Assembly (NCBI GenBank): GCA_029262795.1
Contig: JAJCYT010000036.1
Location: 186,001-250,000, forward strand
From: Candidatus Fraserbacteria bacterium
GTDB taxonomy: Bacteria; Bipolaricaulota; Bipolaricaulia; RBG-16-55-9; JAJCYT01
Length of the DNA: 64,000 nt
Reading direction: 5' to 3'
A model generated the notes under the pieces. It saw only the letters and a program-made list of their open reading frames with translations. It was not told the origin of the DNA and searched no databases. Below, one piece after another: positions 1 to 64,000 of this stretch (position 1 is its first letter; every line of letters begins with the position of its first letter). A program made the position numbers and the translations under genes.

Positions 1-786
1 CGTCGCGTCAATTGGGGAAATCCGTATGGGGCTTTAGGTATCGTCCTGTTGGCCGAGACGTTGCGCGATTACTCGCCCTGGCAGTTGGAACTGTGGCTGG
101 ATGATCCCAAACAATCACGAAAGAGAAACACCTGGTTGGGCCATATTGGCTTGCCAAACGCCATGAAAGGCCTGGCTGATGTGGTTGGCGATTTACAGGA
201 CGAAGCCGATGTGGCCGATCGTTTTCGCTTTCTGCCCATCACGCGTCTGCCAAGCATTGCGGATCAACAGGTTAAGTTGCTTAAAGACATTGCGTTGCAA
301 ACACATCAAGTATTGGTCAATGAGTTCGATTACGATGCCATCCAGGCAGGTCGCTTTATCACGGCGTTGTCTGAGTTGTGTACCAATATCTACGACCACA
401 GCACCAGTCCAGGTGGAAAGGTGCATGGGTTTATTGCGATGCAGGCTTACAAAGATTCGGTCAAGTTTGCCGTGATGGATTTGGGCATTGGCATTCCTAA
501 AAGTCTCCGTAGTCGTTTTGCTGATTTGGATGATTCCGAACTGATTCAAAAAGCATTTGTACCAGGGGTGTCCGCTCGTCATGAAGAAGCACGAGGGTTG
601 GGATTGACCCGTGTGGCGGAAATTGTGGGCCATCAGGACGGCATTTTGAACATTCGCTCCGGCAAGGCAAAAGTGTTGCTGTTGGGTCGGCAACGCCAGC
701 GTGAAATTCATAAACTGCAACACGCACTGACCTTTCCAGGCACACAGATCGGGATTTTGTTGCGAAGGGTAAGCGTCCAAAGTTAA
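1..786 (+). CDS. GHKL-type ATP-binding regulatory protein (5' partial)
   Basis: The frame is open from base 1, so the gene starts outside the window; a TTG at 49 is the first in-window start but has no clear ribosome site. The C-terminal half looks like a histidine-kinase-type ATPase fold. The N-box is in ALSELCTNIYDHS, the ATP-lid Asp/Gly motif is VMDLGIGIP, and a later glycine motif is ARGLGLTRV. No kinase dimerisation helix or phospho-acceptor His is visible, so it resembles anti-sigma/serine-kinase ATPases rather than a sensor kinase. The next gene, 28 bp downstream, encodes a STAS-like protein. The two probably form a partner-switching module, which is inference from family and context. 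The C-terminal tail after residue 200 is basic and atypical. Confidence 0.75.
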   Translation, partial: RRVNWGNPYGALGIVLLAETLRDYSPWQLELWLDDPKQSRKRNTWLGHIGLPNAMKGLADVVGDLQDEADVADRFRFLPITRLPSIADQQVKLLKDIALQTHQVLVNEFDYDAIQAGRFITALSELCTNIYDHSTSPGGKVHGFIAMQAYKDSVKFAVMDLGIGIPKSLRSRFADLDDSELIQKAFVPGVSARHEEARGLGLTRVAEIVGHQDGILNIRSGKAKVLLLGRQRQREIHKLQHALTFPGTQIGILLRRVSVQS

Positions 787-814
787 ATGGGTGGCTTGCA
801 GCAAAGGAGACGGT

Positions 815-1381
815 ATGAAACATGTCAGTTATCAACTGAAACCAGAAATGGGTTTTTTAATTGGACGCGAAGAAGGCGTTCGTTTGAAAGAAGACATTTG
901 CAAATTTTTAGGTGACCAAGAAGTCAACACCGTCTTGGTGTTGGATTTTGCCGAAGTAGAATTTATTGACGTGTCTTGTGCCGATGAATTGGTGGTCAAG
1001 GTGTTGGCTCGTTTGCAGGCTGGGGAAATTTCCGATCGTTTTTTAATTCTATCTTCGCTCAAACCGCAGCATCGTGAAAACATCGAAGCAGCTTTGTCTG
1101 TTGGAGGCAAAGCCGTGTTTGTGATAAACGACGAGGGCTGGGCCACATTGGGTGAACTCATCAGCAGCTATCGCGATGCCCTGGAAGTGGTCAACGGCAA
1201 AAACGTGATCACCGCGCGCGAACTCTATGATGAAATGCACTATGAAACCATCAACGAATCCAGCACCAAACTCTCTGCACTCTACAAACTCTGCCTGATC
1301 GGTAGGGAGCCGTATCGTCGTCCGGTGCGGGGTGGGGGGCGTCAATTTCGCTATCTTTCCTTATTGGGCAAGGATGAATAA
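815..1381 (+). CDS. STAS-like domain protein with winged-helix-like tail
   Basis: A GTG at 791 is open, but the ATG at 815 follows a good AAAGGAGA ribosome site and is chosen. Residues ~1-100 show the beta-alpha pattern of STAS/DUF4325-like domains: a hydrophobic strand VNTVLVLDFAEVEFID followed by a VSCADELV helix where anti-anti-sigma factors carry the phosphorylated Ser. Residues ~130-188 (TARELYDEMHY to RQFRYLSLL) look like a winged-helix fold with a basic wing. It follows the ATPase gene closely and is probably its partner; the tail suggests direct DNA binding. Family membership is moderately sure; the regulated target is unknown. Confidence 0.65.
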   Translation: MKHVSYQLKPEMGFLIGREEGVRLKEDICKFLGDQEVNTVLVLDFAEVEFIDVSCADELVVKVLARLQAGEISDRFLILSSLKPQHRENIEAALSVGGKAVFVINDEGWATLGELISSYRDALEVVNGKNVITARELYDEMHYETINESSTKLSALYKLCLIGREPYRRPVRGGGRQFRYLSLLGKDE

Positions 1382-1746
1382 CAGTCGATTCTGATTTCTT
1401 TTTTAAAATGTTGGCAGAAAGAATACGGAGCCTAAAAACTTTAAATGCCCACCCTTTTAAACAGGAGGGTTACATTTGATTTGGATAGGCGTTCTATTTG
1501 AAGATGTTGTTTTATGCAAAATTGGTTTGCTTTTCTGACCCTTGTCTCTTATGGAATTATTTTTATTTCTAAGCCTTCACTGCCGCCAAACTATAGAGCC
1601 CTATACTCCTATTGCCTGCTAGGACCAATTTCCACCGGTCAAGTATCCGTCTTCCCTCACCATCCATACACAAGGCCTGTGTCTGTCACAGGCTTGGTTT
1701 CATAATCACCCCATAAGAAAAGTGTCATGATTTGAGGTTATTGCTC
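1382..1746. other. Intergenic gap with one terminator-like hairpin
   Basis: No convincing gene is seen. A 63-codon open frame at 1514-1705 has no ribosome site and low-complexity content. A 7-bp hairpin (GCCTGTG, loop, CACAGGC) at 1675-1693 is followed by a short T-rich stretch and may end transcription before the small gene at 1747. Confidence 0.4.
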
Positions 1747-1974
1747 ATGGAACAACCGTTTATATTACGCAACCATGTGCCCCAGGGCGTCATGGAAACG
1801 GCACAATTTGGCAATCATTTTTTGACGTATTTGCAGGAAAAAGAAGCCGATCGCTTGATCTCATTGCAACGGTATAAAAATGAGAACGAAGCGCGCGAAG
1901 GCCATCAGCGCTGGATGAACAAGGACTGGCACAAAATGTCCTTAAAGCAGTTGATGCGCGAAGATGTTTATTAA
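1747..1974 (+). CDS. Small conserved-looking hypothetical protein
   Basis: A 75-residue protein starting MEQPFILRNH; a TTG at 1732 is also open but the ATG at 1747 is preferred. It has no signal peptide or membrane segment. It is charged and helical in its second half (EKEADRLISLQRYKNENEAREGHQRW), ending with a basic and acidic tail. Composition and even codon use look like a real gene, but I do not recognise the family. It lies directly upstream of the candidate structured RNA at 1985-2150 and could be co-transcribed with it. Confidence 0.5.
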   Translation: MEQPFILRNHVPQGVMETAQFGNHFLTYLQEKEADRLISLQRYKNENEAREGHQRWMNKDWHKMSLKQLMREDVY

Positions 1975-1984
1975 TGACACCTCC

Positions 1985-2150
1985 TTGACCGAAGAGCTTG
2001 GCCGCTACACGGTTCTAGTAACCGAAGGTGGGGCGGCACCCACTGGCAGCTAGGGTTTTGCTCGCCATCAGGCGGGATTTTTTCCCCTTATTGTCTGTAG
2101 GACGGGCCAAGCTCTTCTCCCTCTCACCCGACACACTGTCGGGCTTTTTT
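1985..2150 (+). ncRNA. Candidate structured RNA, unclassified
   Basis: A perfect 13-bp inverted repeat (GAAGAGCTTGGCC at 1991-2003, its complement at 2105-2117) would close a multi-branched RNA. Inside it are hairpins at 2010-2024 (CGGTT/AACCG), 2028-2043 (GTGGG/CCCAC) and 2044-2067 (TGGCAGC/GCTCGCCA with one bulge). A 6-bp hairpin at 2061-2076 followed by A and six T's is terminator-like and shares bases with the third hairpin, so the two are mutually exclusive. A second terminator follows at 2127-2150. It does not match SRP, tmRNA or RNase P, nor the conserved cores of the common riboswitches I know; I cannot exclude a divergent 6S RNA. No same-strand gene follows until 3866, favouring a free-standing RNA over a leader. 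Confidence 0.45.
2127..2150 (+). terminator. Intrinsic terminator
   Basis: CCCGACA, loop, TGTCGGG followed by C and six T's; it ends the candidate RNA and any read-through from the small gene at 1747. Confidence 0.75.
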
Positions 2151-2260
2151 ATCAATTCACCATGAATATTGGCGTGAACAAAAGGCTTTGTTAGAGCCTG
2201 CTCAAAGCCAACAGAACAAACTTTCAATAAGCTCATATTTTCTATGGCCAAATTAAAAAA

Positions 2261-3700
2261 CTATTCGCAGGGAGGAAGTTCCCTTGTGAATTTGAGTTTG
2301 AAGTCTTCGCCGTCAATGTCCCAATCGCTGCCATCTGTCAGTTCATACAGGAGTCCGCTGTCTGGAGCAATATTGGACAAGTCTGTTCTGGCGCCCCATA
2401 TACCAATGGCAAAGCCATTATCTGTATTGTTTGTGGATTCGTAGATGTTTAAGCCATAAGCGCCAGGTAACATCAAGGCACGTTGCACAACCGCCTGAAT
2501 GGTTGCCGTGGCTTCCTCTTGACACAATGGTAAATAGTCCTCATCTTCAGGCAAATCTTCTCCAGCCGCAGCAAGCCGCAAAGGGTTTAAAATAAGCGTG
2601 GTATAAAAAACTTTTTCTTCGGGACAAATGGTACAACGTGGATCATCTACATCCAGTTCAGCTTGATGTAAACTGTAGGCAACCACATTCGTTGCGCTGC
2701 CATCTAAGTATTTGTTGTTCAGATTAATATTTGTATTGTTCACAATGTGGATACCCAAATCAGCATCACTTTCAGGGCGCTCCCATTCAGCCATTCCCAA
2801 ATAATGTTTGTAGTCGCCGGGGTCCATAAAACCCTGTTTGAATTCGCTGAATAAATAAATGGTTGCGCGGCTGATTTCAGGTTCCTGGGCCAGGTTGATC
2901 ATGGTTTGGATCATGGTGTCGGTGATTTGTTTCTCAGTGAATGGGCCTTCCTCATTCATGCGATAACTGTAAAGCACGCTTTTGTTGGCTTCAGTCCCGC
3001 TAATTGTTGACCCTCGAATCAAGACCACGAGGCCTGGCTCGGCATCATCAACCACATCGGTGATATCCACCGGTTTTGCAGACAACTCTAAAATCACGCG
3101 ATCCTGCGAGGTTGCACCTTCATTGTCGGTGATGGTCAACAACGCTTCTAGTCTGCCAACCTTTTCAAATACCACAGTAGGATCAGCCTCATCGCTGGTG
3201 GTGCCGTTGCCAAAGTCCCAGTGATAGCTGGCAATTTCCCCATCTTCATCGCGTGAGGCGCTGCCCTCAAACTGTACTTTCAATGGCACGTTTCCCTTGA
3301 CTGATTTGAGGTTGGTGAGCTCTTTGCCATCCACCAGGGCATTGGCGCGTGCGGCAGCCGAAGGTGCGGCATTGATCGTGATGTTGATTGAAGAGGTGTC
3401 ATCCTGATCCTGATTGTCTAACACGGTATATCTCACTGTATAGCTGCCAGCTTGTCGATAAGTGTGCGTGATCTCATTGCCGCCGGTTTCCTGGTTGCCA
3501 TCACCGAAATACCAGGTGGTTGATTTGATCTCGTTTTCTGGGTCACTAGATTCGGCTTTGAAAGTGACGGTAAGTTCGTTCAGGCGGGTGTTGTTGGATG
3601 GTTCTAAAATCTTGGCGCTTGGTGCTTCGTTGGGTTGGGTACAGCCTGCGACAACCAGCAAAACGATGGTTGCCAACACTAAATTAAAAAAATGTTTCAT
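2261..3700 (-). CDS. Lipoprotein with two PKD domains
   Basis: A 479-residue protein starting MKHFFNLVLATIVLLVVAGC: a lipoprotein signal peptide with lipobox VAGC (Cys19). Two PKD/immunoglobulin-like domains follow: residues ~28-110 with YFGDGNQETGG, and ~140-210 with YHWDFGNGTT, the typical W-x-F-G-D/N-G core. The remaining ~270 residues have no domain I recognise; they contain a CTICPEE motif and an acidic stretch EDLPEDEDYL. PKD domains usually mediate protein or polysaccharide contacts outside the cell, so a surface or periplasmic role is likely. It is a single gene between the RNA candidate and a divergent oxidoreductase. Confidence 0.85.
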   Translation of the reverse strand: MKHFFNLVLATIVLLVVAGCTQPNEAPSAKILEPSNNTRLNELTVTFKAESSDPENEIKSTTWYFGDGNQETGGNEITHTYRQAGSYTVRYTVLDNQDQDDTSSINITINAAPSAAARANALVDGKELTNLKSVKGNVPLKVQFEGSASRDEDGEIASYHWDFGNGTTSDEADPTVVFEKVGRLEALLTITDNEGATSQDRVILELSAKPVDITDVVDDAEPGLVVLIRGSTISGTEANKSVLYSYRMNEEGPFTEKQITDTMIQTMINLAQEPEISRATIYLFSEFKQGFMDPGDYKHYLGMAEWERPESDADLGIHIVNNTNINLNNKYLDGSATNVVAYSLHQAELDVDDPRCTICPEEKVFYTTLILNPLRLAAAGEDLPEDEDYLPLCQEEATATIQAVVQRALMLPGAYGLNIYESTNNTDNGFAIGIWGARTDLSNIAPDSGLLYELTDGSDWDIDGEDFKLKFTRELPPCE

Positions 3701-3865
3701 AATTCCCTCACCTCATTGGTCTTTTTAGATGGGTACGCTGCCGTACCAATCAGGGTTTTTCCAAAAATTTGCGAATTTGATTGATTATACGATATGCTCA
3801 GCAAATCGATCCCTCTTTTTATTTTACCCAATTATGCAGGGATTGCTTCTTGAGGAGGCGATTTT

Positions 3866-4861
3866 ATGGAATTTGGAATTACATTCAAGGGCGATATAGA
3901 CGCCAAGCGTACCGCGGCATTGTGTAAACAGGCAGAAGCAGCAGGCTTTGATTACGCATGGTTTTTCGACAGTCATGTGCTGTGGCAGGATTGTTACACC
4001 ACAATGGGCTATTGCATTGCTCATACGGAAAAAATACGCTATGGCACCTGTGTGACCAACCCAGGCGTGCGTGACTGGACGGTGGCTGCCAGTAATTTTG
4101 CTTCTTTAAGCAAACTTAGCGGTGGTCGGGCCGATATGGGTATCGGGCGTGGAGACAGCTCTCGGCGCGTACTCAACCGCAAACCACTCACCTTGGCCAA
4201 CATGGTCGAGTGTATGGATACCGTGCGTGATTTGGCCGCTGGCAAAACCATTGATTTTGAAGGCGCCAGCATTGAGCTTCCCTGGGCCAGCGAAGAGATT
4301 CCTATTTGGGTGGCCGCTTATGGTCCCAAAGCCCTCAAAGCGGCTGGTGAGCATGGGGATGGTCTGATTCTTCAGATTGGCGATCCCTGGTTGGTGAACT
4401 GGTTTGCCGAACAGGCCATAGAGGCACGCAAGGCAGCCGGCAAAAACCCTGACGATTATCGCGTGATGGCGGCAGCGCCAGTGTGGGTGTCCGACGATCT
4501 GGCCAAAGGCCGCGAACAAATTGGCTGGTTCCCTGCCATGGTGGGCAACCACGTGGCCGACTTGGTCGAAAAATACGGCACCGAAGGCCAATCTGTGCCT
4601 CAACGCCTGACCGACTACATCGAAGGCCGCAAAGGCTACGACTACAAGCATCACGCCGACAAAGATGCCGACCACTTGGATTTCATCAGCGATGAAATCA
4701 TTGATTCATTTGGCATCAATGGCCCCGTCGATGCGCACGTCGAAAAGATCAAAGAGCTGAAAGAAGTAGGCGTCACCCAGTTCAACATCTATCTCATGTG
4801 CGGCGAAGAAGAACACATCGTCGAACAATACGGCAAACACGTGATTCCGGCGTTTAAATAA
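3866..4861 (+). CDS. LLM-class flavin-dependent oxidoreductase
   Basis: A 331-residue TIM-barrel enzyme of the bacterial luciferase-like monooxygenase superfamily, starting MEFGITFKGDID after GAGGAGGCG. Characteristic segments are GFDYAWFFDSHVLW, RYGTCVTNPGVRDW, SGGRADMGIGRGDSSRR and IWVAAYGPKALKAAGEHGDGLILQ, as in the subgroup annotated as F420-dependent CPS_4043-type oxidoreductases. Whether it uses FMN or F420 cannot be read from sequence, and no F420 biosynthesis gene is in the window. It is a lone gene between the PKD lipoprotein and folP; its substrate is unknown. Confidence 0.85.
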   Translation: MEFGITFKGDIDAKRTAALCKQAEAAGFDYAWFFDSHVLWQDCYTTMGYCIAHTEKIRYGTCVTNPGVRDWTVAASNFASLSKLSGGRADMGIGRGDSSRRVLNRKPLTLANMVECMDTVRDLAAGKTIDFEGASIELPWASEEIPIWVAAYGPKALKAAGEHGDGLILQIGDPWLVNWFAEQAIEARKAAGKNPDDYRVMAAAPVWVSDDLAKGREQIGWFPAMVGNHVADLVEKYGTEGQSVPQRLTDYIEGRKGYDYKHHADKDADHLDFISDEIIDSFGINGPVDAHVEKIKELKEVGVTQFNIYLMCGEEEHIVEQYGKHVIPAFK

Positions 4862-4910
4862 AGGGAAGGTTTAAAGACATTTTTTAAGGATTGTATAGAT
4901 AGTTAAAAGC

Positions 4911-5020
4911 TTCTAACCTCCAACCCCCTTGCATATAAGGGGGACCCTTCCAAAATCGGAAGGGGGCTACGATTGGACTGCGAAAGTAAGTTCTATTTTA
5001 CGTTTCGTTGTTCTTTTCAG
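4911..5020 (+). repeat. Dispersed palindromic repeat, copy A
   Basis: It opens with TTCTAACCTCCAACCCCCTT, then two small hairpins (CCCCCTT/AAGGGGG and CCCTTCC/GGAAGGG), then GGCTACGATTGGACTGCG and a T-rich tail ending in TTGTTCTTTT. The same order of blocks recurs near 10.5, 11.5, 30.2, 42.2, 42.5 and 47.5 kb in either orientation, always intergenic. It lies just upstream of folP. Confidence 0.75.
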
Positions 5021-5066
5021 TGTGGGTTTAAAGTTTAATATTCAAGAATCATATTCAATAGAAAAC

Positions 5067-5102
5067 GTCATTCCCGGCAGGCCCGACCTGCGCGGGAATG
5101 AC
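5067..5102. repeat. REP/dRS3-like hairpin element
   Basis: GTCATTCCCG at the left pairs with GCGGGAATGAC at the right, and the interior GCAGG/CCTGC continues the stem around a 5-base loop. The ATTCCC...GGGAAT form resembles the short palindromic elements known in several proteobacteria. A half copy (GCGGGAATGAC) occurs near 42410. Its end is only 9 bp before the folP start codon. Confidence 0.65.
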
Positions 5103-5111
5103 TCCAAAATC

Positions 5112-5948
5112 ATGACCTTTAACCTACAGCAATTCCTAACCTCAAAAAAACGCCCTATCATCATGGGTATTTTGAACATCACACCAGACTCTTTCTCTGA
5201 TGGTGGCCAATTTTTCAAGCCGGATCAAGCCTTGAAACAGGCCAAACATCTTATCCTTTCAGGCGCAGATATTCTGGACATTGGAGGAGAATCCTCTCGC
5301 CCAGGCGCAGACATCGTGACTGAAGAAGAGGAACAACAACGTATCGTCCCCGTCATTGAAGCAATCCGAAGGCAATTCGATGTGCCAATCTCCGTCGATA
5401 CTGTCAAAGTATCTGTGGCAAAAGCAGCGCTGGAGGCAGGCGCAGACTGGATTAACGACATCAGTGCGTTGCGGGATGATGAAGAAATGACGCTGTTGTT
5501 GGCCGAAACTCAAGTGCCTGTGGTGTTGATGCACCGTGCAGGCACGCCACAACAAAGCTATCAGGATTTTGAATACGACGATTTTATTGAGAATATTAAG
5601 ACATTTCTGCTGGAACGCATCGAGTTTGCAACATCCGCAGGCATAAAAAAAGAAAACATCATGCTCGACCCAGGCATTGGATTTGGCAAAACAGCGATAC
5701 AGAACTGTGAAATTCTAAATCAGCTAAATGAATTCAAGCAGCTTGGTTATCCCATCTTAATTGGCACATCGCGCAAATCCTTCATCGGAAAACTGTTGAA
5801 TGTGCCGATGGAACAACGCTTGCCCAGCACATTGATTAGTAATTTGATAGCGGTGCAAAATGGTGCAGACATTGTCCGCGTTCATGATGTGGCCGAAACC
5901 CAACAAGCCATGATGATGATGCGCTATATTCTCGGCGATGTTTCTTAA
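5112..5948 (+). CDS. folP: Dihydropteroate synthase
   Basis: A 278-residue TIM-barrel enzyme that joins para-aminobenzoate to dihydropterin pyrophosphate in folate synthesis. Diagnostic motifs are MGILNITPDSFSDGG (pterin and phosphate loop), DIGGESSRPGA, PISVDTVK, INDISALRD, DPGIGFGK, GTSRKSFIGK and the C-terminal RVHDV. The longer open frame from 4929 would translate the upstream repeats, so the ATG at 5112 is chosen; length and spacing to MGILN then fit the family. The start lacks a clear ribosome site and sits directly after a hairpin repeat. No other folate gene or glmM adjoins it, unlike the common folP-glmM pair. Confidence 0.93.
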   Translation: MTFNLQQFLTSKKRPIIMGILNITPDSFSDGGQFFKPDQALKQAKHLILSGADILDIGGESSRPGADIVTEEEEQQRIVPVIEAIRRQFDVPISVDTVKVSVAKAALEAGADWINDISALRDDEEMTLLLAETQVPVVLMHRAGTPQQSYQDFEYDDFIENIKTFLLERIEFATSAGIKKENIMLDPGIGFGKTAIQNCEILNQLNEFKQLGYPILIGTSRKSFIGKLLNVPMEQRLPSTLISNLIAVQNGADIVRVHDVAETQQAMMMMRYILGDVS

Positions 5949-6025
5949 CGGCTTGGATTCATTTGTACCCCTTCCTTTCTACAGGTATATTGAATTAAAG
6001 TGTCTTACAACGAAAGGAGCTATTG

Positions 6026-6340
6026 ATGGCTGTTTGTCTTGGAAAGACCAAATCCGGTACGCGATGCAAAAACAAAGCGCTGCCCGAAGAAAAATATTGC
6101 CGATTGCATTTAACGAACGATGAAAAAGCCAATGCCCGCGAGAAAGTAACATCTACATCCACAACTTCATCACCTGAAGGGATTGAAAAATGGGTGCAGG
6201 ATCAGACCACTGTAACCACCATTGGAGGGGCTACATTGGGGGCATTTGTTGGTGGACCAGTTGGCGCGTTGGTGGGTGGGGCAATTGGCGCATTTTTGGG
6301 CAATTATCATCAGCAGCCTGAGAAAAAAGAAGAAGAATAA
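6026..6340 (+). CDS. Small zinc-motif protein with glycine-zipper segment
   Basis: A 104-residue protein starting MAVCLGKTKSGTRCKNKAL after AAAGGAG. The N-terminus carries a C-x(9)-C-x(9)-C-x(3)-H pattern (C4, C14, C24 and H28), a compact putative zinc site seen in DUF5763-like small proteins. Residues ~66-92 (TTIGGATLGAFVGGPVGALV and onward) form a glycine-zipper membrane segment, and the tail is strongly charged (QQPEKKEEE). It has no signal peptide, so the zinc part would be cytoplasmic if the single segment inserts. Function unknown; it is convergent with bcp. Confidence 0.7.
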   Translation: MAVCLGKTKSGTRCKNKALPEEKYCRLHLTNDEKANAREKVTSTSTTSSPEGIEKWVQDQTTVTTIGGATLGAFVGGPVGALVGGAIGAFLGNYHQQPEKKEEE

Positions 6341-6348
6341 ACCAGAGT

Positions 6349-6786
6349 TTATTTGAGCGTTTGAATCACGTTCAATACTTCCTGGCTATGGCCGACAGGG
6401 TTGACCGGGTCAAACACATGTTGGATCGTGCCGCCTTTGATCAAAAAAGTGACCCTGTTGGCAAAACCGTTTTCGCGTAAAACCCCATAAGCTGTTGAAA
6501 TATCTTGGCTGACATCGTCCAAGAGTGTGAAATTAAGATTGTACTTTTCTGCAAAATCTTTATGTGATGATGCATCATCCGTGCTGACACCGATGATTTG
6601 GGCATTAACATTCGCATAATCCGCAGATTGATCCCGAAATTCACAGGACTCTTTGGTGCATCCTGGCGTATCATCCTTTGGATAAAAATACAATACGGTC
6701 AACTGATTTAAGTCTGGCGATACGCTGTTTGCGTGTTGGTCCAGACTGTTCAAACTTGGGGCGGCATCTCCGATTGAAAGCGCCAT
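6349..6786 (-). CDS. bcp: Thioredoxin-dependent peroxiredoxin, Bcp/PrxQ type
   Basis: A 145-residue peroxiredoxin that reduces hydrogen peroxide and organic peroxides. Peroxidatic Cys43 lies in DDTPGCTKESCEFRD, with the resolving Cys48 five residues on, the intramolecular pattern of alpha-type PrxQ. Other family marks are YFYPKDDTPG, VIGVSTDD and TFLIKGG. The gene follows the cysteine dioxygenase on the same strand after 11 bp, so the two are probably one operon. Confidence 0.93.
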   Translation of the reverse strand: MALSIGDAAPSLNSLDQHANSVSPDLNQLTVLYFYPKDDTPGCTKESCEFRDQSADYANVNAQIIGVSTDDASSHKDFAEKYNLNFTLLDDVSQDISTAYGVLRENGFANRVTFLIKGGTIQHVFDPVNPVGHSQEVLNVIQTLK

Positions 6787-6797
6787 GATGGGTTACC

Positions 6798-7367
6798 TCA
6801 TTCTGTATAGCAAAGTTCGACCCGTTCCTGTCGATAAGTATTTTTAGACACCGGTGTAAAACAGTGACACCATGTGAGTTCCTGGCTATAAACATGAATC
6901 GTGATGGCTGTGCTGTCAAACGGATTTTCCAGGATGTGATGTTCAAATGGCGGAATCAACATGCCGGCTTCGCCAATATCGGAAATGGCTTCTGTCTGTG
7001 GAATGAAATGGCAGAGGTCGCCTTCCTGTCGATCCAATTCAAATGAACGTACACGAATTTTGCCTTGGTACACGCCCTCCACACACCATTGACCCGCATG
7101 ATCATGAAGTGCTGTGCCCTGGCCTGGACCCCAGACCATGACCACCACAGAGTAGCGGCCTTGAGGGTCTTTGTGTAGCAAGTGCCGCGCATACTTATCT
7201 GGTGTTGTGGTTAAAAGATGAGGCGGCAAATCCATTGGATGTTCCGTAGTGAAATCAATGAGTGCTTGTTTTATGCCCTGACAAATACTTTCGGGTTTTT
7301 CAGTTGCGACAGCCTCATCAAATTGTTCAATGAGTGCCTCTAGTGGATTTATAGAAACCTGATTCAT
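6798..7367 (-). CDS. Cysteine dioxygenase type I
   Basis: A 189-residue cupin. HDHAGQWC supplies iron ligands His88 and His90, and the third His lies in PFEHHIL (143/144). HVY gives His158 and Tyr160. Cys95 aligns with the mammalian Cys93 that forms the Cys-Tyr crosslink with Tyr157, so both crosslink residues are present; many bacterial relatives carry Gly instead. The enzyme oxidises cysteine to cysteine sulfinate. A GGGGGATTG ribosome site precedes the ATG. It is followed by the peroxiredoxin gene, suggesting a sulfur/redox pair. A 3-mercaptopropionate dioxygenase role is possible. Confidence 0.87.
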   Translation of the reverse strand: MNQVSINPLEALIEQFDEAVATEKPESICQGIKQALIDFTTEHPMDLPPHLLTTTPDKYARHLLHKDPQGRYSVVVMVWGPGQGTALHDHAGQWCVEGVYQGKIRVRSFELDRQEGDLCHFIPQTEAISDIGEAGMLIPPFEHHILENPFDSTAITIHVYSQELTWCHCFTPVSKNTYRQERVELCYTE

Positions 7368-7440
7368 AACAATCCCCCCTGAAGTTTGGTTCCGTCTCTA
7401 GATTAAACGATTGTGATATAAAATCAAAACCTCAAGATCG

Positions 7441-8205
7441 CTAATTTGGTTGAACCACTTCAACATGGAGATCGAGGGTGTCTTCAAAGTCGCCGTTCTT
7501 AGCGTGAAATTTTATGATGTGCAGTGTTTCTGGTGCGCCAAACGGGATGTCGATGCTGACAGTGGCTATTTGGCTTTGCCCTGGAGAGACGTTGATTGTG
7601 TCTTGGGAAAGATGGGTCCGCCAACCAGTGGGTGTTTCGCTTAACGACAAATTAAAGTCTTGTGCTTTGTTGCCGTTGTTGATCAACTCAACTTCGTATT
7701 GCAGCGTTTCGGTGGGCGATCCACTTTGACGCTTGTTGCCGATCCTCACTTTTGGAATGGCAACGCTGATCACATTGATTTGTGTTTGATCGCTGTCAAA
7801 TAAATCTCCAACATCTTTGTTAATTGCACTGACTGTAATGTGGTATTTACCCGATTCAGTACCAAACGGAATCGTGGCTCCCACAAACACATCACCAAAT
7901 TCACCAGACTCTAACGTCATCTCAGGGATTTCACCAAACATGATCCAGTTTTCAGGCAGTTTAACATCCAGTTGCAAATCCAAAGGTGCATTTGTGTTGT
8001 TATGGATTTTAAAAGGGGCAGAAACCACGCGAGTGGGTACCCCGTCCATTTCAAATTGAGCGGGGATCACAGCAAGATCTTCGTTTGCTTTATAAGCTGG
8101 TTGAAGCAAAATTAAGGCGGCTCCCCCGCCAGCAAATAAGATGACCACAGCCAATATCAATAGTAGAGTTGTAAGAGACAATTTTTTTGGTTCTGTTTGA
8201 TTCAT
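7441..8205 (-). CDS. Membrane-anchored protein with NEW3-like beta domains
   Basis: The chosen start (MNQTEPKKLS) follows GGAGAG; an upstream start at 8238 adds 11 residues. One N-terminal membrane segment, LTTLLLILAVVILFAGGGAA, anchors a ~220-residue extracytoplasmic part. Two beta-sandwich repeats are visible, each with a P-x-x-W core (LPENWIMFGEIPEMTLESGE and ETPTGWRTHL) and the pattern of NEW3/alpha-galactosidase-associated domains, which stabilise or tether extracellular proteins. No catalytic motif is visible. It stands alone between the cysteine dioxygenase and the cyclase-TPR gene on the same strand. Confidence 0.65.
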   Translation of the reverse strand: MNQTEPKKLSLTTLLLILAVVILFAGGGAALILLQPAYKANEDLAVIPAQFEMDGVPTRVVSAPFKIHNNTNAPLDLQLDVKLPENWIMFGEIPEMTLESGEFGDVFVGATIPFGTESGKYHITVSAINKDVGDLFDSDQTQINVISVAIPKVRIGNKRQSGSPTETLQYEVELINNGNKAQDFNLSLSETPTGWRTHLSQDTINVSPGQSQIATVSIDIPFGAPETLHIIKFHAKNGDFEDTLDLHVEVVQPN

Positions 8206-8327
8206 AATCTCTCCATTTGCGCTGTATCCTTGATACACCTTGATACAGATGTTATGCCTTTTTTGCCATCCCTTTAGTCACCTTAACAAGTCTAATTGAT
8301 GATCGTGATGTTCATAGATGCAGCAAC

Positions 8328-10274
8328 TCAAGCATGTGAATTTTGCAGTTGCATTTTATCCATCAATGCCTGGCATTCTGGCTGACGGCGCAATTCATCA
8401 AACAACGGATCAACATGCAGTAAATAGGCCAGCCATAAAGAACGATCCTTCATCGCAGCTTTCAAATCGCGGAAGGTTTGTGCTTGTTCACCCAGCCCCC
8501 AATGGATCAACGCACAGGCCTGCGGAGTAACATACCGCTGTTGGCTGATCTCGTTGAGTTGTTGCAAAATTTGTCGTGCAATGTCTTCCTGCCCGTTCAA
8601 CGCGTGGCCATACCCCAGCCAGGCAATCACAAATGGGCTGTTGTCCGACAGTGTGACGGCTTGTTCCAATTGCAGCAGAGCGGCATCCAATTGTCCCACC
8701 TTGAGATAAGCCAGCCCTGAAAACAAATGGACTGCAAAGAAGCGATTGTTCATTTCAAGTGTGTTTTGATATTGATTGATGGCTTCGTTGTAGCGGCGTA
8801 AAAAGTATAAAATTAATCCATAAGAAGCGTTGATTTGTAGCGAAAACGGATCGAACTCGCGCGCCAGTTGAATTTCCTTCAGTGCTTCATCCAAGCGCCC
8901 CATGGCCGCCAAACACTCAGCATACCAGTGATGGGCAGTACCGTAACCAGGATTGAGATCAATGGCTTGTTGGAACATTTCTTCGGCCCGCTGCCAGTCC
9001 CATTCATAGTGGCAGCGTACATGGGCCAATCCGGTGAGCGCCTTGGCTGAAAGTGGATTGAGTTCCAGTGCTTTCTTCGCTGACACCTTGGCTTGGCGAT
9101 AAGCTTCTTTAGGCGGCATAACGACCCAATCTCCCAAAGTGTTGTACACAAAGGCCAAACCGGCATGGGCTTCGACATAGTTAGGGTCTTTTTTCAGCGC
9201 CTGTCGAAAATAATCGCCCGCTGCATTGAGTGCGGATTCCGTTCGTTTGGCCCAGTAAAAGCGGCCTTTTAAATAAAGCTGGTAAGCTTCCATATCATCG
9301 GTGGGAGTGCGTTCCATGCGTTGTTTTTCTGCCACGGATATCTGAGTTTTCAAGGCATCTGCAATTTTTTCGGCCACTTCCAGTTGCAACTCAAAGATAT
9401 CGGTCAATTTACGATCATAGGTTTCAGCCCACAATTGCTGATCATTGGCCACGTCAATCAGATTGGCATTGATACGTACGCGGCTACCAACCATCCTTAC
9501 ACTACCTTCCAGCAAGGTGGTTACGCCGAGTTCCTGCCCAATGGTTCTAAGAGGTTTTTCAGTGTGCTTGTACTGCATGGTTGAAGTGCGTGAAATAACT
9601 TTTAATGCACCGATTCGAGTCAATTGAGCAATAATATCTTCGGTCAGACCGTCGGTAAAGTACTCGTCTTCCGCAGTGCTGTCTCGATTGCGAAAGGGAA
9701 GCACGGCCACAGATTGAATATGACTTTGCATCGGGGTCAAATGGGTTTGATCTTGTACCCCAGGCAGCATGATTTTGTAAATTTCCAGCGGCTCCTGAAT
9801 GTTTTTTAACGGCTGCTTGCCCAGCGATACAAAAGACAAATCTAGATTTCGGACCCGCTCATACACTGGCAACGAAATACATATCCCCCCCGCATCTGAC
9901 AACGGCTCCAGGCGTGATGCGATATTGACACCGTTGCCAAACACATCACCATCTTGATGAATCACGTTGTCCAAATGAATGCCGATACGCAACAGGATGG
10001 TGTGATCTGGTGATTGATCGTTGCGGTCTTTAAACGCATTTTGAATCTCTACTGCACATTCCACGGCGGCAAGCGGATTGGTAAATTCAACCAAAAAGCC
10101 ATCGCCTGTGGTTTTGATTTCCTTGCCTTCAAACCGCTCAAACTGCATTCGACAAATCTGCCGATGTTCATCCAACAACTGCAACGCCAAGGTGTCGTCC
10201 TGCTGCGTTAAAGCAGAGTACCCCACCATGTCTGTAATCATGATCGTGACCATCTGTCGTTGCGTTTGTTGCAT
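8328..10274 (-). CDS. Class III nucleotide cyclase with FlgO/TolB-N-like and TPR regions
   Basis: A 648-residue protein. Residues 1-165 form a class III adenylate/guanylate cyclase domain: the first metal Asp is in MITDMVGYS, the second in TTGDGFLVEF, and GNGVNIASRLEP is the conserved later strand. Residues ~190-315 (SVAVLPFRNRD, YFTDGLTEDIIAQL, LLEGSVR, QLWAETYDR) match the TolB-N/FlgO-like module often fused to such cyclases. About seven TPR units follow (for example NPGYGTAHHWYAECLAAMGR). The protein has no membrane segment, so it is probably cytoplasmic, with the TPR part as a sensor or scaffold. Whether the product is cAMP or cGMP cannot be judged by eye. Confidence 0.88.
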   Translation of the reverse strand: MQQTQRQMVTIMITDMVGYSALTQQDDTLALQLLDEHRQICRMQFERFEGKEIKTTGDGFLVEFTNPLAAVECAVEIQNAFKDRNDQSPDHTILLRIGIHLDNVIHQDGDVFGNGVNIASRLEPLSDAGGICISLPVYERVRNLDLSFVSLGKQPLKNIQEPLEIYKIMLPGVQDQTHLTPMQSHIQSVAVLPFRNRDSTAEDEYFTDGLTEDIIAQLTRIGALKVISRTSTMQYKHTEKPLRTIGQELGVTTLLEGSVRMVGSRVRINANLIDVANDQQLWAETYDRKLTDIFELQLEVAEKIADALKTQISVAEKQRMERTPTDDMEAYQLYLKGRFYWAKRTESALNAAGDYFRQALKKDPNYVEAHAGLAFVYNTLGDWVVMPPKEAYRQAKVSAKKALELNPLSAKALTGLAHVRCHYEWDWQRAEEMFQQAIDLNPGYGTAHHWYAECLAAMGRLDEALKEIQLAREFDPFSLQINASYGLILYFLRRYNEAINQYQNTLEMNNRFFAVHLFSGLAYLKVGQLDAALLQLEQAVTLSDNSPFVIAWLGYGHALNGQEDIARQILQQLNEISQQRYVTPQACALIHWGLGEQAQTFRDLKAAMKDRSLWLAYLLHVDPLFDELRRQPECQALMDKMQLQNSHA

Positions 10275-10584
10275 GGTTGTATTTTAACAGACAATGAGGG
10301 AATCCACGACATAAAAGGCAGGAGCAAAGGAGAGTGAACAGATAAAGAATAAAGACTTCTAATCCCCAACCTCTTTACATAACAGGTGTATACACTTAAC
10401 AAAATAGGGTTCGGGGAAGCCCACAGAATCTTCCTGCCCACCTGTTTGAACAATCATAATTCGCGATACAGAAGCCGCTTTCAAACGTCCCATCGTAGCC
10501 CCCTTAATGATATAAGGGGGTTGGGGGATTTGAGTTTTTATCCATTATGATGTCCTGCTTTTTTAAGTGGATAAGTTCCTCTTT
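10275..10584. repeat. Intergenic gap with dispersed repeat block B
   Basis: No gene is visible. Half-elements of the dispersed repeat lie at 10351-10380 (TTCTAATCCCCAACCTCTTT) and, inverted, at 10481-10534 (ATCGTAGCCCCC, TATAAGGGGGTTGGGGGATT). They enclose ~100 bp, giving a large inverted-repeat unit. A GTGTATACAC palindrome sits inside near 10389. Confidence 0.6.
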
Positions 10585-11253
10585 TTATGGAGCTAAACGA
10601 TGGATATGCCAAGTTTCGTTTGTTTTTTGATATGAAAAACGATCATGCAAACGGTAGCGGTGGTGTTGCCAGAATTCAAAATTGGTTGGGATCAAACGAT
10701 AGCCTCCCCAATGCGGTGGAAGAGGAATTGGCTGGGTTTCATCCGAATATTTTTCTCGGAGTTTTTTTAACTCATTTTCCAAATCCTCTCGACTGTCGAT
10801 CACACGACTTTGAGGCGAGGCCCATGCGCCAAGCTGACTTTCTCTGGGGCGTGTCTGGAAATATTCATCCGATTCTGCCTGAGAAACTTTTTCAACTTGA
10901 CCAAAGATGCGAACCTGGCGACGCATGTTTTCCCAGTAAAAAACCATTGAAGCCTGAGGGTTTTGTTGCAGATCCTGTCCCTTTTGACTTTCGTTGTTGC
11001 TGAAGAAAACAAAGCCAGATTCATCAAATTCCTTTAACAGAACCACTCTGGCAGAAGGGGCGCCATCCTGGTTTGCCGTGGCCAGGCAAAGCGTGTTGGG
11101 TTGTGGGTGGCTTGAATCAATAGCTTGTTCAAGCCAATCGGCAAACTGTAAAAAGGGGTTGGCATTCATGCCTTCTTTTTCCAATGGAGGAGGAACTTCC
11201 GTGTGATCTCGGATTTGAGAAATAGCTTCGTTAAGTTGGTCGTATCGATTCAT
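10585..11253 (-). CDS. pdxH: Pyridoxamine 5'-phosphate oxidase
   Basis: A 222-residue FMN enzyme making pyridoxal 5'-phosphate from the pyridoxine or pyridoxamine phosphate. Family marks are NTLCLATANQDGAPSARVVL, FVFFSNNESQKGQDL, FYWENMRRQVRIFGQVEKV, ESQLGAWASPQS, PPHWGGYRLIP and FEFWQHHRYRLHDR, with the C-terminal RLAP. The length is usual. It is a single gene between two repeat-bearing gaps. Confidence 0.95.
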   Translation of the reverse strand: MNRYDQLNEAISQIRDHTEVPPPLEKEGMNANPFLQFADWLEQAIDSSHPQPNTLCLATANQDGAPSARVVLLKEFDESGFVFFSNNESQKGQDLQQNPQASMVFYWENMRRQVRIFGQVEKVSQAESDEYFQTRPRESQLGAWASPQSRVIDSREDLENELKKLREKYSDETQPIPLPPHWGGYRLIPTNFEFWQHHRYRLHDRFSYQKTNETWHIHRLAP

Positions 11254-11570
11254 GATTCACTCCAAATATTCTGGAAGTATATCGTTTTTGCTGAGACTCA
11301 TCACTTTTGTATGGCGTGGCTCAAAGTTTAACAAAGCTGATGTGGACCCTCGCCTGTGCCAAAATAATGGGCCTAACGATAGTTATATTTTGAGAGGTTT
11401 CAGTTTTCCTCCTCATCATTCAAAAAGAACAAAGTATCGAATATCTGAACCTACCTACGCAGTCCAAACCGTAGCCCCTTCCGAGGAGGAAGGGACTCCC
11501 TTCTTGAAAGGGGGTTGGGGGTTAGGTTGTGGGAGAGTGAAGAAGTCGCTATGCTGCTGGTGAGGTGATT
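11254..11570 (-). repeat. Intergenic gap with dispersed repeat, copy C
   Basis: Copy C (about 11420-11530) is inverted relative to copy A: CGCAGTCCAAACCGTAGCCC, a CCTTCC/GGAAGG hairpin, and GAAAGGGGGTTGGGGGTTAG. A 103-codon frame at 11252-11563 reads straight through the repeat and is not a gene. The promoter for the DUF177-ruvC-polA run should lie in this gap, but I cannot pick it out. Confidence 0.7.
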
Positions 11571-12101
11571 ATGATGAAGCTGAACCTCAATAGTCTGCGC
11601 GCCAATCCTGGCGTATCAGTTCCATTCTCAGGTCAAGTGGCTTTGATTGAATCCAACTTCAATGAACCTGTGACGGTCAATGAAGCTGTACAGGTTGTCG
11701 GGGATGCCGCATATTTTCCCAGTGATGTGGTCAATGTCAACATCGAGTTTAACGTGGCGCTGGCCCGCCCGTGTAGTCGTTGCCTTAATGATGTGGCGCT
11801 TGGGTTGGATCTAAAAGATCACGTTGCCGTGCGTGGTACTGCCGAGGCAGAAGTTCTTCCCGATGATTTCAATTACGTTTTGGACGATGAGGAGATTGAT
11901 CTCAAACCGATTTTGGTCAGTTTGATCCTCAGTGAATTTGAACCAAAGCCTTTGTGCCGCGATGACTGCAAAGGCTTGTGTTCTTCATGTGGTGCCGATT
12001 TAAACAACGGTGCATGTCAATGCAAAACACAACCTGATAAAACACAACCTGTCAAAGACCCGCGCTTGTCCGGTCTGGCTGAATTGCTGGAAGACGCATG
12101 A
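11571..12101 (+). CDS. YceD/DUF177 family protein
   Basis: A 176-residue protein of the DUF177 family, which in other bacteria is linked to 23S rRNA and ribosome assembly. RPCSRCLNDV supplies the first Cys pair, and a C-terminal zinc-ribbon-like run, CRDDCKGLCSSCGADLNN, follows. Start choice is between two adjacent ATGs; the first follows GGTGAGG. Usually rpmF (L32) comes next, but here the stop overlaps the ruvC start by 4 bp (ATGA), which is unusual company for this gene. Confidence 0.85.
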   Translation: MMKLNLNSLRANPGVSVPFSGQVALIESNFNEPVTVNEAVQVVGDAAYFPSDVVNVNIEFNVALARPCSRCLNDVALGLDLKDHVAVRGTAEAEVLPDDFNYVLDDEEIDLKPILVSLILSEFEPKPLCRDDCKGLCSSCGADLNNGACQCKTQPDKTQPVKDPRLSGLAELLEDA

Positions 12102-12616
12102 GCCAATCGCGTGTGTTGGGCATTGATCCTGGCCTGGCAACGGTGGGCTATGCGGTGTTGGAACTCACAACCACCAACAGTTATCAAATGCTGGAAGCGG
12201 GCGTGATTAGCACACCCCCTGAAGATGATATCCCCACACGGCTGAAACACATTTACGATGAATCGTGTGAGTTGGTTCAAGAGTTTGAGCCCAAGGCCCT
12301 GGCGATTGAAAAACTGTTTTTCAAAAAGAATGTAACCACTGGCATCAACGTGGCTCAGGCACGAGGGGTTGTGCTATTGTCCGCATCCGAACTTGAAGTG
12401 CATGAATACACGCCATTGGAAATTAAGCGACGTGTGGCGGGCAGTGGCAAAGCGCAAAAAATTCAAGTGCAAGCCATGATTCAACGCCTGTTGGGCCTCA
12501 AGCAAATTCCCAAGCCTGACGATGCGGCGGATGCAGTGGCCGTGGCCTTATGTTATTTTCTAGAGCAGCGCACACCATTGGCGCAAATTCGCACACTTGC
12601 AAAGGACGCAAAATGA
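12098..12616 (+). CDS. ruvC: Holliday junction resolvase RuvC
   Basis: A 172-residue RNase H-fold endonuclease that cuts Holliday junctions. Four acidic catalytic residues are in place: Asp10 (GIDPGLATVGY), Glu71 (AIEKLFF), and Asp142 and Asp145 (PDDAADAVAVAL). INVAQARGV and the basic loop KRRVAGSGKAQKIQV also match. ruvA and ruvB are not adjacent. It overlaps both DUF177 and polA by 4 bp, so the three genes are translationally coupled. Confidence 0.93.
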   Translation: MSQSRVLGIDPGLATVGYAVLELTTTNSYQMLEAGVISTPPEDDIPTRLKHIYDESCELVQEFEPKALAIEKLFFKKNVTTGINVAQARGVVLLSASELEVHEYTPLEIKRRVAGSGKAQKIQVQAMIQRLLGLKQIPKPDDAADAVAVALCYFLEQRTPLAQIRTLAKDAK

Positions 12617-15279
12617 ACGCTCCCAAACGCCTTGTGGTGGTGGATGCCGGCTCGGTGTACCATCCCGCCTATCATGTGATGACCGGATTTTCGACCCGCG
12701 ACGGTTTTCCAACGGGGGCGGTGTATGGCTTCACCCGCACGGTGTTGCGACTGCTGAGCGAATATCCATCCGATTATGTGGCGATCACGTTTGATACGGC
12801 GGCACCAACCCATCGTCACGATATGTATGAGGGATATAAAGCAGATCGTCCTTCCCTACCCGATGATTTGCGTGTTCAGATTCCCGTGATCGAAGAAGTC
12901 GTCGATGCCCTGGGCTGGCCGCGCTTTGCCAAAGATGGGTTTGAAGCTGATGACATCATGGCCGATTTGTCATTCAAGGCATGCGATGAAGAACTCGAGA
13001 CGGTCATTCTGACAGGCGATAAAGACATCATGCAGTTGGTTAATGATAACGTGTTTGTGGTGAAAAACAGCCGCAAGTCCACGCCTGGTGCAGGATTTGA
13101 AAAATATGATCGCGACAAAGTGAAAGAATATTTGGGTGTATATCCCAATCAAGTAGCGGATTTTCTGGCATTGGTAGGAGATGCGAGTGATCAGATTCCC
13201 GGCGTGCCTAGCATTGGTAAAAAGACCGCACAAAAATTACTAGAGAGATTCGATTCACTAAGAAATCTGCTCGAAAATTTTGGCGACGTGGACAACACTC
13301 GCGCACGAAACGCACTGGAAAAACACATTGGCGAAGCCAACCTCAGTTACGATTTGGCCCTGCTGAAACGCATGGATGAAGGCCCATCGCTCAAAGACTG
13401 CGAACGCCGAGAGCCGGACATGGACAAGCTCAAGGAATTGTTTGAACGATTGGAGTTCCACAGTCTGCTTCAAGAGTTCAACTTGCTGGTCGAGCGAAAA
13501 AGTGTTGATCTGAAAGTGCATCTGGCTCAGGATGCGCAAGCTTTGGACGCAGTCGTTGATCAATTGAAATCTGCGGATTGGGTGTCGGTTGATTTGGAAA
13601 CCACATCCACGAATGAACGCATCGCTGAAATTGTTGGCGTATCACTGTCATTTGAACCGGAAGTTGGTTATTACATTCCAGTGGATCACACTGAAGGTGT
13701 TCAACTGAATCGAGATGATGTGTTGCAAAAACTAAAACCTTATCTCGAAGGCGGGTTGCCTAAGATCGGTCAAAATTTAAAGTACGATGGCAAAGTATTG
13801 CGACGCTATGATATTCACCTGAAGCCAATTGAGTTTGACTCTATGTTGGCTTCCTACCTGCTAGATCCTTCAGCGCGACAGCACAGCCTGGATGCAATTG
13901 CGCGCCGGTTTCTCGGATATGAAATGACGCCTTACAGCGCGTTGAGCAGTGAGAATTTCCGGGAAGTGCCCATCGACGAAGCCGCCCACTATGCCGCCGA
14001 AGATGCTGAAGTGGTTGTGCGTGCACGTGAACCGCTGGAAAAAGAAATCAACGAAAAAGAATTACAAAATGTTCTTGAAACGCTCGAAGTGCCGTTGATT
14101 GATGTGTTAACAGACATCGAACTGAACGGGATTTTGTTTGATCCATCCGTACTTGAAGTGCAGGCGATTGATCTCGATAAGCAGTTGGTTGTGCTGAAAG
14201 CCGAATTGTTTGAGTTGGCTGGTGAAGAATTTAATCCTAACTCGCCCAAGCAGGTGGCACATATTTTATTTGAAGTTTTGCAATTGCCTGTGTTGAAAAA
14301 AACCAAAACAGGGCCATCCACTGATGCCAGTGTGCTGAGTGAATTGGCGATGCAGCACCCACTCCCTGAAAAACTGGTTTTGTATCGTGAGCTGGAAAAA
14401 TTGATGAACACCTACATTCGCAAATTGCCGGAGTATCAGGATGCAGAAACTGGCCGTATCTATACCTCATTCAATCAAACGATCACGGCCACGGGCCGTT
14501 TGTCATCGTCCGATCCGAATTTGCAAAACATTCCGGTGCGTACGGAAGTGGGTGGTGAAATCCGCAAAGCCTTCATCGCTCCACCTGGACGAATGTTGTT
14601 GGCGGCAGATTATTCTCAGATTGAACTTCGTGTGCTGGCTCATCTTTCTGGAGACAACACCTTGGTTGAAACGTTCCGAAAAGGTGAAGATTTACACGAA
14701 CGCACAGCCTGTGAAATTTTTCAGATCCATGCCAATTTGGTGACCGGCGCGATGCGCTCAGCGGCCAAGCGTGTGAACTTTGGGATTCTCTATGGCATCA
14801 GTGCCTTTCGTCTGGCCAAAGAGTTGGGAATTCCTCAAGCCGAAGCCAAAGGCTATATCAACCGCTTCTTTGAAATTTATCCCAAAGCCAAACACTTTGT
14901 CGATGAACAAATCAAGTTTGCCCAAGCCACAGGCTATGTGACCACGCTGCATGGTCGCAGACGCTATCTACCTTCCATCAACAGCCGTAACTTTTCGCAA
15001 CGGAGTTTTGATGAACGCAACGCAGTCAACGCCCCCATCCAAGGCACGGCGGCTGATTTGATGAAACTGGCCATGATCGCCGTGGACAACGCCATCAAAT
15101 CCGGCGATCTTCAGTCCGACATGCTGCTCCAGGTCCATGACGAACTCATCTTCGAAGTGGATGAGGCACAGGCCGAATCTGTGGGGCAACAAGTCAAAAC
15201 AATTATGGAGTCAGTGTTTGAGCTGAACGTTCCACTCAAAGTCGATGTGAAGATCGGCAAAAATTGGGGCGAGGTATAA
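12613..15279 (+). CDS. polA: DNA polymerase I
   Basis: An 888-residue protein with three domains. The 5'-3' exonuclease (residues ~1-300) has VILTGDKDIMQLV and the helix-hairpin-helix PGVPSIGKKTA. The 3'-5' exonuclease (~310-510) is intact by its DEDDy residues (VDLETTS, GQNLKYDG, YAAEDAEVV). The family A polymerase has motif A DYSQIELRVLAHLSGD, motif B KRVNFGILYGIS and motif C VHDELIFEV. Retaining the proofreading residues is like the E. coli enzyme and unlike Taq. The longer frame from 12550 is rejected because the ATG at 12613 overlaps the ruvC stop as ATGA. Confidence 0.97.
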   Translation: MNAPKRLVVVDAGSVYHPAYHVMTGFSTRDGFPTGAVYGFTRTVLRLLSEYPSDYVAITFDTAAPTHRHDMYEGYKADRPSLPDDLRVQIPVIEEVVDALGWPRFAKDGFEADDIMADLSFKACDEELETVILTGDKDIMQLVNDNVFVVKNSRKSTPGAGFEKYDRDKVKEYLGVYPNQVADFLALVGDASDQIPGVPSIGKKTAQKLLERFDSLRNLLENFGDVDNTRARNALEKHIGEANLSYDLALLKRMDEGPSLKDCERREPDMDKLKELFERLEFHSLLQEFNLLVERKSVDLKVHLAQDAQALDAVVDQLKSADWVSVDLETTSTNERIAEIVGVSLSFEPEVGYYIPVDHTEGVQLNRDDVLQKLKPYLEGGLPKIGQNLKYDGKVLRRYDIHLKPIEFDSMLASYLLDPSARQHSLDAIARRFLGYEMTPYSALSSENFREVPIDEAAHYAAEDAEVVVRAREPLEKEINEKELQNVLETLEVPLIDVLTDIELNGILFDPSVLEVQAIDLDKQLVVLKAELFELAGEEFNPNSPKQVAHILFEVLQLPVLKKTKTGPSTDASVLSELAMQHPLPEKLVLYRELEKLMNTYIRKLPEYQDAETGRIYTSFNQTITATGRLSSSDPNLQNIPVRTEVGGEIRKAFIAPPGRMLLAADYSQIELRVLAHLSGDNTLVETFRKGEDLHERTACEIFQIHANLVTGAMRSAAKRVNFGILYGISAFRLAKELGIPQAEAKGYINRFFEIYPKAKHFVDEQIKFAQATGYVTTLHGRRRYLPSINSRNFSQRSFDERNAVNAPIQGTAADLMKLAMIAVDNAIKSGDLQSDMLLQVHDELIFEVDEAQAESVGQQVKTIMESVFELNVPLKVDVKIGKNWGEV

Positions 15280-15284
15280 ATTCG

Positions 15285-15833
15285 ATGAACAAGATCGTGC
15301 GCGACATCCCTCCTGCCTCTGGAATGGAACCGCAACTTGGCATGCTGTTGTCCATGCTGGATGAAGGCACAAGAGAATGGCGCGATGAATTTGATGAGTT
15401 AGGTGAGCTTTCACCATCAGCCATCACTTGGCAGCCATTTCCAGATTCACACAGCATCGGTGGTTTGTTCATTCACATCATGGAAGTCGAAGCTTTTTGG
15501 GTTCATGAAATTGCACGAAAAGCTTCACTGACCGAAGACGAACTTAATGCTTTGGTCGCTGACCTCACCAATGTCGATGATGTGAAGTGGCCGACACCAC
15601 CTGCTGAATCGATGGCATGGTATTGGGATCAGTTTGAAAAAGTACGGGCGCGTTCCAGAGAAATTATTCAAAGTTTCACAGAACCTCACTTCTTATGCGC
15701 GCTGCCTAGCCTAAATCGTGAATACAGTCTGCGCTGGATTCTGCATCATGTGGTGGCACACGAAGCGTATCACGGTGGACAAATGGTGTTTCTGCGGTTA
15801 CTTCACAAAAATTCTAAAACAACGTCAATCTAA
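15285..15833 (+). CDS. DinB-like metal-binding four-helix protein
   Basis: A 182-residue protein starting MNKIVRDIPP, 5 bp after polA and thus in its operon. It has the DinB/YfiT pattern of three spaced metal-binding histidines: His in GGLFIHIMEVEAFW near residue 60, and two in HVVAHEAYHGGQ near the C-terminus. Family members are metal-dependent thiol transferases or unknown-function stress proteins; the substrate here is unknown. The last 9 bp overlap the convergent AhpD-like gene. Confidence 0.82.
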   Translation: MNKIVRDIPPASGMEPQLGMLLSMLDEGTREWRDEFDELGELSPSAITWQPFPDSHSIGGLFIHIMEVEAFWVHEIARKASLTEDELNALVADLTNVDDVKWPTPPAESMAWYWDQFEKVRARSREIIQSFTEPHFLCALPSLNREYSLRWILHHVVAHEAYHGGQMVFLRLLHKNSKTTSI

Positions 15834-16262
15834 CGGCGGGCGCACATCCGGCTCGATCTGATACCCGTCAGATAAAGAATTGGTCTGATTGAACAAGCCA
15901 ACAATGCCCATCACTTCGCCCAGGGTTTCGACATCCATGCCCAGTTTTCTGAGTGCTGTTGTGTGTGAGTTGATGCAATAATCGCAGCCGTTGGTGGCGG
16001 ATACAGCCAGTGCGATGATCTCGCGCGTGGTTGGATCGAGTTTGGATTCTCTGCTCAGGGCTTCGGGATGCATCAGGGTTTTGAGTTCGGTCCAGATCAA
16101 CTCTAGCAAAGTCGGATTGGTGGCCAGGGTGCGCCAGAAGTTGGGGACAAAATCAATGTTTTTGGTCTGTTTGATGTCGGCAAAAATGTCAGCCACTTTG
16201 CCTTGGGCCTCGGCTTCTTCGATCATGCGCACGGTGGCGTTGGGTTTGCTTTCGTGATTCAT
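15825..16262 (-). CDS. Carboxymuconolactone decarboxylase/AhpD-like protein
   Basis: A 145-residue helical protein with the redox motif NGCDYCINSHTTALRKLG: Cys93, Cys96 and His100 match the AhpD active site, in which the CxxC pair transfers electrons to peroxidases. PTTREIIALAVSATNGC is the family's proton-relay helix. A peroxide or alkyl-halide stress role is plausible but unproved. It ends convergently, overlapping the DinB-like gene by 9 bp. Confidence 0.87.
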   Translation of the reverse strand: MNHESKPNATVRMIEEAEAQGKVADIFADIKQTKNIDFVPNFWRTLATNPTLLELIWTELKTLMHPEALSRESKLDPTTREIIALAVSATNGCDYCINSHTTALRKLGMDVETLGEVMGIVGLFNQTNSLSDGYQIEPDVRPPLD

Positions 16263-16325
16263 TAAAAAATTCTCGCTTTCCTATTTCGTAGATTCTGGTC
16301 ACTGGGCTTGGTATAAAGGACGATT

Positions 16326-17741
16326 ATGTTGTGGCTTATCCGTTTGAGCAGCGATCTCACCACAAAATTACACAACACGCGCAAGCGGTTTCAAGCGCGG
16401 TTGGTTCGTAATTTAAAGGATGCGTTAGATACCCACAACGTGTCTTACCAACTCGATGCAGGGTGGAGCCGCTTTTTTATAGAGTCTGACGACCCACGAG
16501 TGCCTCAGTTGCTGGAACATGTGTTTGGTATTCATTCATACTCGTTGGTCAATGCCCGTCCACTGACCACGTTTGATGACATTGTGGCTCAGGGCAAAGA
16601 AATTTTTGAAGAAAAAGTTAGAGGCAAAACCTATGCTGTGCGCGCTCGTAAAGTGAAGGGCAGTGAATTTTCTGCAATGGAAATTCAACAGCATTTGGGT
16701 CATGCGCTCAATGACAATGCCACGGTGAATCTGAGCAATCCTGAAGTGGAAGTCAATGTGGAAATCCGTGAAGGCCAGGTTTATTTTTTCAGTGAAAAGC
16801 ATCTTGGTCCAAAGGGCCTGCCACTCAATATGGAAGGCCGTGCGCTGTGCTTGATGTCGGGCGGGTTCGATTCTGCTGTGGCGGCGTGGATGCTGCTCAA
16901 GCGTGGGTTGTCACTTGATTACGTGTTTTTTCGATTGGGCGGTGAAGCCCATGAGCGCGATGTGCATCAGGTGGTCAAAGTGTTGAGTGATCATTGGAGT
17001 TTTGGTTGCCAACCGCGTCTGTATGTCATCCCTTTTGAGGAAGTGGTCGAGCAAATTCAGGACCACGTTCACACCCGTTTTTGGCAACTGATTCTTAAAC
17101 GACAGATGTATCGTGTGGCTCAAGCGCTGGCCCATCGTTGCAAACTGAATACCATTGTGACAGGGGAGGCGCTGGGACAGGTGTCGTCACAAACCTTGGC
17201 CAATTTGGAAGCACTCAATATTACAGGCCAAACGCCGATTCTTCGTCCTTTGATTGGGTTTGATAAAGAGGAAATCATCAAAAAGGCATTTCAAATTGGG
17301 ACAGGCCCCATGTCTGAAGGGGTGCCAGAATATTGTGCGATTGTGCCAAGCCGACCAGCAACAGGTACCAGCTTTGGCATGCTGGATGAACAGGAAGCCA
17401 ACCTCAACACCGATATTGACAGCCTGGTTGAAAATGTGAAACGCATCCGCCTGCGCGGTTCGTCTTTGTCTGTACCAGATCGTGAAATGGTCAATGAACT
17501 GCCCTCTGCAAACGATGCGGTATTGCTGGACATCCGAACGGATGCAGAATTTCGTCGAGGCCACGACCCTCGCGCCACGCATCTGGAATTTGCCTATGCG
17601 CTGGATTTTTTCAAAAAACTGGACCCACAAAAGCAATATTATATTTATTGTGGCATGGGCCTCAAAAGTACCAACCTGGTTGAACGCATGAGGGAATTTG
17701 GCTATCAGGCCTGGGTATATCAACCGGAAAAACCATCTTAA
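16326..17741 (+). CDS. thiI: tRNA 4-thiouridine synthase ThiI with rhodanese domain
   Basis: A 471-residue sulfurtransferase that makes 4-thiouridine at tRNA position 8 and can feed thiamine thiazole synthesis. An N-terminal ferredoxin-like and THUMP region spans ~1-165. The ATP pyrophosphatase loop LMSGGFDSAVAAW is near residue 177. PEYCAIVPSRPATGT carries the Cys equivalent to E. coli Cys344. A C-terminal rhodanese domain (~385-471) ends with the sulfur-carrying Cys442 in YIYCGMGLKS. The long rhodanese-bearing form is typical of gammaproteobacteria and relatives. The ATG at 16326 follows an AAAGGA site. Confidence 0.95.
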   Translation: MLWLIRLSSDLTTKLHNTRKRFQARLVRNLKDALDTHNVSYQLDAGWSRFFIESDDPRVPQLLEHVFGIHSYSLVNARPLTTFDDIVAQGKEIFEEKVRGKTYAVRARKVKGSEFSAMEIQQHLGHALNDNATVNLSNPEVEVNVEIREGQVYFFSEKHLGPKGLPLNMEGRALCLMSGGFDSAVAAWMLLKRGLSLDYVFFRLGGEAHERDVHQVVKVLSDHWSFGCQPRLYVIPFEEVVEQIQDHVHTRFWQLILKRQMYRVAQALAHRCKLNTIVTGEALGQVSSQTLANLEALNITGQTPILRPLIGFDKEEIIKKAFQIGTGPMSEGVPEYCAIVPSRPATGTSFGMLDEQEANLNTDIDSLVENVKRIRLRGSSLSVPDREMVNELPSANDAVLLDIRTDAEFRRGHDPRATHLEFAYALDFFKKLDPQKQYYIYCGMGLKSTNLVERMREFGYQAWVYQPEKPS

Positions 17742-17992
17742 TGATCCTCAGTTTCCAATCTTCATTTCCAACTTCGCTTTCAAAAAATTAAATGTCTGGT
17801 TTTTGTTTTTAAACAATGATGCATGAAAGATGTTTTTTCTGGTGAGATTTTCTGTGAGAAGTATGAGGTTTTGAAAAAGAGAAACGGAGCGAGAGGGGAA
17901 TCTCACTCCATTTCACCCACTTTTCAAACAAGGAGGTTTATCCGTTTGTGCTTTGTTCGTGCTTCAATTCATTCATGTACTAAAGCGTTGCT

Positions 17993-18433
17993 TTAGCGGG
18001 TGCTGCCAGTGAAGGTCACTTCGACCACGTAATCGCCAGCAGGCAAATCAGCCAGATTGTTCAAGCTGTAATCGACTTTAATTTCGTTGTCGTCGCCTTT
18101 ACCTTTTGAACTTTCCAATTTAATTCCCAAGGCGTTCAACACACGACCAGCATTGGCGTCACTGGGCTTTCGCAATACTTTTTTACCCGTGGTAATGGCC
18201 CAGTTGGTGTTGCTTTCCACAGCCAGTACGGAACCACTTTTCTTGCTGTAAGAGCTTTTGAGTGGGTCAATACGGCCAAATTGAACATTAGCGCCCTTCT
18301 TCACATCCAGGGAGAAATACTTTTCCAGCGTAAACGACACTTTGGACTTGTCACTGTCGGTTTCAGCAAACGTAAATGCAGCCATCAGCGTGATGCCTAC
18401 AAGGGTTAGAACGAGCAATAGAACTTTCTTCAT
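17993..18433 (-). CDS. Exported protein of unknown function
   Basis: The start is set at MKKVLLLVLTLVGITLMAAF behind GAGAGG; an upstream ATG at 18490 would bury the signal peptide. The cleavage site is probably after TFA (TFAETDSD). The mature ~125 residues are strand-rich and lysine-rich, with YFSLDVKKGANVQFGRIDPL and a closing LADLPAGDYVVEVTFTGSTR, a beta-sandwich-like ending. There is no cysteine and no catalytic motif. It resembles small adhesin-like or pilin-like periplasmic proteins in form only; I do not recognise the family. Confidence 0.6.
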   Translation of the reverse strand: MKKVLLLVLTLVGITLMAAFTFAETDSDKSKVSFTLEKYFSLDVKKGANVQFGRIDPLKSSYSKKSGSVLAVESNTNWAITTGKKVLRKPSDANAGRVLNALGIKLESSKGKGDDNEIKVDYSLNNLADLPAGDYVVEVTFTGSTR

Positions 18434-18746
18434 CGTGAGACCTCTCATCTGTATGGTTTCGGTTGTAGCAAAAAAGTTGTGACAACACATTAATCCTGGT
18501 AAATAATTTAAACTAATATAAATCCAAATCCCACACTTGTCTCGTGAATTTGAGGCGCAAAGAAAATGGAAATTAGATGGAAGGGGTTCAAAATTGTCTA
18601 TATGGTCACGCTCATAAGCGCTTTAATGTGTTGCAGCCACATCGCAGGGGGTGTACCATACCTTCATCGTTTTTAATACCACTTAAAACCACCTCGTCAG
18701 CAAATTGGGAAACATTTTGGGCTGAGATGGTTTGATGTGAGGGACT
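18434..18746 (+). promoter_or_regulatory. Upstream region of the fatty acid operon with a dyad
   Basis: No gene is seen in this 313-bp divergent gap. TTTTAA and TTAAAA at 18671-18676 and 18683-18688 make a 6-bp dyad with 6-bp spacer, centred ~67 bp before fabD. The spacing and AT-rich arms recall operators of fatty acid regulators, but the sequence matches neither the FabR nor FapR consensus I know. Confidence 0.3.
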
Positions 18747-19691
18747 ATGGTCAAACAAGCAGTGGTTTTTCCTGGCCAAGGGGCACAACGCCCCGGGATG
18801 GCCTTGGATTTTGTCGAACAATTTGACGTTTCAAAACAGGTGTTTGATCAAGCCAATCAGGCACTTCCCTTTGATATTGTTGATTTGATCCAATCCGAAG
18901 AAGAAAAACTCAATCTCACCGAATACACACAACCGTGCATTTTGACGGCCGAAATGGCCATGTTTGTGGCGCTAAAGAAGTATTTTGGTTATCAACCGCA
19001 ATATTTTGCTGGTCACAGCCTGGGTGAATACACAGCACTGGTGGCAGTGGGCGCCATGCCATTAGAGGTTGCTGTAAAGTTGGTCCATTTGCGCGGCCAG
19101 TTGATGCAGAAAGCCGTGCCCGCCGGCGAAGGCAGTATGGCGGCCATCATTAACGATGGCTTGGCTGTGGATGAGATTCGATCCTTGTGTGATTCATTTG
19201 AAGTGGATGTCGCCAATGACAATTCTCCGACTCAGGTGGTTGCCAGTGGTAGAAAAGAGGGAGTCGATCAGGTCATTGTCGCTCTTGAACCAGAAGTTGA
19301 GGCAGGAATGCGCGTGGTGCCCCTGGTGGTGAGTGCGCCATTCCATTCTCGCTACATGGCCGTGATCGAGGATCAGTTCAAACAAGCACTCAATGAAGTT
19401 CGTGGTGAATTAGATGCACCTAAAGCCACGAAAGTGATTTCAAATTTCCTTGGAAATTTTCATACGGGAGACACAGACGATTTGATAGATGCGTTGACTC
19501 GCCAAATCAGCGGCACAGTCCGTTGGCGGGACAACATGAAAATGCTGATTGATGTTGCCGATGAGATTGTTGAAGTGGGACCCAACCGTCCGCTAAGAGG
19601 ATTTTTTAAGGCAATGGACAGCAACATCAAAGCAGTGATTGACGTGCGCTCTGCGAATAAAGCGTTCGGTACGCCGCAGGAGGTGTCATGA
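18747..19691 (+). CDS. fabD: Malonyl-CoA:ACP transacylase
   Basis: A 314-residue acyltransferase that loads malonyl units on ACP. FPGQGAQRPGMA starts the fold, the nucleophile Ser91 lies in GHSLGEY, and the catalytic His is in APFHSRYM near residue 200. EVGPNRPLRG is the C-terminal signature. It is the first gene of a ten-gene co-directional run; its stop overlaps the next start by 4 bp. Length is normal. Confidence 0.93.
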   Translation: MVKQAVVFPGQGAQRPGMALDFVEQFDVSKQVFDQANQALPFDIVDLIQSEEEKLNLTEYTQPCILTAEMAMFVALKKYFGYQPQYFAGHSLGEYTALVAVGAMPLEVAVKLVHLRGQLMQKAVPAGEGSMAAIINDGLAVDEIRSLCDSFEVDVANDNSPTQVVASGRKEGVDQVIVALEPEVEAGMRVVPLVVSAPFHSRYMAVIEDQFKQALNEVRGELDAPKATKVISNFLGNFHTGDTDDLIDALTRQISGTVRWRDNMKMLIDVADEIVEVGPNRPLRGFFKAMDSNIKAVIDVRSANKAFGTPQEVS

Positions 19692-20623
19692 CCAAGTTTA
19701 ATGACAAACAGTGGGCCGTGATTTTAGGTGGGTCCAGCGGATTTGGGCTGGCCACAGCCAAAAAACTGAGCAAAGAAGGCATGAGTGTGTGCATCGTCCA
19801 CCGCGACAGACGTGGTGCGATGAGTCGCATTCAGCCTGAATTTGATAAAATCGAAGCCAATGGCCACGGCTATTTGGCCCTGAACAAAAATGCCCTGGAT
19901 GAAGCAGGTCGAACAGAAGTTTTGGACGAACTGCAAAACGTCATTGGCGATGGCAAAGTTCGCATGGTGCTTCATTCCATCGCATTTGGATTGCTAAAAC
20001 CATTGGTGGCATCGAAAGGTGAATCTAAGTCCAAAGTGGGTGCTGAACAATTGGCTAGTGCACTCGGCGTGGACAACGAAACGTTTCACACAAAAGTTCA
20101 GGAAACATTTGATGCCGGCGCCAATACTCTTTATCCATTGATGAGTTCAGATTATGGTGATCGCTTTTTGAACGATGAGGATGTCGCTCACACCATTTAC
20201 GCTATGGGCACCAGCCTGCTCAGTTGGGTGCAGGACATTCATCAGCGTGATTTGTTTGCTGAAGACGCGCGCGTGTTTGGTCTCACCAGCGAAGGCAACG
20301 AAGTGGCATGGCGTGGGTATGCCGCCGTGTCCGCAGCAAAAACTGCACTCGAGGCAGCCTCGCGTGCCATTGCTGTCGAATACGCGCCTTATGGCATTCG
20401 CTCTAACATCATCCAGGCAGGGGTCACAGACACCCCCGCACAGCGCATGATTCCAGGCGCGATGCAAATGCAGGCTCATGCACAAACGCGCAATCCGTTT
20501 GGCCGCCTCACTCAAACTGAGGACGTGGCCAACTTCATTTATCTGATGTGTACCGACGAAGCCGGTTGGGTGAATGGCGACATCATTCGTGTCGATGGCG
20601 GCGAGCGCATCGGCTCGTATTAA
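19688..20623 (+). CDS. SDR-type enoyl-ACP reductase-like protein
   Basis: A 311-residue short-chain dehydrogenase with cofactor loop GGSSGFGLA. The active-site tyrosine is followed by lysine seven positions later (GYAAVSAAKTAL), the Y-x6-K spacing of FabI/FabL enoyl reductases rather than the Y-x3-K of FabG. GIRSNIIQAGVTDTPAQRMIPG and the C-terminal GDIIRVDGGE also fit. It is longer than FabI (~260) by an extra segment at ~100-160. By position and spacing it should do the final reduction of the elongation cycle; substrate range is unknown. Confidence 0.75.
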   Translation: MTKFNDKQWAVILGGSSGFGLATAKKLSKEGMSVCIVHRDRRGAMSRIQPEFDKIEANGHGYLALNKNALDEAGRTEVLDELQNVIGDGKVRMVLHSIAFGLLKPLVASKGESKSKVGAEQLASALGVDNETFHTKVQETFDAGANTLYPLMSSDYGDRFLNDEDVAHTIYAMGTSLLSWVQDIHQRDLFAEDARVFGLTSEGNEVAWRGYAAVSAAKTALEAASRAIAVEYAPYGIRSNIIQAGVTDTPAQRMIPGAMQMQAHAQTRNPFGRLTQTEDVANFIYLMCTDEAGWVNGDIIRVDGGERIGSY

Positions 20624-20635
20624 AGGATTTTTTAT

Positions 20636-21628
20636 ATGTTATATATCCACGGCGTCGGCCATTTCCATCCGGAAAATGTGATTGATAACGCCTTTTTGGA
20701 GTCGCTTGATATTGACACCAACGAGGAATGGATTTTAGAACGCGTCGGCATTCAAAAGCGTCATACGGTTTTAAATCTGGACTACATTCGTGAAACCCGC
20801 AATCAGGATCCACGATGTGCCAAAGATGCATCCCAATACAGCAATGCCCAAACAGGCGCAATTGCCGCAAAAATGGCGATTGAAAGTGCGGGTATCCAAC
20901 CCGAAGACATTGGCATGGTGATTGCAGGGGGTTGTTCCCCACAATGGTCGATTCCTGCCGAAGCCTGCATGATTGCGGCTGAACTGGGCCTGGATGCACA
21001 AGGGATTGACATCAACTCCGCTTGCTCCAGTTTCGCTGCGCAACTCAACTTTTTAAATGGGATGAAGCCCGAAGCATTGCCAGATTATGTGCTGGTGATC
21101 AATCCTGAGAACAACACGCGCACGGTCAACTACAACGATCGGCGAACCGCTGTGTTATGGGGCGATTGCACGGCTGCGGCAGTGGTATCCACCAGACACA
21201 AAGCCAAAGCCAGGATTACCCACAGTGTGATTCACTCCGACCCAAAAGGATGGGACAAAGTGGTCATTCCTGTGGCAGGTCATTTTGATCAACATGGCTC
21301 TGCGGTGCAGGCATTTGCCATTCGAAAATCCGTTGCCATCATCAAAGAATTGCGTGAAAAGATTGAAGAGCGTGGCTCGGACCATCATTTCATTGGGCAT
21401 CAGGCCAATTTGCTGATGTTGCAATCGGTGTGCCGCCGCGCTGATATTTCGGATGATCAGCATTTTTTCAATATCGATCAATATGGCAACTGTGGTGCGG
21501 CGGGTGCGCCGTCCGTATTGTCCCAACATTGGAATGAGTTTCAATCAGGCGATGTGTTGACGTTGGCCGTGGTTGGATCTGGGCTGACCTGGAGTGGCAT
21601 TTTGGTCGAGTTTGGAGATGAATCATGA
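20636..21628 (+). CDS. 3-oxoacyl-ACP synthase III-like condensing enzyme
   Basis: A 330-residue thiolase-fold KAS III. The Cys-His-Asn triad is visible as Cys in DINSACSSF, His in FIGHQANLLML and Asn in YGNCGAAGAPS. WILERVGIQKRHTV is the typical N-terminal Trp/Arg segment. KAS III enzymes start chains from acyl-CoA. It differs from housekeeping FabH in the ACSSF active-site context and the absence of the usual plsX partner. An AAAGGA site precedes the ATG; the stop overlaps fabA by 4 bp. A second KAS III is encoded at 41034. Confidence 0.85.
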   Translation: MLYIHGVGHFHPENVIDNAFLESLDIDTNEEWILERVGIQKRHTVLNLDYIRETRNQDPRCAKDASQYSNAQTGAIAAKMAIESAGIQPEDIGMVIAGGCSPQWSIPAEACMIAAELGLDAQGIDINSACSSFAAQLNFLNGMKPEALPDYVLVINPENNTRTVNYNDRRTAVLWGDCTAAAVVSTRHKAKARITHSVIHSDPKGWDKVVIPVAGHFDQHGSAVQAFAIRKSVAIIKELREKIEERGSDHHFIGHQANLLMLQSVCRRADISDDQHFFNIDQYGNCGAAGAPSVLSQHWNEFQSGDVLTLAVVGSGLTWSGILVEFGDES

Positions 21629-22212
21629 AACATGCTGATTTTCTGCAAAAAACATCATTGACTCAAAAAGAATTGCTTAGCATGTCCTGGGGGACACTGG
21701 TTGAGGATGCCCCTGATGAATTTATTCGCCTGCCAGCGCCGCCAATGTTGATGTTAGATCGCGTTGTTGAAGTTGTCCACGATGGCCCTCGTGGTCGGAT
21801 TGTGGCCGAGCGCGATGTGCGGGTCGATGACTGGTTTTTTCAATGCCATTTTTATTCGGACCCTGTGCAACCTGGCTGCCTTGGCGTCGATGCCATTTGG
21901 CAGATGGTGGGCCTGTATTGCAGCCTGCGCGGCGGTAAAGGCTCAGGTCGTGCGCTGGGGTGTAAGGAAGTCGAATTTGCAGGCCAGATTCGGCCTTACA
22001 ACAAAGTGGTCCGTTACGAAGTGGATATTCGCCGCTACACCGATTTGAAAGAAAGCGGCACGTCGATGGCCATCGGCAATGCCAAAGTTATTGTAGACGG
22101 TGAACACATTTATTCCGTGCAGGGGGCCAAGGTTGGTTTGTTCCTCGGTATTCATTACGGAGATTATCCAAACGAATCTGAACGCTCTGTGGGAGGGTTG
22201 ATGGAACGATGA
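21625..22212 (+). CDS. fabA: 3-hydroxydecanoyl-ACP dehydratase/isomerase, FabA type
   Basis: A 195-residue single hot-dog protein with the FabA signatures LPAPPMLMLDRVVEV, WFFQCHFYSDPVQPGCLGVDAIWQ (active-site His in CHF, Asp in GVDA) and GRALGCKEVEFAGQI. FabA dehydrates 3-hydroxyacyl-ACP and in E. coli also isomerises the C10 product to start unsaturated chains. The N-terminus is ~25 residues longer than usual. Co-occurrence with a FabZ-like protein in the same operon gives the pathway two dehydratases. Confidence 0.9.
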   Translation: MKHADFLQKTSLTQKELLSMSWGTLVEDAPDEFIRLPAPPMLMLDRVVEVVHDGPRGRIVAERDVRVDDWFFQCHFYSDPVQPGCLGVDAIWQMVGLYCSLRGGKGSGRALGCKEVEFAGQIRPYNKVVRYEVDIRRYTDLKESGTSMAIGNAKVIVDGEHIYSVQGAKVGLFLGIHYGDYPNESERSVGGLMER

Positions 22213-22937
22213 ACAATGAACTGAAAGTGGCCCTGGTCACGGGCGGTGGGACCGGCATTGGCGCGGCCTGCTGTCGTGAATTGGCTAAAGCAGGGTATGC
22301 CGTTGGGATTCATTACAACTCCAGCAGCGGACCTGCCGAAGCGGTGCAGGCTGAGTTGGAAAACTCATTTACAATTCAAGCAGACTTGTCCACGCGTGAA
22401 GGGGCGGATGAAATTTGCACCGCACTCAAAGAACGGGGCAACTTGGAAGTGCTGGTCAACAATGCTGGCATGACAATGGATGCACCGCTGTTCTCTGCAA
22501 AAATTGACGACTTCGATAAAGTCGTCAACACCAACATGCGTGGCACGTGGTATCTGACCAAACGTCTGGGGCGTTTGATGATGCGTAATAAAACAGGGCG
22601 TGTGATCAATATTTCCAGTGTGGTGGGCAGCACGGGCAATCCGACACAATCTGTTTATGGCATGACCAAAGCGGCGATTGATAACTTTACTCGCACGGCT
22701 GCGATGGAGTTTGCGCCTTACAACATTTTGGTCAATTCTGTGGCGCCTGGCTTCATCGAAACCAAGATGACCGACGTGCTTTCTGAGGATGTGCAACAAC
22801 ACATCCTGGGGCAAATTCCCTTAAATAGAATGGGCACGCCTGAAGAGGTAGCCAGCTTCGTGCGCTTCCTCGCCACCGAAGGCACCTATTGCACGGGAAC
22901 CGTGTTTCATGTGAACGGAGGCATGTATGGGGGCTGA
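22209..22937 (+). CDS. fabG: 3-oxoacyl-ACP reductase, FabG type
   Basis: A 242-residue SDR with cofactor loop TGGGTGIGAA, NNAGMTMDAPLF, catalytic Ser in NISSVVGSTGN and Y-x3-K in SVYGMTKAAI. It ends FHVNGGMYGG, the usual FabG C-terminus. It reduces 3-oxoacyl-ACP with NADPH. It overlaps fabA by 4 bp and the next gene by 11 bp, so the whole block is translationally coupled. Confidence 0.92.
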   Translation: MNNELKVALVTGGGTGIGAACCRELAKAGYAVGIHYNSSSGPAEAVQAELENSFTIQADLSTREGADEICTALKERGNLEVLVNNAGMTMDAPLFSAKIDDFDKVVNTNMRGTWYLTKRLGRLMMRNKTGRVINISSVVGSTGNPTQSVYGMTKAAIDNFTRTAAMEFAPYNILVNSVAPGFIETKMTDVLSEDVQQHILGQIPLNRMGTPEEVASFVRFLATEGTYCTGTVFHVNGGMYGG

Positions 22938-23391
22938 AGCAGGGCTGAGTCACGCCGAGGTTTTAGCGCTCATTCCGCAGCAGGTGCCGTTTCGCTTTAT
23001 CGAAGAAATTGCCGAACTCAGCGATACTCATGCTGTTGGTAAATACACTTTTAAACAGGACGAATTTTTTTATAAAGGCCATTTTCCCGATCAACCGATT
23101 ACCCCTGGTGTCATTTTGTTAGAAACCCTTTGTCAAACAGGCTTGGTGGCGCTGGGCATTTATCTGCTGTCCCTGGAGATGCCCAAAGATGAGGTGACGG
23201 CTTACCGGACGTTGTTTACGGATGCAGAAGTCGAATTTTCCGATATGGTTTTACCCGGACATGAAGTGATTGTTCATGCCGAAAAAGTGGTTTGGCGACG
23301 CCGCAAGCTGCGTTCAAAAGTGCAAATGCATCGCAGTGATGGCACCTTGGTTGCCAGCGGGACCGTCGCAGGAATGGGAGTTGCTACATGA
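22927..23391 (+). CDS. 3-hydroxyacyl-ACP dehydratase, FabZ-like
   Basis: A 154-residue hot-dog protein starting inside the fabG coding end. QVPFRFIEEI and GHFPDQPITPGVILLETLCQ give the FabZ catalytic His and the Pro-Gly turn; FTDAEVEFSDMVLPG is the second conserved strand. A Glu is expected on the helix after PGV, and Glu is present in LLETL. It should dehydrate 3-hydroxyacyl-ACP in this dedicated cycle. Confidence 0.85.
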   Translation: MGAEAGLSHAEVLALIPQQVPFRFIEEIAELSDTHAVGKYTFKQDEFFYKGHFPDQPITPGVILLETLCQTGLVALGIYLLSLEMPKDEVTAYRTLFTDAEVEFSDMVLPGHEVIVHAEKVVWRRRKLRSKVQMHRSDGTLVASGTVAGMGVAT

Positions 23392-24659
23392 CACGCGTTG
23401 TGATCAGCGGTATGGGTGTGATTGCACCCAACGCACATGGATTAAACGATTACGAATATGCTTTGCGCGAAGGGAAATCCGGCCTTCGCCACTATGAGAA
23501 ATTAGAGGAATTAAAATTTGGTTGTCAGGTGGCCGGTGTGCCTCAGGGCGTGGATGAACTCAGTACAAAATATTTCTCCAAAGAAGCTTTGATGGCCATG
23601 AACAGCAATATGATCTATGCCGCCATAGCAGGCATTGATTGCTGGAAAGACGCTGGCTTTAACATCCCCGAATCTGGAGATGAAACCGTCGATTGGGAAA
23701 CGGGTGCCATTATTGGCACCGGCATTGGTGGCCTGGATACCGTGGGCGGAAAGCTGGTGCCTGGCACAGATGCCGGCAAAGCGCGCCGCTTGGGATCTAC
23801 TATTGTGGAACAGATCATGAGCAGCAGTGTCAGTGCAAGACTGACCGGCTTCATGGGCCTGGGTGGTCAGGTAACGACAAACAGCAGTGCGTGTACCACA
23901 GGCACTGAAGCCGTCATTGATGCCTTTCATAAAGTGCGTGGCGGGCAGTTCAAGCGCATGATAGCTGGTGGCTCCGAAGGCTCTTCTCACTATATCTGGG
24001 CGGGGTTTGATGCCATGCGGGTGCTCAATCGCGGGCACAATGAAACGCCTAAGCAAGCCTCTCGCCCTATGAGTGCCAGCGCGGGCGGCTTTATTCCAGG
24101 TTCCGGTGCTGGCGTATTGATGGTCGAAAGCCTGTACAGTGCGCAAGAGCGCGGAGCACGCATTTATGCCGAAATTTTGGGCGGACAGGTAAATTGTGGC
24201 GGTCAGCGCAATGGCGGCACCATGACAGCCCCCAACCCCGAAGGCGTGCAACGCTGCATTAAAGGTGCACTGCAAATGGCGAACCTTCGGCCAAATCAGG
24301 TGAACGCTATTAGTGGACACCTCACCGCGACCATGGCAGATCCTCAAGAAGTAGACAATTGGTGCAAGGCATTGGAAACGACGCCAAGTGCTTTTCCAAC
24401 CATCAATTCAACGAAATCAATGATTGGACATGGTCTTGGCGCGGCGGGCGGTTTGGAATGTGTGGCTGCCGTGCTGCAACTGCAAAAAGGCTTTATGCAT
24501 GGATCTCTTAATTGTGAAGATTTACACCCTGAACTGGAAGCGTATGCCGAAAGCATTCCCCATCAGACCAAGGAAATGGACATTAATATTATGGCCAAGG
24601 CCAGCTTTGGCTTTGGTGATGTAAACGGCTGCGTGATCTTTAAGAAATGGGGCACTTGA
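23388..24659 (+). CDS. 3-oxoacyl-ACP synthase, FabF/KAS II-like
   Basis: A 423-residue condensing enzyme. The triad is Cys in NSSACTTGTEA, His in SGHLTATMADPQE and His in STKSMIGHGLGAAGG. GTGIGGLDT and ASFGFGDVNGC are also typical. The segment at His-1 reads SGHLTATMAD rather than the commoner NAHGTST.xGD, a departure shared with specialised KAS proteins. It elongates acyl-ACP with malonyl-ACP. It is coupled by ATGA to the FabZ-like gene. Confidence 0.88.
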   Translation: MTRVVISGMGVIAPNAHGLNDYEYALREGKSGLRHYEKLEELKFGCQVAGVPQGVDELSTKYFSKEALMAMNSNMIYAAIAGIDCWKDAGFNIPESGDETVDWETGAIIGTGIGGLDTVGGKLVPGTDAGKARRLGSTIVEQIMSSSVSARLTGFMGLGGQVTTNSSACTTGTEAVIDAFHKVRGGQFKRMIAGGSEGSSHYIWAGFDAMRVLNRGHNETPKQASRPMSASAGGFIPGSGAGVLMVESLYSAQERGARIYAEILGGQVNCGGQRNGGTMTAPNPEGVQRCIKGALQMANLRPNQVNAISGHLTATMADPQEVDNWCKALETTPSAFPTINSTKSMIGHGLGAAGGLECVAAVLQLQKGFMHGSLNCEDLHPELEAYAESIPHQTKEMDINIMAKASFGFGDVNGCVIFKKWGT

Positions 24660-24745
24660 GTTTTTCAAACACTCTTGATATGGTGAGCGAAAATTAAATA
24701 TGGTGACCCTACTGTAACAGTTGTGGTGGGAAAGGAGATCGACGA

Positions 24746-24994
24746 ATGGAACGTTCGGAGATTTTAAACAAAGTAAAAGAAATTCTGGAACCTTATGTGA
24801 AAAATGAGGAAGCGTTTGGCAACATTAACGAAGACACGTCCATCCTGGACGACCTTCAGGTCAACTCAGCCAGGCTGGTGGACATCATTTTGGCGTTTGA
24901 AGACGAGTTCGATATCGAAGTGGATGATGAAGCTGCTGATCAAGTGGGCACCATTGGAGATGCCATCGAGCTGATTCACGGACAAATCAACTAG
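24746..24994 (+). CDS. Acyl carrier protein with atypical attachment motif
   Basis: An 82-residue acidic helical protein behind AAAGGAG. The phosphopantetheine Ser41 lies in LDDLQVNSARLVDIIL; the usual Asp-Ser-Leu is Asn-Ser-Ala here. The acidic helix II/III (FEDEFDIEVDDEAADQVGTI) is well conserved. The altered motif and the private PPTase gene two genes downstream suggest a carrier dedicated to this operon rather than the housekeeping ACP. The 86-bp gap before it is the longest in the operon and may hold an internal promoter. Confidence 0.87.
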   Translation: MERSEILNKVKEILEPYVKNEEAFGNINEDTSILDDLQVNSARLVDIILAFEDEFDIEVDDEAADQVGTIGDAIELIHGQIN

Positions 24995-24997
24995 GCC

Positions 24998-25747
24998 ATG
25001 CCGCTTTCACGCCAAGACCAGTTCAGCTTAGGCCTGCAACGGTTTTTGGGGTGGTTGTTTTTCCCAATTTTAGGTGGCCTGACCGTATTGTTGATGCGCT
25101 TTGTGATGGGCTATCGGGTGCCTGACATGCGCCAGGTCCGGCGTCAGTTTAAACAGTTGCTGGGCAAGGAAAAAACACCGTTGCTCATCTGTGCCAACCA
25201 TTTGACGATGATTGATTCGGCCATCATCGCATGGTCCATTGCGTCCAACTGGTCGTACTGGTGGCGCTTTCGCCTGTTCGCCTGGAACATGCCGGAGCGG
25301 CGCAATTTTGCCCACATTCTTCCTCTGAAAATTATATGTTACCTGCTCAAGTGTGTGCCCATCATTCGCGGTGGGCCGCCACACGAAACCAAACGAACAA
25401 TGGACAAAATCAATTATTTGTTGGCACAATCACAGGCCATCTGCATTTTTCCAGAGGGCACGCGCAGCAAGTCGGGGCGCATCAACCTTGATGAACCGAC
25501 CTATGGCGTGGGACGACTGGTGCTCACCCACCCAGGCACACGTGTGTTATGTGTGTATCAAAGAGGCCAACAGCAGGAAAAATCCAGTTTCTTCCCGAAA
25601 AAGGGCGATGTGTTTTTTACTGATATTGACATGATCCAGCCGGTTTCAGACAGCAAAGGATTAAGGGCCGTTCGTGATGTATCGACTCAGATCATGCAAA
25701 AACTTTATGACATGGAGCAAAGCTATTTCGCCACTCATCGGCAATGA
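24998..25747 (+). CDS. 1-acyl-glycerol-3-phosphate acyltransferase-like (PlsC family)
   Basis: A 249-residue acyltransferase with the NHx4D catalytic box (CANHLTMIDSA) and the glycerophosphate-binding FPEGTRSKSGRI. An N-terminal hydrophobic segment (LGWLFFPILGGLTVLLMRFV) probably anchors it at the inner membrane. It starts 3 bp after the ACP stop, suggesting it takes acyl chains from that ACP into a lipid. Acceptor identity is not predictable. Confidence 0.87.
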   Translation: MPLSRQDQFSLGLQRFLGWLFFPILGGLTVLLMRFVMGYRVPDMRQVRRQFKQLLGKEKTPLLICANHLTMIDSAIIAWSIASNWSYWWRFRLFAWNMPERRNFAHILPLKIICYLLKCVPIIRGGPPHETKRTMDKINYLLAQSQAICIFPEGTRSKSGRINLDEPTYGVGRLVLTHPGTRVLCVYQRGQQQEKSSFFPKKGDVFFTDIDMIQPVSDSKGLRAVRDVSTQIMQKLYDMEQSYFATHRQ

Positions 25748-26396
25748 TGTGGTGGATCTCACCCTGCCCAACATTCGGAACAAAGGCGACGACCAACGCT
25801 TTATCAAGCGTGTGTGTGCGCCTGTCGAGCAACAATTATTAAACCAGTCTGATAATCCCACCCTCACCCTATGGTGCCTGTGGTCGGCCAAGGAAACCGC
25901 TTACAAAATTGTGCTCAAGCGTGAAGTCAATACTTTGTTTGCCAAAAAGAAATTCGTGGTGGATGCGCCCACATCATTCAAACCTGGAACCTTACATCAA
26001 GGCATTGTGCGCTATGAGGACATGGTGATGTTGGTTCAGTGGACGTTTGGTGAGGGTTATTTGCACTGCATTGGCCATTGGCCGGAATCCGCCATGGATT
26101 TTTCAGACATCAGTGCCTCTGTGTTGCCAGAACAGGATGCACAATTGAAACAGATTGAACTGACTGAAAAAGAATCGGCTTCAGTTCGCAATGACACATC
26201 CAAATCGGCACGACAACTGGCCAAGCATTTGTTGTGGCAGCGTGGTCTGGAAAATGTGGAAATCATTCGCCTACAGGTAGACGATTATTTGAAAGCGCCC
26301 CGCATCTGGATGGATGGGCACCAGTTGCACGACAGCACGCTGAGCTTATCTCATCACGGTCAGTTTGTGGCCGCAGCTGTTTGGGTCAAATCCTAG
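25707..26396 (+). CDS. 4'-phosphopantetheinyl transferase
   Basis: A ~229-residue protein overlapping the plsC end by 41 bp; the ATG at 25707 puts IGNDVVDL near the N-terminus as usual (25674 is also open). The Mg and CoA motifs IGNDVVDLTLPN and LWSAKETAYKIVLKRE are clear, and SLSHHGQFVAAAVW matches the C-terminal strand. It should activate the operon's ACP by attaching phosphopantetheine. It is longer than AcpS and is likely a two-lobed, Sfp-like or extended form. Confidence 0.85.
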   Translation: MTWSKAISPLIGNDVVDLTLPNIRNKGDDQRFIKRVCAPVEQQLLNQSDNPTLTLWCLWSAKETAYKIVLKREVNTLFAKKKFVVDAPTSFKPGTLHQGIVRYEDMVMLVQWTFGEGYLHCIGHWPESAMDFSDISASVLPEQDAQLKQIELTEKESASVRNDTSKSARQLAKHLLWQRGLENVEIIRLQVDDYLKAPRIWMDGHQLHDSTLSLSHHGQFVAAAVWVKS

Positions 26397-26878
26397 TTGA
26401 TACTCACCAGGCCAGGGGTGACTTTGACGCCTGTAATAGGCTCAGAATCTGTCTTCATTAAAAAGTCCAGTTTGGTGATGTTGATCTGAGTGCTGGCGCC
26501 GGAAGCACCCACAGCACGGACTTCAAATTCCAAAATAGCACCATTGGGTACGGGACCAGATGTCGAGCCAGCAGCCAGTGAAATTTCACCCACGCCATTG
26601 TCGATGTTGCTGGCAAACACGGTAAACCCGTTGAGGCCGGTAATGGAAAGCACTTCAATAATTTTGGGATCGTACTTAATGACCCCATTGGGACCAACCT
26701 GAATGCTGTTAAAACGAGGCAATGCAGATGCAGACAAGGTTACTTTGCCTGTTTGACCTGGGTCAATGGCCAGATTGCTAAACAGCAACGCTTTGCTGCC
26801 CAACGTATCACCACAAGCGGTCAGCCCAAGGCTGAGTGCCGCCAAAATCATTGCCATCCATAACGTTTTTTTGTTCAT
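26393..26878 (-). CDS. Lipoprotein with cohesin-like fold
   Basis: A 161-residue protein starting MNKKTLWMAMILAALSLGLT with lipobox LTAC, behind GGAGG. The mature part shows alternating strands (GQTGKVTLSASALPRFNSIQ, VIKYDPKIIEVLSITG, GEISLAAGS, GAILEFEVRAVG, STQINITKLDF), the pattern of cohesin/CBD-like beta sandwiches. No catalytic residue is evident. It converges on the PPTase gene with a 4-bp overlap. Fold call is tentative. Confidence 0.65.
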   Translation of the reverse strand: MNKKTLWMAMILAALSLGLTACGDTLGSKALLFSNLAIDPGQTGKVTLSASALPRFNSIQVGPNGVIKYDPKIIEVLSITGLNGFTVFASNIDNGVGEISLAAGSTSGPVPNGAILEFEVRAVGASGASTQINITKLDFLMKTDSEPITGVKVTPGLVSIN

Positions 26879-27018
26879 CACGCCTCCACAAAAACAAAGG
26901 TTCCAATGAGGTTGATCGTACCAAGTGGATTGAAAGAAAGAGGTGACCTGAGTCCGTTAAAACGGTCTAATCATTCCCTTAAATGGATCAAAACGAGCCA
27001 CTTGATCAAAGGCGCTGA

Positions 27019-29115
27019 TCAGTCGGAGGCGGTTTGGCGTACGGTGATCTCAGCGAACTGAAGTTCATACAGGGCGGCATACAGTCCGCCGTGGGTGATT
27101 AGCTCATCGTGGCTGCCTTGTTCGGCCAAAAGACCTTGATCCAGTACGAGAATTTGATTGGCATCCCGAATGGTGGACAGGCGATGGGCAATCACAATCG
27201 ACGTTCGACCTTCAAGAATTTTTTTCAGGGAACTTTGGATGATTTGTTCGGTCTGGGAATCTATGTTGGCTGTGGCTTCATCCAGAATGAGCACCTTGGG
27301 GTCAAAGGCAATGGCACGGGCAAAAGCCAGCAACTGGCGTTGACCAGCTGACAACGTGGAGCCACGTTCGGTGACCTCGGCCTGGTATTGCTTGTCCAGT
27401 TGTTCGATGAACTTGTCGGCAGACACAAAGCGGGCGGCATCCTTAACCCGTTCCTGCGTGATATTTTCTGACTGGAGTTGGATGTTGCCAGAGATATCGC
27501 CAGAAAATAAAAACACATCCTGTAGCACCACAGCCATTTGGGCGCGCAAATGGCTGATATCGAAGTCGCGAATATCGACACCATCGAGCAAGATCGAACC
27601 CTTTTGAATATCATACAGTCGTTGCAGCAGGCTGATGATGGTTGTTTTTCCAGAGCCGGTGGCTCCCACAATAGCCATTGTCTGCCCAGGCTCGACCGCA
27701 AAAGACACGCCGCGCAGCACCCAGTCCTCATCGTTGTAAGCAAACCACACGTCTTTGAATTCGATGCGGCCCAATACTGGATCAGGCATTTGCGCTTTGC
27801 CGCGATCTTCCTCTTCTTCCTCCAAGAGCATAAAAATGCGTTCGGATGAGGCCATCGCGCCTTGGAGAATGTTGAACTTTTCGGACAGATCATTGATTGG
27901 TTGAAACAACATGCGCACATAGCTCAGGAATGCAATCAATGCGCCCAGAGTTAAGGAGCTTTGCACAACCTGCCCGCCGCCATACCAAATGATAAGTGCG
28001 ATAGCAATAGCGCTCATCAAGTGAATGATGGGGTTGAAAATGGCAAAGGTAATGGTTTGACGCATCTCGGCGTTGTACTTGGCATCATTAATTTCTTCAA
28101 ATTTTTTGAAATTATTGATTTCTTGGGCAAATAAATGAATGATGCGCATTCCCGAAATGTTTTCGGCCAGAAACGCGTTGAGCATTGCAATGCGTTTTCG
28201 TACTTCACGATAGGCTTTTCGTGCAAAACTTTTGAACACAAAGGTCAACACCAAAAGGATGGGGGCGACGATAAGAATCATGCTGGTCAGCTGCCAGTTG
28301 AGGGCGAACATGATGCTGACAATGCCCACAATCAGGAACACATCACGGATCAAATTCACCAGCACATCGGTAAACATGTCGTTGATGGCTGAGACATCAT
28401 TGGTGCCACGGGTGACCAGGCGACCCACTGGATTTCTATCAAAGAATCTCACAGGCAGTTTTAATAAATGGCCAAAAATTTCCCGTCGCATGTCGTACAT
28501 GATGTTTTGGCCGGTGTATTGCAATACATACACCTGAGCAAAACTCGAAATAAAGCGCATCCCTAAAAAGCCCAAAAAGATTAGTGCCAGGAGGCCGACT
28601 TGTGCCAAATCGTCTTGTCGCAACAACGCACGCTCTTCTAGACTCAACTGGTTCAGATTTTCCTCGGGGGCATAAAAGGTGTCTGAAGAGGTTTTTGAAA
28701 ACACATCACTGCGTTGTGTGACCAGTTCCAGAACTTCTGGTTTGGCTTCGTTTGTTATAACAATGTAACTTTCGGCAGAGAGCCAGCCATTGGTTTCCCA
28801 GATCTGACGTTGCCCGCCCTCTTCTTGGTTCATGTTGATCAATGCGAGTTGGTCATTGATATAGATTGGTTCGTTGATGTCATTGGCATTAATCTGCTGC
28901 GTTTCCAACACGCGATAGGGCAAAATCACATTTTGGTCAATGGCTGTTTTGGTGAGAAAAGGCAAGCTGAGGTCGAATGCAGACACCATCAAGGCAAACA
29001 GCAAACCCAGGAAAAACAACCCTTTGTAAGGTTTGAGATACTTTAACAGGCGCTTCATCAAGCGCGAGTCGTACGCCTTGCCGAGCGCTTCTTCTTCCCA
29101 GTGATAGTCACTCAT
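27019..29115 (-). CDS. ABC exporter, MsbA/multidrug type, with long periplasmic insertion
   Basis: A 698-residue fused exporter half-transporter. The C-terminal nucleotide-binding domain has Walker A GATGSGKTT, Q-loop VLQDVFLFSGD, signature LSAGQRQLL, Walker B VLILDEATAN and H-loop IAHRLSTI. After the first membrane helix (GLFFLGLLFALMVSAFDL) about 105 residues (roughly 63-170) form a polar, soluble-looking loop before the second helix, far longer than normal. Substrate unknown. Its start overlaps the trmB stop by 4 bp, so it is co-translated after trmB. Confidence 0.9.
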   Translation of the reverse strand: MSDYHWEEEALGKAYDSRLMKRLLKYLKPYKGLFFLGLLFALMVSAFDLSLPFLTKTAIDQNVILPYRVLETQQINANDINEPIYINDQLALINMNQEEGGQRQIWETNGWLSAESYIVITNEAKPEVLELVTQRSDVFSKTSSDTFYAPEENLNQLSLEERALLRQDDLAQVGLLALIFLGFLGMRFISSFAQVYVLQYTGQNIMYDMRREIFGHLLKLPVRFFDRNPVGRLVTRGTNDVSAINDMFTDVLVNLIRDVFLIVGIVSIMFALNWQLTSMILIVAPILLVLTFVFKSFARKAYREVRKRIAMLNAFLAENISGMRIIHLFAQEINNFKKFEEINDAKYNAEMRQTITFAIFNPIIHLMSAIAIALIIWYGGGQVVQSSLTLGALIAFLSYVRMLFQPINDLSEKFNILQGAMASSERIFMLLEEEEEDRGKAQMPDPVLGRIEFKDVWFAYNDEDWVLRGVSFAVEPGQTMAIVGATGSGKTTIISLLQRLYDIQKGSILLDGVDIRDFDISHLRAQMAVVLQDVFLFSGDISGNIQLQSENITQERVKDAARFVSADKFIEQLDKQYQAEVTERGSTLSAGQRQLLAFARAIAFDPKVLILDEATANIDSQTEQIIQSSLKKILEGRTSIVIAHRLSTIRDANQILVLDQGLLAEQGSHDELITHGGLYAALYELQFAEITVRQTASD

Positions 29116-30173
29116 GATGTTGTCCCCTCAAGTCTGTTTCGCCCAAATTCACCCACGCTGCTGGAGACCACCTTTAGCTGAGGATGTTGTTGCAATAAGG
29201 TGTTGGCCAGATGCCAAATGGCTCGTTTTACACCCCAGGTGGGTCGTGGGAAACCGATGGAGGCAGGTTTGAGCAACAGTTTCTGATCGCCCTCCAGGCT
29301 GACCAAAACCCCAATCTGTTGTGAAAAGTTGCCTTCTTTTACCAGCAGTTCCAACATGCCATTGCTGCTGTTAAACGCCTGATACACACCTTCCACTTTG
29401 ATGATGACATCGACGCCCTGGCGCTGCTCCAGCCAGCTTTGCTGTTGTAAAGTATCGAGCAGGGATGCGGCAGATGCCTCCCCATGAAATAACACGTTGG
29501 GCATGTCGGTCACCTTTTCTGCATGTGTGTGCGCCGAGGGCGTTGTGGTTGCCTTATGCCATACAAAATAATGGATCAACGACCCTTGCGCCAGCGCCTT
29601 TGCTTCGTATTTGGTGGGGCTTCGCCCTTCAATCTTGTGAACTACAGGTGTTTCATGAATAGATTGCAAGACGGTTTGATTGATCAGCACATCATTGATC
29701 CAAGCTGCAAAATCGGAATGATCAGTGGCAACCGTGACCTGAGCATTCATTTCCATGCACTCACTCAGGCGTTGCATAAAGGCTGTTTGAATCAGCCTTC
29801 GTGAATGATGGCGTTCTTTGGGCCAAGGGTCTGAAAAGTTGATAAACACTTCATGCAGTGAATCTGGTGCAAACAAATGATCCATTTGCCAAACGGCATC
29901 GCCGTCAAGAACCAGGGCATTGTCTAAATTTGCCTGATGAAGTTGCCTGACCAGTCTTTGAATGGACCCCCAGGAGCGTTCGATGCCAATGAAATTTTTG
30001 TCTGGATTTCTGCTGGCTTGATCCAATAAAAACTGGCCATTGCCAAAACCGATTTCCAGCACCAGGGGTTGAGGTTTTGGAAACAGTTTGTTCCAACCCA
30101 AGGGCCAATTGTGCTGACGCCAAGGCAACAGGTAACGATGGATGGCCTGGCTTAGCGCAATGGTTACACTCAT
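29112..30173 (-). CDS. trmB: tRNA (guanine-N7-)-methyltransferase with C-terminal extension
   Basis: A 353-residue protein. Residues ~30-215 are TrmB, which methylates G46 of tRNA: VLEIGFGNGQFLL (SAM loop), NFIGIERSWGSIQRL, FINFSDPWPKERHHSRRL and GRSPTKYEAKALAQG. A further ~130 residues follow (after HTHAEK) that ordinary TrmB lacks, strand-rich and ending KVVSSSVGEFGRNRLEGTTS. The extension is in frame with no internal ribosome site I can see, so it seems a true fusion of unknown role. Confidence 0.88.
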   Translation of the reverse strand: MSVTIALSQAIHRYLLPWRQHNWPLGWNKLFPKPQPLVLEIGFGNGQFLLDQASRNPDKNFIGIERSWGSIQRLVRQLHQANLDNALVLDGDAVWQMDHLFAPDSLHEVFINFSDPWPKERHHSRRLIQTAFMQRLSECMEMNAQVTVATDHSDFAAWINDVLINQTVLQSIHETPVVHKIEGRSPTKYEAKALAQGSLIHYFVWHKATTTPSAHTHAEKVTDMPNVLFHGEASAASLLDTLQQQSWLEQRQGVDVIIKVEGVYQAFNSSNGMLELLVKEGNFSQQIGVLVSLEGDQKLLLKPASIGFPRPTWGVKRAIWHLANTLLQQHPQLKVVSSSVGEFGRNRLEGTTS

Positions 30174-30199
30174 CTAAAATTAATCCATTTCAAATAGAA

Positions 30200-30300
30200 A
30201 GAAGCCACGAGTTTAGAACCCACCTGCACAGCCTTAATCGCAGTCCCCTTCCGAATAGGAAGGGACTCCCTTCTTGAAAGGGGGTTGAGAGTTAGAAGTC
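30200..30300 (-). repeat. Dispersed palindromic repeat, copy D
   Basis: Inverted relative to copy A: ATCGCAGTCCCC, CCTTCC/GGAAGG hairpin, GAAAGGGGGTTGAGAGTTAG. It lies between trmB and the SRP RNA gene. Confidence 0.65.
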
Positions 30301-30330
30301 TTTCCCGTTCCCAAAAGTTAAAAAGAAAAT

Positions 30331-30485
30331 GGAACGATGCGTGCTCTGACCACACGAATGCAATTAAGCGAACCTTCAACACCCACAGGGACTCATGTAC
30401 CGTTGCTCCCTTCCGGGCCTGGCGGGGTTAACAAGTATGTGCCGCAAAGGACTCAACTGCGGCCTGGTCAGAGCCACATCGTTCC
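30331..30485 (-). ncRNA. ffs: Signal recognition particle RNA, small (4.5S) type
   Basis: On the minus strand the core reads CCAGGCCCGGAAGGGAGCA, the SRP domain IV loop with its GGAA tetraloop and asymmetric internal loop that binds Ffh. Around the ~100-nt core, GGAACGATG and GCTCTGACCA at the 5' side (30485-30465) pair with TGGTCAGAGC and CATCGTTCC at the 3' side (30352-30331), a 19-bp interrupted helix closing the molecule at ~155 nt. That outer helix may be a processing stem rather than part of the mature RNA. It lies 8 nt after the tRNA-Ser CCA end on the same strand, so the two are probably one transcript. Confidence 0.93.
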
Positions 30486-30493
30486 ATAGTCTC

Positions 30494-30581
30494 TGGCGGA
30501 GAGAGAGGGATTTGAACCCTCGACACCTATTGGTGTACACGCTTTCCAGGCGTGCTCCTTCGGCCGCTCGGACACCTCTCC
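30494..30581 (-). tRNA. tRNA-Ser (GGA anticodon)
   Basis: An 88-nt class II tRNA with encoded CCA. The acceptor stem GGAGAGG pairs with TCTCTCC, the anticodon loop is CTGGAAA (anticodon GGA), a long variable arm (TACACCAATAGGTGT) identifies serine, and the T arm GAGGGTTCAAATCCCTC is canonical. It is upstream of the SRP RNA gene. Confidence 0.96.
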
Positions 30582-30938
30582 ATATCTTTTTCATCTGCCC
30601 TAGGAATGTTTTTCTTTGCGTGAACCTGGGTTCTTTGTGAACGACAGGTCGGCATCTTAGGGTAATGAAAAGGGGTTTATTTTAAGTGATTGATAGATGG
30701 ACTGCAAACCTTAAAGCTGAAGGTCATTTTCATTAGAGAACCGCAAATTGGGATGAGTGGTGTGAAATGCTATTTGAGCATCAATTGGTTTGGGGTGAGT
30801 GGGTGAAATCTGTTGACAGGTGGCGAATTCTGATGGATTCCTTGACCAAAATTGACGAAAATTCTATGGAATTTGCGCAAAAGTTCCTTTCATGATGACC
30901 ACATCTTTATTTCTCAAACATGAGAAGGAGCAAGCACA
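30582..30938 (+). promoter_or_regulatory. Intergenic gap; promoter candidate with TTGAC direct repeat
   Basis: No gene is visible. TTGACCAAAATTGAC at 30842-30856 contains two TTGAC units 10 bp apart; TTGACC, a 17-bp spacer and TATGGA (30865-30870) would make a sigma-70-type promoter for the DNRLRE gene. The same motif lies exactly 97 bp before the start of its paralog at 32283. The promoter of tRNA-Ser/SRP should also be in this gap on the other strand but is not clear to me. Confidence 0.45.
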
Positions 30939-31634
30939 ATGAAAAAGATATTTGTAATTTGGGCCATGATTTTGCTGACAGGGTTTTCGGCAGGCGTTCA
31001 CAGTCAGCAGGCCACAGAAATTATTTTAGAAGAAGGCTTGGATGACTACGAAGGCACACGAGACACCACCATTTACGATGAATCGAGCAAAAGCAATGGC
31101 GGCGGGGCACATATGTTTGCTGGGCAAACGGTTCAGGGTTCTGAGCGTCGAGGGCTGATTTCGTTTGATCTGTCTCAAATTCCAGAGGGTGCAACCATTA
31201 CCGCGGCTTCATTGCAATTGACAATATCCAAAACCCGGGCAGGCGGCACAGATGTTTTCCTGCACCGACTGACAAAAGATTGGGGTGAAGGTGTACAGGA
31301 CGCTCCAAACCAGGAAGGTGGCGGCACGCTGGCGGCAGAAGGTGATGCCACTTGGAATGAGAACTTTCGAACGGATTCCAGTTGGGACAACCGGGGTGGA
31401 GACTTTATTGAAGCTGCAAGTGCTGAAGCCGTTGCCGGTGGACCTGACAGTCAACTGTTATTGGAGGGCGCTGGTTTAACTGCCGATATTCAAGCCTGGA
31501 TCAATGGTGAGGCGGACAACTTTGGCTGGATTTTAGTGGCAGATGGCACAGCCAAGCGGTTTCATTCATCGGAGAGTGAGATTGCTGAAACTGGCGAGAA
31601 ACCACGTTTGGTGATCAGCTATACCACCAATTAA
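30939..31634 (+). CDS. Secreted DNRLRE/CBM96-like domain protein, paralog 1
   Basis: A 231-residue protein starting MKKIFVIWAMILLTGFSAG after GAGAAGGAG. A signal peptide probably ends after VHS; the rest is one DNRLRE-type beta-sandwich. Family-like marks are DTTIYDESSKSNGGGAHMFA, RRGLISFDLSQIPEGATITA, SLQLTISKTRAGGTDVFLHR, ATWNENF and ADIQAWINGEADNFGW. Such domains bind carbohydrate or serve as structural extracellular modules. The protein at 32283 is clearly paralogous along its whole length. Role unknown. Confidence 0.85.
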   Translation: MKKIFVIWAMILLTGFSAGVHSQQATEIILEEGLDDYEGTRDTTIYDESSKSNGGGAHMFAGQTVQGSERRGLISFDLSQIPEGATITAASLQLTISKTRAGGTDVFLHRLTKDWGEGVQDAPNQEGGGTLAAEGDATWNENFRTDSSWDNRGGDFIEAASAEAVAGGPDSQLLLEGAGLTADIQAWINGEADNFGWILVADGTAKRFHSSESEIAETGEKPRLVISYTTN

Positions 31635-31650
31635 ACAGAATCCATGAAAG

Positions 31651-31678
31651 TGCCCCTCTCTTTGTTTAGGGAGGGGCA
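31651..31678 (+). terminator. Terminator-like hairpin after DNRLRE paralog 1
   Basis: TGCCCCTC and GAGGGGCA pair with further G-U extension; the T-run after it is weak. It sits between the convergent DNRLRE and arfB genes. Confidence 0.5.
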
Positions 31679-31679
31679 T

Positions 31680-32108
31680 TTACCAATCAGGTTTTTTTCT
31701 TTGTTCTTTTTTTTGGCTTTGCTCTTTCTTTTTTCTAAGTCGTTTTTCCTTTGATGCTCTGCTGGGTCTGGTGGGGGTGCGTTTTTTTTCTGGTTTGAGC
31801 GCATCTTGTAACAAGTTTTGAAATCTTTCTATTGCTTCCTGTTTGTTTTGAAATTGGCTGCGATGTGTGTCTACAAACAGGTGGACCATGCCATCATTGT
31901 CTAAATAAGTTTTTAATTTGCGCAAAATTGTCTGTTTTTGTCTGGCGTTGAGGCTGGGGCTTTGGCTGACATCAAAGCGCAGTTCCACCCGACTTTCCGT
32001 ACGATTCACATGCTGACCGCCGGGACCACTGCTGCGGCTGAAGTGAAACGAAAATTCTGCCAAGGGAATATACAAGTTTGCGTTGATGCTGAGAAGGTTG
32101 TCAGAAAT
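31680..32108 (-). CDS. arfB: Peptidyl-tRNA hydrolase-type ribosome rescue factor, ArfB/YaeJ-like
   Basis: A class I release-factor-like protein with the GGQ motif in SSGPGGQHVNRTESRVELRF, and a lysine/arginine-rich tail (RPSRASKEKRLRKKKEQSQK) that enters the empty mRNA channel of stalled ribosomes. The first ordinary start in frame (TTG, 32075) has no ribosome site and would cut the first ~10 residues found in family members. An ATT at 32108 follows AAGGAG by 7 bases and gives a family-sized 142-residue protein, so I place the start there; that ATT initiates is inference. Confidence 0.83.
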   Translation of the reverse strand: MSDNLLSINANLYIPLAEFSFHFSRSSGPGGQHVNRTESRVELRFDVSQSPSLNARQKQTILRKLKTYLDNDGMVHLFVDTHRSQFQNKQEAIERFQNLLQDALKPEKKRTPTRPSRASKEKRLRKKKEQSQKKEQRKKPDW

Positions 32109-32185
32109 TGTAAGCTCCTTTACAGAATAATCTTGAGGATAATCGCTATACTTGTCAATGTTGAAAGAAGGCTTGGAATCAGTGC

Positions 32186-32214
32186 TTGACCAATCTTGAC
32201 CCTGGTGTTACAGC
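32186..32214 (+). promoter_or_regulatory. Promoter candidate with TTGAC direct repeat, paralog 2
   Basis: TTGACCAATCTTGAC at 32186-32200, identical in spacing and distance to ATG (97 bp) to the motif before the first DNRLRE gene. A TACAGC 17 bp after TTGACC is a poor -10. Confidence 0.4.
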
Positions 32215-32282
32215 ACGACCATAGGATCTGACTCAACGCTGCATATACTAACGCCACATTATTCGAGGAGGCATTTTTTATT

Positions 32283-32975
32283 ATGCTGAAGAAATTGTCC
32301 GTTTTTATCGTTGTCGCACTGATTGCCTGGGTAAGCACTTCCGCTCAGGATACAACTGAATTGATTTTGGAAAATGGCGTCAACGATTATGAAGGCACCC
32401 GTGACACCAGTCTTTATTCTGAAAGCTCCAACAGCAATGGCGCAGGCTTTCATCTTTTTTCTGGTCAGACCAACCAAGGTGCGGATCGTCGTGCATTACT
32501 GGCTTTTGACTTGACCGATGTGCCCGATGGTGCAACCATTACGTCTGTTAGCTTGGATTTGACAGTGAGTAGAGCTAGACGAGGCGGAGATGTAACCATA
32601 AGTTTACACCGAGTTACCTCTGATTGGGGTGAAGGTGATGCTGATGCTGGTGGTCAAGAAGGTACAGGTGCTACTAGCCCTGACGGTGCAGCAACCTGGA
32701 ACGAAAATTTCCGCAACGAATCATCCTGGGAAAATGAGGGTGGCGATTTCTTAGCTGAAGCAAGCGCAGAATTAATTATTGCTCGTCAAGAAGGAGAAAC
32801 ATTTTCCTATTCTAGTGAAGGTTTGGTAGCTGACGTTCAGGCTTGGGTTGATGGCGAAGCTGATAACTTTGGCTGGATCATCATTGCAGATGGTTTGGCT
32901 CGCCGTTTCCACTCCTCCAATGGTGATGCCGCAGAAGGCCAAAAACCTCGTTTGGTGATTAACTTCACCAACTAA
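32283..32975 (+). CDS. Secreted DNRLRE/CBM96-like domain protein, paralog 2
   Basis: A 230-residue protein with signal peptide MLKKLSVFIVVALIAWVSTS, cleaved probably after TSA. It aligns end to end with the protein at 30939: DYEGTRDTSLYSESSNSNGA, RRALLAFDLTDVPDGATITS, GAATWNENFRNESSWENEGG, ADVQAWVDGEADNFGW and GQKPRLVINF. The AGGAGG ribosome site is strong. The pair looks like a local duplication now separated by arfB. A strong terminator follows at 33005. Confidence 0.85.
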   Translation: MLKKLSVFIVVALIAWVSTSAQDTTELILENGVNDYEGTRDTSLYSESSNSNGAGFHLFSGQTNQGADRRALLAFDLTDVPDGATITSVSLDLTVSRARRGGDVTISLHRVTSDWGEGDADAGGQEGTGATSPDGAATWNENFRNESSWENEGGDFLAEASAELIIARQEGETFSYSSEGLVADVQAWVDGEADNFGWIIIADGLARRFHSSNGDAAEGQKPRLVINFTN

Positions 32976-33004
32976 AGTTTTATTGCTAAAAAATTTGAAA
33001 ATTA

Positions 33005-33040
33005 AAAAGGCCACGGTAAAAATTACCGTGGCCTTTTATT
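33005..33040. terminator. Strong intrinsic terminator
   Basis: AAAAGGCCACGGTA pairs with TACCGTGGCCTTTT around a short AT loop, with T's following on the plus strand and A's before it, so it can act in both directions between the convergent DNRLRE and cytochrome genes. Confidence 0.85.
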
Positions 33041-33110
33041 GTTTTAAGATACTTTAGAAATGTGAATCTGATGTTGTTGCACCATCCGCACGCTTGATGT
33101 TCAAAATACG

Positions 33111-33602
33111 CTATTCAGCGAGAGATTGAATATAGGCAATCAGTGCGTCTAATTCTTCGTCTTCGAATGAGTAAGGTGGCATCAATGCCGAGTAGTCTTT
33201 GACCAGCTTGGCTGCAGGATCAAGGATGGATTCCTTAAGATAGGCGTCATCAGCCACGACTGTGCTATCGTCACTCAGAGTTTTGGTGCTGCCATAGAGC
33301 CCTAACCAAGTGGGGCCGACGCTTTCGCTTCCGTCAGTGGTGTGACAGGCAACACAGCCGGCTGCAAGTTGCTGGCCTGTTTCGATCAAAGCTGCCATAT
33401 CCACACTTGCATCAGTGGTTTCTGTAGTTTCTGTAGTTTCTGTTTCTTGTGTATTGGTATCCTGAGTTTCGTTGCTGGTTTCTTCTATGGTTTCGTTGGA
33501 TTGTGTTTCAGTTTCCGTTGTTTCTTGTCCTTGATGTTGACAGCCCACCAAGGCAAGCAGCGCACTGAGACTGATGACCATGAGTAATGATGTTCTTTTC
33601 AT
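33111..33602 (-). CDS. Cytochrome c lipoprotein with Thr/Glu-rich linker
   Basis: A 163-residue protein. The signal peptide MKRTSLLMVISLSALLALVG ends in lipobox ALVGC. Residues ~24-68 are a low-complexity Thr/Glu/Asn linker (NETQDTNTQETETTETTETT). The C-terminal domain (~70-163) is a small c-type cytochrome: heme site CVACH, then GPTWLGLYG and the axial Met in ALMPPYSF, the pattern of the cytochrome c domain fused to CtaC or found in electron shuttles. It would sit tethered in the periplasm and carry electrons to an oxidase; no oxidase gene is nearby. Confidence 0.88.
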   Translation of the reverse strand: MKRTSLLMVISLSALLALVGCQHQGQETTETETQSNETIEETSNETQDTNTQETETTETTETTDASVDMAALIETGQQLAAGCVACHTTDGSESVGPTWLGLYGSTKTLSDDSTVVADDAYLKESILDPAAKLVKDYSALMPPYSFEDEELDALIAYIQSLAE

Positions 33603-33617
33603 CTTTGAGTGTTCCCC

Positions 33618-33643
33618 CTAGATTGTGGTATGCTACAATCTAG
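33618..33643. promoter_or_regulatory. Inverted repeat upstream of the cytochrome c gene
   Basis: CTAGATTGT and ACAATCTAG form a perfect 9-bp dyad with an 8-bp spacer, 16-41 bases upstream of the start codon; the minus strand has a TATACT 10 bp further upstream. Either an operator or a 5' leader hairpin. Confidence 0.45.
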
Positions 33644-33708
33644 AGTATATAAAACGCTATACAAGCGCGCATTCTTTCAAACTGATCTGTATAAGAACAT
33701 CACAAATT

Positions 33709-34074
33709 TTATATTTCTTCAAAACTGAAGTTGCTGCCCACCCAGCGTCTGAGCCATTCGTCAGTTTCGGGATCAATTTCACTGTCCAGCATGGTTTTGT
33801 GGCGGAAGCCTTTTAAATAACCATACAAATAATAGACAGATGCCCAAGAATTGGTTGGGGTATAAAGTGCCAAAGATTCCGTGAGCCATTCGGCAATCAC
33901 CTCTTCAGCGCGAAGATCATTGATATCCGAACTGGCATCCTGACACGCCATAAGCAACAGGTCCTTCAGCTTTTCAAATTGTTCAATATCATTGGTTTCA
34001 GGCAATTGCTCAAACAACGCACCGGCGACGTCACATAACTTAAGCAGAAGGGCCTCCTTTCCTATCTTAACCAC
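33709..34074 (-). CDS. Hypothetical helical protein
   Basis: A 121-residue acidic, mostly helical protein without signal or membrane segments. Features are FEQLPETNDIEQFEKLKDLL, RAEEVIAEWLTESLALYTP and a C-terminal DEWLRRWVGSNFSFEEI. The GTG at 34074 lacks a ribosome site; a strong AAAGGAGG lies within the frame, 5 bases before an in-frame CTG at 34047, which may be the real start. I do not recognise the family. Confidence 0.55.
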   Translation of the reverse strand: MVKIGKEALLLKLCDVAGALFEQLPETNDIEQFEKLKDLLLMACQDASSDINDLRAEEVIAEWLTESLALYTPTNSWASVYYLYGYLKGFRHKTMLDSEIDPETDEWLRRWVGSNFSFEEI

Positions 34075-34201
34075 ATAATGGCTTCTAGCTTAACATAGGC
34101 AACGGATGAAAAACCGTTTCTATCATTACAACCAGAATGGCGATTTGTTTCTTCGATCACCGTGGTTACGGTCCATATAATGACAGGTGTAAGGAGGCCA
34201 A

Positions 34202-34585
34202 ATGAAGAAAGTAAACATCGTAGGTTTCGATCATCTGCAATTGGCTATGCCCGCAGGTGAAGAAGCAAAGGCCCGACATTTCTACGGCGAATTGTTGGGA
34301 TTGACCGAAGTGGACAAGCCTGAACCATTGGTCAGTCGCGGCGGCTGCTGGTTTAAAGGACAAGGTGTTTCCGTTCATCTGGGTGTGATGAACGATTTTG
34401 CACCAGCGACCAAAGCGCACCCTGGATTTCAGGTGTCCGACTTGACCGCTTGTCAAACATTTTTAAGCGAGGCGGGCGTTGAAGTGCTACCCGATGACAG
34501 TATTCCTGAAGTAGGCCGCTGCCACATCTCTGACCCGTTTGGCAATCGTATTGAGCTGATCCAGCAAGGTGACGTTTTTCCATGA
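34202..34585 (+). CDS. VOC/glyoxalase-fold protein
   Basis: A 127-residue two-module vicinal-oxygen-chelate protein behind AAGGAGG. FDHLQLAMPAGEEAKARHFYGELLGLTEV is the first beta-alpha-beta-beta-beta module (His near residue 11), and RCHISDPFGNRIELIQQ the second, with the usual closing Glu. Metal ligands fit but the reaction cannot be told. It is the first gene of a five-gene coupled run: its stop overlaps the ATP-grasp start as ATGA. Confidence 0.85.
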   Translation: MKKVNIVGFDHLQLAMPAGEEAKARHFYGELLGLTEVDKPEPLVSRGGCWFKGQGVSVHLGVMNDFAPATKAHPGFQVSDLTACQTFLSEAGVEVLPDDSIPEVGRCHISDPFGNRIELIQQGDVFP

Positions 34586-35724
34586 AGCGAGTGTTGCTCA
34601 CCGGTGGACGTGCGCCTGCCACTTTAGAGTTGGCCAGATTGTTACATGCCGCCGGAGCAATCGTGTTTATGGCTGAAAGCCAGCGTTGGCATCTGTGCAA
34701 AACATCCAACGCTATTGAAAAAAACGTCCATGTTCCAGCCCCCAGATTCGATCTTGAAAGCTACATCAATGCACTCATCCACATCATTCAGGATGAGCAG
34801 ATTGATTTGCTCATCCCCACTTGCGAAGAGCTTTTTTATGTGGCCCAAGGACGTGACCAGCTGACAGAACATTGTCAGGTGTTTGTCTCAGACATTGACA
34901 CGCTCAATCGCTTTCACAACAAATGGCTGTTTGCTCAAAGCGCATTGAGTTACAACCTAAGCGTACCCTGCTCTCAGTTGATGACGAACCGAGAAGGGCT
35001 AGATCAATGGCTTGGCCAGCCTGTCGTGCTGAAACGAGCGTATTCCCGATTCAGTACAGAAATCTTGATCAAACCAATACATCGAGATGAATTAAAGCAT
35101 ATCGAGCCGACTGAGCAATCTCCCTGGATTGCTCAGTCGTTTATCGATGGCAAACAATGGTGCAGTTACAGTGTGGTGAATCAGGGAAAAGTAACCGCAC
35201 ACAGCGTTTATCAAACCACATTTTCTGTGGGACAGGGCACGGCGATTTCATTTCAATCTGTGAACCATCAAAAAGTGTTTGATTGGGTCAAACGGTTTGT
35301 CGAAGCTGAGCAATTTACAGGGCAGATTGCGTTTGATTTCATTGAAGATTCATCTGGAAAATTGTTTGCGATTGAGTGCAATCCACGGACAACCAGTGGG
35401 ATTCATCTTTTCTATAATCGGCCTGAGATCTTAAATGCGTTCATTGATATGGATTCAGAATTGTTAAAGCCCTTTGAAAAACCGTCGATGTTGATGTTTC
35501 CGATGCTGTGGTATTTGTTCAAAAATGTTCGCTCCAAAGTACTTTATCAGCAATGGGCAGCTTCCTTCCGAGCGAGTCGGGATGTGATTCTCAGTGGACG
35601 CGATCTGTTGCCAGGGTTGCTTCAAGGGGTTTCGGTGATTCAATTGCTGTGGCTCAGTTTGAGAAAGCGAATGAGCCCGTTGGCTGCATCCACAAATGAT
35701 ATTGAATGGAATGGTCCATCATGA
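34582..35724 (+). CDS. ATP-grasp ligase-like protein
   Basis: A 380-residue protein. It opens with a Rossmann-like VLLTGGRAPATLELARLLHA, then the pre-ATP-grasp region LLIPTCEELFYVAQ. The central domain PVVLKRAYSRFST, PWIAQSFIDGKQWCSYSVV and IAFDFIEDSSGKLFAIECNPRTTSG carries the ATP-grasp lysine and the acidic metal residues with the final ECNPR. Such enzymes join a carboxylate to an amine or thiol via acyl-phosphate. Substrates are unknown. It is coupled on both sides (ATGA), to the VOC gene and to the SDR gene. Confidence 0.82.
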   Translation: MKRVLLTGGRAPATLELARLLHAAGAIVFMAESQRWHLCKTSNAIEKNVHVPAPRFDLESYINALIHIIQDEQIDLLIPTCEELFYVAQGRDQLTEHCQVFVSDIDTLNRFHNKWLFAQSALSYNLSVPCSQLMTNREGLDQWLGQPVVLKRAYSRFSTEILIKPIHRDELKHIEPTEQSPWIAQSFIDGKQWCSYSVVNQGKVTAHSVYQTTFSVGQGTAISFQSVNHQKVFDWVKRFVEAEQFTGQIAFDFIEDSSGKLFAIECNPRTTSGIHLFYNRPEILNAFIDMDSELLKPFEKPSMLMFPMLWYLFKNVRSKVLYQQWAASFRASRDVILSGRDLLPGLLQGVSVIQLLWLSLRKRMSPLAASTNDIEWNGPS

Positions 35725-36710
35725 AAGTATTGGTTACGGGTGCAACAGGGTTTTTGGGACACGCCTTGTCGCTGCGCCTTAAAGAACTTGGACACGAAGT
35801 TTTGGGGACAGGACGCAACCTTGAGCAAGGGCAGATGCTACAGGAACAAGGTGTTCATTTTGTGGCATCAGACTTGAAGCAGCCAGATGCCATCTCAGAA
35901 TTGTGCCAAGGGCAAGAGATGGTATTTCATTGTGCAGCGCTGTCCACGCCTTGGGGCAAGTACATCAACTTCTATCAGGCGAATGTGATGGGCACGCTGC
36001 ATGTGATTCAGGGGTGCATGGCGCATGATGTGAAAAGATTGATCCATGTGTCCACGCCGAGCATTTATTTCACGGAACAAGACAGTGTTGATGTCAAAGA
36101 GGATGCCTCGCTACCTTCAGAGCCAATCAGTCTTTATGCTAAAACCAAACTGATGGCCGAAGGATTGATCGATCAAGCGCATGAAAATGGCCTGAATGTG
36201 ATCACCATTCGACCTCGCGCCATTTTTGGCCCAGGAGACACCACCATTTTGCCCAGATTGATCAAGCGATTGGAACGTGGTCAGCTTCGCATTATTGGAG
36301 ATGGAAAAAATCTGGTGGATTTGACTTACGTTGACAACGTGGTTGATGCGCTCATTCTCTGTATGGAGTCAGGAGATCATACGCTGGGCAAAAAATACAA
36401 TATTTCCAGTGGGCAGCCTGTGCCGTTGTGGGACATGATTCACTTGCTTTGTGAAGAACTCGGCCATGTGCCGCCCACACAACATCTTCCTTATAAAAAG
36501 GCAATGAGGCTGGCAGGTTTTTTGGAGTGGTTGTATGGCACGTTCTTCTTTGGATTGGAACCACCCATCACTCGTTTTACCGCCACCGCAATGGCAAAAA
36601 GTCAAACGCTCAACATTGATGCCGCAAGACAGGACTTGGGCTATGATCCAAAAGTGTCTCCTGAAGAAGGCATGAAACGCTTTATTGCATGGTGGAAGGA
36701 TCCATCTTGA
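35721..36710 (+). CDS. NAD-dependent epimerase/3-beta-HSD-like SDR
   Basis: A 329-residue extended SDR. The cofactor loop is VTGATGFLGHALSLRL; Tyr-x3-Lys is in SLYAKTKLMAE; VITIRPRAIFGPGD and DLTYVDNVVDALILCM are typical of the 3-beta-hydroxysteroid dehydrogenase/OleD-like group. It probably oxidises or reduces a hydroxyl next to a carbonyl. The start is the ATG overlapping the ATP-grasp stop; a 5-residue longer form is possible. Confidence 0.87.
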   Translation: MKVLVTGATGFLGHALSLRLKELGHEVLGTGRNLEQGQMLQEQGVHFVASDLKQPDAISELCQGQEMVFHCAALSTPWGKYINFYQANVMGTLHVIQGCMAHDVKRLIHVSTPSIYFTEQDSVDVKEDASLPSEPISLYAKTKLMAEGLIDQAHENGLNVITIRPRAIFGPGDTTILPRLIKRLERGQLRIIGDGKNLVDLTYVDNVVDALILCMESGDHTLGKKYNISSGQPVPLWDMIHLLCEELGHVPPTQHLPYKKAMRLAGFLEWLYGTFFFGLEPPITRFTATAMAKSQTLNIDAARQDLGYDPKVSPEEGMKRFIAWWKDPS

Positions 36711-37555
36711 TGAAAGTTGGACTCAAGATTTTCTGTGCGGGATATTGCACTCAACTGGAGTCGATGGTGATTCAAGGTGGGCGCTACAAAAATGTGGATA
36801 TTCCCGCTTTGTTTGCGTTGATTGAACACCCCACCAAAGGCCATATTCTGTTTGATACGGGTTACAGCACACACTTCTATGAAGCCACAAAGAAATTTCC
36901 TTACAGCCTTCACGTGCGATTAATTCCAGTGTTTTGCAAATCAGAAGATGGGCCAGCCCAACAACTTCAAGCCGAAGGCATTGATCCTCTGTCGATTGAA
37001 ACCATCATTTTGTCGCACTTCCATTCGGATCATGTGGCGGGACTGAAAGATTTTCCAAACGCTCAATTCATTTACTTTAAAAAAGCATATGAAGCGATTC
37101 GAGGTAAGACCGGATTCGGTGCAGTCCGTCGTGGATTCCTGCCCGACCTGCTGCCTACGGATTTAGAACAACGAACACAGATGGTTGACGAAAGCTTAAC
37201 GATTCAACTTGGCGACGCTTATCAACCGTTCGAAAAAGGCTTCGATTTATTTGGAGATAGCAGCCTGTTCGCCGTCGAACTGCCTGGTCATGCTCATGGT
37301 CAGATGGGAATTTTTTTACAAGATGAACACGAACAATATGTGTTCCTGGCTGCCGATGCGTGCTGGTACAGTCAAGCTTATCGAGAGTTACGCTATCCGC
37401 ATCCATTGGCGAATCTGGTTCAGGCCGATGGCAAAGCTTACAAAGACACGTTGAAAAAACTTCACCAACTTCACAAACATTGGCCCGATTTGTTGATTGT
37501 GCCTTCCCATTGCCCAGAGATGCAGGAGCGATTTTCAATAAAGGATCACTCTTGA
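36710..37555 (+). CDS. Metallo-beta-lactamase-fold hydrolase
   Basis: A 281-residue protein whose ATG overlaps the SDR stop (TGATG). The metal motif is SHFHSDHVAGL, with further ligands in ELPGHAHGQMG, the Asp in AADACWY and His in VPSHCPEM. The N-terminal ILFDTGYSTHFY is also typical. The family includes lactonases and thioesterases; in this operon, hydrolysis of a lactone or thioester is the reasonable guess. Confidence 0.87.
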   Translation: MKVGLKIFCAGYCTQLESMVIQGGRYKNVDIPALFALIEHPTKGHILFDTGYSTHFYEATKKFPYSLHVRLIPVFCKSEDGPAQQLQAEGIDPLSIETIILSHFHSDHVAGLKDFPNAQFIYFKKAYEAIRGKTGFGAVRRGFLPDLLPTDLEQRTQMVDESLTIQLGDAYQPFEKGFDLFGDSSLFAVELPGHAHGQMGIFLQDEHEQYVFLAADACWYSQAYRELRYPHPLANLVQADGKAYKDTLKKLHQLHKHWPDLLIVPSHCPEMQERFSIKDHS

Positions 37556-38874
37556 GAGATCGCTGGACGATATTGAAAAATTATTTAAATGTTCGTTTTA
37601 GGAAATCTTTCAAATCACGCGATCAGTTGGACCAATGGCAGCAGGCGCAAGTTAAAAAATTTCTTCAAACAATCTTGCCAAAATCTTCTTTCTATCAAAA
37701 ACAATTCGAATCAATAGATATTTCACATTGGCAACGGGCACCCATCATTGAAAAAACAGAGATGATGGAACACTTTGATCAACTCAATACGGTTGGCATC
37801 AGCAAAGAACAGGCGTTTGAAGTGGCACTCAAAGCCGAACAATCTCGCAATTTTTCGCCGAAGATTGGCGATATCACAATAGGATTGTCATCTGGCACAT
37901 CAGGGAATCGAGGTTTGTTTCTGGTGTCGGATGAGGAACGGTTGAGATGGGCAGGCACAGTGCTGGCCAAGTTGTTGCCGGGGCCAATTTGGCAAAAAGA
38001 GCGAATCGCATTTTTCCTTCGTGCCAACAGCAATTTGTATGGGAGTGTAAAATCTTCAACCATTCAGTTTTCATACTTCGATTTACTTGACCCTTTGGAA
38101 AAACATCTGGAAAAATTGAATCAGTTTCGGCCCACTATTTTGACTGCCCCACCATCTATGCTCAGGTTCTTGGCCGAAGCCATTCAGCAGAACAAACTCA
38201 ACATTGCTCCAGAAAAAGTCATCTCAGTGGCTGAAGTGCTGGACCCTTTGGACGAAGCGTTTATTACAAAAATCTTTGAACAAAAAGTCCATCAGGTGTA
38301 TCAATGTACCGAAGGCTTTTTGGCCTGCACCTGTGAGCATGGCACACTCCACCTCAACGAAGATCTGGTGGTGATCCAAAAAGAATATTTGGATGAATCA
38401 TTGAAAAAATTCTCACCCATCATTACGGACTTCAACCGAACCTCTCAGCCCATCATCCGCTATCGCCTCAATGATATTTTGACGGAACGAGCGCAAACCT
38501 GCCCCTGTGGTTCCATCATGACTGCATTGGAAAGCATCGAAGGCCGATGTGATGATCTTTTTTATCTAAAGCTTTCTAACTCTGATGAACTTCAGCCTGT
38601 GTTTCCTGACTTCATTCGCCGGGCGGTGATCGGAAGTTCTGAGGAAATTGACGCTTATCGTGTACAACAGCTTGCGCCGGACAAAATTAAAGTGTTCGTC
38701 AAAGCATCAGAGGATGTGATGCCAGGCTTGAAAGAATCATTTTCAAATCTGTGGAAGCGTCTAAATTGTGAGCCGCCACAGATTGAATATGAACGCATGG
38801 ATTTGGAAAAACCTCAAGCCAAGAAACTCAAGCGGGTGGAGCGTTGTTTCTCGCTCGAAGATTTAAGCATCTGA
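37552..38874 (+). CDS. Adenylate-forming enzyme, CapK/F390-synthetase-like
   Basis: A 440-residue protein read from a TTG that overlaps the upstream stop (TTGA) and follows AAAGGA; the longer frame from 37360 runs through the MBL gene. The phosphate loop GLSSGTSGNRGLF, YQCTEGFLACTC and IIRYRLNDI fit the phenylacetate-CoA ligase/F390 synthetase branch of the ANL superfamily, which activates carboxylates as acyl-AMP. Four cysteines (ACTCEHG, CPCG) resemble the metal site of that branch. Last gene of the coupled run; its 3' end overlaps the opposing XRE gene by 12 bp. Confidence 0.83.
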   Translation: MRDRWTILKNYLNVRFRKSFKSRDQLDQWQQAQVKKFLQTILPKSSFYQKQFESIDISHWQRAPIIEKTEMMEHFDQLNTVGISKEQAFEVALKAEQSRNFSPKIGDITIGLSSGTSGNRGLFLVSDEERLRWAGTVLAKLLPGPIWQKERIAFFLRANSNLYGSVKSSTIQFSYFDLLDPLEKHLEKLNQFRPTILTAPPSMLRFLAEAIQQNKLNIAPEKVISVAEVLDPLDEAFITKIFEQKVHQVYQCTEGFLACTCEHGTLHLNEDLVVIQKEYLDESLKKFSPIITDFNRTSQPIIRYRLNDILTERAQTCPCGSIMTALESIEGRCDDLFYLKLSNSDELQPVFPDFIRRAVIGSSEEIDAYRVQQLAPDKIKVFVKASEDVMPGLKESFSNLWKRLNCEPPQIEYERMDLEKPQAKKLKRVERCFSLEDLSI

Positions 38875-39081
38875 TCCGTACTGAAACACTTCTTCCAACG
38901 GCACATCAAACACTTCCGCAATCTTGAAAGCCAACTCCAGTGACGGTGAGTACTTGCCTTGTTCCACCGCAATAATTGTTTGGCGAGTGACTTCCGTTTT
39001 GTCGGCCAACGCTTGCTGCGTCATCTCATCTGCATGAAACCGAAGCGTTCGGATGTTGTTGGTGATTTTTGTTGTACCCAT
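38863..39081 (-). CDS. XRE-family DNA-binding regulator, short
   Basis: A 72-residue helix-turn-helix protein: ALADKTEVTRQTIIAVEQGK is the recognition helix region and PSLELAFKIAEVFDVPLEEVF the rest, as in YozG-like regulators. Its ATG is 1 bp after the stop of the membrane protein gene, so the two are one operon. Small XRE/membrane-protein pairs of this type usually autoregulate, and the duplicated AT-rich block upstream fits that. Confidence 0.9.
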   Translation of the reverse strand: MGTTKITNNIRTLRFHADEMTQQALADKTEVTRQTIIAVEQGKYSPSLELAFKIAEVFDVPLEEVFQYGSDA

Positions 39082-39082
39082 T

Positions 39083-39514
39083 TCAAAAGCCTCTGCGATA
39101 ATGCCAAATTTGGGTAATATATCTGCCTGTTTCTGCCAATATGAAGGAAAAAGCAAAGTGGTGTGCAACAAACAAAGGACTTTCAAATTGTGAACTTGCG
39201 AAAGCACCATAAACGCCCAGGGTCACACCAATGACTAAAATGGTATAGGCCGTGCTGGAAGCTTTTAAATCGATGAGGCGATCGCGCTCATCAGTGGCTT
39301 GTTTTCGGTTAAATATCGCCAGGATAATTTGAGTACCTACCTGAATGACTATAAACAGAATTAGCGCTGGAATTGCAATTCCAAGCAGAAATGAGTTATT
39401 TGGTTCATCTGAGTCAAGCAAAATTTTATAGGCATAAAAAAAGTAATTGCCAAAAATCATGATCACACTAATCAATGTGAACCAAATCGTTCTTTCCTTA
39501 TATGTCATGTTCAT
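39083..39514 (-). CDS. Four-helix membrane protein partner of XRE regulator
   Basis: A 143-residue protein with about four membrane segments (TLISVIMIFGNYFFYA, LLGIAIPALILFIVIQVGTQ, AYTILVIGVTLGVYGAF, and a weaker VAHHFAFSFILAET). The connecting loop has RKQATDERDRLIDLKAS, a conserved-looking DERD motif of DUF2178-like proteins. Its function is unknown; it commonly occurs with a small XRE regulator, as here. Confidence 0.75.
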   Translation of the reverse strand: MNMTYKERTIWFTLISVIMIFGNYFFYAYKILLDSDEPNNSFLLGIAIPALILFIVIQVGTQIILAIFNRKQATDERDRLIDLKASSTAYTILVIGVTLGVYGAFASSQFESPLFVAHHFAFSFILAETGRYITQIWHYRRGF

Positions 39515-39738
39515 TTTTTACGCCTCCTAAGTACGCGATATTTAACTCGGTATAAAATTTAACATTCGTGGTGTGAATAAAAACTAACTCAATGACGAAT
39601 ATCTTTAACAGTATTGTTCTTTTCCTGTATATCATGTTCATTTTTGACTCCCATGAGTATGCTATATTTAACTTGATGTAAAATCTAACATCCATAGTGT
39701 AAATAAAAACTAACTCAATGTCAAGTATATTTAACATT
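39486..39738 (-). repeat. Diverged tandem duplication of a promoter and gene start
   Basis: Two ~125-bp blocks (39486-39608 and 39612-39738) align well: ATGTTCATTTTT, GATATTTAACT or CTATATTTAACT, GTAAAATCTAACAT-like and AAAAACTAACTCAATG occur in the same order in both. The left block includes the first codons of the membrane protein gene; the right block holds a relic of the same start (MNMIYRKRTI). ATATTTAAC-type motifs lie near 39537, 39599, 39663 and 39725, about 62 bp apart. Confidence 0.75.
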
Positions 39739-39882
39739 AAGTTTTTCACATTTCTAAAAACACTTCAGAATTTCAATTTGGATTTGATTTTCGTTCTGGC
39801 CTTGTGCTTTGATGGTAGAGGTGTAACTGAGGTGTAACGCCGCCTTGGCACACTAGGGGTAGAAAGCTTTAGGGAACTCATT

Positions 39883-41022
39883 ATGAACATTCAGTGCTTT
39901 GACAAAAACAACCTCCACCAATTGCGTTGGCCTGAGGCCGAGTTAGGCAACTTGGGTCAGCAGGCGTTGATGTCCTACATGCAATGTGGGATTCAACCGT
40001 ATATTTCCAACGTCCATACGGACTTGCGACTGCTCAAAGTGGATGATGTGATCTTGCCGATAACCATCAATCACTATGACTCGAAAAACAGTTATGTCTG
40101 TTCGCCTTACAACCACTACTTTGCATACGGTCTGGAAGAAATGGACAAGCTGGACAATCGGTTTTTCGAAGCACTTTGTCGAGGCATCATGAAACCATTT
40201 TGTTGGTATTACCTGAGAAACGGGTTCGATGATGTGGTGTTTGTCAACAATTGGTTGTTGTCTACGAATTTGTACCCGGCATTGAGTTCGGCACAGACTC
40301 AGGCCATCTCAGATTTTCTGATCAAGAAATTTCCAGATCGACCGATCATCTTTCGATCAGTGGATAATTTGGGGAATCCAGACCTTTATCAACCTTTGCT
40401 GGATTTAAATTATCGCATGGTGTTCAGTCGTCAGGTGTATTATCAGAACCCGCAGGATGAGCAGTTTTGGAAACACAGCCAGCTCAAAACAGATCAAAGA
40501 AAATTACGCAACACCAGGTATCGACTGCTGGAACATCACGAAATTTCAACGGACGAAATTCCAAGGCTGGTTGAGCTTTATCGAATGTTGTATCTGGAAA
40601 AATATTCTTACTATAACCCGCAACTGACCGAAGCATTTTTTGCCTCCGCTATAAAACACAATTGGCTCCGCTTCCAGGCATTTGAACACGATGGTCGCAT
40701 TGATGCCATGATGGGTTATTTGAAATGCAACGGCATCATGACCCAACCTGTGTTTGGCTATGACACACAGTTGCCGCAGAATCAAAATCTGTACAGATTG
40801 TTGAGTATGCAGGTGATTTCTGAAGCGCAGCAACTAAACCATCGCATCAATGTCAGTGCGGGGGTAGGCGCTTTTAAACGACTCCGAGGTGGCGTTCCTG
40901 CGCTGGAATATAACGCAGTATTTGATCAACATTTGCCGCGCTCTAAACAATTCAAATGGAAATTATTGCAGCAAATACTAGATCGCATTGGCGTACCCAT
41001 TATTCAGAAATACGGATTTTAA
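39883..41022 (+). CDS. GNAT/FemAB-like acyltransferase-fold protein
   Basis: A 379-residue soluble protein starting MNIQCFDKNNLHQL. The C-terminal half (RNTRYRLLEHHEISTDEIPR, LVELYRMLYLEKYSYYNPQL, FEHDGRIDAMMGYLKCNGIM, INVSAGVGAFKRLRGG) resembles GNAT/BioF2-like acyltransferases in which a final Arg/Lys loop binds the acyl carrier. The N-terminal half seems a second, degenerate copy. Only 11 bp separate it from the KAS III gene, suggesting it moves or accepts that enzyme's product. The fold call is moderately sure. Confidence 0.65.
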   Translation: MNIQCFDKNNLHQLRWPEAELGNLGQQALMSYMQCGIQPYISNVHTDLRLLKVDDVILPITINHYDSKNSYVCSPYNHYFAYGLEEMDKLDNRFFEALCRGIMKPFCWYYLRNGFDDVVFVNNWLLSTNLYPALSSAQTQAISDFLIKKFPDRPIIFRSVDNLGNPDLYQPLLDLNYRMVFSRQVYYQNPQDEQFWKHSQLKTDQRKLRNTRYRLLEHHEISTDEIPRLVELYRMLYLEKYSYYNPQLTEAFFASAIKHNWLRFQAFEHDGRIDAMMGYLKCNGIMTQPVFGYDTQLPQNQNLYRLLSMQVISEAQQLNHRINVSAGVGAFKRLRGGVPALEYNAVFDQHLPRSKQFKWKLLQQILDRIGVPIIQKYGF

Positions 41023-41033
41023 GGGATGTTATT

Positions 41034-42029
41034 ATGGACAAAAATTTTCCAGTCAAAATTTTAGGCATCGGCCATTACCTGCCAAGCCGCGTGGTGTTCA
41101 ACGAAGAAATCGAAGCACGATGCGGCCTCAAGCCAGGGTGGATACAAAAACGAACCGGTGTGTGTGAACGTCGTTGGGTCGAAGATGAAACAAGTTCCTG
41201 GATGGCGGCTCAAGCCGCACAGGAAGCCGTTCAAAATGCAGGGATTCAACTCGAAGATCTCGACCTCATCCTCAATGCTTCCGGCACGCAGGAGCAAGCC
41301 ATTCCTGATTTGTCCGCATTGGTCCAGCATCATTTGGGATTGGGAGAGTCGGGCATTCCCTGCTTTGGCATCAATGCCACTTGTCTGAGTTTTTTGGTGG
41401 CATTGGACACGGCGTCGCATTTGCTGGAATCGGGTGCCTATAAAAATATTCTTATTGTTTCGTCAGATGTGGCTTCCTGCGGCCTCAATTTTGATGAGCC
41501 AGAAAGTGCATCACTTTTAGGCGACGGAAGCGCTGCCGTTGTGGTGACCAAAACGCCTGAAGGTGAAACTTCGCAAATCCATGCCTCTCATTTGGCGACG
41601 TATGGCAAAGGCGCTGAGCTAACTCAGATTCTCGGTGGTGGAAGCAGTCACCATCCCAATCATCCCGACACAAAAGTTGAAGACAGCCTGTTTCACATGA
41701 ATGGATTGCAAGTGTTGAAGTTGACGCGCAAATACGCAGGTGGTTTTCTCGAAAAACTTCAGCCTGGGCTTTCGACAAGTTTAAACGACATCCAATGGGT
41801 CATCCCGCATCAGGCCAGCAAAATGGGTTTTGAGCTGATGTACAATTATGGCTGGCCTAGAGAACGGGTTCTCAAAACGCTAGATCGTTATGGCAATTGC
41901 GTGGCAGCATCAGTGCCTCTCACTTTGTATGACGGGATCAATCAAGAAACGATTCAACGTGGTGATAAAATTCTGCTGGTCGGCACAGGGGCTGGATTAT
42001 CCATAGGTGGACTTGTGTTGACTTATTGA
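41034..42029 (+). CDS. 3-oxoacyl-ACP synthase III-like condensing enzyme (second)
   Basis: A 331-residue KAS III: Cys in INATCLSFLVAL, His in WVIPHQASKMG and Asn in YGNCVAASVPL. GWIQKRTGVCERRW is the substrate-entry segment. It belongs with the KAS III enzymes of secondary pathways (OleA, quinolone and lactone synthases) by its position next to an SDR, an adenylating enzyme and a hydrolase; that is inference. It differs clearly from the KAS III at 20636, so the two are not recent duplicates. The longer frame from 40956 overlaps the previous gene and is rejected. Confidence 0.87.
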   Translation: MDKNFPVKILGIGHYLPSRVVFNEEIEARCGLKPGWIQKRTGVCERRWVEDETSSWMAAQAAQEAVQNAGIQLEDLDLILNASGTQEQAIPDLSALVQHHLGLGESGIPCFGINATCLSFLVALDTASHLLESGAYKNILIVSSDVASCGLNFDEPESASLLGDGSAAVVVTKTPEGETSQIHASHLATYGKGAELTQILGGGSSHHPNHPDTKVEDSLFHMNGLQVLKLTRKYAGGFLEKLQPGLSTSLNDIQWVIPHQASKMGFELMYNYGWPRERVLKTLDRYGNCVAASVPLTLYDGINQETIQRGDKILLVGTGAGLSIGGLVLTY

Positions 42030-42661
42030 GGCGGGATCTATTCTTGTTCGTAACTCTTGTCGGTGTGAAAGGGCAGCCCCACAGCCCTTGTGCGGTGAGA
42101 GAACAGCGAGAAGGATAGGGGACTCCTCGCATTAAAAAAGGTCCGTGAGGCTGCCACACACAAACTAACTCCAAAAAATAACGGCTTCATTAAACCATAT
42201 CACCCCTTTCAATGATGTTGCGCCGATCACCCTAACCCCCAACCCCCTTTTGAAAAGGGGCTACGATTAGACTTCGTAGGTCTGGCTCTATTGATGGGAG
42301 GTTTTCTTTTTGTGAATTGAAGAAGCACTTGGCGGTTGAGAGTTGGAAGGATATAGAGTATCTAGGTAGTTAATAAATTTGATATTGCATTACTCAGATT
42401 GCTACCGGCGCGGGAATGACGTTTAAATTTTTTGGAATATTTATTAGTTAACCAACAAGAAGAAAAACAACACGAAAATCTGAATTTACCCTCGCAGTCC
42501 AATCATAGCCCCTTTTAGATAAAAGGGGTTGGGGATTTGAAAGCCTTCAACTTTTTCAATGGAGTCTTTAATAGTTGTTGAAAATAAAAAATAAAAAAGG
42601 GCAACCCGAAAGTTGCCCTTTTTCTCATGTGTTCGTACGAGTAAACGAAGAGGAAATTTGA
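42030..42661. repeat. 632-bp intergenic region with repeat copies E and F
   Basis: No gene is visible. Copy E (42230-42315: CTAACCCCCAACCCCCTTTT, then GGGGCTACGATTAGACTTCG) and inverted copy F (42459-42545: CGCAGTCCAATCATAGCCCC, then AAAAGGGGTTGGGGATTTGA) face each other across ~145 bp. Between them, near 42405, is half of the dRS3-like element (GCGGGAATGACG). At 42072-42082 and 42145-42155, GGCAGCCCCAC pairs with GTGAGGCTGCC (one mismatch), enclosing a further small hairpin: a possible transcribed structure after the KAS III gene. Confidence 0.65.
42594..42623. terminator. Bidirectional intrinsic terminator
   Basis: AAAGGGCAAC and GTTGCCCTTT pair around CCGAAA with A's on one side and T's on the other; it ends the CAP-domain gene on the minus strand. 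Confidence 0.85.
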
Positions 42662-43456
42662 TCAGTTAAGAATAATCAGTTTCTTCACTTCGCTGCGCCA
42701 GTTACGGTTCTGCTCGCCTCGTACAGTGACCACATACATATACACACCATTCGGGGCTTGCAGCGCACGCGCATCTAAAAACTGTTTGCGTAATTCATTG
42801 GGATGCATCATGCCGGTTGAAAAAATAACGTTGCCTGCCAGATCAAACACCTGAACTTCAATTTCCTGGGCGTTGAGGCCGCTTGGCAATTGAAGCGTGT
42901 TGCCAAATACCTGCAATCCCAAAGACAGGGATTGCGGTGCTGCATTGCCAGATGCAGACAACAAGTTGCCATCCACATTGTCGCCAAAATCAACGGTCCA
43001 ATAATAGCGATACTGCGATTGTGAGTTGTAAGCGCGTTTCACACCTACGGCGTGCCAGCGTGGATCGAGCATGTTGCGATTGTGGCCTGGGCTGTTGACC
43101 CAAAGCTGGAAGGTGCGCTGAGCGTTGGACAAACCTGCTGCAATGTTTTCACCGGCAGCCTGCTGCCAGCGGTAGCGTGCATTGATGAGGCGCTGACCCA
43201 AGTCAGGCTCAAAACTGCACTGATGTGAAAAACAATTGCGATCGGCCATCCAGCTGCTATGGAAGCCTGCTGCATTGGTCAGCGATGGTGATGCTGCCAA
43301 TGGCTGCAATCCATTTTGAGCGCGATAGGCGTTGATTAGGCGAATAACTTCTGCTTCATCTTGATTGAGTTGTAGCGAGACTTGCGCGGTTGCCACTGCC
43401 TGAACGGCAAAAACAAATAAAATAGCAACACAAAGCCCTAAAAAGACTTTCCTCAT
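42662..43456 (-). CDS. Secreted CAP/SCP-domain protein with FlgD-like tail
   Basis: The start MRKVFLGLCVAI follows AGGAGG and AAGG; a GTG/ATG further upstream adds 10 residues. The signal peptide ends at VATAQ. The CAP domain (~25-160) has LINAYRAQNGLQPL, FHSSWMADRNCFSHQ, GENIAAGLSNAQ, WVNSPGHNRNMLD and YYWTVDFGD, with the usual His residues. The C-terminal ~85 residues form a FlgD/FN-like module ending GVYMYVVTVRGEQNRNWRSE and VKKLIILN, the type seen as a sorting or stalk domain in several environmental phyla. Probably an extracellular protein; enzyme activity uncertain. Confidence 0.85.
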   Translation of the reverse strand: MRKVFLGLCVAILFVFAVQAVATAQVSLQLNQDEAEVIRLINAYRAQNGLQPLAASPSLTNAAGFHSSWMADRNCFSHQCSFEPDLGQRLINARYRWQQAAGENIAAGLSNAQRTFQLWVNSPGHNRNMLDPRWHAVGVKRAYNSQSQYRYYWTVDFGDNVDGNLLSASGNAAPQSLSLGLQVFGNTLQLPSGLNAQEIEVQVFDLAGNVIFSTGMMHPNELRKQFLDARALQAPNGVYMYVVTVRGEQNRNWRSEVKKLIILN

Positions 43457-43605
43457 TGACCTTATCCTCCTCGATAATACCCTCATTTTTATATTACCTA
43501 AAGAAGCAAAATTTTACGGTGGAAATTAGGTGAAAATCGAGTCTTGGGTATGTCGTGGGTGATATTTAAGACAGATTTTTAGAAAAATTGTCGTCTGCAT
43601 TCCCC

Positions 43606-44517
43606 TCAACAACCATCGGTCTGAGGTGAGCCAGCGAAGTTGGGACACAAATCATCATCATCGGGAACGCCGTCGCCATCGCTGTCCGGTCCATCACTTT
43701 GCGTAGGTGGCCAAATAGGAGAGTAGCCAGAATCGCTGATCAGTTGAGCAATAACTTGATGTCCAGTGTCGTTTGGATGGATGCCATCAAACGTAATGTA
43801 ACCTTTATCACCAGGGTCTTCATCGCCATTGATGCCGTTAAAAGTAAGCGACACCTTGACCAGAATTACATTGTGTTCATTGGCCAGATTTTCCAGTTGC
43901 AGATTGATTTGATCAAAGTATGGTTTGAACACTTCAAAATCATTGCAGGACCTATCGCCACAATTTTCGTTGTCTGACCAGCTGTCGCTGTTGCGATCTA
44001 CTTTGACAAACGGATTGTAAAGATCAATCACGCGCAGCAGATGGCGGTTGATCTGTCTCAGTGACAATATTTGATCAAAGATGGCTTCCCAGTTGGTTTG
44101 AACTTCAGTCACGACATTTCTTAAACAGTCCTGATTGTCTGAGCCACCGCAGTTGCCATCAAGATAACGGAAGCGGGCTTGAATGAAATCATTGCCACCA
44201 ATCTGCCAGGTGACGATGCTGGAGTTTTGAATCGACGTTTGAAATGATTGTGTTCCTAGGCCATCAAGAAGGTTTTCACTTTCCCATCCATTGCGCGTTT
44301 TGTCGATGAGTTCCACATCAAACCCTGTATCAGCTTCTGTGTTGTTCAAGAAAAAACCAACATAGCTGCGCCCATCGTTGGAATAGCCTGCGGCAATAGA
44401 ATCCCCCATGGCGGTGTAGTAGACTTTTGGCTGAGTATTTTGGCTGCTGACAGAATTTGCCAATCCAATACTGAGAAACAAGAGGATGAATAAAATACGC
44501 GTGATAAAAACCTTCAT
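43606..44517 (-). CDS. Secreted SGNH/GDSL hydrolase with thrombospondin type 3 tail
   Basis: A 303-residue protein from MKVFITRILFILLFLSIGLA (signal peptide). The SGNH blocks are present: catalytic Ser in AMGDSIAAG, Gly in the second block, Asn in QIGGNDF, and Asp-His in FDGIHPNDTGH. The last ~25 residues (DSDGDGVPDDDDLCPNFAG) are a thrombospondin type 3 calcium-binding repeat, often a cell-surface anchor or spacer. Esterase or lipase activity on an unknown substrate is likely. Confidence 0.88.
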   Translation of the reverse strand: MKVFITRILFILLFLSIGLANSVSSQNTQPKVYYTAMGDSIAAGYSNDGRSYVGFFLNNTEADTGFDVELIDKTRNGWESENLLDGLGTQSFQTSIQNSSIVTWQIGGNDFIQARFRYLDGNCGGSDNQDCLRNVVTEVQTNWEAIFDQILSLRQINRHLLRVIDLYNPFVKVDRNSDSWSDNENCGDRSCNDFEVFKPYFDQINLQLENLANEHNVILVKVSLTFNGINGDEDPGDKGYITFDGIHPNDTGHQVIAQLISDSGYSPIWPPTQSDGPDSDGDGVPDDDDLCPNFAGSPQTDGC

Positions 44518-44573
44518 TAATCTATTAAAGCAAACCATGACATAATATTCCACAACCATGTAAAATAGGTTTC

Positions 44574-45089
44574 ATGATCAAAAAATCAATGGATTGGGTC
44601 AGAGAAAATCCACACGTGGCGCCCACAATTTTGATAGTCAGTTTATTGATTCCAATGTTGGGACAATTTTTATATATGTTTTCAATCCCTGTACCTGTAG
44701 TGATGTCACACGGGGACAAATCAGATAATGAAAATATTGAGTTGTTGATTTCATCCCTGGCAAAAGGATTTGAAACAGGCAATGTTGAAGCCCTTAGCCA
44801 ACTATTTCATCAGGATGTGGTTGTGTTTGAATTCGATTTAGAAACCTATGGTTGGGTGGATTTTCGAGACAATCATTTAAAGCAGGAAATCGAAACTCAA
44901 GAAATGCTGACCTATGGTTTCGACATTATTAAGATGAATATTCGCAATGATGTTGCCTGGGTTCAAACGGATTACTTTTACGAAGGTTTAAACCAGGATC
45001 AATCGTCATTTCAATACAGTGGACTTGCGAGCCTTGTGTTGGTCCGAGAAAATTCAGAGTGGAAAATCATCCAACTGCACATGAGCTAA
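44574..45089 (+). CDS. Membrane-anchored NTF2/SnoaL-like protein
   Basis: A 171-residue protein with one N-terminal membrane segment (VAPTILIVSLLIPMLGQFLYMF) and an extracytoplasmic NTF2-like cone (residues ~60-171: LISSLAKGFETGNVEALSQL, FHQDVVVFEFDLETYGWVD, AWVQTDYFYEG, ASLVLVRENSEWKIIQLHMS). The final strand W-K-I-I-Q-L-H is the classic ending of SnoaL-type folds. Function unknown; it precedes the racemase gene by 10 bp, probably in one operon. Confidence 0.7.
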   Translation: MIKKSMDWVRENPHVAPTILIVSLLIPMLGQFLYMFSIPVPVVMSHGDKSDNENIELLISSLAKGFETGNVEALSQLFHQDVVVFEFDLETYGWVDFRDNHLKQEIETQEMLTYGFDIIKMNIRNDVAWVQTDYFYEGLNQDQSSFQYSGLASLVLVRENSEWKIIQLHMS

Positions 45090-45099
45090 GGAGATCATC

Positions 45100-45807
45100 A
45101 TGAACGACATCACCATTGGAATTTTAGGTGGCATGGGTGTGAAGTCCACCGCACCATTTTTGGAATTGGTCATCGAGCAGTGTCAGGCACTTTACAGTCC
45201 CAAAAATGATGATGAATATCCACACATGATGATTTATTCTCTGCCCGTCCCGATGTATCTGGATCGACCTTTGGATCACGAGCTTGTTTCATCGGCAGTC
45301 GAAGCTGGTTTGCGCCGATTGCAAAATTGCAATGTCGATTTTATTGCGATGCCCTGCAATACAGCGCATCAATATTACGACCAATTAAAAAGTTCTCTCA
45401 ATGTGCCGTTACTGAACATTATTGATGAAACGTTAAAGTCTATGCCAGAGAGTGCCAACAAGATTTCCTTGCTGGCGGCGCCATTCACTATTGATGCAGG
45501 TATTTATGAAGATGGTATTGCGGCAGCAGGTTTGGAATTTGTGCATCAACAGAATTGGCAGGATCAAGTGACCACTTTGCTCAATGATATCAAAGTTAGC
45601 AAAGACATTGAGTCGATGAAACAACAATGGCTCGATTTGTTAAATCAAGTTCAGGCAGCAGGTGTGGATCATGCGGTGATTGCCTGTACAGATCTCAATG
45701 CGGTGAGTCAGTTTGTCGAAGCACCTTTACCCATGATCGATGCCACCGAAATGCTGGCCAAAGCGACGGTTCAAAAATATCTGGAAATGTTTCAAGTGAC
45801 AGTTTAG
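45100..45807 (+). CDS. Aspartate/glutamate racemase family protein
   Basis: A 235-residue PLP-independent racemase behind AAGGAG. ILGGMGVKSTAPFLELV starts the fold; the two catalytic cysteines are in MPCNTAHQYY and IACTDLNAV. Both are present, so the protein should be active as a racemase. Aspartate is the commoner substrate for this size and motif set, but this is not decisive. It ends 4 bp before the convergent hicA gene. Confidence 0.88.
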   Translation: MNDITIGILGGMGVKSTAPFLELVIEQCQALYSPKNDDEYPHMMIYSLPVPMYLDRPLDHELVSSAVEAGLRRLQNCNVDFIAMPCNTAHQYYDQLKSSLNVPLLNIIDETLKSMPESANKISLLAAPFTIDAGIYEDGIAAAGLEFVHQQNWQDQVTTLLNDIKVSKDIESMKQQWLDLLNQVQAAGVDHAVIACTDLNAVSQFVEAPLPMIDATEMLAKATVQKYLEMFQVTV

Positions 45808-45811
45808 ATAA

Positions 45812-45991
45812 TTACTTGAGTCCGAGCTGCTTTCTAATTAAATCACACAAAGTGTCTTTAATCTCAATGTGGCGTGGTATGGGTGATTTTCTTCCTGTAG
45901 AGGGGTTTAGATAAATATCGTGTTTAGCTCCATGTCTATGGAAAACACAACCGGCTTTTTCCAGTTCTTTGACTAAAGCTTTGCGTTTCAA
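45812..45991 (-). CDS. hicA: HicA-family mRNA interferase toxin
   Basis: A 59-codon gene read from a TTG that overlaps the hicB stop (TTGA). The deduced protein runs MKRKALVKELEKAGCVFHRH, then GAKHDIYLNPSTGRKSPIPR, then HIEIKDTLCDLIRKQLGLK. This is the double-stranded-RNA-binding-like HicA fold with the catalytic-type His in the GAKH segment and the PRHxEIK motif. It cleaves mRNA when free of HicB. The order antitoxin first, toxin second, with translational overlap, is a reversed-type hicBA arrangement. Confidence 0.9.
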   Translation of the reverse strand: MKRKALVKELEKAGCVFHRHGAKHDIYLNPSTGRKSPIPRHIEIKDTLCDLIRKQLGLK

Positions 45992-46194
45992 GTTTCTAGT
46001 TGTACTTCTTTAGTTTGGGTGGGATAAGCCGCTAAATCATCTGTATCTTCCACCATTAATTGATAAGCATCTTGAATGTTGGATTCCAACTCTTCGATTG
46101 TTTTTCCTTGACTAAAAACACCAGGTACTTCCTTAAGCCTTCCTACAAACCAGTCATCATCCAGCCAGTATTCTAATGTAAAACTTCTCAACAT
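45988..46194 (-). CDS. hicB: HicB-family antitoxin
   Basis: A 68-residue partial RNase H-fold antitoxin: LEYWLDDDWFVGRLKEVPGV, FSQGKTIEELESNIQDAYQL and a short tail. It lacks a visible C-terminal helix-turn-helix or ribbon-helix-helix, so DNA binding may be by another route or lost. It should bind and block HicA. The upstream 200 bp contain a GAACCC/GGGTTC hairpin at 46288-46304 that is terminator-like on the plus strand. Confidence 0.88.
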   Translation of the reverse strand: MLRSFTLEYWLDDDWFVGRLKEVPGVFSQGKTIEELESNIQDAYQLMVEDTDDLAAYPTQTKEVQLET

Positions 46195-46393
46195 AAATGT
46201 ACCTCTAAAGATTAGTTTAACTCAGTAAAATTAGAGTATCAATAGAGTTTAAGAAATTTGTTTTCCGAGTCTGAGATCGTGCATAATGAACCCTGAGAGG
46301 GTTCGGTCATCTTTTTGATACCTAACCAAAACATCTGAATAGTTGAGTAAGAACGGCATTTATGCCGTGTGTTTCATTTTGTTGGGGGATGGA

Positions 46394-47497
46394 ATGAACA
46401 AGGCGGATTTACTTCGGCAAAAGATTTTGGCGGAAGTCAAACAGTTGGAAGTGTTGCAGATGAACCCTTCCAAAGGCGACTATCGCGCACTTCATGCGCC
46501 TGCTGTTCGTATGATGCGTCAACGCAGTCACGATTGGGTGCGCTGGAAATATCCCAAATACGAATCTTTTTTTGCCAATGGTTCCGATGTTCAGCCTGAA
46601 AAAATCAAACCCAAACTCATCGAAGTCACGAAACCCTGGCATGGCGATCTGTTTCGTCTGGCGAGACTCACTTGGTCATTGCCATTCACCAAGGGCTTTG
46701 GCCGTCGATTGCGATTTCTGATTGTTGATGAAGCCAATGACAAATTGATGGGCGTCCTCGGATTGCAATCGCCTCCATTGGATCTGCCTGCCCGTGATCA
46801 ATTATTTAATTATCCTGAAGATCGAAAAGTTGAGTTCATCAACCAAACGATGGACATTTTTACTCTGGGGGCGTTGCCTCCTTATGGACGTTTGCTGGCT
46901 GGGAAGCTGGTGGCGATGGCTTCAGCATCTGATGAAGTGCGACAGGCATATCAGCGAAAGTATCAGGGTCGAATCACCGAAATGGATCAAACCCAATTGC
47001 CTGCCCGTTTGGTGGCGATGACGTCTATCAGCGCGTTTGGGCGAAGCAGTCTTTACAATCGCATCAAATACAAAGATCGCTGGGTGGCGAAGTCAGTTGG
47101 GTATACACAAGGCTATGGCAGTTTCCATTTGGCTGGACTTTATCCATTGATGCGCGAATTTCTGGAAGCCGAAGGTGTCTGCACACGCGGTGGATTCGGC
47201 AAGGGGCCACGCATTGTCTGGCAGACATGTACACGCACATTCGATCATTTAGGCTTGCCGCGTGAGTTGCTCAAACACGGCATCAAGCGCGAAGTGTTTT
47301 TATTTCCACTGATCTGGAATTTGAACGAATTCATGGAAGGTCAGGATCGAACACCCTGCTACTTTGAACAATCCTTCGACGAATTGGCTGACTGGTGGCG
47401 ACACCGCTGGTTGCTGCCCCGCACACAACGCATCGACGGTTGGCAGAAGTGGGACCATCAAAATTTAAAACATATCTTAAACGTCAAACTTCCTTAA
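46394..47497 (+). CDS. DUF4338/DruA-like protein
   Basis: A 367-residue protein from an ATG after GGGGGATGG; 17 residues more are possible from 46343. GRRLRFLIVDEANDKLMGVL, PARDQLFNYPEDRKVEFINQ, LGALPPYGRLLAGKLVAMAS and the later SSLYNRIKYKDRWVAKSVGY and TQGYGSFH match the DUF4338 family, which includes DruA of the Druantia anti-phage system. No DruE-type helicase or other Druantia gene is adjacent, so a defence role is unproved; solitary family members are common. It neighbours HicBA, making this an accessory pocket. Confidence 0.68.
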   Translation: MNKADLLRQKILAEVKQLEVLQMNPSKGDYRALHAPAVRMMRQRSHDWVRWKYPKYESFFANGSDVQPEKIKPKLIEVTKPWHGDLFRLARLTWSLPFTKGFGRRLRFLIVDEANDKLMGVLGLQSPPLDLPARDQLFNYPEDRKVEFINQTMDIFTLGALPPYGRLLAGKLVAMASASDEVRQAYQRKYQGRITEMDQTQLPARLVAMTSISAFGRSSLYNRIKYKDRWVAKSVGYTQGYGSFHLAGLYPLMREFLEAEGVCTRGGFGKGPRIVWQTCTRTFDHLGLPRELLKHGIKREVFLFPLIWNLNEFMEGQDRTPCYFEQSFDELADWWRHRWLLPRTQRIDGWQKWDHQNLKHILNVKLP

Positions 47498-47503
47498 TAT
47501 AAA

Positions 47504-47560
47504 AACTTCAAATCCTCCCAACCCGCCTTTCTAAAGGAGGGCACGATTGCTTCTTGGAAG
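47504..47560 (+). repeat. Dispersed palindromic repeat, copy G
   Basis: TTCAAATCCTCCCAACCCGC, then CCTTTCTAAAGG hairpin, then GGGCACGATTGCTTCTTGG. A diverged member of the family in the same orientation as copy A. Confidence 0.6.
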
Positions 47561-47616
47561 TCGATTCTCATTTCAAGACATTGTTCTTGGCGCCAGTGAT
47601 TTAAAACTAAAAAACT

Positions 47617-48855
47617 TTATAGGAGCGCAATCACCAAGCCACTTCTGATCTTGGGCGAGAACCAGGTAGATTTGGGTGGCATGAAACGATTTTGATGGCA
47701 CACCGCCATAAACTGTTGCATGGTCACAGGTGCTAATGAAACGGCGTAATTGTAAGAACCATCGTCCACTTTTTGTTTCAGATAATGTGCATCTTTGTTT
47801 CCGCCAACGTATTTCAAACGATCATCCTTTGCATCTTTAATGCCAAGGATTGCATCAAACAACTGACGTTGCACGATGTCTGCTGCGATGACCTGAACGG
47901 CATTTTCAGGATTAAATGCACTGGGGCGTGGCTTGAGGCGCAACCACACACCTTGAGCATACAAGCCAATTTCATCGGATTCGGTGGCCTGAAAGGCTTC
48001 AACTTCAATCAGTTCTTCCACTTCAAAGGAAGGTTCCAAACAAGTTTTCAGTGTATCCAGAGACATGGCATCTGCTTTAACCAAGCGATTGTATGGGGCC
48101 AGTCCCATACGATCCGAAGTAAAGCACACGCCGAGAAAATGCGAGTGCCCTAATTTCACTGCTGCCATGCTGCGGTGATTGCCATCGGCAACATAGGCAT
48201 AGGGTTCGTCTTTCAAGAGTTGGATGAATTTTTCTTGTGTGTCCACATCTTCCACGATCCAGATTTGATGAAGGTTTTCAGCTTGATCCACCGCACTGAA
48301 ATCGCAGGGTTTGGCATCAGCGTATGATTCGAGTTCGGATGCGATTTGCCCAGATTGATCTTCAATCGCCAGGTTGACTGTGCCGATGATGGCGTGGGTG
48401 GATTCAATTAATCGCACACGCCCCTGTACCTTGGCATCGTGAACGCCTTCATTGCGAATAATGGTGCCCTCAGGGTTTTGTTCGGTACGGATCTGATGGA
48501 TTTCCAACATGCCACCCAATCCAATCTGTCGAACGTTTGGGCGCTTTGGGTCTTTGATTTCATATATCCAAAGGGTGTTGTTGAGTGTGTTTGTCAAATC
48601 ACTTTGAATCAAGTGACCCATATTCTCGGCACCACGCTTGAGGGCGTCGTCGGAGTTTTCGGCCATGATGTCTTCGGCTTGCGCCACATCACAATGGGCC
48701 ATGGTGATCTTTAAGATATTGTCAGGTTTGCTTCGTAAAATATCCCAGATTTCGACGTTTTCCTGAAATTCGTCGTAATTTGATCCACTAATCCGTTCCG
48801 CTGCTTCTGAATTCACAGGCACCAGTGCGCGCTCCACAGGCCGCATGTTGATCAC
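47617..48855 (-). CDS. DUF1015/SerK-like protein
   Basis: About 412 residues if read from GTG 48855 after GGGAGG (ATG 48846 and TTG 48930 are alternatives). RALVPVNSEAAERISGSNYD is the family N-terminus; YVADGNHRSMAAVKLG corresponds to the conserved D-G-H-H-R motif; the end MPPKSTWFSPKIRSGLVIAL is highly typical. Some relatives (SerK, SbnI) are ADP-dependent serine kinases, which is a possibility only. The gene stands alone between two intergenic repeats. Confidence 0.82.
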   Translation of the reverse strand: MINMRPVERALVPVNSEAAERISGSNYDEFQENVEIWDILRSKPDNILKITMAHCDVAQAEDIMAENSDDALKRGAENMGHLIQSDLTNTLNNTLWIYEIKDPKRPNVRQIGLGGMLEIHQIRTEQNPEGTIIRNEGVHDAKVQGRVRLIESTHAIIGTVNLAIEDQSGQIASELESYADAKPCDFSAVDQAENLHQIWIVEDVDTQEKFIQLLKDEPYAYVADGNHRSMAAVKLGHSHFLGVCFTSDRMGLAPYNRLVKADAMSLDTLKTCLEPSFEVEELIEVEAFQATESDEIGLYAQGVWLRLKPRPSAFNPENAVQVIAADIVQRQLFDAILGIKDAKDDRLKYVGGNKDAHYLKQKVDDGSYNYAVSLAPVTMQQFMAVCHQNRFMPPKSTWFSPKIRSGLVIALL

Positions 48856-49238
48856 AAAACCTCCCACGGTTGGCAAGCAATTTGTTCCAGCTTTGATCTG
48901 GACGAGGCCATCTTGCCGGTTTTTATTCAAAGATGCAAAAACGAAATTTAAAGCGCTTTTTAATTGTTGAAAAACATTTTTGGAAAAATCTCAAAATGCT
49001 GATCATTTTTACCTCATTTTTGCATTCAGCTTCCATGAAAATTAGGTTCAAATCGTTATCTGTACGGCGTTTGAGCAATGATAAATAAATGATATTTGAC
49101 CACCATACTGTGACCACACAGCAAACGAAACTTTAAAAATTACAGGAGTCAAACATGAAACGACTGAACAAACAAAACGAAATTGAAAACGAAACAAAAA
49201 CAGACAAACAAACCAAACAATCTTTTAAGGAGTTTCAA
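48856..49238 (+). promoter_or_regulatory. Divergent upstream region of the acidic repeat protein
   Basis: AT-rich gap between divergent genes. An in-frame ATG at 49155 behind ACAGGAG would add 28 polar residues before the signal peptide of the next gene; the ATG at 49239 has its own AAGGAG. TTGACC at 49096 may be a -35 element but no good -10 follows at proper spacing. Confidence 0.35.
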
Positions 49239-50597
49239 ATGACGTTGAAAAAATTGATCTGTATGATGGTCGTAGCGGTGTTGATGATGGGCGCTTGTAG
49301 CATGATGAGCGAACAAATGGTGTTCGCTCAAGACGAATGCCGCCGAGAGTGCGAAGATGACCGTGAAGAAAATAAAGACACCAAAGAAGAGGAAAAGAAA
49401 GAAGAAGAAACCAAAGACGAAGAAAAAGAAGAAGAACCTGAAACCAGAGAACCCGCTCGCCCAGACCGTGAAGAAGAAGAGGAAGACGACACCACAGTGG
49501 ATGCGCCTACATCTCGACCCACTCCAACCAACGGCACAGGTTTTCCAACAGATGATGAAATTAAGGATTTATTGGCCAAGATTGATTGTATCTTCAACCA
49601 CCCAGATGATCCCGAAGTGTGCGATGAAGAAGACACAACCACGGCTGGCGAACCTGGCACAGGCTTCCCAACAGATGAAGAAATTAAAGACTTGTTAGAC
49701 AAATTGGTGTGTATCTCCAATCATCCAGACAATCCCGAAGTGTGCGATGAAGATGATACGTCCACGGCTTCCGAACCTGGCACGGGCTTCCCAACAGATG
49801 AAGAAATCAAAGATTTGTTAGACAAATTGGTATGCATCAGCAATCATCCAGACAACCCAGAAGTGTGTGATGAAGAAGAAACCACCTCTGGCAATGGTTT
49901 CCCAACGGATGAAGAAATTGAAGATTTGGTGAAAAAGTTGGCCTGTATCTCCAATCATCCAAACGATCCAGAAGTGTGTGATGAAGACGAAGAAGACACT
50001 TCCAGCAATGGACTTCCAGCCACAGCCACACTCGACGAAGTGATGGACAAAGTGGACTGCGTGCCACCCCGCTCACAGGACAACTGCGATGGCGACACGG
50101 CTGCTGAACCTGGCACAGGGTTCCCAACGGATGATGAAATCAAAGACTTGTTAGATAAATTGGTATGCATCTCCAATCACCCAGACAACCCAGAAGTGTG
50201 TGATGAAGAAGATACATCCACGGCTTCCGAGCCTGGTACAGGGTTCCCAACAGATGATGAAATCAAAGACTTGTTGGAAAAATTGGTGTGCATCTCCAAT
50301 CACCCAGACAACCCAGAAGTGTGTGATGAAGAAGATACATCCACGGCTTCCGAGCCTGGTACAGGCTTCCCAACGGATGACGAAATTAAGGACTTGTTAG
50401 ATAAATTGGTGTGCATCTCCAATCACCCAGACAACCCAGAAGTGTGTGATGAAGAAGATACTTCCACCGCTTCCGAGCCTGGCACAGGGTTCCCAACGGA
50501 TGATGAGATTAAAGACTTGTTGGAGAAATTGGTGTGCATCTCCAACCATCCAGATGATCCAGAATCCTGCAACGAAGAAGACGAAGATGACGAATAA
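49239..50597 (+). CDS. Secreted acidic protein of ~41-residue cysteine repeats
   Basis: From 49239 it opens MTLKKLICMMVVAVLMMGAC, a signal peptide with possible lipobox (MGAC). An acidic Glu/Lys/Asp-rich stretch (~85-115) follows. Then come eight near-identical ~41-residue units plus one degenerate unit (NGLPATATLDEVMDKVDC). Each unit is GFPTDDEIKDLLDKLVCISN, then HPDNPEVCDEEDTSTASEP: a helix and two cysteines 12 residues apart, very acidic. No known repeat family comes to mind; calcium or metal binding or a surface spacer are guesses. Repeat DNA is ~123 bp per unit with near-identity between later units, indicating recent expansion. Confidence 0.7.
   Translation: MTLKKLICMMVVAVLMMGACSMMSEQMVFAQDECRRECEDDREENKDTKEEEKKEEETKDEEKEEEPETREPARPDREEEEEDDTTVDAPTSRPTPTNGTGFPTDDEIKDLLAKIDCIFNHPDDPEVCDEEDTTTAGEPGTGFPTDEEIKDLLDKLVCISNHPDNPEVCDEDDTSTASEPGTGFPTDEEIKDLLDKLVCISNHPDNPEVCDEEETTSGNGFPTDEEIEDLVKKLACISNHPNDPEVCDEDEEDTSSNGLPATATLDEVMDKVDCVPPRSQDNCDGDTAAEPGTGFPTDDEIKDLLDKLVCISNHPDNPEVCDEEDTSTASEPGTGFPTDDEIKDLLEKLVCISNHPDNPEVCDEEDTSTASEPGTGFPTDDEIKDLLDKLVCISNHPDNPEVCDEEDTSTASEPGTGFPTDDEIKDLLEKLVCISNHPDDPESCNEEDEDDE
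49533..50585 (+). repeat. Coding tandem repeat array, ~123-bp unit
   Basis: Eight full units and one degenerate unit (near 50010-50105). Later units share long identical stretches such as TTGGTGTGCATCTCCAATCA, while the first and fourth are more diverged, the pattern of expansion by slippage or unequal exchange at the 3' end. Confidence 0.85.
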
Positions 50598-50636
50598 AGT
50601 TTAAAACCGAGAGAAAGTAAACCTCCTAAAGCTCAA

Positions 50637-50679
50637 CGAAGACAGGGTGCGCTCATGCGTGCCCTGTCTTCGTTTTTTG
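50637..50679 (+). terminator. Strong intrinsic terminator
   Basis: CGAAGACAGGG pairs with CCCTGTCTTCG, extended by G-U and C-G pairs to a TCAT loop and followed by six T's; it ends the repeat-protein gene. Confidence 0.88.
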
Positions 50680-50792
50680 CTCCACAAAATCCTCTTGTTA
50701 TTACATGGCGTGTTGAAAGTATTGATTTATTGACCCTAATATGCAAAATCGGTATAATGTTTTGACTGATTGAATTGGGTTAAGGAGTCCCT

Positions 50793-51446
50793 ATGGGTGG
50801 GTTGTTTCGGGTGTTCAGGTTATCCGCTATCGGTGTTTTCTTTGCTGGGATTATTTCAGTGGTGCAAGGGTGCTCTTTGAAGGAAGGTTCGCTGTTGGCC
50901 GCCCTACTTTTCTTGCTCAATTTTTGCTCTTTGCCGGATGCAGAAACAGTCTCCACGCCCACATGTCCACCAGTGTGTCAACTTTTGCTAGGAAACTCGT
51001 CTGTGACTATAAATGCAATTGCCAACTTCCCTGCAGGCCGATTAATAGCTGATACCACCAACCCTGCAGCGAGCATAGGTACGGTTAAGCAATTTACTTT
51101 TGAAGTTGATTCGATCAATGGGGGCGTGGTCGATCTTGTCATTCTGAGGTCAGTTGGGGGAAATGATTATCAAATTCTTGGGGTCGAAGCCTTTTCGATC
51201 ACCGCAGTTTTATGTCCAGTAAATGTATGCACTGTTGACACATCCGGAATATCTGTACAAAGTGGCGATCTTGTAGGCATCTTCCGTCGAAATGGCGGAC
51301 CTGTATTGCCAATGCCGGTGGGTAATGCGCCAATAGGAAGCCAGCTATCGGACAATTTTGTAGACGCCGATATATTTGTCGGAAATACCATAACGATAGG
51401 ATTCACATTTAGTAATTTCATACCGGTGGCAGCCCTTGGAGAATAG
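50793..51446 (+). CDS. Putative lipoprotein, unknown
   Basis: A 217-residue protein with an N-terminal hydrophobic segment (LSAIGVFFAGIISVVQGC) ending in a lipobox-like VQGC, followed by a second hydrophobic stretch (SLLAALLFLLNFCSL). TPTCPPVCQLLLG holds a Cys pair. The rest is strand-rich with a repeated pattern (SVTINAIANFPAG, FTFEVDSINGGVVDLVI, GISVQSGDLVGIF, NTITIGFTFSNFIPVAA). It lies between the repeat gene and a broken copy of that gene's 3' end. Family not recognised. Confidence 0.6.
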   Translation: MGGLFRVFRLSAIGVFFAGIISVVQGCSLKEGSLLAALLFLLNFCSLPDAETVSTPTCPPVCQLLLGNSSVTINAIANFPAGRLIADTTNPAASIGTVKQFTFEVDSINGGVVDLVILRSVGGNDYQILGVEAFSITAVLCPVNVCTVDTSGISVQSGDLVGIFRRNGGPVLPMPVGNAPIGSQLSDNFVDADIFVGNTITIGFTFSNFIPVAALGE

Positions 51447-51516
51447 CATTTCGTAAGAGCGATCTTTGAGGATTGGGAATATGAATGATGATTTTGCTCC
51501 AAGCGCTTGCCTGACA

Positions 51517-51735
51517 TGATGAATCAAAGACTTGTTAGACAAGTTGGTATGCATCTCCAATCACCCAGACAACCCAGAAGTGTGTGATGAAGAAGATACT
51601 TCCACGGCTTCCGAGCCTGGCACAGGGTTCCCAACGGATGATGAAATTAAAGACTTGTTGGAGAAATTGGTGTGCATCTCCAACCATCCAGATAATCCAG
51701 AAGTGTGCGACGAAGAAGACACCAGTGACGAATAA
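51517..51735 (+). pseudogene. Truncated 3' copy of the acidic repeat gene
   Basis: Begins abruptly inside a repeat unit and carries two units (IKDLLDKLVCISNHPDNPEV, then CDEEDTSTASEP and one more) to a TSDE stop. At its start the original GATGAAATC reads GATGAATC, a one-base loss that brings a TGA in frame just before; there is no signal peptide or ribosome site. The first ~30 bases after the stop (AAAGTTTAAGACCGAGAGAAA) match those after the full gene, so this is a copied gene end. Confidence 0.8.
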
Positions 51736-51770
51736 AGTTTAAGACCGAGAGAAACTCAGACTCTATAAAT

Positions 51771-51812
51771 GAAGAAGGGGCAAGAAAATACTTGCCCCTT
51801 CTTCATGTTTTT
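51771..51812. terminator. Intrinsic terminator, usable in both directions
   Basis: GAAGAAGGGGCAAG pairs perfectly with CTTGCCCCTTCTTC around AAAATA, with a short T-run on the plus strand. It separates the repeat locus from the convergent methyltransferase. Confidence 0.85.
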
Positions 51813-51822
51813 ACAAAATATT

Positions 51823-52635
51823 CTAATCCAGATGAGCTTCAAATACGATGGCTTGCAAGGGGGCGCGAGTTGGGCTGTTGCCATGATGTTCAGCCAGTGC
51901 TTTGGTTAGTGTGTCAGTAAGGTCAATGTTTGAGGTTCCTAGCCGTTCTTCAATTTCCAGGGCCAAAGGCGAACTGTACAACATCCCTTGCACAGCGTCT
52001 TGGGCGGTTGGAGCAACGCCTTCTTTTGGCAAAACACAAACATTGATTTTGCCAAAACCAGCCATTTGAAGTTCATGTCGAATCTCATCCACCTGATAAT
52101 AGCCAAAAGGGGTGTTCATAAAGTCAGGCGGACTGTCGGGGAAAATTTCTGCCAGCGTTTTGGTCAGAGTGTGTGCGTGTTTGTTTTTCTCCAATGCATC
52201 CCAAACGCTGAATGCAAACGTACCACCAGGTTTTAACACTCTTGCTGCTTCTTGCATGCCTGCCAACTTATCGGGAAAAAACATGATGCCAAACTGGCAG
52301 ACCACCACATCAAAAGACTGGTCATCATAGGGCAAGTTAAGTGCATCTGCTGTTTCAAGCTTCGTTCTGCTGGATGATTGGAGTTTGGATGTTGCGATGT
52401 CCAGCATGCCAGGGTTCAGATCGGTGGCAGTTACATGCGCGCTTTCATGCAACAACCGATCTAAATGACCAGTAACCACCCCTGTGCCTGCTGCCGTTTC
52501 CAACACATGTTTGGGCCGATAGCCCGATGCCCGTCCAGCAAGGTCCTGCGCATAGCCATCAAAAATTAATGGAACAAGGTATTGATCATAGTTGGCAGCC
52601 ATTTCAGCATTAAAGACTGAGTGGTTTTTATTCAT
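51823..52635 (-). CDS. Class I SAM-dependent methyltransferase
   Basis: A 270-residue protein from MNKNHSVFNAEMAANYDQYL after GGAG; 15 residues more are open upstream. SAM motif I is LETAAGTGVVTGHL, motif II TATDLNPGMLDIA, and ADALNLPYDDQSFDVVVCQF with FGIMFFPDKLAGMQEAARVL and KPGGTF complete the fold, as in UbiE-like enzymes. The C-terminal ~110 residues are lipid- or small-molecule-enzyme-like but undefined. Substrate unknown. Confidence 0.87.
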   Translation of the reverse strand: MNKNHSVFNAEMAANYDQYLVPLIFDGYAQDLAGRASGYRPKHVLETAAGTGVVTGHLDRLLHESAHVTATDLNPGMLDIATSKLQSSSRTKLETADALNLPYDDQSFDVVVCQFGIMFFPDKLAGMQEAARVLKPGGTFAFSVWDALEKNKHAHTLTKTLAEIFPDSPPDFMNTPFGYYQVDEIRHELQMAGFGKINVCVLPKEGVAPTAQDAVQGMLYSSPLALEIEERLGTSNIDLTDTLTKALAEHHGNSPTRAPLQAIVFEAHLD

Positions 52636-52750
52636 TTTGGCTCCAGTACTAGTTTTGCGAATTAATAAAAAGTATAGCACAAGTAAAGTTCAACTTTGTA
52701 AAGAAAAGCCTGACCTATGTCATGTCTCATATAAAAAAACGATTCTATAC

Positions 52751-52774
52751 TGACTCCCTTAATTAAGGGAGTCA
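52751..52774 (+). promoter_or_regulatory. Perfect palindrome covering the trkH ribosome site
   Basis: TGACTCCCTTAA followed directly by its exact reverse complement, ending one base before the trkH start codon. The ribosome site AAGGGAG is the right half. A TATACT (-10-like) touches the left end at 52746-52751. It could be an operator over the transcription start, or a hairpin that hides the ribosome site if transcription starts further upstream. Confidence 0.65.
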
Positions 52775-52775
52775 T

Positions 52776-54233
52776 ATGAGCAGATCAATTGTTGTTGAAA
52801 TTCGACCCGCACTGAATCTGGTTTCCAATATCATTCTTTGGTTCAGCCTTTCCTTTTTGCTTCCCCTTGGCGTGGCTTTATGGTATGGAGAAAGTTTTGT
52901 TCCCTTTTTAATCCCTGGAATTCTTGCGAGCAGTTTAGGATGGGTTGGCATGCATTATACGCGCACACCCACCCATCTGGGGGTGCGTGAAGGTTTTTTG
53001 GTGGTGTCTTTGGCGTGGCTGACCATTGCAGCATTTGGTGCAATTCCTTATTTGCTTGACCATCATTCTTTGATAGACGCTTATTTTGAGTCCATGAGTG
53101 GATTTACAACCACTGGGGCCACGATTTTGACTGACTTTGAGCATGAACCCAGAAGCATTCTGATGTGGCGGCAGTTCACCCAATGGATCGGAGGCATGGG
53201 GATTATTGTGCTGGCCATTGCTGTTTTGCCCAGGCTTGCGGTTGGTGGTCGGCAGTTGATGCAAACCGAAGCCCCTGGCCCAAAAGTGGATAAGCTGAAA
53301 CCTCATTTGTATCAAACCGCACGTGCGCTTTGGAAAGTTTATGTTGGCCTCACTCTGCTTGAGGTTGTTTTGCTCGAACTGGCAGGCATGTCGCTTTTTG
53401 ATAGCGTGTCCCATGCGTTCACCACCATTTCCAGTGGTGGCTTTTCGCCTCATGCTTCGAGCATTGCTGATTTTGGGCCGATAGTGCAGTGGATTATCAT
53501 CTTTTTCATGGTGCTGGCTGGAACAAATTTTGCATTGCTCTTCCGCGCCATGACTGGCAAGTTTCAATCTATTCGACAGGACAGTGAGTTTCGTTTCTAT
53601 CTCCTACTTCTTGCTGGTTCTGGGCTTTTACTGGCATTGCTGCTGAATCAGGGAACCGTTGAAGAACAACTGCGCCAAGGTCTGTTTCAGGCAATCAGTA
53701 TTATTACAACCACCGGATTTGCCAGTGTGGACTTTAATCAGTGGGACGATTTACTGAAATTCATTTTGCTCTTGCTGATGTTTTTTGGCGGATGCGCCGG
53801 GAGCACAGGAGGGTCGGTTAAAGTGGTCCGTTCCATGCTGTCTTTTAAATTTATTTTGCGTGAAATTCGTAAAGTGGTTCATCCATCGGCAGTCATTCCC
53901 ATTCGTCTACGCAACAGGGTGGTTTCCGAAGATGTGTTGAGTGGGATCATGGCATTTTCCGTGTTATATATCACAACATTCATCATCGGAAGCGCTTTGT
54001 TTTTGTTGGATACGTATTTGGAAGGCAGCTCCCTAACCATTGTGGAGGGGGTGAGCATAGTGGCTTCTACGCTTGGAAATGTTGGGCCAGCCTTTGGTGT
54101 TGCTGGCCCTATGGCATCTTATGCTGATCTATCCAATGTGTCAAAAGAATTGCTTATTGTCCTCATGTGGGCTGGCCGCTTGGAACTTTTTCCTGTGATT
54201 GTTCTGATGACACGTTCGTACTGGAAGCGTTAG
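52776..54233 (+). CDS. trkH: TrkH-family potassium uptake protein
   Basis: A 485-residue integral membrane protein with about ten helices. The four selectivity-filter loops are visible: SGFTTTGATIL, FTTISSGGFSPH, ITTTGFASVDF and STLGNVGPAFG, as in TrkH. GGMGIIVLAIAVLPRL follows the first loop. It needs a TrkA-type regulatory subunit, which is not next to it. Start is the ATG directly after the palindrome. Confidence 0.93.
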   Translation: MSRSIVVEIRPALNLVSNIILWFSLSFLLPLGVALWYGESFVPFLIPGILASSLGWVGMHYTRTPTHLGVREGFLVVSLAWLTIAAFGAIPYLLDHHSLIDAYFESMSGFTTTGATILTDFEHEPRSILMWRQFTQWIGGMGIIVLAIAVLPRLAVGGRQLMQTEAPGPKVDKLKPHLYQTARALWKVYVGLTLLEVVLLELAGMSLFDSVSHAFTTISSGGFSPHASSIADFGPIVQWIIIFFMVLAGTNFALLFRAMTGKFQSIRQDSEFRFYLLLLAGSGLLLALLLNQGTVEEQLRQGLFQAISIITTTGFASVDFNQWDDLLKFILLLLMFFGGCAGSTGGSVKVVRSMLSFKFILREIRKVVHPSAVIPIRLRNRVVSEDVLSGIMAFSVLYITTFIIGSALFLLDTYLEGSSLTIVEGVSIVASTLGNVGPAFGVAGPMASYADLSNVSKELLIVLMWAGRLELFPVIVLMTRSYWKR

Positions 54234-54311
54234 TCAATTAAAGCTCAACTGCCAGTTTCAAGAAGCAGCGCTTTTGTGGCTGATTTTCTTGATCTTTCAA
54301 TTGCCAGCATT

Positions 54312-55802
54312 CTAAGACTTAAACAAGACATACGTGTCAATGACTTCGCCGGTGCGGGTGATAAATTGAAATTCAATTGTGGTGTCTGTGGCTTGGACAC
54401 GCATGGCACCATGATCTTCATTGTATCGCCGCTGGCTGCCGGGATTGCCTGAATTGGGTGCAAAGAAGTCGTGGACAACCACGGTCCCCCCAAGCCCATT
54501 GGTGAAGTAGGGAAAATCATTGATCACGATTCGCTCGTAAAGATGATTGTGGCCTGCAAACACTGCACTGGCTCCCCATGTTTGAAAAGGCCATTGCATA
54601 ATGCTTTCGGAGCCTCTGGCTTCGCTTCGGGTCATCACCCGTGAAGAAAAGGGCGGATGGTGCATGTAGACAATTTTCCATGGAGCTTCGGATGTGGCCA
54701 GTTTGTGTTCCAGCCATCGAGCTTGTTCGGAAATGCTGGACCGCCCATCTGGTTCGCGGATGTCACTGTCGATGGCAAAAAAGTGAACCGGTCCCCAGAT
54801 AAAATCGTAATAGCGCTCGTTGCCTGGAAGGGTGAAAAATCCTGTCCATGTGCCGAGGCATTGTTGATCTCTGCAAATCAGCCCATCCCAGTCATGGTTA
54901 CCAAGGGTTGGAAAAAAACGATTTTGTTGACCATCGGATTGGAAATATTTTCCGTAGTATTGGACCGTGTTTTTCTCAAAGGTTTCCAGCTCGCCTCGCG
55001 GATAGTTGTTGTCTCCGACGGTGATGACAACATCTGGGTTCCAGGAATCAATCAAACTGGCGACATCGGCAGTGGGTGAACCCTCGTTGCCAAAATCGCC
55101 TACCACCGCAAAGGTGATATCTTGATCCGTGTTATTGCTTGCACCGAGTAGCTCGAGATCAAAACTGATGTCCGAACTGTTGGCAGAAGCTTGATGAATT
55201 TCTGCTGCAATCACATTCATCCCTGGCTTCAGTAAAGATGGAACCAATGATGTGCCTAAAAAGGTGGTTTCACTGCTGCTGTCCAATCCTAAAGATGCAT
55301 GTGTTAAATAATCAATCTCACCTTCGGGCATGTTGGATCTGAAAACTTCATGGTCATTTAAATACACCACCACGCCATCGTCTCTTTGAACTCTCAAAAT
55401 CAATTCTTCATAAATGCTTGGTTCAGCAATGTAAAAGGCATGCCTGAAGTAGGTTGTAATTGGTTTGTTGGATGGATCATCACCAAAGGAAACGGTGGTG
55501 TTTTCATTGCCATCTCCGTAGCCCAACTCACCATTGCCACTTTTCCAAGTGCGATCATCAAAGTGTATGTCTTGCCAGGTGCTGGCTTGATCTGAACCAT
55601 CATCTAAAAACAACCAACTGTCTCCCTGAGTAATCAATGGATGGAACCCAGGTGGGACAGGTTGAAAGGTTGCTGCTTTCGTTGTGGTATTAAAAGGCAG
55701 CGATGAAAGAATATTCTGGTCTGTTAAAATCCTGTCACCGGAAAAATTCAAGATCAACCCAGTAATGGCAGTTGCTAAAAAAATCTTCATCATCCAGTTC
55801 AT
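54312..55802 (-). CDS. Secreted calcineurin-like metallophosphoesterase
   Basis: A 496-residue protein with signal peptide (MKIFLATAITGLILNFSG region). Residues ~60-225 form a galactose-binding-like beta module (WLFLDDGSDQASTWQDIHFD, LRVQRDDGVVVYLNDHEVFR, MNVIAAEIHQASANSSDISF). The catalytic domain (~235-470) has the metal motifs VVGDFGNEG, VGDNNYPRG, LGNHDWDG, YMHHPPF and FAGHNHLYER, as in purple-acid-phosphatase-like enzymes. It should hydrolyse phosphate esters outside the cytoplasm. Confidence 0.9.
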   Translation of the reverse strand: MNWMMKIFLATAITGLILNFSGDRILTDQNILSSLPFNTTTKAATFQPVPPGFHPLITQGDSWLFLDDGSDQASTWQDIHFDDRTWKSGNGELGYGDGNENTTVSFGDDPSNKPITTYFRHAFYIAEPSIYEELILRVQRDDGVVVYLNDHEVFRSNMPEGEIDYLTHASLGLDSSSETTFLGTSLVPSLLKPGMNVIAAEIHQASANSSDISFDLELLGASNNTDQDITFAVVGDFGNEGSPTADVASLIDSWNPDVVITVGDNNYPRGELETFEKNTVQYYGKYFQSDGQQNRFFPTLGNHDWDGLICRDQQCLGTWTGFFTLPGNERYYDFIWGPVHFFAIDSDIREPDGRSSISEQARWLEHKLATSEAPWKIVYMHHPPFSSRVMTRSEARGSESIMQWPFQTWGASAVFAGHNHLYERIVINDFPYFTNGLGGTVVVHDFFAPNSGNPGSQRRYNEDHGAMRVQATDTTIEFQFITRTGEVIDTYVLFKS

Positions 55803-55939
55803 TGAAATACCGCTCTAAGGACATTTATTTTGTTTGTATGAAAAACACTTCATATTTTACCGTGATTTTAGTCGAACATGTAAGGTTTTCCAATATCAAC
55901 ATGTTTGGCCCGAGAATGGACTAGATCAACGCTATAAAA

Positions 55940-56713
55940 TTAATCAATGCTGGTAATGGCTTTGATCGCTGATTTTTTAAATCGTTCCATGGCGAGGTAG
56001 TAAGGGCCACCGCCGTAGCTGATGCGGGCTACGCTCAATTCGGCCAATTCTTTTGGTGCGGGAACTTCTGGTTGCATCATGATGTTGACAGGAAGTGAAC
56101 AGGTTTTGCACAATTGTTTGATTAAATCAGGGTCTCTGAGGCCAGGAGCGAAAAAACCCTTTGCGCCAGCTTCAGAATAAGCCTGAGATCGAGCAATGCT
56201 GTCTTCGAGATGACTGGCATGGTCGCTTGGATCGCTCTTTAAAAACAAATCCGTACGAGCATTGATGAACAGTGGAATATCTTTTTCCTGAGAAACTTCT
56301 GAGATCGCCTTGATTCGTTCTGCCTGGAATTGCATATCGTAAAGCTTGTCTGTGCCAACAATCTGATCTTCAAAGTTAATGCCAATGGCGCCTGCGTCAA
56401 TTACCTTTGCAACATTCTCTTTCAGTTGGCTGGGCGCTTCGGCGTAGCCGCCTTCAAAATCGAGCGTGACGGGGAGGTCAACGGATGCGATGATTCGTTT
56501 GAGATTATCAATCACGACCTCCATTGGAACAGCCTCGGCATCAGCATAGCCAAAAGATTGACCGACAGACCAGCTTCCCGTGGCCACTGCTTTCGCACCG
56601 ACGTCTTTCAGGATGATGGCGCTGCCTGCATCCCAGCCGTTGAATAAAATGAGTGGATTTCCTTTTTGATGAAGGCTTGCAAATTGTTCAGCATGTTCGC
56701 GTTGTGTGGGCAT
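55940..56713 (-). CDS. Isocitrate lyase/PEP mutase family protein
   Basis: A 257-residue TIM-barrel protein: LHQKGNPLILFNGWDAGSAI, KAVATGSWSVGQSFGYADAE, LPVTLDFEGGYAEAP, GAIGINFEDQIVGTD, PLFINARTDLFL and GAKGFFAPGLRDP. These are the Mg- and oxyacid-binding segments of the PEP mutase/2-methylisocitrate lyase superfamily. The catalytic Cys of lyases (KKCGH) is absent, so it is neither isocitrate lyase nor methylisocitrate lyase in the strict sense; oxaloacetate decarboxylase- or phosphonopyruvate hydrolase-like activity is possible. Confidence 0.85.
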   Translation of the reverse strand: MPTQREHAEQFASLHQKGNPLILFNGWDAGSAIILKDVGAKAVATGSWSVGQSFGYADAEAVPMEVVIDNLKRIIASVDLPVTLDFEGGYAEAPSQLKENVAKVIDAGAIGINFEDQIVGTDKLYDMQFQAERIKAISEVSQEKDIPLFINARTDLFLKSDPSDHASHLEDSIARSQAYSEAGAKGFFAPGLRDPDLIKQLCKTCSLPVNIMMQPEVPAPKELAELSVARISYGGGPYYLAMERFKKSAIKAITSID

Positions 56714-56867
56714 GATGATCTCCTTGAGTATTGATTCAGGTGTTTTCTAACCTAGTGTATTAGACAGAATTAAGCTGGCCAATTTCGGCCAGAAACATGA
56801 AATGTTAATGAATACCTCATCTTAATGAAAGACTGATAGAAATCATTCTTTGGACAATTATCTCGTT

Positions 56868-56899
56868 TTACGCTTAGGAAACGAGATAACACCATAAGG
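56868..56899 (+). promoter_or_regulatory. 11-bp perfect inverted repeat before the hydrolase gene
   Basis: TTATCTCGTTT and AAACGAGATAA flank a 10-base spacer, ending 34 bp before the alpha/beta hydrolase start. A smaller CTGGCC/GGCCAG dyad lies at 56775-56792 in the same divergent gap. No T-run follows either, so operators rather than terminators. No regulator gene adjoins. Confidence 0.5.
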
Positions 56900-56933
56900 G
56901 AATCATCCAATTTTTCTTAGCGAGGTTTCAATA

Positions 56934-57683
56934 ATGCCATATGCAAGCAATGATGGAATTCGCATTTATTATGAAACTCAAGGCGCCGGCTCGCCGCTTT
57001 TACTTCATCATAGTCTTTTAGGAAGTCTTCAAAGTTGGGGTGAATATGGTTATGTGGATGCGCTGAAAGACGATTATCAGCTCATTATGATGGATGCGCG
57101 AGGGCATGGTTTGAGCGACAAGCCCCACAACCCTGAAGATTATTCCGAAAAACAAAGAGTAGCTGACATGGTTTCCGTGTTGGATGACCTTGAGATTGAA
57201 GCCAGTCACTTTTGGGGATACTCCTATGGGGGGCGGGCGGGGTTTGAACTGGCAAAGTATGCGCCAGAACGCGTCAGGTCATTGATTATAGGCGGTGGCT
57301 CCCCGCATGAGGCCACGCCAGGAGAGCATCGATTGTTGAAAACGCTGGAAAGCGGAATCGACAGCCTGATTGAAACGTATGAACAGGTGATGACGGTTAC
57401 TCCAGAGCTTCGAAGTTTTTTGAAAGCCCAGGATTTGGAAGCCTTGGCCGCCGTCTTGAAAGCAGGGTGGTCCAGCCTTATGGATGATTTGCCCAATATG
57501 ATCATGCCTTGCCTGATTTATGCTGGTGAAGCCGATGAATCAAATTATCCTGCCATCCAGCAATATGTGCCCATACTGGTGAATGCCAACTTTGTTTCAC
57601 TGCCCGGCCTTAACCATCCGTCTTGTTTTACCGAAAGCGAACATATTTTGCCTTTTGTCAAAAAGTTTCTAATGGTCTCATAA
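56934..57683 (+). CDS. Alpha/beta hydrolase
   Basis: A 249-residue protein: oxyanion region LLLHHSLLGSLQSWGEYGYV, strand MMDARGHGLSDKP, nucleophile Ser in WGYSYGGRAGF, acid in YAGEADESNYP and His in LPGLNHPSCF. The residue set is complete for an active hydrolase. It lies 67 bp before the P450 gene on the same strand, so the two may be one transcription unit. Confidence 0.9.
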   Translation: MPYASNDGIRIYYETQGAGSPLLLHHSLLGSLQSWGEYGYVDALKDDYQLIMMDARGHGLSDKPHNPEDYSEKQRVADMVSVLDDLEIEASHFWGYSYGGRAGFELAKYAPERVRSLIIGGGSPHEATPGEHRLLKTLESGIDSLIETYEQVMTVTPELRSFLKAQDLEALAAVLKAGWSSLMDDLPNMIMPCLIYAGEADESNYPAIQQYVPILVNANFVSLPGLNHPSCFTESEHILPFVKKFLMVS

Positions 57684-57750
57684 AGTTTCCATAAAGTGTT
57701 TCCTGTTTGCTATACTGTGGCTTAATCCGCTTGTTCTCAAAGGAGACCAC

Positions 57751-58980
57751 ATGCTTGAGAAATTTCATCTGGATATCAAAAGTCGTGATTTTATTGCCAA
57801 CCCTTATCCACAACTTCAGGAATTGCGCGATAACATGCCGGTGTTCTATGACGAGCAGTGGAATCAGGTGTTTTTCACACGCTATGATGATATTTCCACA
57901 TTGCTGAAAGACAGGCGATTGGGGCGCAGTATTCTGCACATCATGACGCGGGAACAACTGGGCTGGCCCCCACCCGATCCACGTCAGGTGGACTTTGATA
58001 AGTTTCAGAATAAAGTATTTATGGACTGGGAGCCGCCTGAGCATACACGAATTCGCCTGCTGATGGCCAAAGCATTTACACCTCGACACATTGAAAGCAT
58101 GCGGCCCAAGCTGGAAGTGACCACCAAACAATTGATCGACAACGTGATTGACAGTGGTAAAGCGGATTTTGTACATGACATTGCCGAACCACTGCCGATT
58201 GCCATGATTGCCGATTTGCTGGGTGTGCCTGAAGAAGGCCGCAATAATTTGCGTCCCTGGTCTGCGGCGATTGTAAAGATGTATGAACAGGGTTTTTCCG
58301 AACAGGACCAGGACGAAGCCTCCACCGCCGCGCGCGATTTTATGAACTATATTGGACAACTCGCAGACGAGCGGCGTGCGCACCCTCAGGATGATTTGAT
58401 CACTGCGTTGGTCAATGTCGAGGATGAAGGCAAAAAGCTTTCCGAAGATGAGCTTCGATCCACCTGTATCTTCCTGCTCAATGCTGGGCATGAAGCCACG
58501 GTCAATGCATCCTCGTTAGGTCTGTTGAATCTCATTCGAAACCCAGACAAATTTCAACAGATGAAAGACATGGTCGATTCTCCAGATTGTGAAGATTTTT
58601 TGAAGACAGCCACCGAAGAAATGTTGCGCTATGATTCTCCCCTTCCCATGTTCGAGCGTTGGGTGTTGGAGGATATGGAGTACAACGGGGTCGAATTGAA
58701 AAAGGGAACAGAAGTGGCTTTGATCTACGCTTCCGGCAACCGTGACCCACGTTATTTCGACAACGCTGATGAAATGGATTTGACACGCAAAGACAATATG
58801 CACCTTACCTTTGGCATGGGGACTCATTATTGCATGGGGGCTGCTTTGGCTCGACTGGAATTGCAAATTCTGTTCAAAGCATTGATGAAGCGAATGCCAA
58901 ACATCAGCCTCAATGGTGATCCTGTTTACAGTGATGGCTTTGTGATTCGAGGTTTGAAATCATTGCCTGTGGCTTTTTAA
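57751..58980 (+). CDS. Cytochrome P450
   Basis: A 409-residue soluble bacterial P450 behind AAAGGAG. I-helix AGHEAT (245-250) with the oxygen-activating Glu-Ala-Thr, E290-x-x-R293 in EEMLRYDSP, and heme Cys361 in FGMGTHYCMGAALARLE. WEPPEHTRIRLLMAKAFTPR is the C-helix region. The length and motifs fit the class I type that needs ferredoxin and reductase, neither of which is present here. Substrate unknown; it is flanked by a hydrolase and an acetyltransferase. Confidence 0.94.
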   Translation: MLEKFHLDIKSRDFIANPYPQLQELRDNMPVFYDEQWNQVFFTRYDDISTLLKDRRLGRSILHIMTREQLGWPPPDPRQVDFDKFQNKVFMDWEPPEHTRIRLLMAKAFTPRHIESMRPKLEVTTKQLIDNVIDSGKADFVHDIAEPLPIAMIADLLGVPEEGRNNLRPWSAAIVKMYEQGFSEQDQDEASTAARDFMNYIGQLADERRAHPQDDLITALVNVEDEGKKLSEDELRSTCIFLLNAGHEATVNASSLGLLNLIRNPDKFQQMKDMVDSPDCEDFLKTATEEMLRYDSPLPMFERWVLEDMEYNGVELKKGTEVALIYASGNRDPRYFDNADEMDLTRKDNMHLTFGMGTHYCMGAALARLELQILFKALMKRMPNISLNGDPVYSDGFVIRGLKSLPVAF

Positions 58981-58981
58981 A

Positions 58982-59533
58982 ATGCCAATAAACAAAATTC
59001 TTGAACAAAGCTGTCAATTCAAAACAGACAGATTGTCCGTTGATTGCTGGGGCGACTATGCCTCAGCAATCCATGATGCAGGCGCTTTGTCCAGCAGAAT
59101 CGCTTCGATACTTTCTCCAGAAGTAACCAAAGCACTGCCACCAGGATGGCAGGAAATTGACACGGTCGAAAAAGCGAATGAATGGATAAACGAGCGAGTT
59201 GAAGAAAGTGTGGTTTTTACCATCCACCTTGTTTCTGAAAACCTACTTGCTGGGTTCCTTTTCTTAAATGGAGAATATGCCTCGGACTCAAATCTAATTG
59301 ACGTACGATTGGGATATCTTTTGTCTGAGGAAACCTGGGGAAAAGGGCTTGGCAGCGAATTCATCAAAGGGCTTGTGGCGTGCTGTGAAAAAGCAGAAAG
59401 CATTTCCTCAATTTCTGGTGGTGTGGAGATTAATAACAAAGCCTCAATCAGGGTGCTCGAAAAAAACGGCTTTGAAATGATATCTTCAGGTGAACCAATT
59501 GAAGAAACGATTTTTTTACAGAGAAAATTTTAA
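58982..59533 (+). CDS. GNAT-family acetyltransferase
   Basis: A 183-residue protein starting one base after the P450 stop, so clearly co-translated. VRLGYLLSEETWGKGLGSEF is the acetyl-CoA loop (GKGLGSE), and NNKASIRVLEKNGFEMIS the typical RimJ-like ending. The central VFTIHLVSENLLAGFLFLNG strand also fits. It may acetylate a small molecule made with the P450, or be an unrelated N-acetyltransferase. Confidence 0.87.
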   Translation: MPINKILEQSCQFKTDRLSVDCWGDYASAIHDAGALSSRIASILSPEVTKALPPGWQEIDTVEKANEWINERVEESVVFTIHLVSENLLAGFLFLNGEYASDSNLIDVRLGYLLSEETWGKGLGSEFIKGLVACCEKAESISSISGGVEINNKASIRVLEKNGFEMISSGEPIEETIFLQRKF

Positions 59534-59548
59534 GCGCAATCCACAAGC

Positions 59549-60823
59549 TCAAACCTTTGACTTTGGGATCAGTAAATACAAAAATGCAGAGCCCATCAAA
59601 ATAGCTGCACCCACCCACCAGGCAATCGGGATGGAATATGTGTTGGCCAGATAGCCCAGAATAAGCGTGCCGAGCAATCCGCCTGTTTGCATAAACAGGG
59701 ATTCAAAACTAAGCAGGGTGGAACGTCGCTCGCTGGGAACTTCACGATTGAATAGCGTGCCATGTGGGGCATTGGACATGCCATTAAATGAGAACAACAC
59801 CACATAAAAAATCGAAAATCCAATCAGGTGTGTTTGAAAAGCAAGCAGGGCTAAAAAGCTGCCCATCAAAAATCGAACGCCAAACAACACCAGTGGATAG
59901 TGATTGTTAAACAATGAACAAATCGGGGTGATGGCCCAACTGCCCAGAGATGCTGCCAAGAAATATGCGGCACTGAGCAATCCATAGATCCAGGTTTGTT
60001 CTTCAGAGGCCAACATGCCCTTTACCTGTGGTTGCCAAAATGTTTCCAATCCGGATAGTCCCACGCCCCAGGCCAGCGCAATAAGTAATAATAAAAACAC
60101 CACGCGGTGGCGGATGCCAAAAACGATTGCGGTTGACAGCGTTTCAGGCACTTTCTTAAACCCTTCCCAGAATTTTGCACTTTGCGGTGGTTGATGTTCG
60201 TGCACAATGAGGAAAGTGATTAGCAATTGTATGCCGCCAAAGACCATGGCAATGATCAAGTTGCCTGAGTAAATATCCAGGCCGGGCAGTGTTTTGGTCC
60301 ATTGGCCCAAAGTCATAGGCAGCACCCCACCCAACAGGGAGCCTAGTCCAATGCCCAGTGGAATAAAAATACCGGCTTTGGCCAATGCTTTTTGTAAATT
60401 GCCCTGTGGGTTGATTTCCATAAATTCGTCCACAAACCAGGCATCAATTGATCCCGATGAAAGTGCTCGCGCGACCCCCATCACGAAATATCCAGCTGCA
60501 ATAGAATAGAAATCCCACGATATCAATACGATGAACATCGACAGAATTGTTACGGTCATCGAAATAAGATAGAGTCGTTTACGCCCAATGGCATCGGCCA
60601 ATCCGCCGGTGGGCAATTCCAGCACAATGACCGCCCCTGACATGATGGCAATGCTGATGCCAACCTGGAATAAATCCAAGCCCTTCTCCAGCTGAATGAG
60701 TGTCATCACTGGAATAATCACCCCGATGACCATCCAATGAAGGCTTTGGTTGATAATAAATACGTTGATCAGTTGACGTATCGTGTAAGTCCGCATGGGG
60801 GGACTATACTTCTGTTCATTCAA
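59549..60823 (-). CDS. MFS transporter
   Basis: A 424-residue protein with about twelve membrane segments. The loop after helix 2 reads GGLADAIGRKRLY, close to the MFS signature G-x3-D-x2-G-R-K/R. Helices such as YLISMTVTILSMFIVLISWD and VFLLLLIALAWGVG are typical. It is convergent with the P450 run rather than part of it. Substrate unknown; a drug or small-molecule exporter is plausible. A start 9 residues later is possible. Confidence 0.9.
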   Translation of the reverse strand: MNEQKYSPPMRTYTIRQLINVFIINQSLHWMVIGVIIPVMTLIQLEKGLDLFQVGISIAIMSGAVIVLELPTGGLADAIGRKRLYLISMTVTILSMFIVLISWDFYSIAAGYFVMGVARALSSGSIDAWFVDEFMEINPQGNLQKALAKAGIFIPLGIGLGSLLGGVLPMTLGQWTKTLPGLDIYSGNLIIAMVFGGIQLLITFLIVHEHQPPQSAKFWEGFKKVPETLSTAIVFGIRHRVVFLLLLIALAWGVGLSGLETFWQPQVKGMLASEEQTWIYGLLSAAYFLAASLGSWAITPICSLFNNHYPLVLFGVRFLMGSFLALLAFQTHLIGFSIFYVVLFSFNGMSNAPHGTLFNREVPSERRSTLLSFESLFMQTGGLLGTLILGYLANTYSIPIAWWVGAAILMGSAFLYLLIPKSKV

Positions 60824-60979
60824 ACAGACAAATGGGTGATTGAAATCGAGGTTTAATTAGAGCTTTAATATCCTGATCGATTGTAAGCCGATACTTGGAA
60901 CCAACAACCAGTTTCGATTTGGATCAAATCCAATATCTGCGGAGCCGAAAAAACAATTTGAAATGTGAAGTATTCATGG

Positions 60980-61396
60980 TTAATCGGCGAGTCTTCTTTT
61001 GCGTTTGCGTTCTGCGTGAAAGTATTTGTAAGTGGCCATGAGCAACAGCATTCCGCCAATGAACACATCTTTGGTGGCTTCACGCCCAGAGGGCGAAATC
61101 ACCACATGCTCGTATAATTCTGTGAGGTGGACCAAGCCCGACCCTGCCAGCACCACCGCAGCCACATAGCAGAAGAACTCCTTGGGCAATTTGTTTTTGT
61201 CATATTCTTTGCGCAAATCGTTGAGATTGCCCATTTCTTCCGTGGCGAATGTGAACGCCTGTTTTTCAGACAGACCTTTTTCGATGAGGCTGTCGATTTT
61301 GCAATAGAGATGATCTTTCAATTCTTCGACAGCAGCTTTTCTCCTGAGTCGAAGCGACCCGCACCATAGATCAACTTCCCTGTCTAAGTGAAACAT
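60980..61396 (-). CDS. Stand-alone permease-prefix-like membrane protein
   Basis: A 138-residue protein from MFHLDREVDLWCGSLRLRRK after GAAGGAGG. Residues 1-75 (AAVEELKDHLYCKIDSLIEK, GLSEKQAFTFATEEMGNLND) are the helical prefix domain otherwise found in front of MacB-like permeases. Two membrane segments follow (FFCYVAAVVLAGSGLVHLTE, VFIGGMLLLMATYKYF) and no permease domain. Its gene overlaps padR by 26 bp, as usual for PadR-linked membrane partners. Confidence 0.78.
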   Translation of the reverse strand: MFHLDREVDLWCGSLRLRRKAAVEELKDHLYCKIDSLIEKGLSEKQAFTFATEEMGNLNDLRKEYDKNKLPKEFFCYVAAVVLAGSGLVHLTELYEHVVISPSGREATKDVFIGGMLLLMATYKYFHAERKRKRRLAD

Positions 61397-61724
61397 AGGT
61401 GCCTCCTTCAAGTTGTTTCAGCATGGTGTGGAGCTTGTTCCAGTTGCCGCGCTGGGCATCCAGTTCTTTAAGCCCTGCCTGTTGCAACTGATAATACTTT
61501 CGCTTTCGCCCATTGGGTCCCTTGCCCCAATAGGATTTGATCCATGCTTTTTTCTCCAGCCGGTGCAGCACCGGATACAACATGCCATCGGCCCACTGTA
61601 TATCGCCATCGGACAGTTTATGTACTTCCTGAATGATCTCATACCCATAGCTGTCGCCATGGCTCAGGATCGACAAAATGAGTGGAATCGCTGATGCTGC
61701 AACAAAATCCTTTGACAAAGTCAT
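61371..61724 (-). CDS. PadR-family transcriptional regulator
   Basis: A 117-residue winged-helix protein from MTLSKDFVAASAIPLILSIL; SHGDSYGYEIIQEVHKLSDG, IQWADGMLYPVLHRLEKKAW and GRKRKYYQLQQAGLKELD are the PadR core with its wing. PadR proteins repress until a ligand binds and usually control themselves and the adjacent membrane gene. Multiple dyads lie 30-76 bp upstream. Confidence 0.92.
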   Translation of the reverse strand: MTLSKDFVAASAIPLILSILSHGDSYGYEIIQEVHKLSDGDIQWADGMLYPVLHRLEKKAWIKSYWGKGPNGRKRKYYQLQQAGLKELDAQRGNWNKLHTMLKQLEGGTYVSLRQGS

Positions 61725-61753
61725 AGCCACTTCCTGTTCAAAATGACTCAAAT

Positions 61754-61800
61754 ATACATAGAGGTTCTATGATTTAACTATACCTAGTTAGTCTATGTAT
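61754..61800 (-). promoter_or_regulatory. Likely PadR operator region
   Basis: Nested dyads: ATACATAG (61754-61761) with CTATGTAT (61793-61800), CATAGA/TCTATG around GGT (61757-61771), and AACTA/TAGTT around TACC (61776-61789). ATGT/ACAT-type dyads are the usual PadR sites. The block is 30 bp upstream of the padR start. Confidence 0.55.
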
Positions 61801-61850
61801 GTCAATTACAGAAACAGTCTGGCTTTTTAAGAGCAGTAAAATTATCAAAC

Positions 61851-63737
61851 TTAGATAAGAGGTTCCAATGTGAGAGTGGCTTCAAACAACTGGCCATCAC
61901 GCTCCCATTCCAGAACCATTGTTGTGCCTGCCTGACGCATCAATTGAGACAAAGACTCTAGCGTCCAATCGGCTGCTGAGATGCCATTAACAGAAAGAAT
62001 TTGATCCTCTGCCTCTATACCAGCGGTTTTTGCAGGAGAGTTTTCCAACACCCGAAATACCTTGATGTTTTCGAACCCAATCCCCTCTGAAACCAAAGTC
62101 AAGCCACTCATGTTGTAATGGTAAGGGTCGTTAAAATCACCGTTGGGATCAAGAATCATGACTTGGTTTGAATAGTCAAAGACAACCGTGAAGTGGCGCA
62201 GTACCTCGCCGCCAATAATGCCTGCCCGATCCGGATTGGCCAGCGCCCCTGCTTCATCTTGTGAAAAGGCGGTAAGCACATCCGGCAGGTTAAATTGACC
62301 AAACTGCAAAGCACTCACCCGCCCCAGGAGCTGTTTGGTTTCTCCACCCACGCCAAAGCCCATAGGGCCATCTAATAATGGAGAAACCTGATCCAGTAAT
62401 TGATGACTTTCAACAAAGGGTTTTCCCAGAATCAAGGCGCTTCTGGCACCACTGTCGATCATGAATTTGCCTGAATAAGTATGACCATCAACTGTAAAGC
62501 TTGCTTCAATAAAGGGATCATTGCTTTCAATGGTGAAAGGAATTTTTTCCCCGCTTCCGTTGTAAACATACTGGGCTGGATCGTAAAGATTGATCTGGCT
62601 TTGTTCGTAATCAATTTCGATGATAAAGCGGCTGATGAAATCATAGCCCAAAATACCGTTAATGGCTCTGCCTTCCAGGGCTGAAAGCATGGCAAAGTCA
62701 ATGGAAGCCACGGTTTGACCGGTGACTTGCACGCCTGCCACTTCAAACGACACATCGTTGATTAAGGCCACCTCGACCGAATTTTCTCCGGCGCCGCCGC
62801 CCTGCAAACTGCCCTGTAATTCCAGTTCGAGTTCATGGGCTCGGTTGGTGTCAATCACGGTGAAGTCTGCGCCTGTGTCGAGCACAAACCAAATCGGCTC
62901 TGAGCCGTTAACTTTGGTTTGCAAATAAATGTGATTGTTGTTCAGTTCAATGGGGATGCCTAAACTGTCGCGGCCATTTTCAAACTGAAAGTCAGGGCCA
63001 GGTTCCTGCAGAGGATCAAAGGTGTCGGCTGGCAGGGTTGGATTAATGATGATTTCCTGGGTATCCATGAAAAAATCAAATTCCGGTTCTCCATTGGTCT
63101 GATGAAAAGAGAACGGGAAGTTTACGCCATCCACCTTACGCCAATCGCTGAAAAAACTGGTGAGTGTATCATCTCCGACGTTGCGTTCTTCTTTGAAAGG
63201 CAAGCCACTGGCTTTATCCAGGTAATAGGTGACTGGCTTTCCGTTGCGTGGCTGGATCAATAATTTCCAATAAGTGCCTGTTTCATCTTCGCCTAAAAAT
63301 TCCGCTTGTCCTGAAATACCCCGTGGCTGTAAATGAGAAAAACTGCCCAGGTAGGCGGTGGTGAGTTCGTCTTCCAGGTCCACGCCTTGAAGCGTTTGCA
63401 CTTTGTTATTGTGGTCGAGTATCCAGCCCTCGCTGGCTGTGTGATCATACACCGTTGTTATTTTATAAACATCAGCCAAATTCAATTTTTGATGATGTTG
63501 ACCTTCGGTGGTATACCATTCTTCCACAACACCTTCCAGGCCACTGGTACGAATGGTGTTGGAAAAGTAGATTGCTTCAACCTCATTCAAACGATCGCCG
63601 CCCACAGCTTCGGCCCAGCGTTCTAAGAGCGCATTGGGACTGGGTGTTGCATCTGAATTCGTTCCATTCCATATAAAAACACCAACCACCACAGCCACCA
63701 GTGCAGCTGCGGCAATGAGTATTGTTTGTAAATTCAT
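61851..63737 (-). CDS. Membrane-anchored retropepsin-like/PDZ protein
   Basis: A 628-residue protein with an N-terminal membrane segment (TILIAAAALVAVVVGVFIW). Residues ~25-255 are an outer-membrane-carrier-like beta domain. Two aspartic-protease half-domains follow: FVLDTGADFTVIDT (~285) and FMIDSGARSALIL (~430), each with the D-T/S-G-A motif. A C-terminal PDZ domain (~545-628) has GIEAEDQILSVNGISAADW. Having two half-sites in one chain could make a complete pepsin-like active site. Such proteins are frequent in several environmental phyla; substrate unknown. Confidence 0.85.
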   Translation of the reverse strand: MNLQTILIAAAALVAVVVGVFIWNGTNSDATPSPNALLERWAEAVGGDRLNEVEAIYFSNTIRTSGLEGVVEEWYTTEGQHHQKLNLADVYKITTVYDHTASEGWILDHNNKVQTLQGVDLEDELTTAYLGSFSHLQPRGISGQAEFLGEDETGTYWKLLIQPRNGKPVTYYLDKASGLPFKEERNVGDDTLTSFFSDWRKVDGVNFPFSFHQTNGEPEFDFFMDTQEIIINPTLPADTFDPLQEPGPDFQFENGRDSLGIPIELNNNHIYLQTKVNGSEPIWFVLDTGADFTVIDTNRAHELELELQGSLQGGGAGENSVEVALINDVSFEVAGVQVTGQTVASIDFAMLSALEGRAINGILGYDFISRFIIEIDYEQSQINLYDPAQYVYNGSGEKIPFTIESNDPFIEASFTVDGHTYSGKFMIDSGARSALILGKPFVESHQLLDQVSPLLDGPMGFGVGGETKQLLGRVSALQFGQFNLPDVLTAFSQDEAGALANPDRAGIIGGEVLRHFTVVFDYSNQVMILDPNGDFNDPYHYNMSGLTLVSEGIGFENIKVFRVLENSPAKTAGIEAEDQILSVNGISAADWTLESLSQLMRQAGTTMVLEWERDGQLFEATLTLEPLI

Positions 63738-64000
63738 TCGTCCTCCTCGGGAGATTCTTTTTTATCGAGCGGTTCGCGCGGATAAAGTACGAGTGTGAGG
63801 TGATAGTCAACCTCACCATCATCCTGATCGGCAGCTTCGAAATCTTTGATCCAGGTATCGAGTTGATCTCTCAGTGCTTCGATTTTTTCAGGTGTGGTTC
63901 GTATTTCTTCACGAATCAGTTTGATGTGTAGGTTTTTTTCAGGATGATCTTGTTTGATCTCCAGGTTGCGACTGATCTCATTGAGCGTGGTTTGCAGCAT
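63734..64000 (-). CDS. Hypothetical acidic protein (possibly 5' partial)
   Basis: An 88-codon frame whose first ATG is exactly at the window edge, so the gene may begin outside. It is charged and helical (EKIEALRDQLDTWIKDFEAA) with one strand-like stretch (GEVDYHLTLVLYPREP) and an acidic tail. Its stop overlaps the retropepsin gene start by 4 bp (ATGA), so the two are co-translated. Not recognised. Confidence 0.6.
   Translation of the reverse strand: MLQTTLNEISRNLEIKQDHPEKNLHIKLIREEIRTTPEKIEALRDQLDTWIKDFEAADQDDGEVDYHLTLVLYPREPLDKKESPEEDE

Follow-up and report, generated by a model that had tools for sequence, protein, structure and literature searches.

The gene at positions 49239–50597 encodes a predicted exported, strongly acidic, bead-string protein, and a broken copy of its 3' end lies downstream of a neighbouring lipoprotein gene. 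With moderate confidence, this arrangement is best explained by an orphan gene that grew by unit multiplication and whose 3' end was copied in a segmental duplication, the copy then being cut upstream. The locus looks like a case of ordinary repeat-driven gene evolution and not like a new mechanism.

The window, i.e. the whole stretch of 64,000 nucleotides analysed here, corresponds to positions 186001–250000 of a 305,586-base contig (C36). The genome is represented by 43 contigs with an estimated completeness of 92%. Its size of 4.05 Mb compares with mostly 1–3 Mb for the other genomes compared in the phylum. The 100 phylum genomes used for comparison, the source included, all belong to the same class, and the source is the sole representative of its family. 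The best named relative of the DNA polymerase I encoded in the window is from Candidatus Bipolaricaulota (48% identity), while matches from other phyla share 42% identity at most, save for one short-segment match of 45%. On this basis, the organism is a probable member of the Bipolaricaulota with an unusually large genome. Several other features were observed in the window. Two adjacent paralogous exported proteins (RDTTIYDESSKSNGGG and RDTSLYSESSNSNGAG) are encoded about 650 bases apart at 30939–31634 and 32283–32975. An intergenic, AT-rich sequence of 126 bases is present in two head-to-tail copies at 39489–39736. Also, an exported protein named by reading as SGNH-hydrolase-like, with a thrombospondin type 3-like acidic end (DSDGDGVPDDDDLCPNFAGSPQTDGC), is encoded on the minus strand at 43606–44559. 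All features of the repeat locus described below are on the plus strand.

The repeat gene is an open reading frame of 452 codons for amino acids, counted from the ATG at 49239, with AAGGAG located 5 bases upstream of it. This start is uncertain because an alternative in-frame ATG at 49155, 28 codons upstream, is also preceded by a Shine-Dalgarno-like AGGAG. The protein computed from the translation has a pI of 4.05, consists of Asp and Glu by 31%, and contains 22 Cys residues and neither Trp nor Tyr. A signal sequence with a hydrophobic core (49239–49331) was read by eye from the translation. It includes a lipobox-like MMGAC at residues 16–20 (VLMMGAC fits a permissive lipobox pattern) and, 11 residues further on, VFA/QDE, which could instead be a signal peptidase I site; both were also recognized by eye. 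The following segment, 49332–49538, is a charged low-complexity linker of Glu, Lys, Asp, and Arg (46% acidic).

Repeat alignment divided the remainder of the protein into nine units, namely eight of the GFPTDDEIKDLLDKLVCISNHPDNPEVC type (36–41 residues) and one degenerate unit; this number, like the broken copy described below, rests on a draft assembly of 43 contigs, and short tandem repeats are prone to mis-assembly. Units 1–4 (49539–50006) are of the GFPT type and comprise 41, 41, 37, and 38 residues. The degenerate unit 5 (GLPATATLDEVMDK...; 50010–50117) is followed by units 6–9 (50118–50594), the last of which is a distinct terminal unit. The units start at residues 101, 142, 183, 220, 258, 294, 335, 376, and 417, which gives spacings of 41, 41, 37, 38, 36, 41, 41, and 41 residues, and the last unit is 36 residues long. 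The pattern GFPTD-E-I-K-DLL-KLVCISNHPDNPEVCDE is present in eight units. Unit 5 (GLPATATLDEVMDKVDCVPPRSQDNCDGD) shares only 39% identity with the type unit, but retains G, P, K, and both cysteines. The Cys pair of each unit is spaced by 11 positions (C-x10-C). The original prediction of eight near-identical units of about 41 residues with Cys pairs was thus correct with regard to near-identity at the protein level, but the units number nine, vary between 36 and 41 residues, and are less alike as DNA.

Indeed, unit 1 differs from units 6–8 at 21–23 of 90 DNA positions. Units 6, 7, and 8 are the most alike, with 4–7 differences per 90 positions, and appear to be recent. When the first 30 codons of all units were compared and pooled, synonymous differences had a proportion of 0.56 and non-synonymous ones of 0.067, resulting in a pN/pS of 0.12, a value that is descriptive only because pairwise unit comparisons are not independent. 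Between unit 1 and several other units, synonymous sites are near-saturated at a dN of about 0.1. This combination of low pN/pS and near-saturated synonymous sites shows that purifying selection holds the protein sequence of the units and that the array includes some old ones.

An AlphaFold2 model of two units (pTM 0.32), computed from an alignment of six windows, all taken from the repeat protein itself, placed helices at residues 5–20, 25–28, 46–61, and 66–69. Each unit was thus modelled, at moderate confidence, as a 16-residue helix plus a 4-residue helix with disordered linkers; pLDDT values were mostly 70–84, falling below 50 in the linkers. The long helix contains Cys 17 and the short helix is the site of Cys 28, which makes a disulfide between both cysteines of each bead plausible in this model.

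The repeat was absent from the 99 other genomes of the phylum. It was also not found in a pattern scan of 84,980 species genomes, which is sensitive only to relatives keeping the 10-residue patterns, and the protein had no match among IMG/VR viral contigs, phages, and plasmids. Single units did not match any Pfam model, no credible above-threshold family was revealed in Pfam or NCBIfam, and the unit profile retrieved nothing from the PDB up to an E-value of 10. The full-length protein did exceed the Pfam cut-offs of UBN_AB, Soyouz_module, and CLIP; these hits are many weak matches summed over the repeats, and no stretch passes alone. PDB matches at an E-value of 0.5 (colicin E7 immunity protein, P450) were regarded as chance. 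Judged by these searches, the protein appears to be an orphan acidic repeat protein with predicted export. The original prediction had described the unit as unfamiliar, which agrees with the lack of a credible family in Pfam, NCBIfam, and the PDB. It had also named the same arrangement in distant species as evidence against its reading; the repeat occurs in no other genome searched.

Some partial likenesses to known proteins were noted. A C..PE.CD..D-like stretch in the unit resembles Cu-binding_MopE (PF11617), with E-values of 0.02–0.04 for two-unit stretches. Such a stretch scored 14.7 bits, which is below the cut-off of 27, single units gave no match, and the repeat unit has an extra long helix compared to the 30-residue motif of this family. 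A search for the PF11617 motif in this genome gave no match, though the control was equally silent. The helical stretch DEIKDLL.KLV resembles one helix of colicin/pyocin immunity proteins (PF01320; E-values of 0.004–0.06 in Pfam and 0.49 in the PDB). Membership in PF01320 was rejected and the match ascribed to chance: it reached 13.9 bits versus a cut-off of 21.2, covered 25 of 82 positions, and was accompanied by no shared context. In its general layout, the protein is like bacterial tandem-repeat surface lipoproteins and adhesin-like proteins, with a signal sequence, a low-complexity spacer, and head-to-tail units of about 40 residues among which recent copies are the most alike; no homology is implied. 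Unlike these proteins, it has units that are short-helical, Cys-paired, and extremely acidic instead of beta-rich, lacks a C-terminal anchor, and matches nothing in Pfam, NCBIfam, or the PDB. Searching the literature for surface lipoproteins whose repeats vary in copy number returned nothing.

DNA self-comparison revealed two direct repeats. The left one (50377–50616) comprises the end of the unit 8 region, unit 9, the stop codon, and the 3' tail; the right one (51516–51754) is the broken copy of the last two units, the stop codon, and the 3' tail. They share 92.1% identity over 241 bp (E-value 2e-94), and both units in the broken copy match the repeat profile at E-values of 8e-22 and 3e-22, so that its similarity to the repeat gene is far beyond chance. 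Homology of both copies runs through the stop codon and the 3' tail AAAGTTTAARACCGAGAGAAA and then ends. This tail occurs at only these two sites in the whole genome, even when up to three mismatches are allowed. One base is missing at the 5' edge of the broken copy, where ATGATGAATCAAAG at position 51517 corresponds to GATGATGAAATCAAAG in the intact unit 6. No in-frame start with a ribosome site and no signal peptide were identified in the broken copy; its mechanical open frame of 67 codons begins at a TTG within a unit. The tails encoded by the two ends differ (DDPESCNEEDEDDE versus DNPEVCDEEDTSDE).

The last unit of the broken copy is closest to unit 9 (6 of 90 positions differ), while unit 9 differs from all other units at 15 or more positions. 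Its partial first unit is closest to units 6 and 8 (4 and 5 differences, respectively, in 99 positions), with linker bases as in unit 8. The match to unit 9 together with the unit 8 linker shows that position was kept and that the copy derives from the gene's own 3' end. Thus, the broken copy represents a duplicated 3' end of the repeat gene. Unit 9 and its copy show six differences that can be polarised against the other units, and every one of these falls on the side of the intact gene; the broken copy therefore retains the older state.

The two direct repeats enclose a lipoprotein gene. A terminator-like hairpin of 18 pairs with a T tail (50635–50674), found by hairpin search, lies between this gene and the repeat gene, and a motif search identified a strong promoter-like site, TTGACC-17-TATAAT (11 of 12 positions), at 50730–50758. 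The gene itself (50793–51446) encodes a protein of 217 amino acids with the lipobox VVQGC. The product qualifies as a bacterial lipoprotein, as it carries VVQGCS, the Cys of which is the only invariant column among 19 aligned relatives within this genome. It has no match in Pfam or NCBIfam, and its structure model (mean pLDDT 39.7) was of too low confidence for use. A second terminator-like hairpin (16 pairs; 51769–51806), unlike the first in sequence, was found by the same hairpin search downstream of the broken copy. This order of elements, i.e. a terminator, a lipoprotein gene, and another two units that share their downstream bases with the repeat gene, as well as the bracketing of the lipoprotein gene by homologous direct repeats with a broken downstream copy and the one-base loss at the junction, had all been described in the original prediction and were confirmed here.

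No support was found for the further idea of a lipoprotein segment that had been inserted in one piece. A whole-genome DNA search detected no other copy of the segment, which rules it out as a repeated mobile unit, and only its N-terminal protein module recurs. The region 50617–51515 does not resemble a transposon or an integron cassette, given that no inverted repeats and no recombinase gene were found between 50.6 and 51.5 kb. A 3'-end duplication whose copy then lost its 5' part explains the same anatomy as an insertion. In one specific form of insertion, which is quite unlikely, a DNA circle with the lipoprotein gene and a 3' piece of the repeat gene would have entered the resident repeat gene through a single homologous crossover. 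This route does predict the exact geometry, in which left homology ends in the 3' flank, right homology ends within the coding sequence, and loop-out can occur in frame, and the lipoprotein family is scattered over at least 13 contigs. However, this 1.1 kb contains no replication, mobilisation, or recombinase gene, the segment lacks another DNA copy in the genome, the repeat protein is unmatched in phages, plasmids, and viral contigs, and the same geometry results from duplication plus deletion.

A fairly unlikely history is that two complete tandem repeat genes once flanked the lipoprotein gene and that the second of them lost its 5' part by deletion, leaving a terminal unit that keeps the older state. 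Agreement of the broken last unit with the consensus at all six polarisable sites is what would be seen in a once functional gene, the junction offers only a few bases of possible microhomology, and tandem gene copies do occur elsewhere (e.g., L024 1021–1749 and 1772–2505, 82% identity). Nevertheless, no trace of a second signal sequence or linker was found between 51447 and 51515, and divergence of the two 3' flanks sets in right after 22 bases, apparently the end of the duplicated piece. A repeat-induced misjoin that placed a second set of units behind the lipoprotein gene is improbable, even though tandem repeats of 123 bases with about 92% identity in a draft genome invite such errors: the copies differ at many positions, downstream sequences and terminators differ as well, and the right copy is cut at a clean point with a frameshift, while a misjoin would not invent diverged units. 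Hardly any weight can be given to the view of the broken end as a silent cassette that feeds the expressed C-terminus by gene conversion. The broken copy has kept an open frame of 67 codons, its evolution has not outpaced that of the expressed copy, and DDPESCNEEDEDDE and DNPEVCDEEDTSDE would provide alternative tails, but there is a single silent copy and the open frame is explained by its short age and lack of constraint.

The first 48 or so residues of the lipoprotein (R-YSSVGVFFAGII-VIQGC[ST]-x-REG-LLLLLLQFCSG) are shared with about 27 further places, which are spread over at least 13 contigs of the genome. This module is made up of the lipobox and a second hydrophobic stretch, LLLLLLQFCSG or LLLLSGGGG (window positions 50793–50936; L013–L025). 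It was absent from the 99 other genomes of the phylum at an E-value threshold of 0.001, and among the members scanned it gave no hit to a Pfam or NCBIfam model. The passengers attached to it are unrelated and include YWTD/LDL-receptor-B or NHL beta-propellers, a PKD domain, InlB-B-repeat-like domains, or unmatched sequence. Within a gene cluster on contig C21, neighbours share 84–90% identity over 136–159 bp in the DNA that encodes the module, while the passengers are unrelated (L013 4917–5075, 8481–8638, and 7742–7877). Near-identical module DNA in front of unrelated passengers points to shuffling of 5' ends by recombination, and the pattern on C21 looks like that left by 5'-end exchange or gene conversion. 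Arguably, this shared lipoprotein module is a more unusual feature than the repeat gene.

Some other members of the module family deserve mention. One module gene ends after about 58 codons (L022 1635–1808; C27:220165–220272), and stretches related to it at 88% are located nearby (L022 2778–2950 and 3489–3661), possibly as decayed module genes. Another module protein has in-gene tandem repeats of about 144 bp, which are 82% alike and encode beta-propeller-like units (L016 2277–3115).

In the account that we favour, the repeat protein would be exported and probably anchored in the cell envelope. Its layout would be that of a signal sequence and a charged spacer followed by nine beads, each with a long and a short helix, joined by flexible linkers of Asp, Glu, Ser, Thr, and Pro. 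The bead cysteines may form disulfides outside the cytoplasm, and the acidic beads may serve as a flexible extension or a cation-rich spacer at the cell surface. Slippage or unequal recombination would have multiplied the units, units 6–8 being the most recent. A segmental duplication would then have copied the last two units, the stop codon, and the 3' tail. The copy would have lost everything upstream and is now presumably untranslated behind a separate lipoprotein gene with its own putative promoter and terminator. Elsewhere in the genome, surface genes are also repeat-rich and recombining, as seen from tandem gene copies, in-gene repeats, and near-identical 5' modules.

The computed product of crossing-over between the copies lacks 1,138 bp, and the frame of the repeat gene stays intact. 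Such recombination would loop out the lipoprotein gene and alter the C-terminus encoded by the repeat gene only slightly. There is a very slim chance that the broken 3' end has been maintained as a partner for crossing-over with the intact gene, which would release the lipoprotein gene in a circle and exchange the C-terminus of the repeat protein. The locus would then act as a surface switch with two states that needs no dedicated recombinase.

With this protein, an unnamed repeat family, so far found in one genome of a poorly studied phylum, joins the secreted acidic repeat proteins. The locus offers a concrete site where crossing-over of the duplicated ends would remove a lipoprotein gene and spare its neighbour. 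The N-terminal module, which stands in front of unrelated passengers at about 28 places in the genome, suggests that surface proteins have been shuffled wholesale in this lineage.
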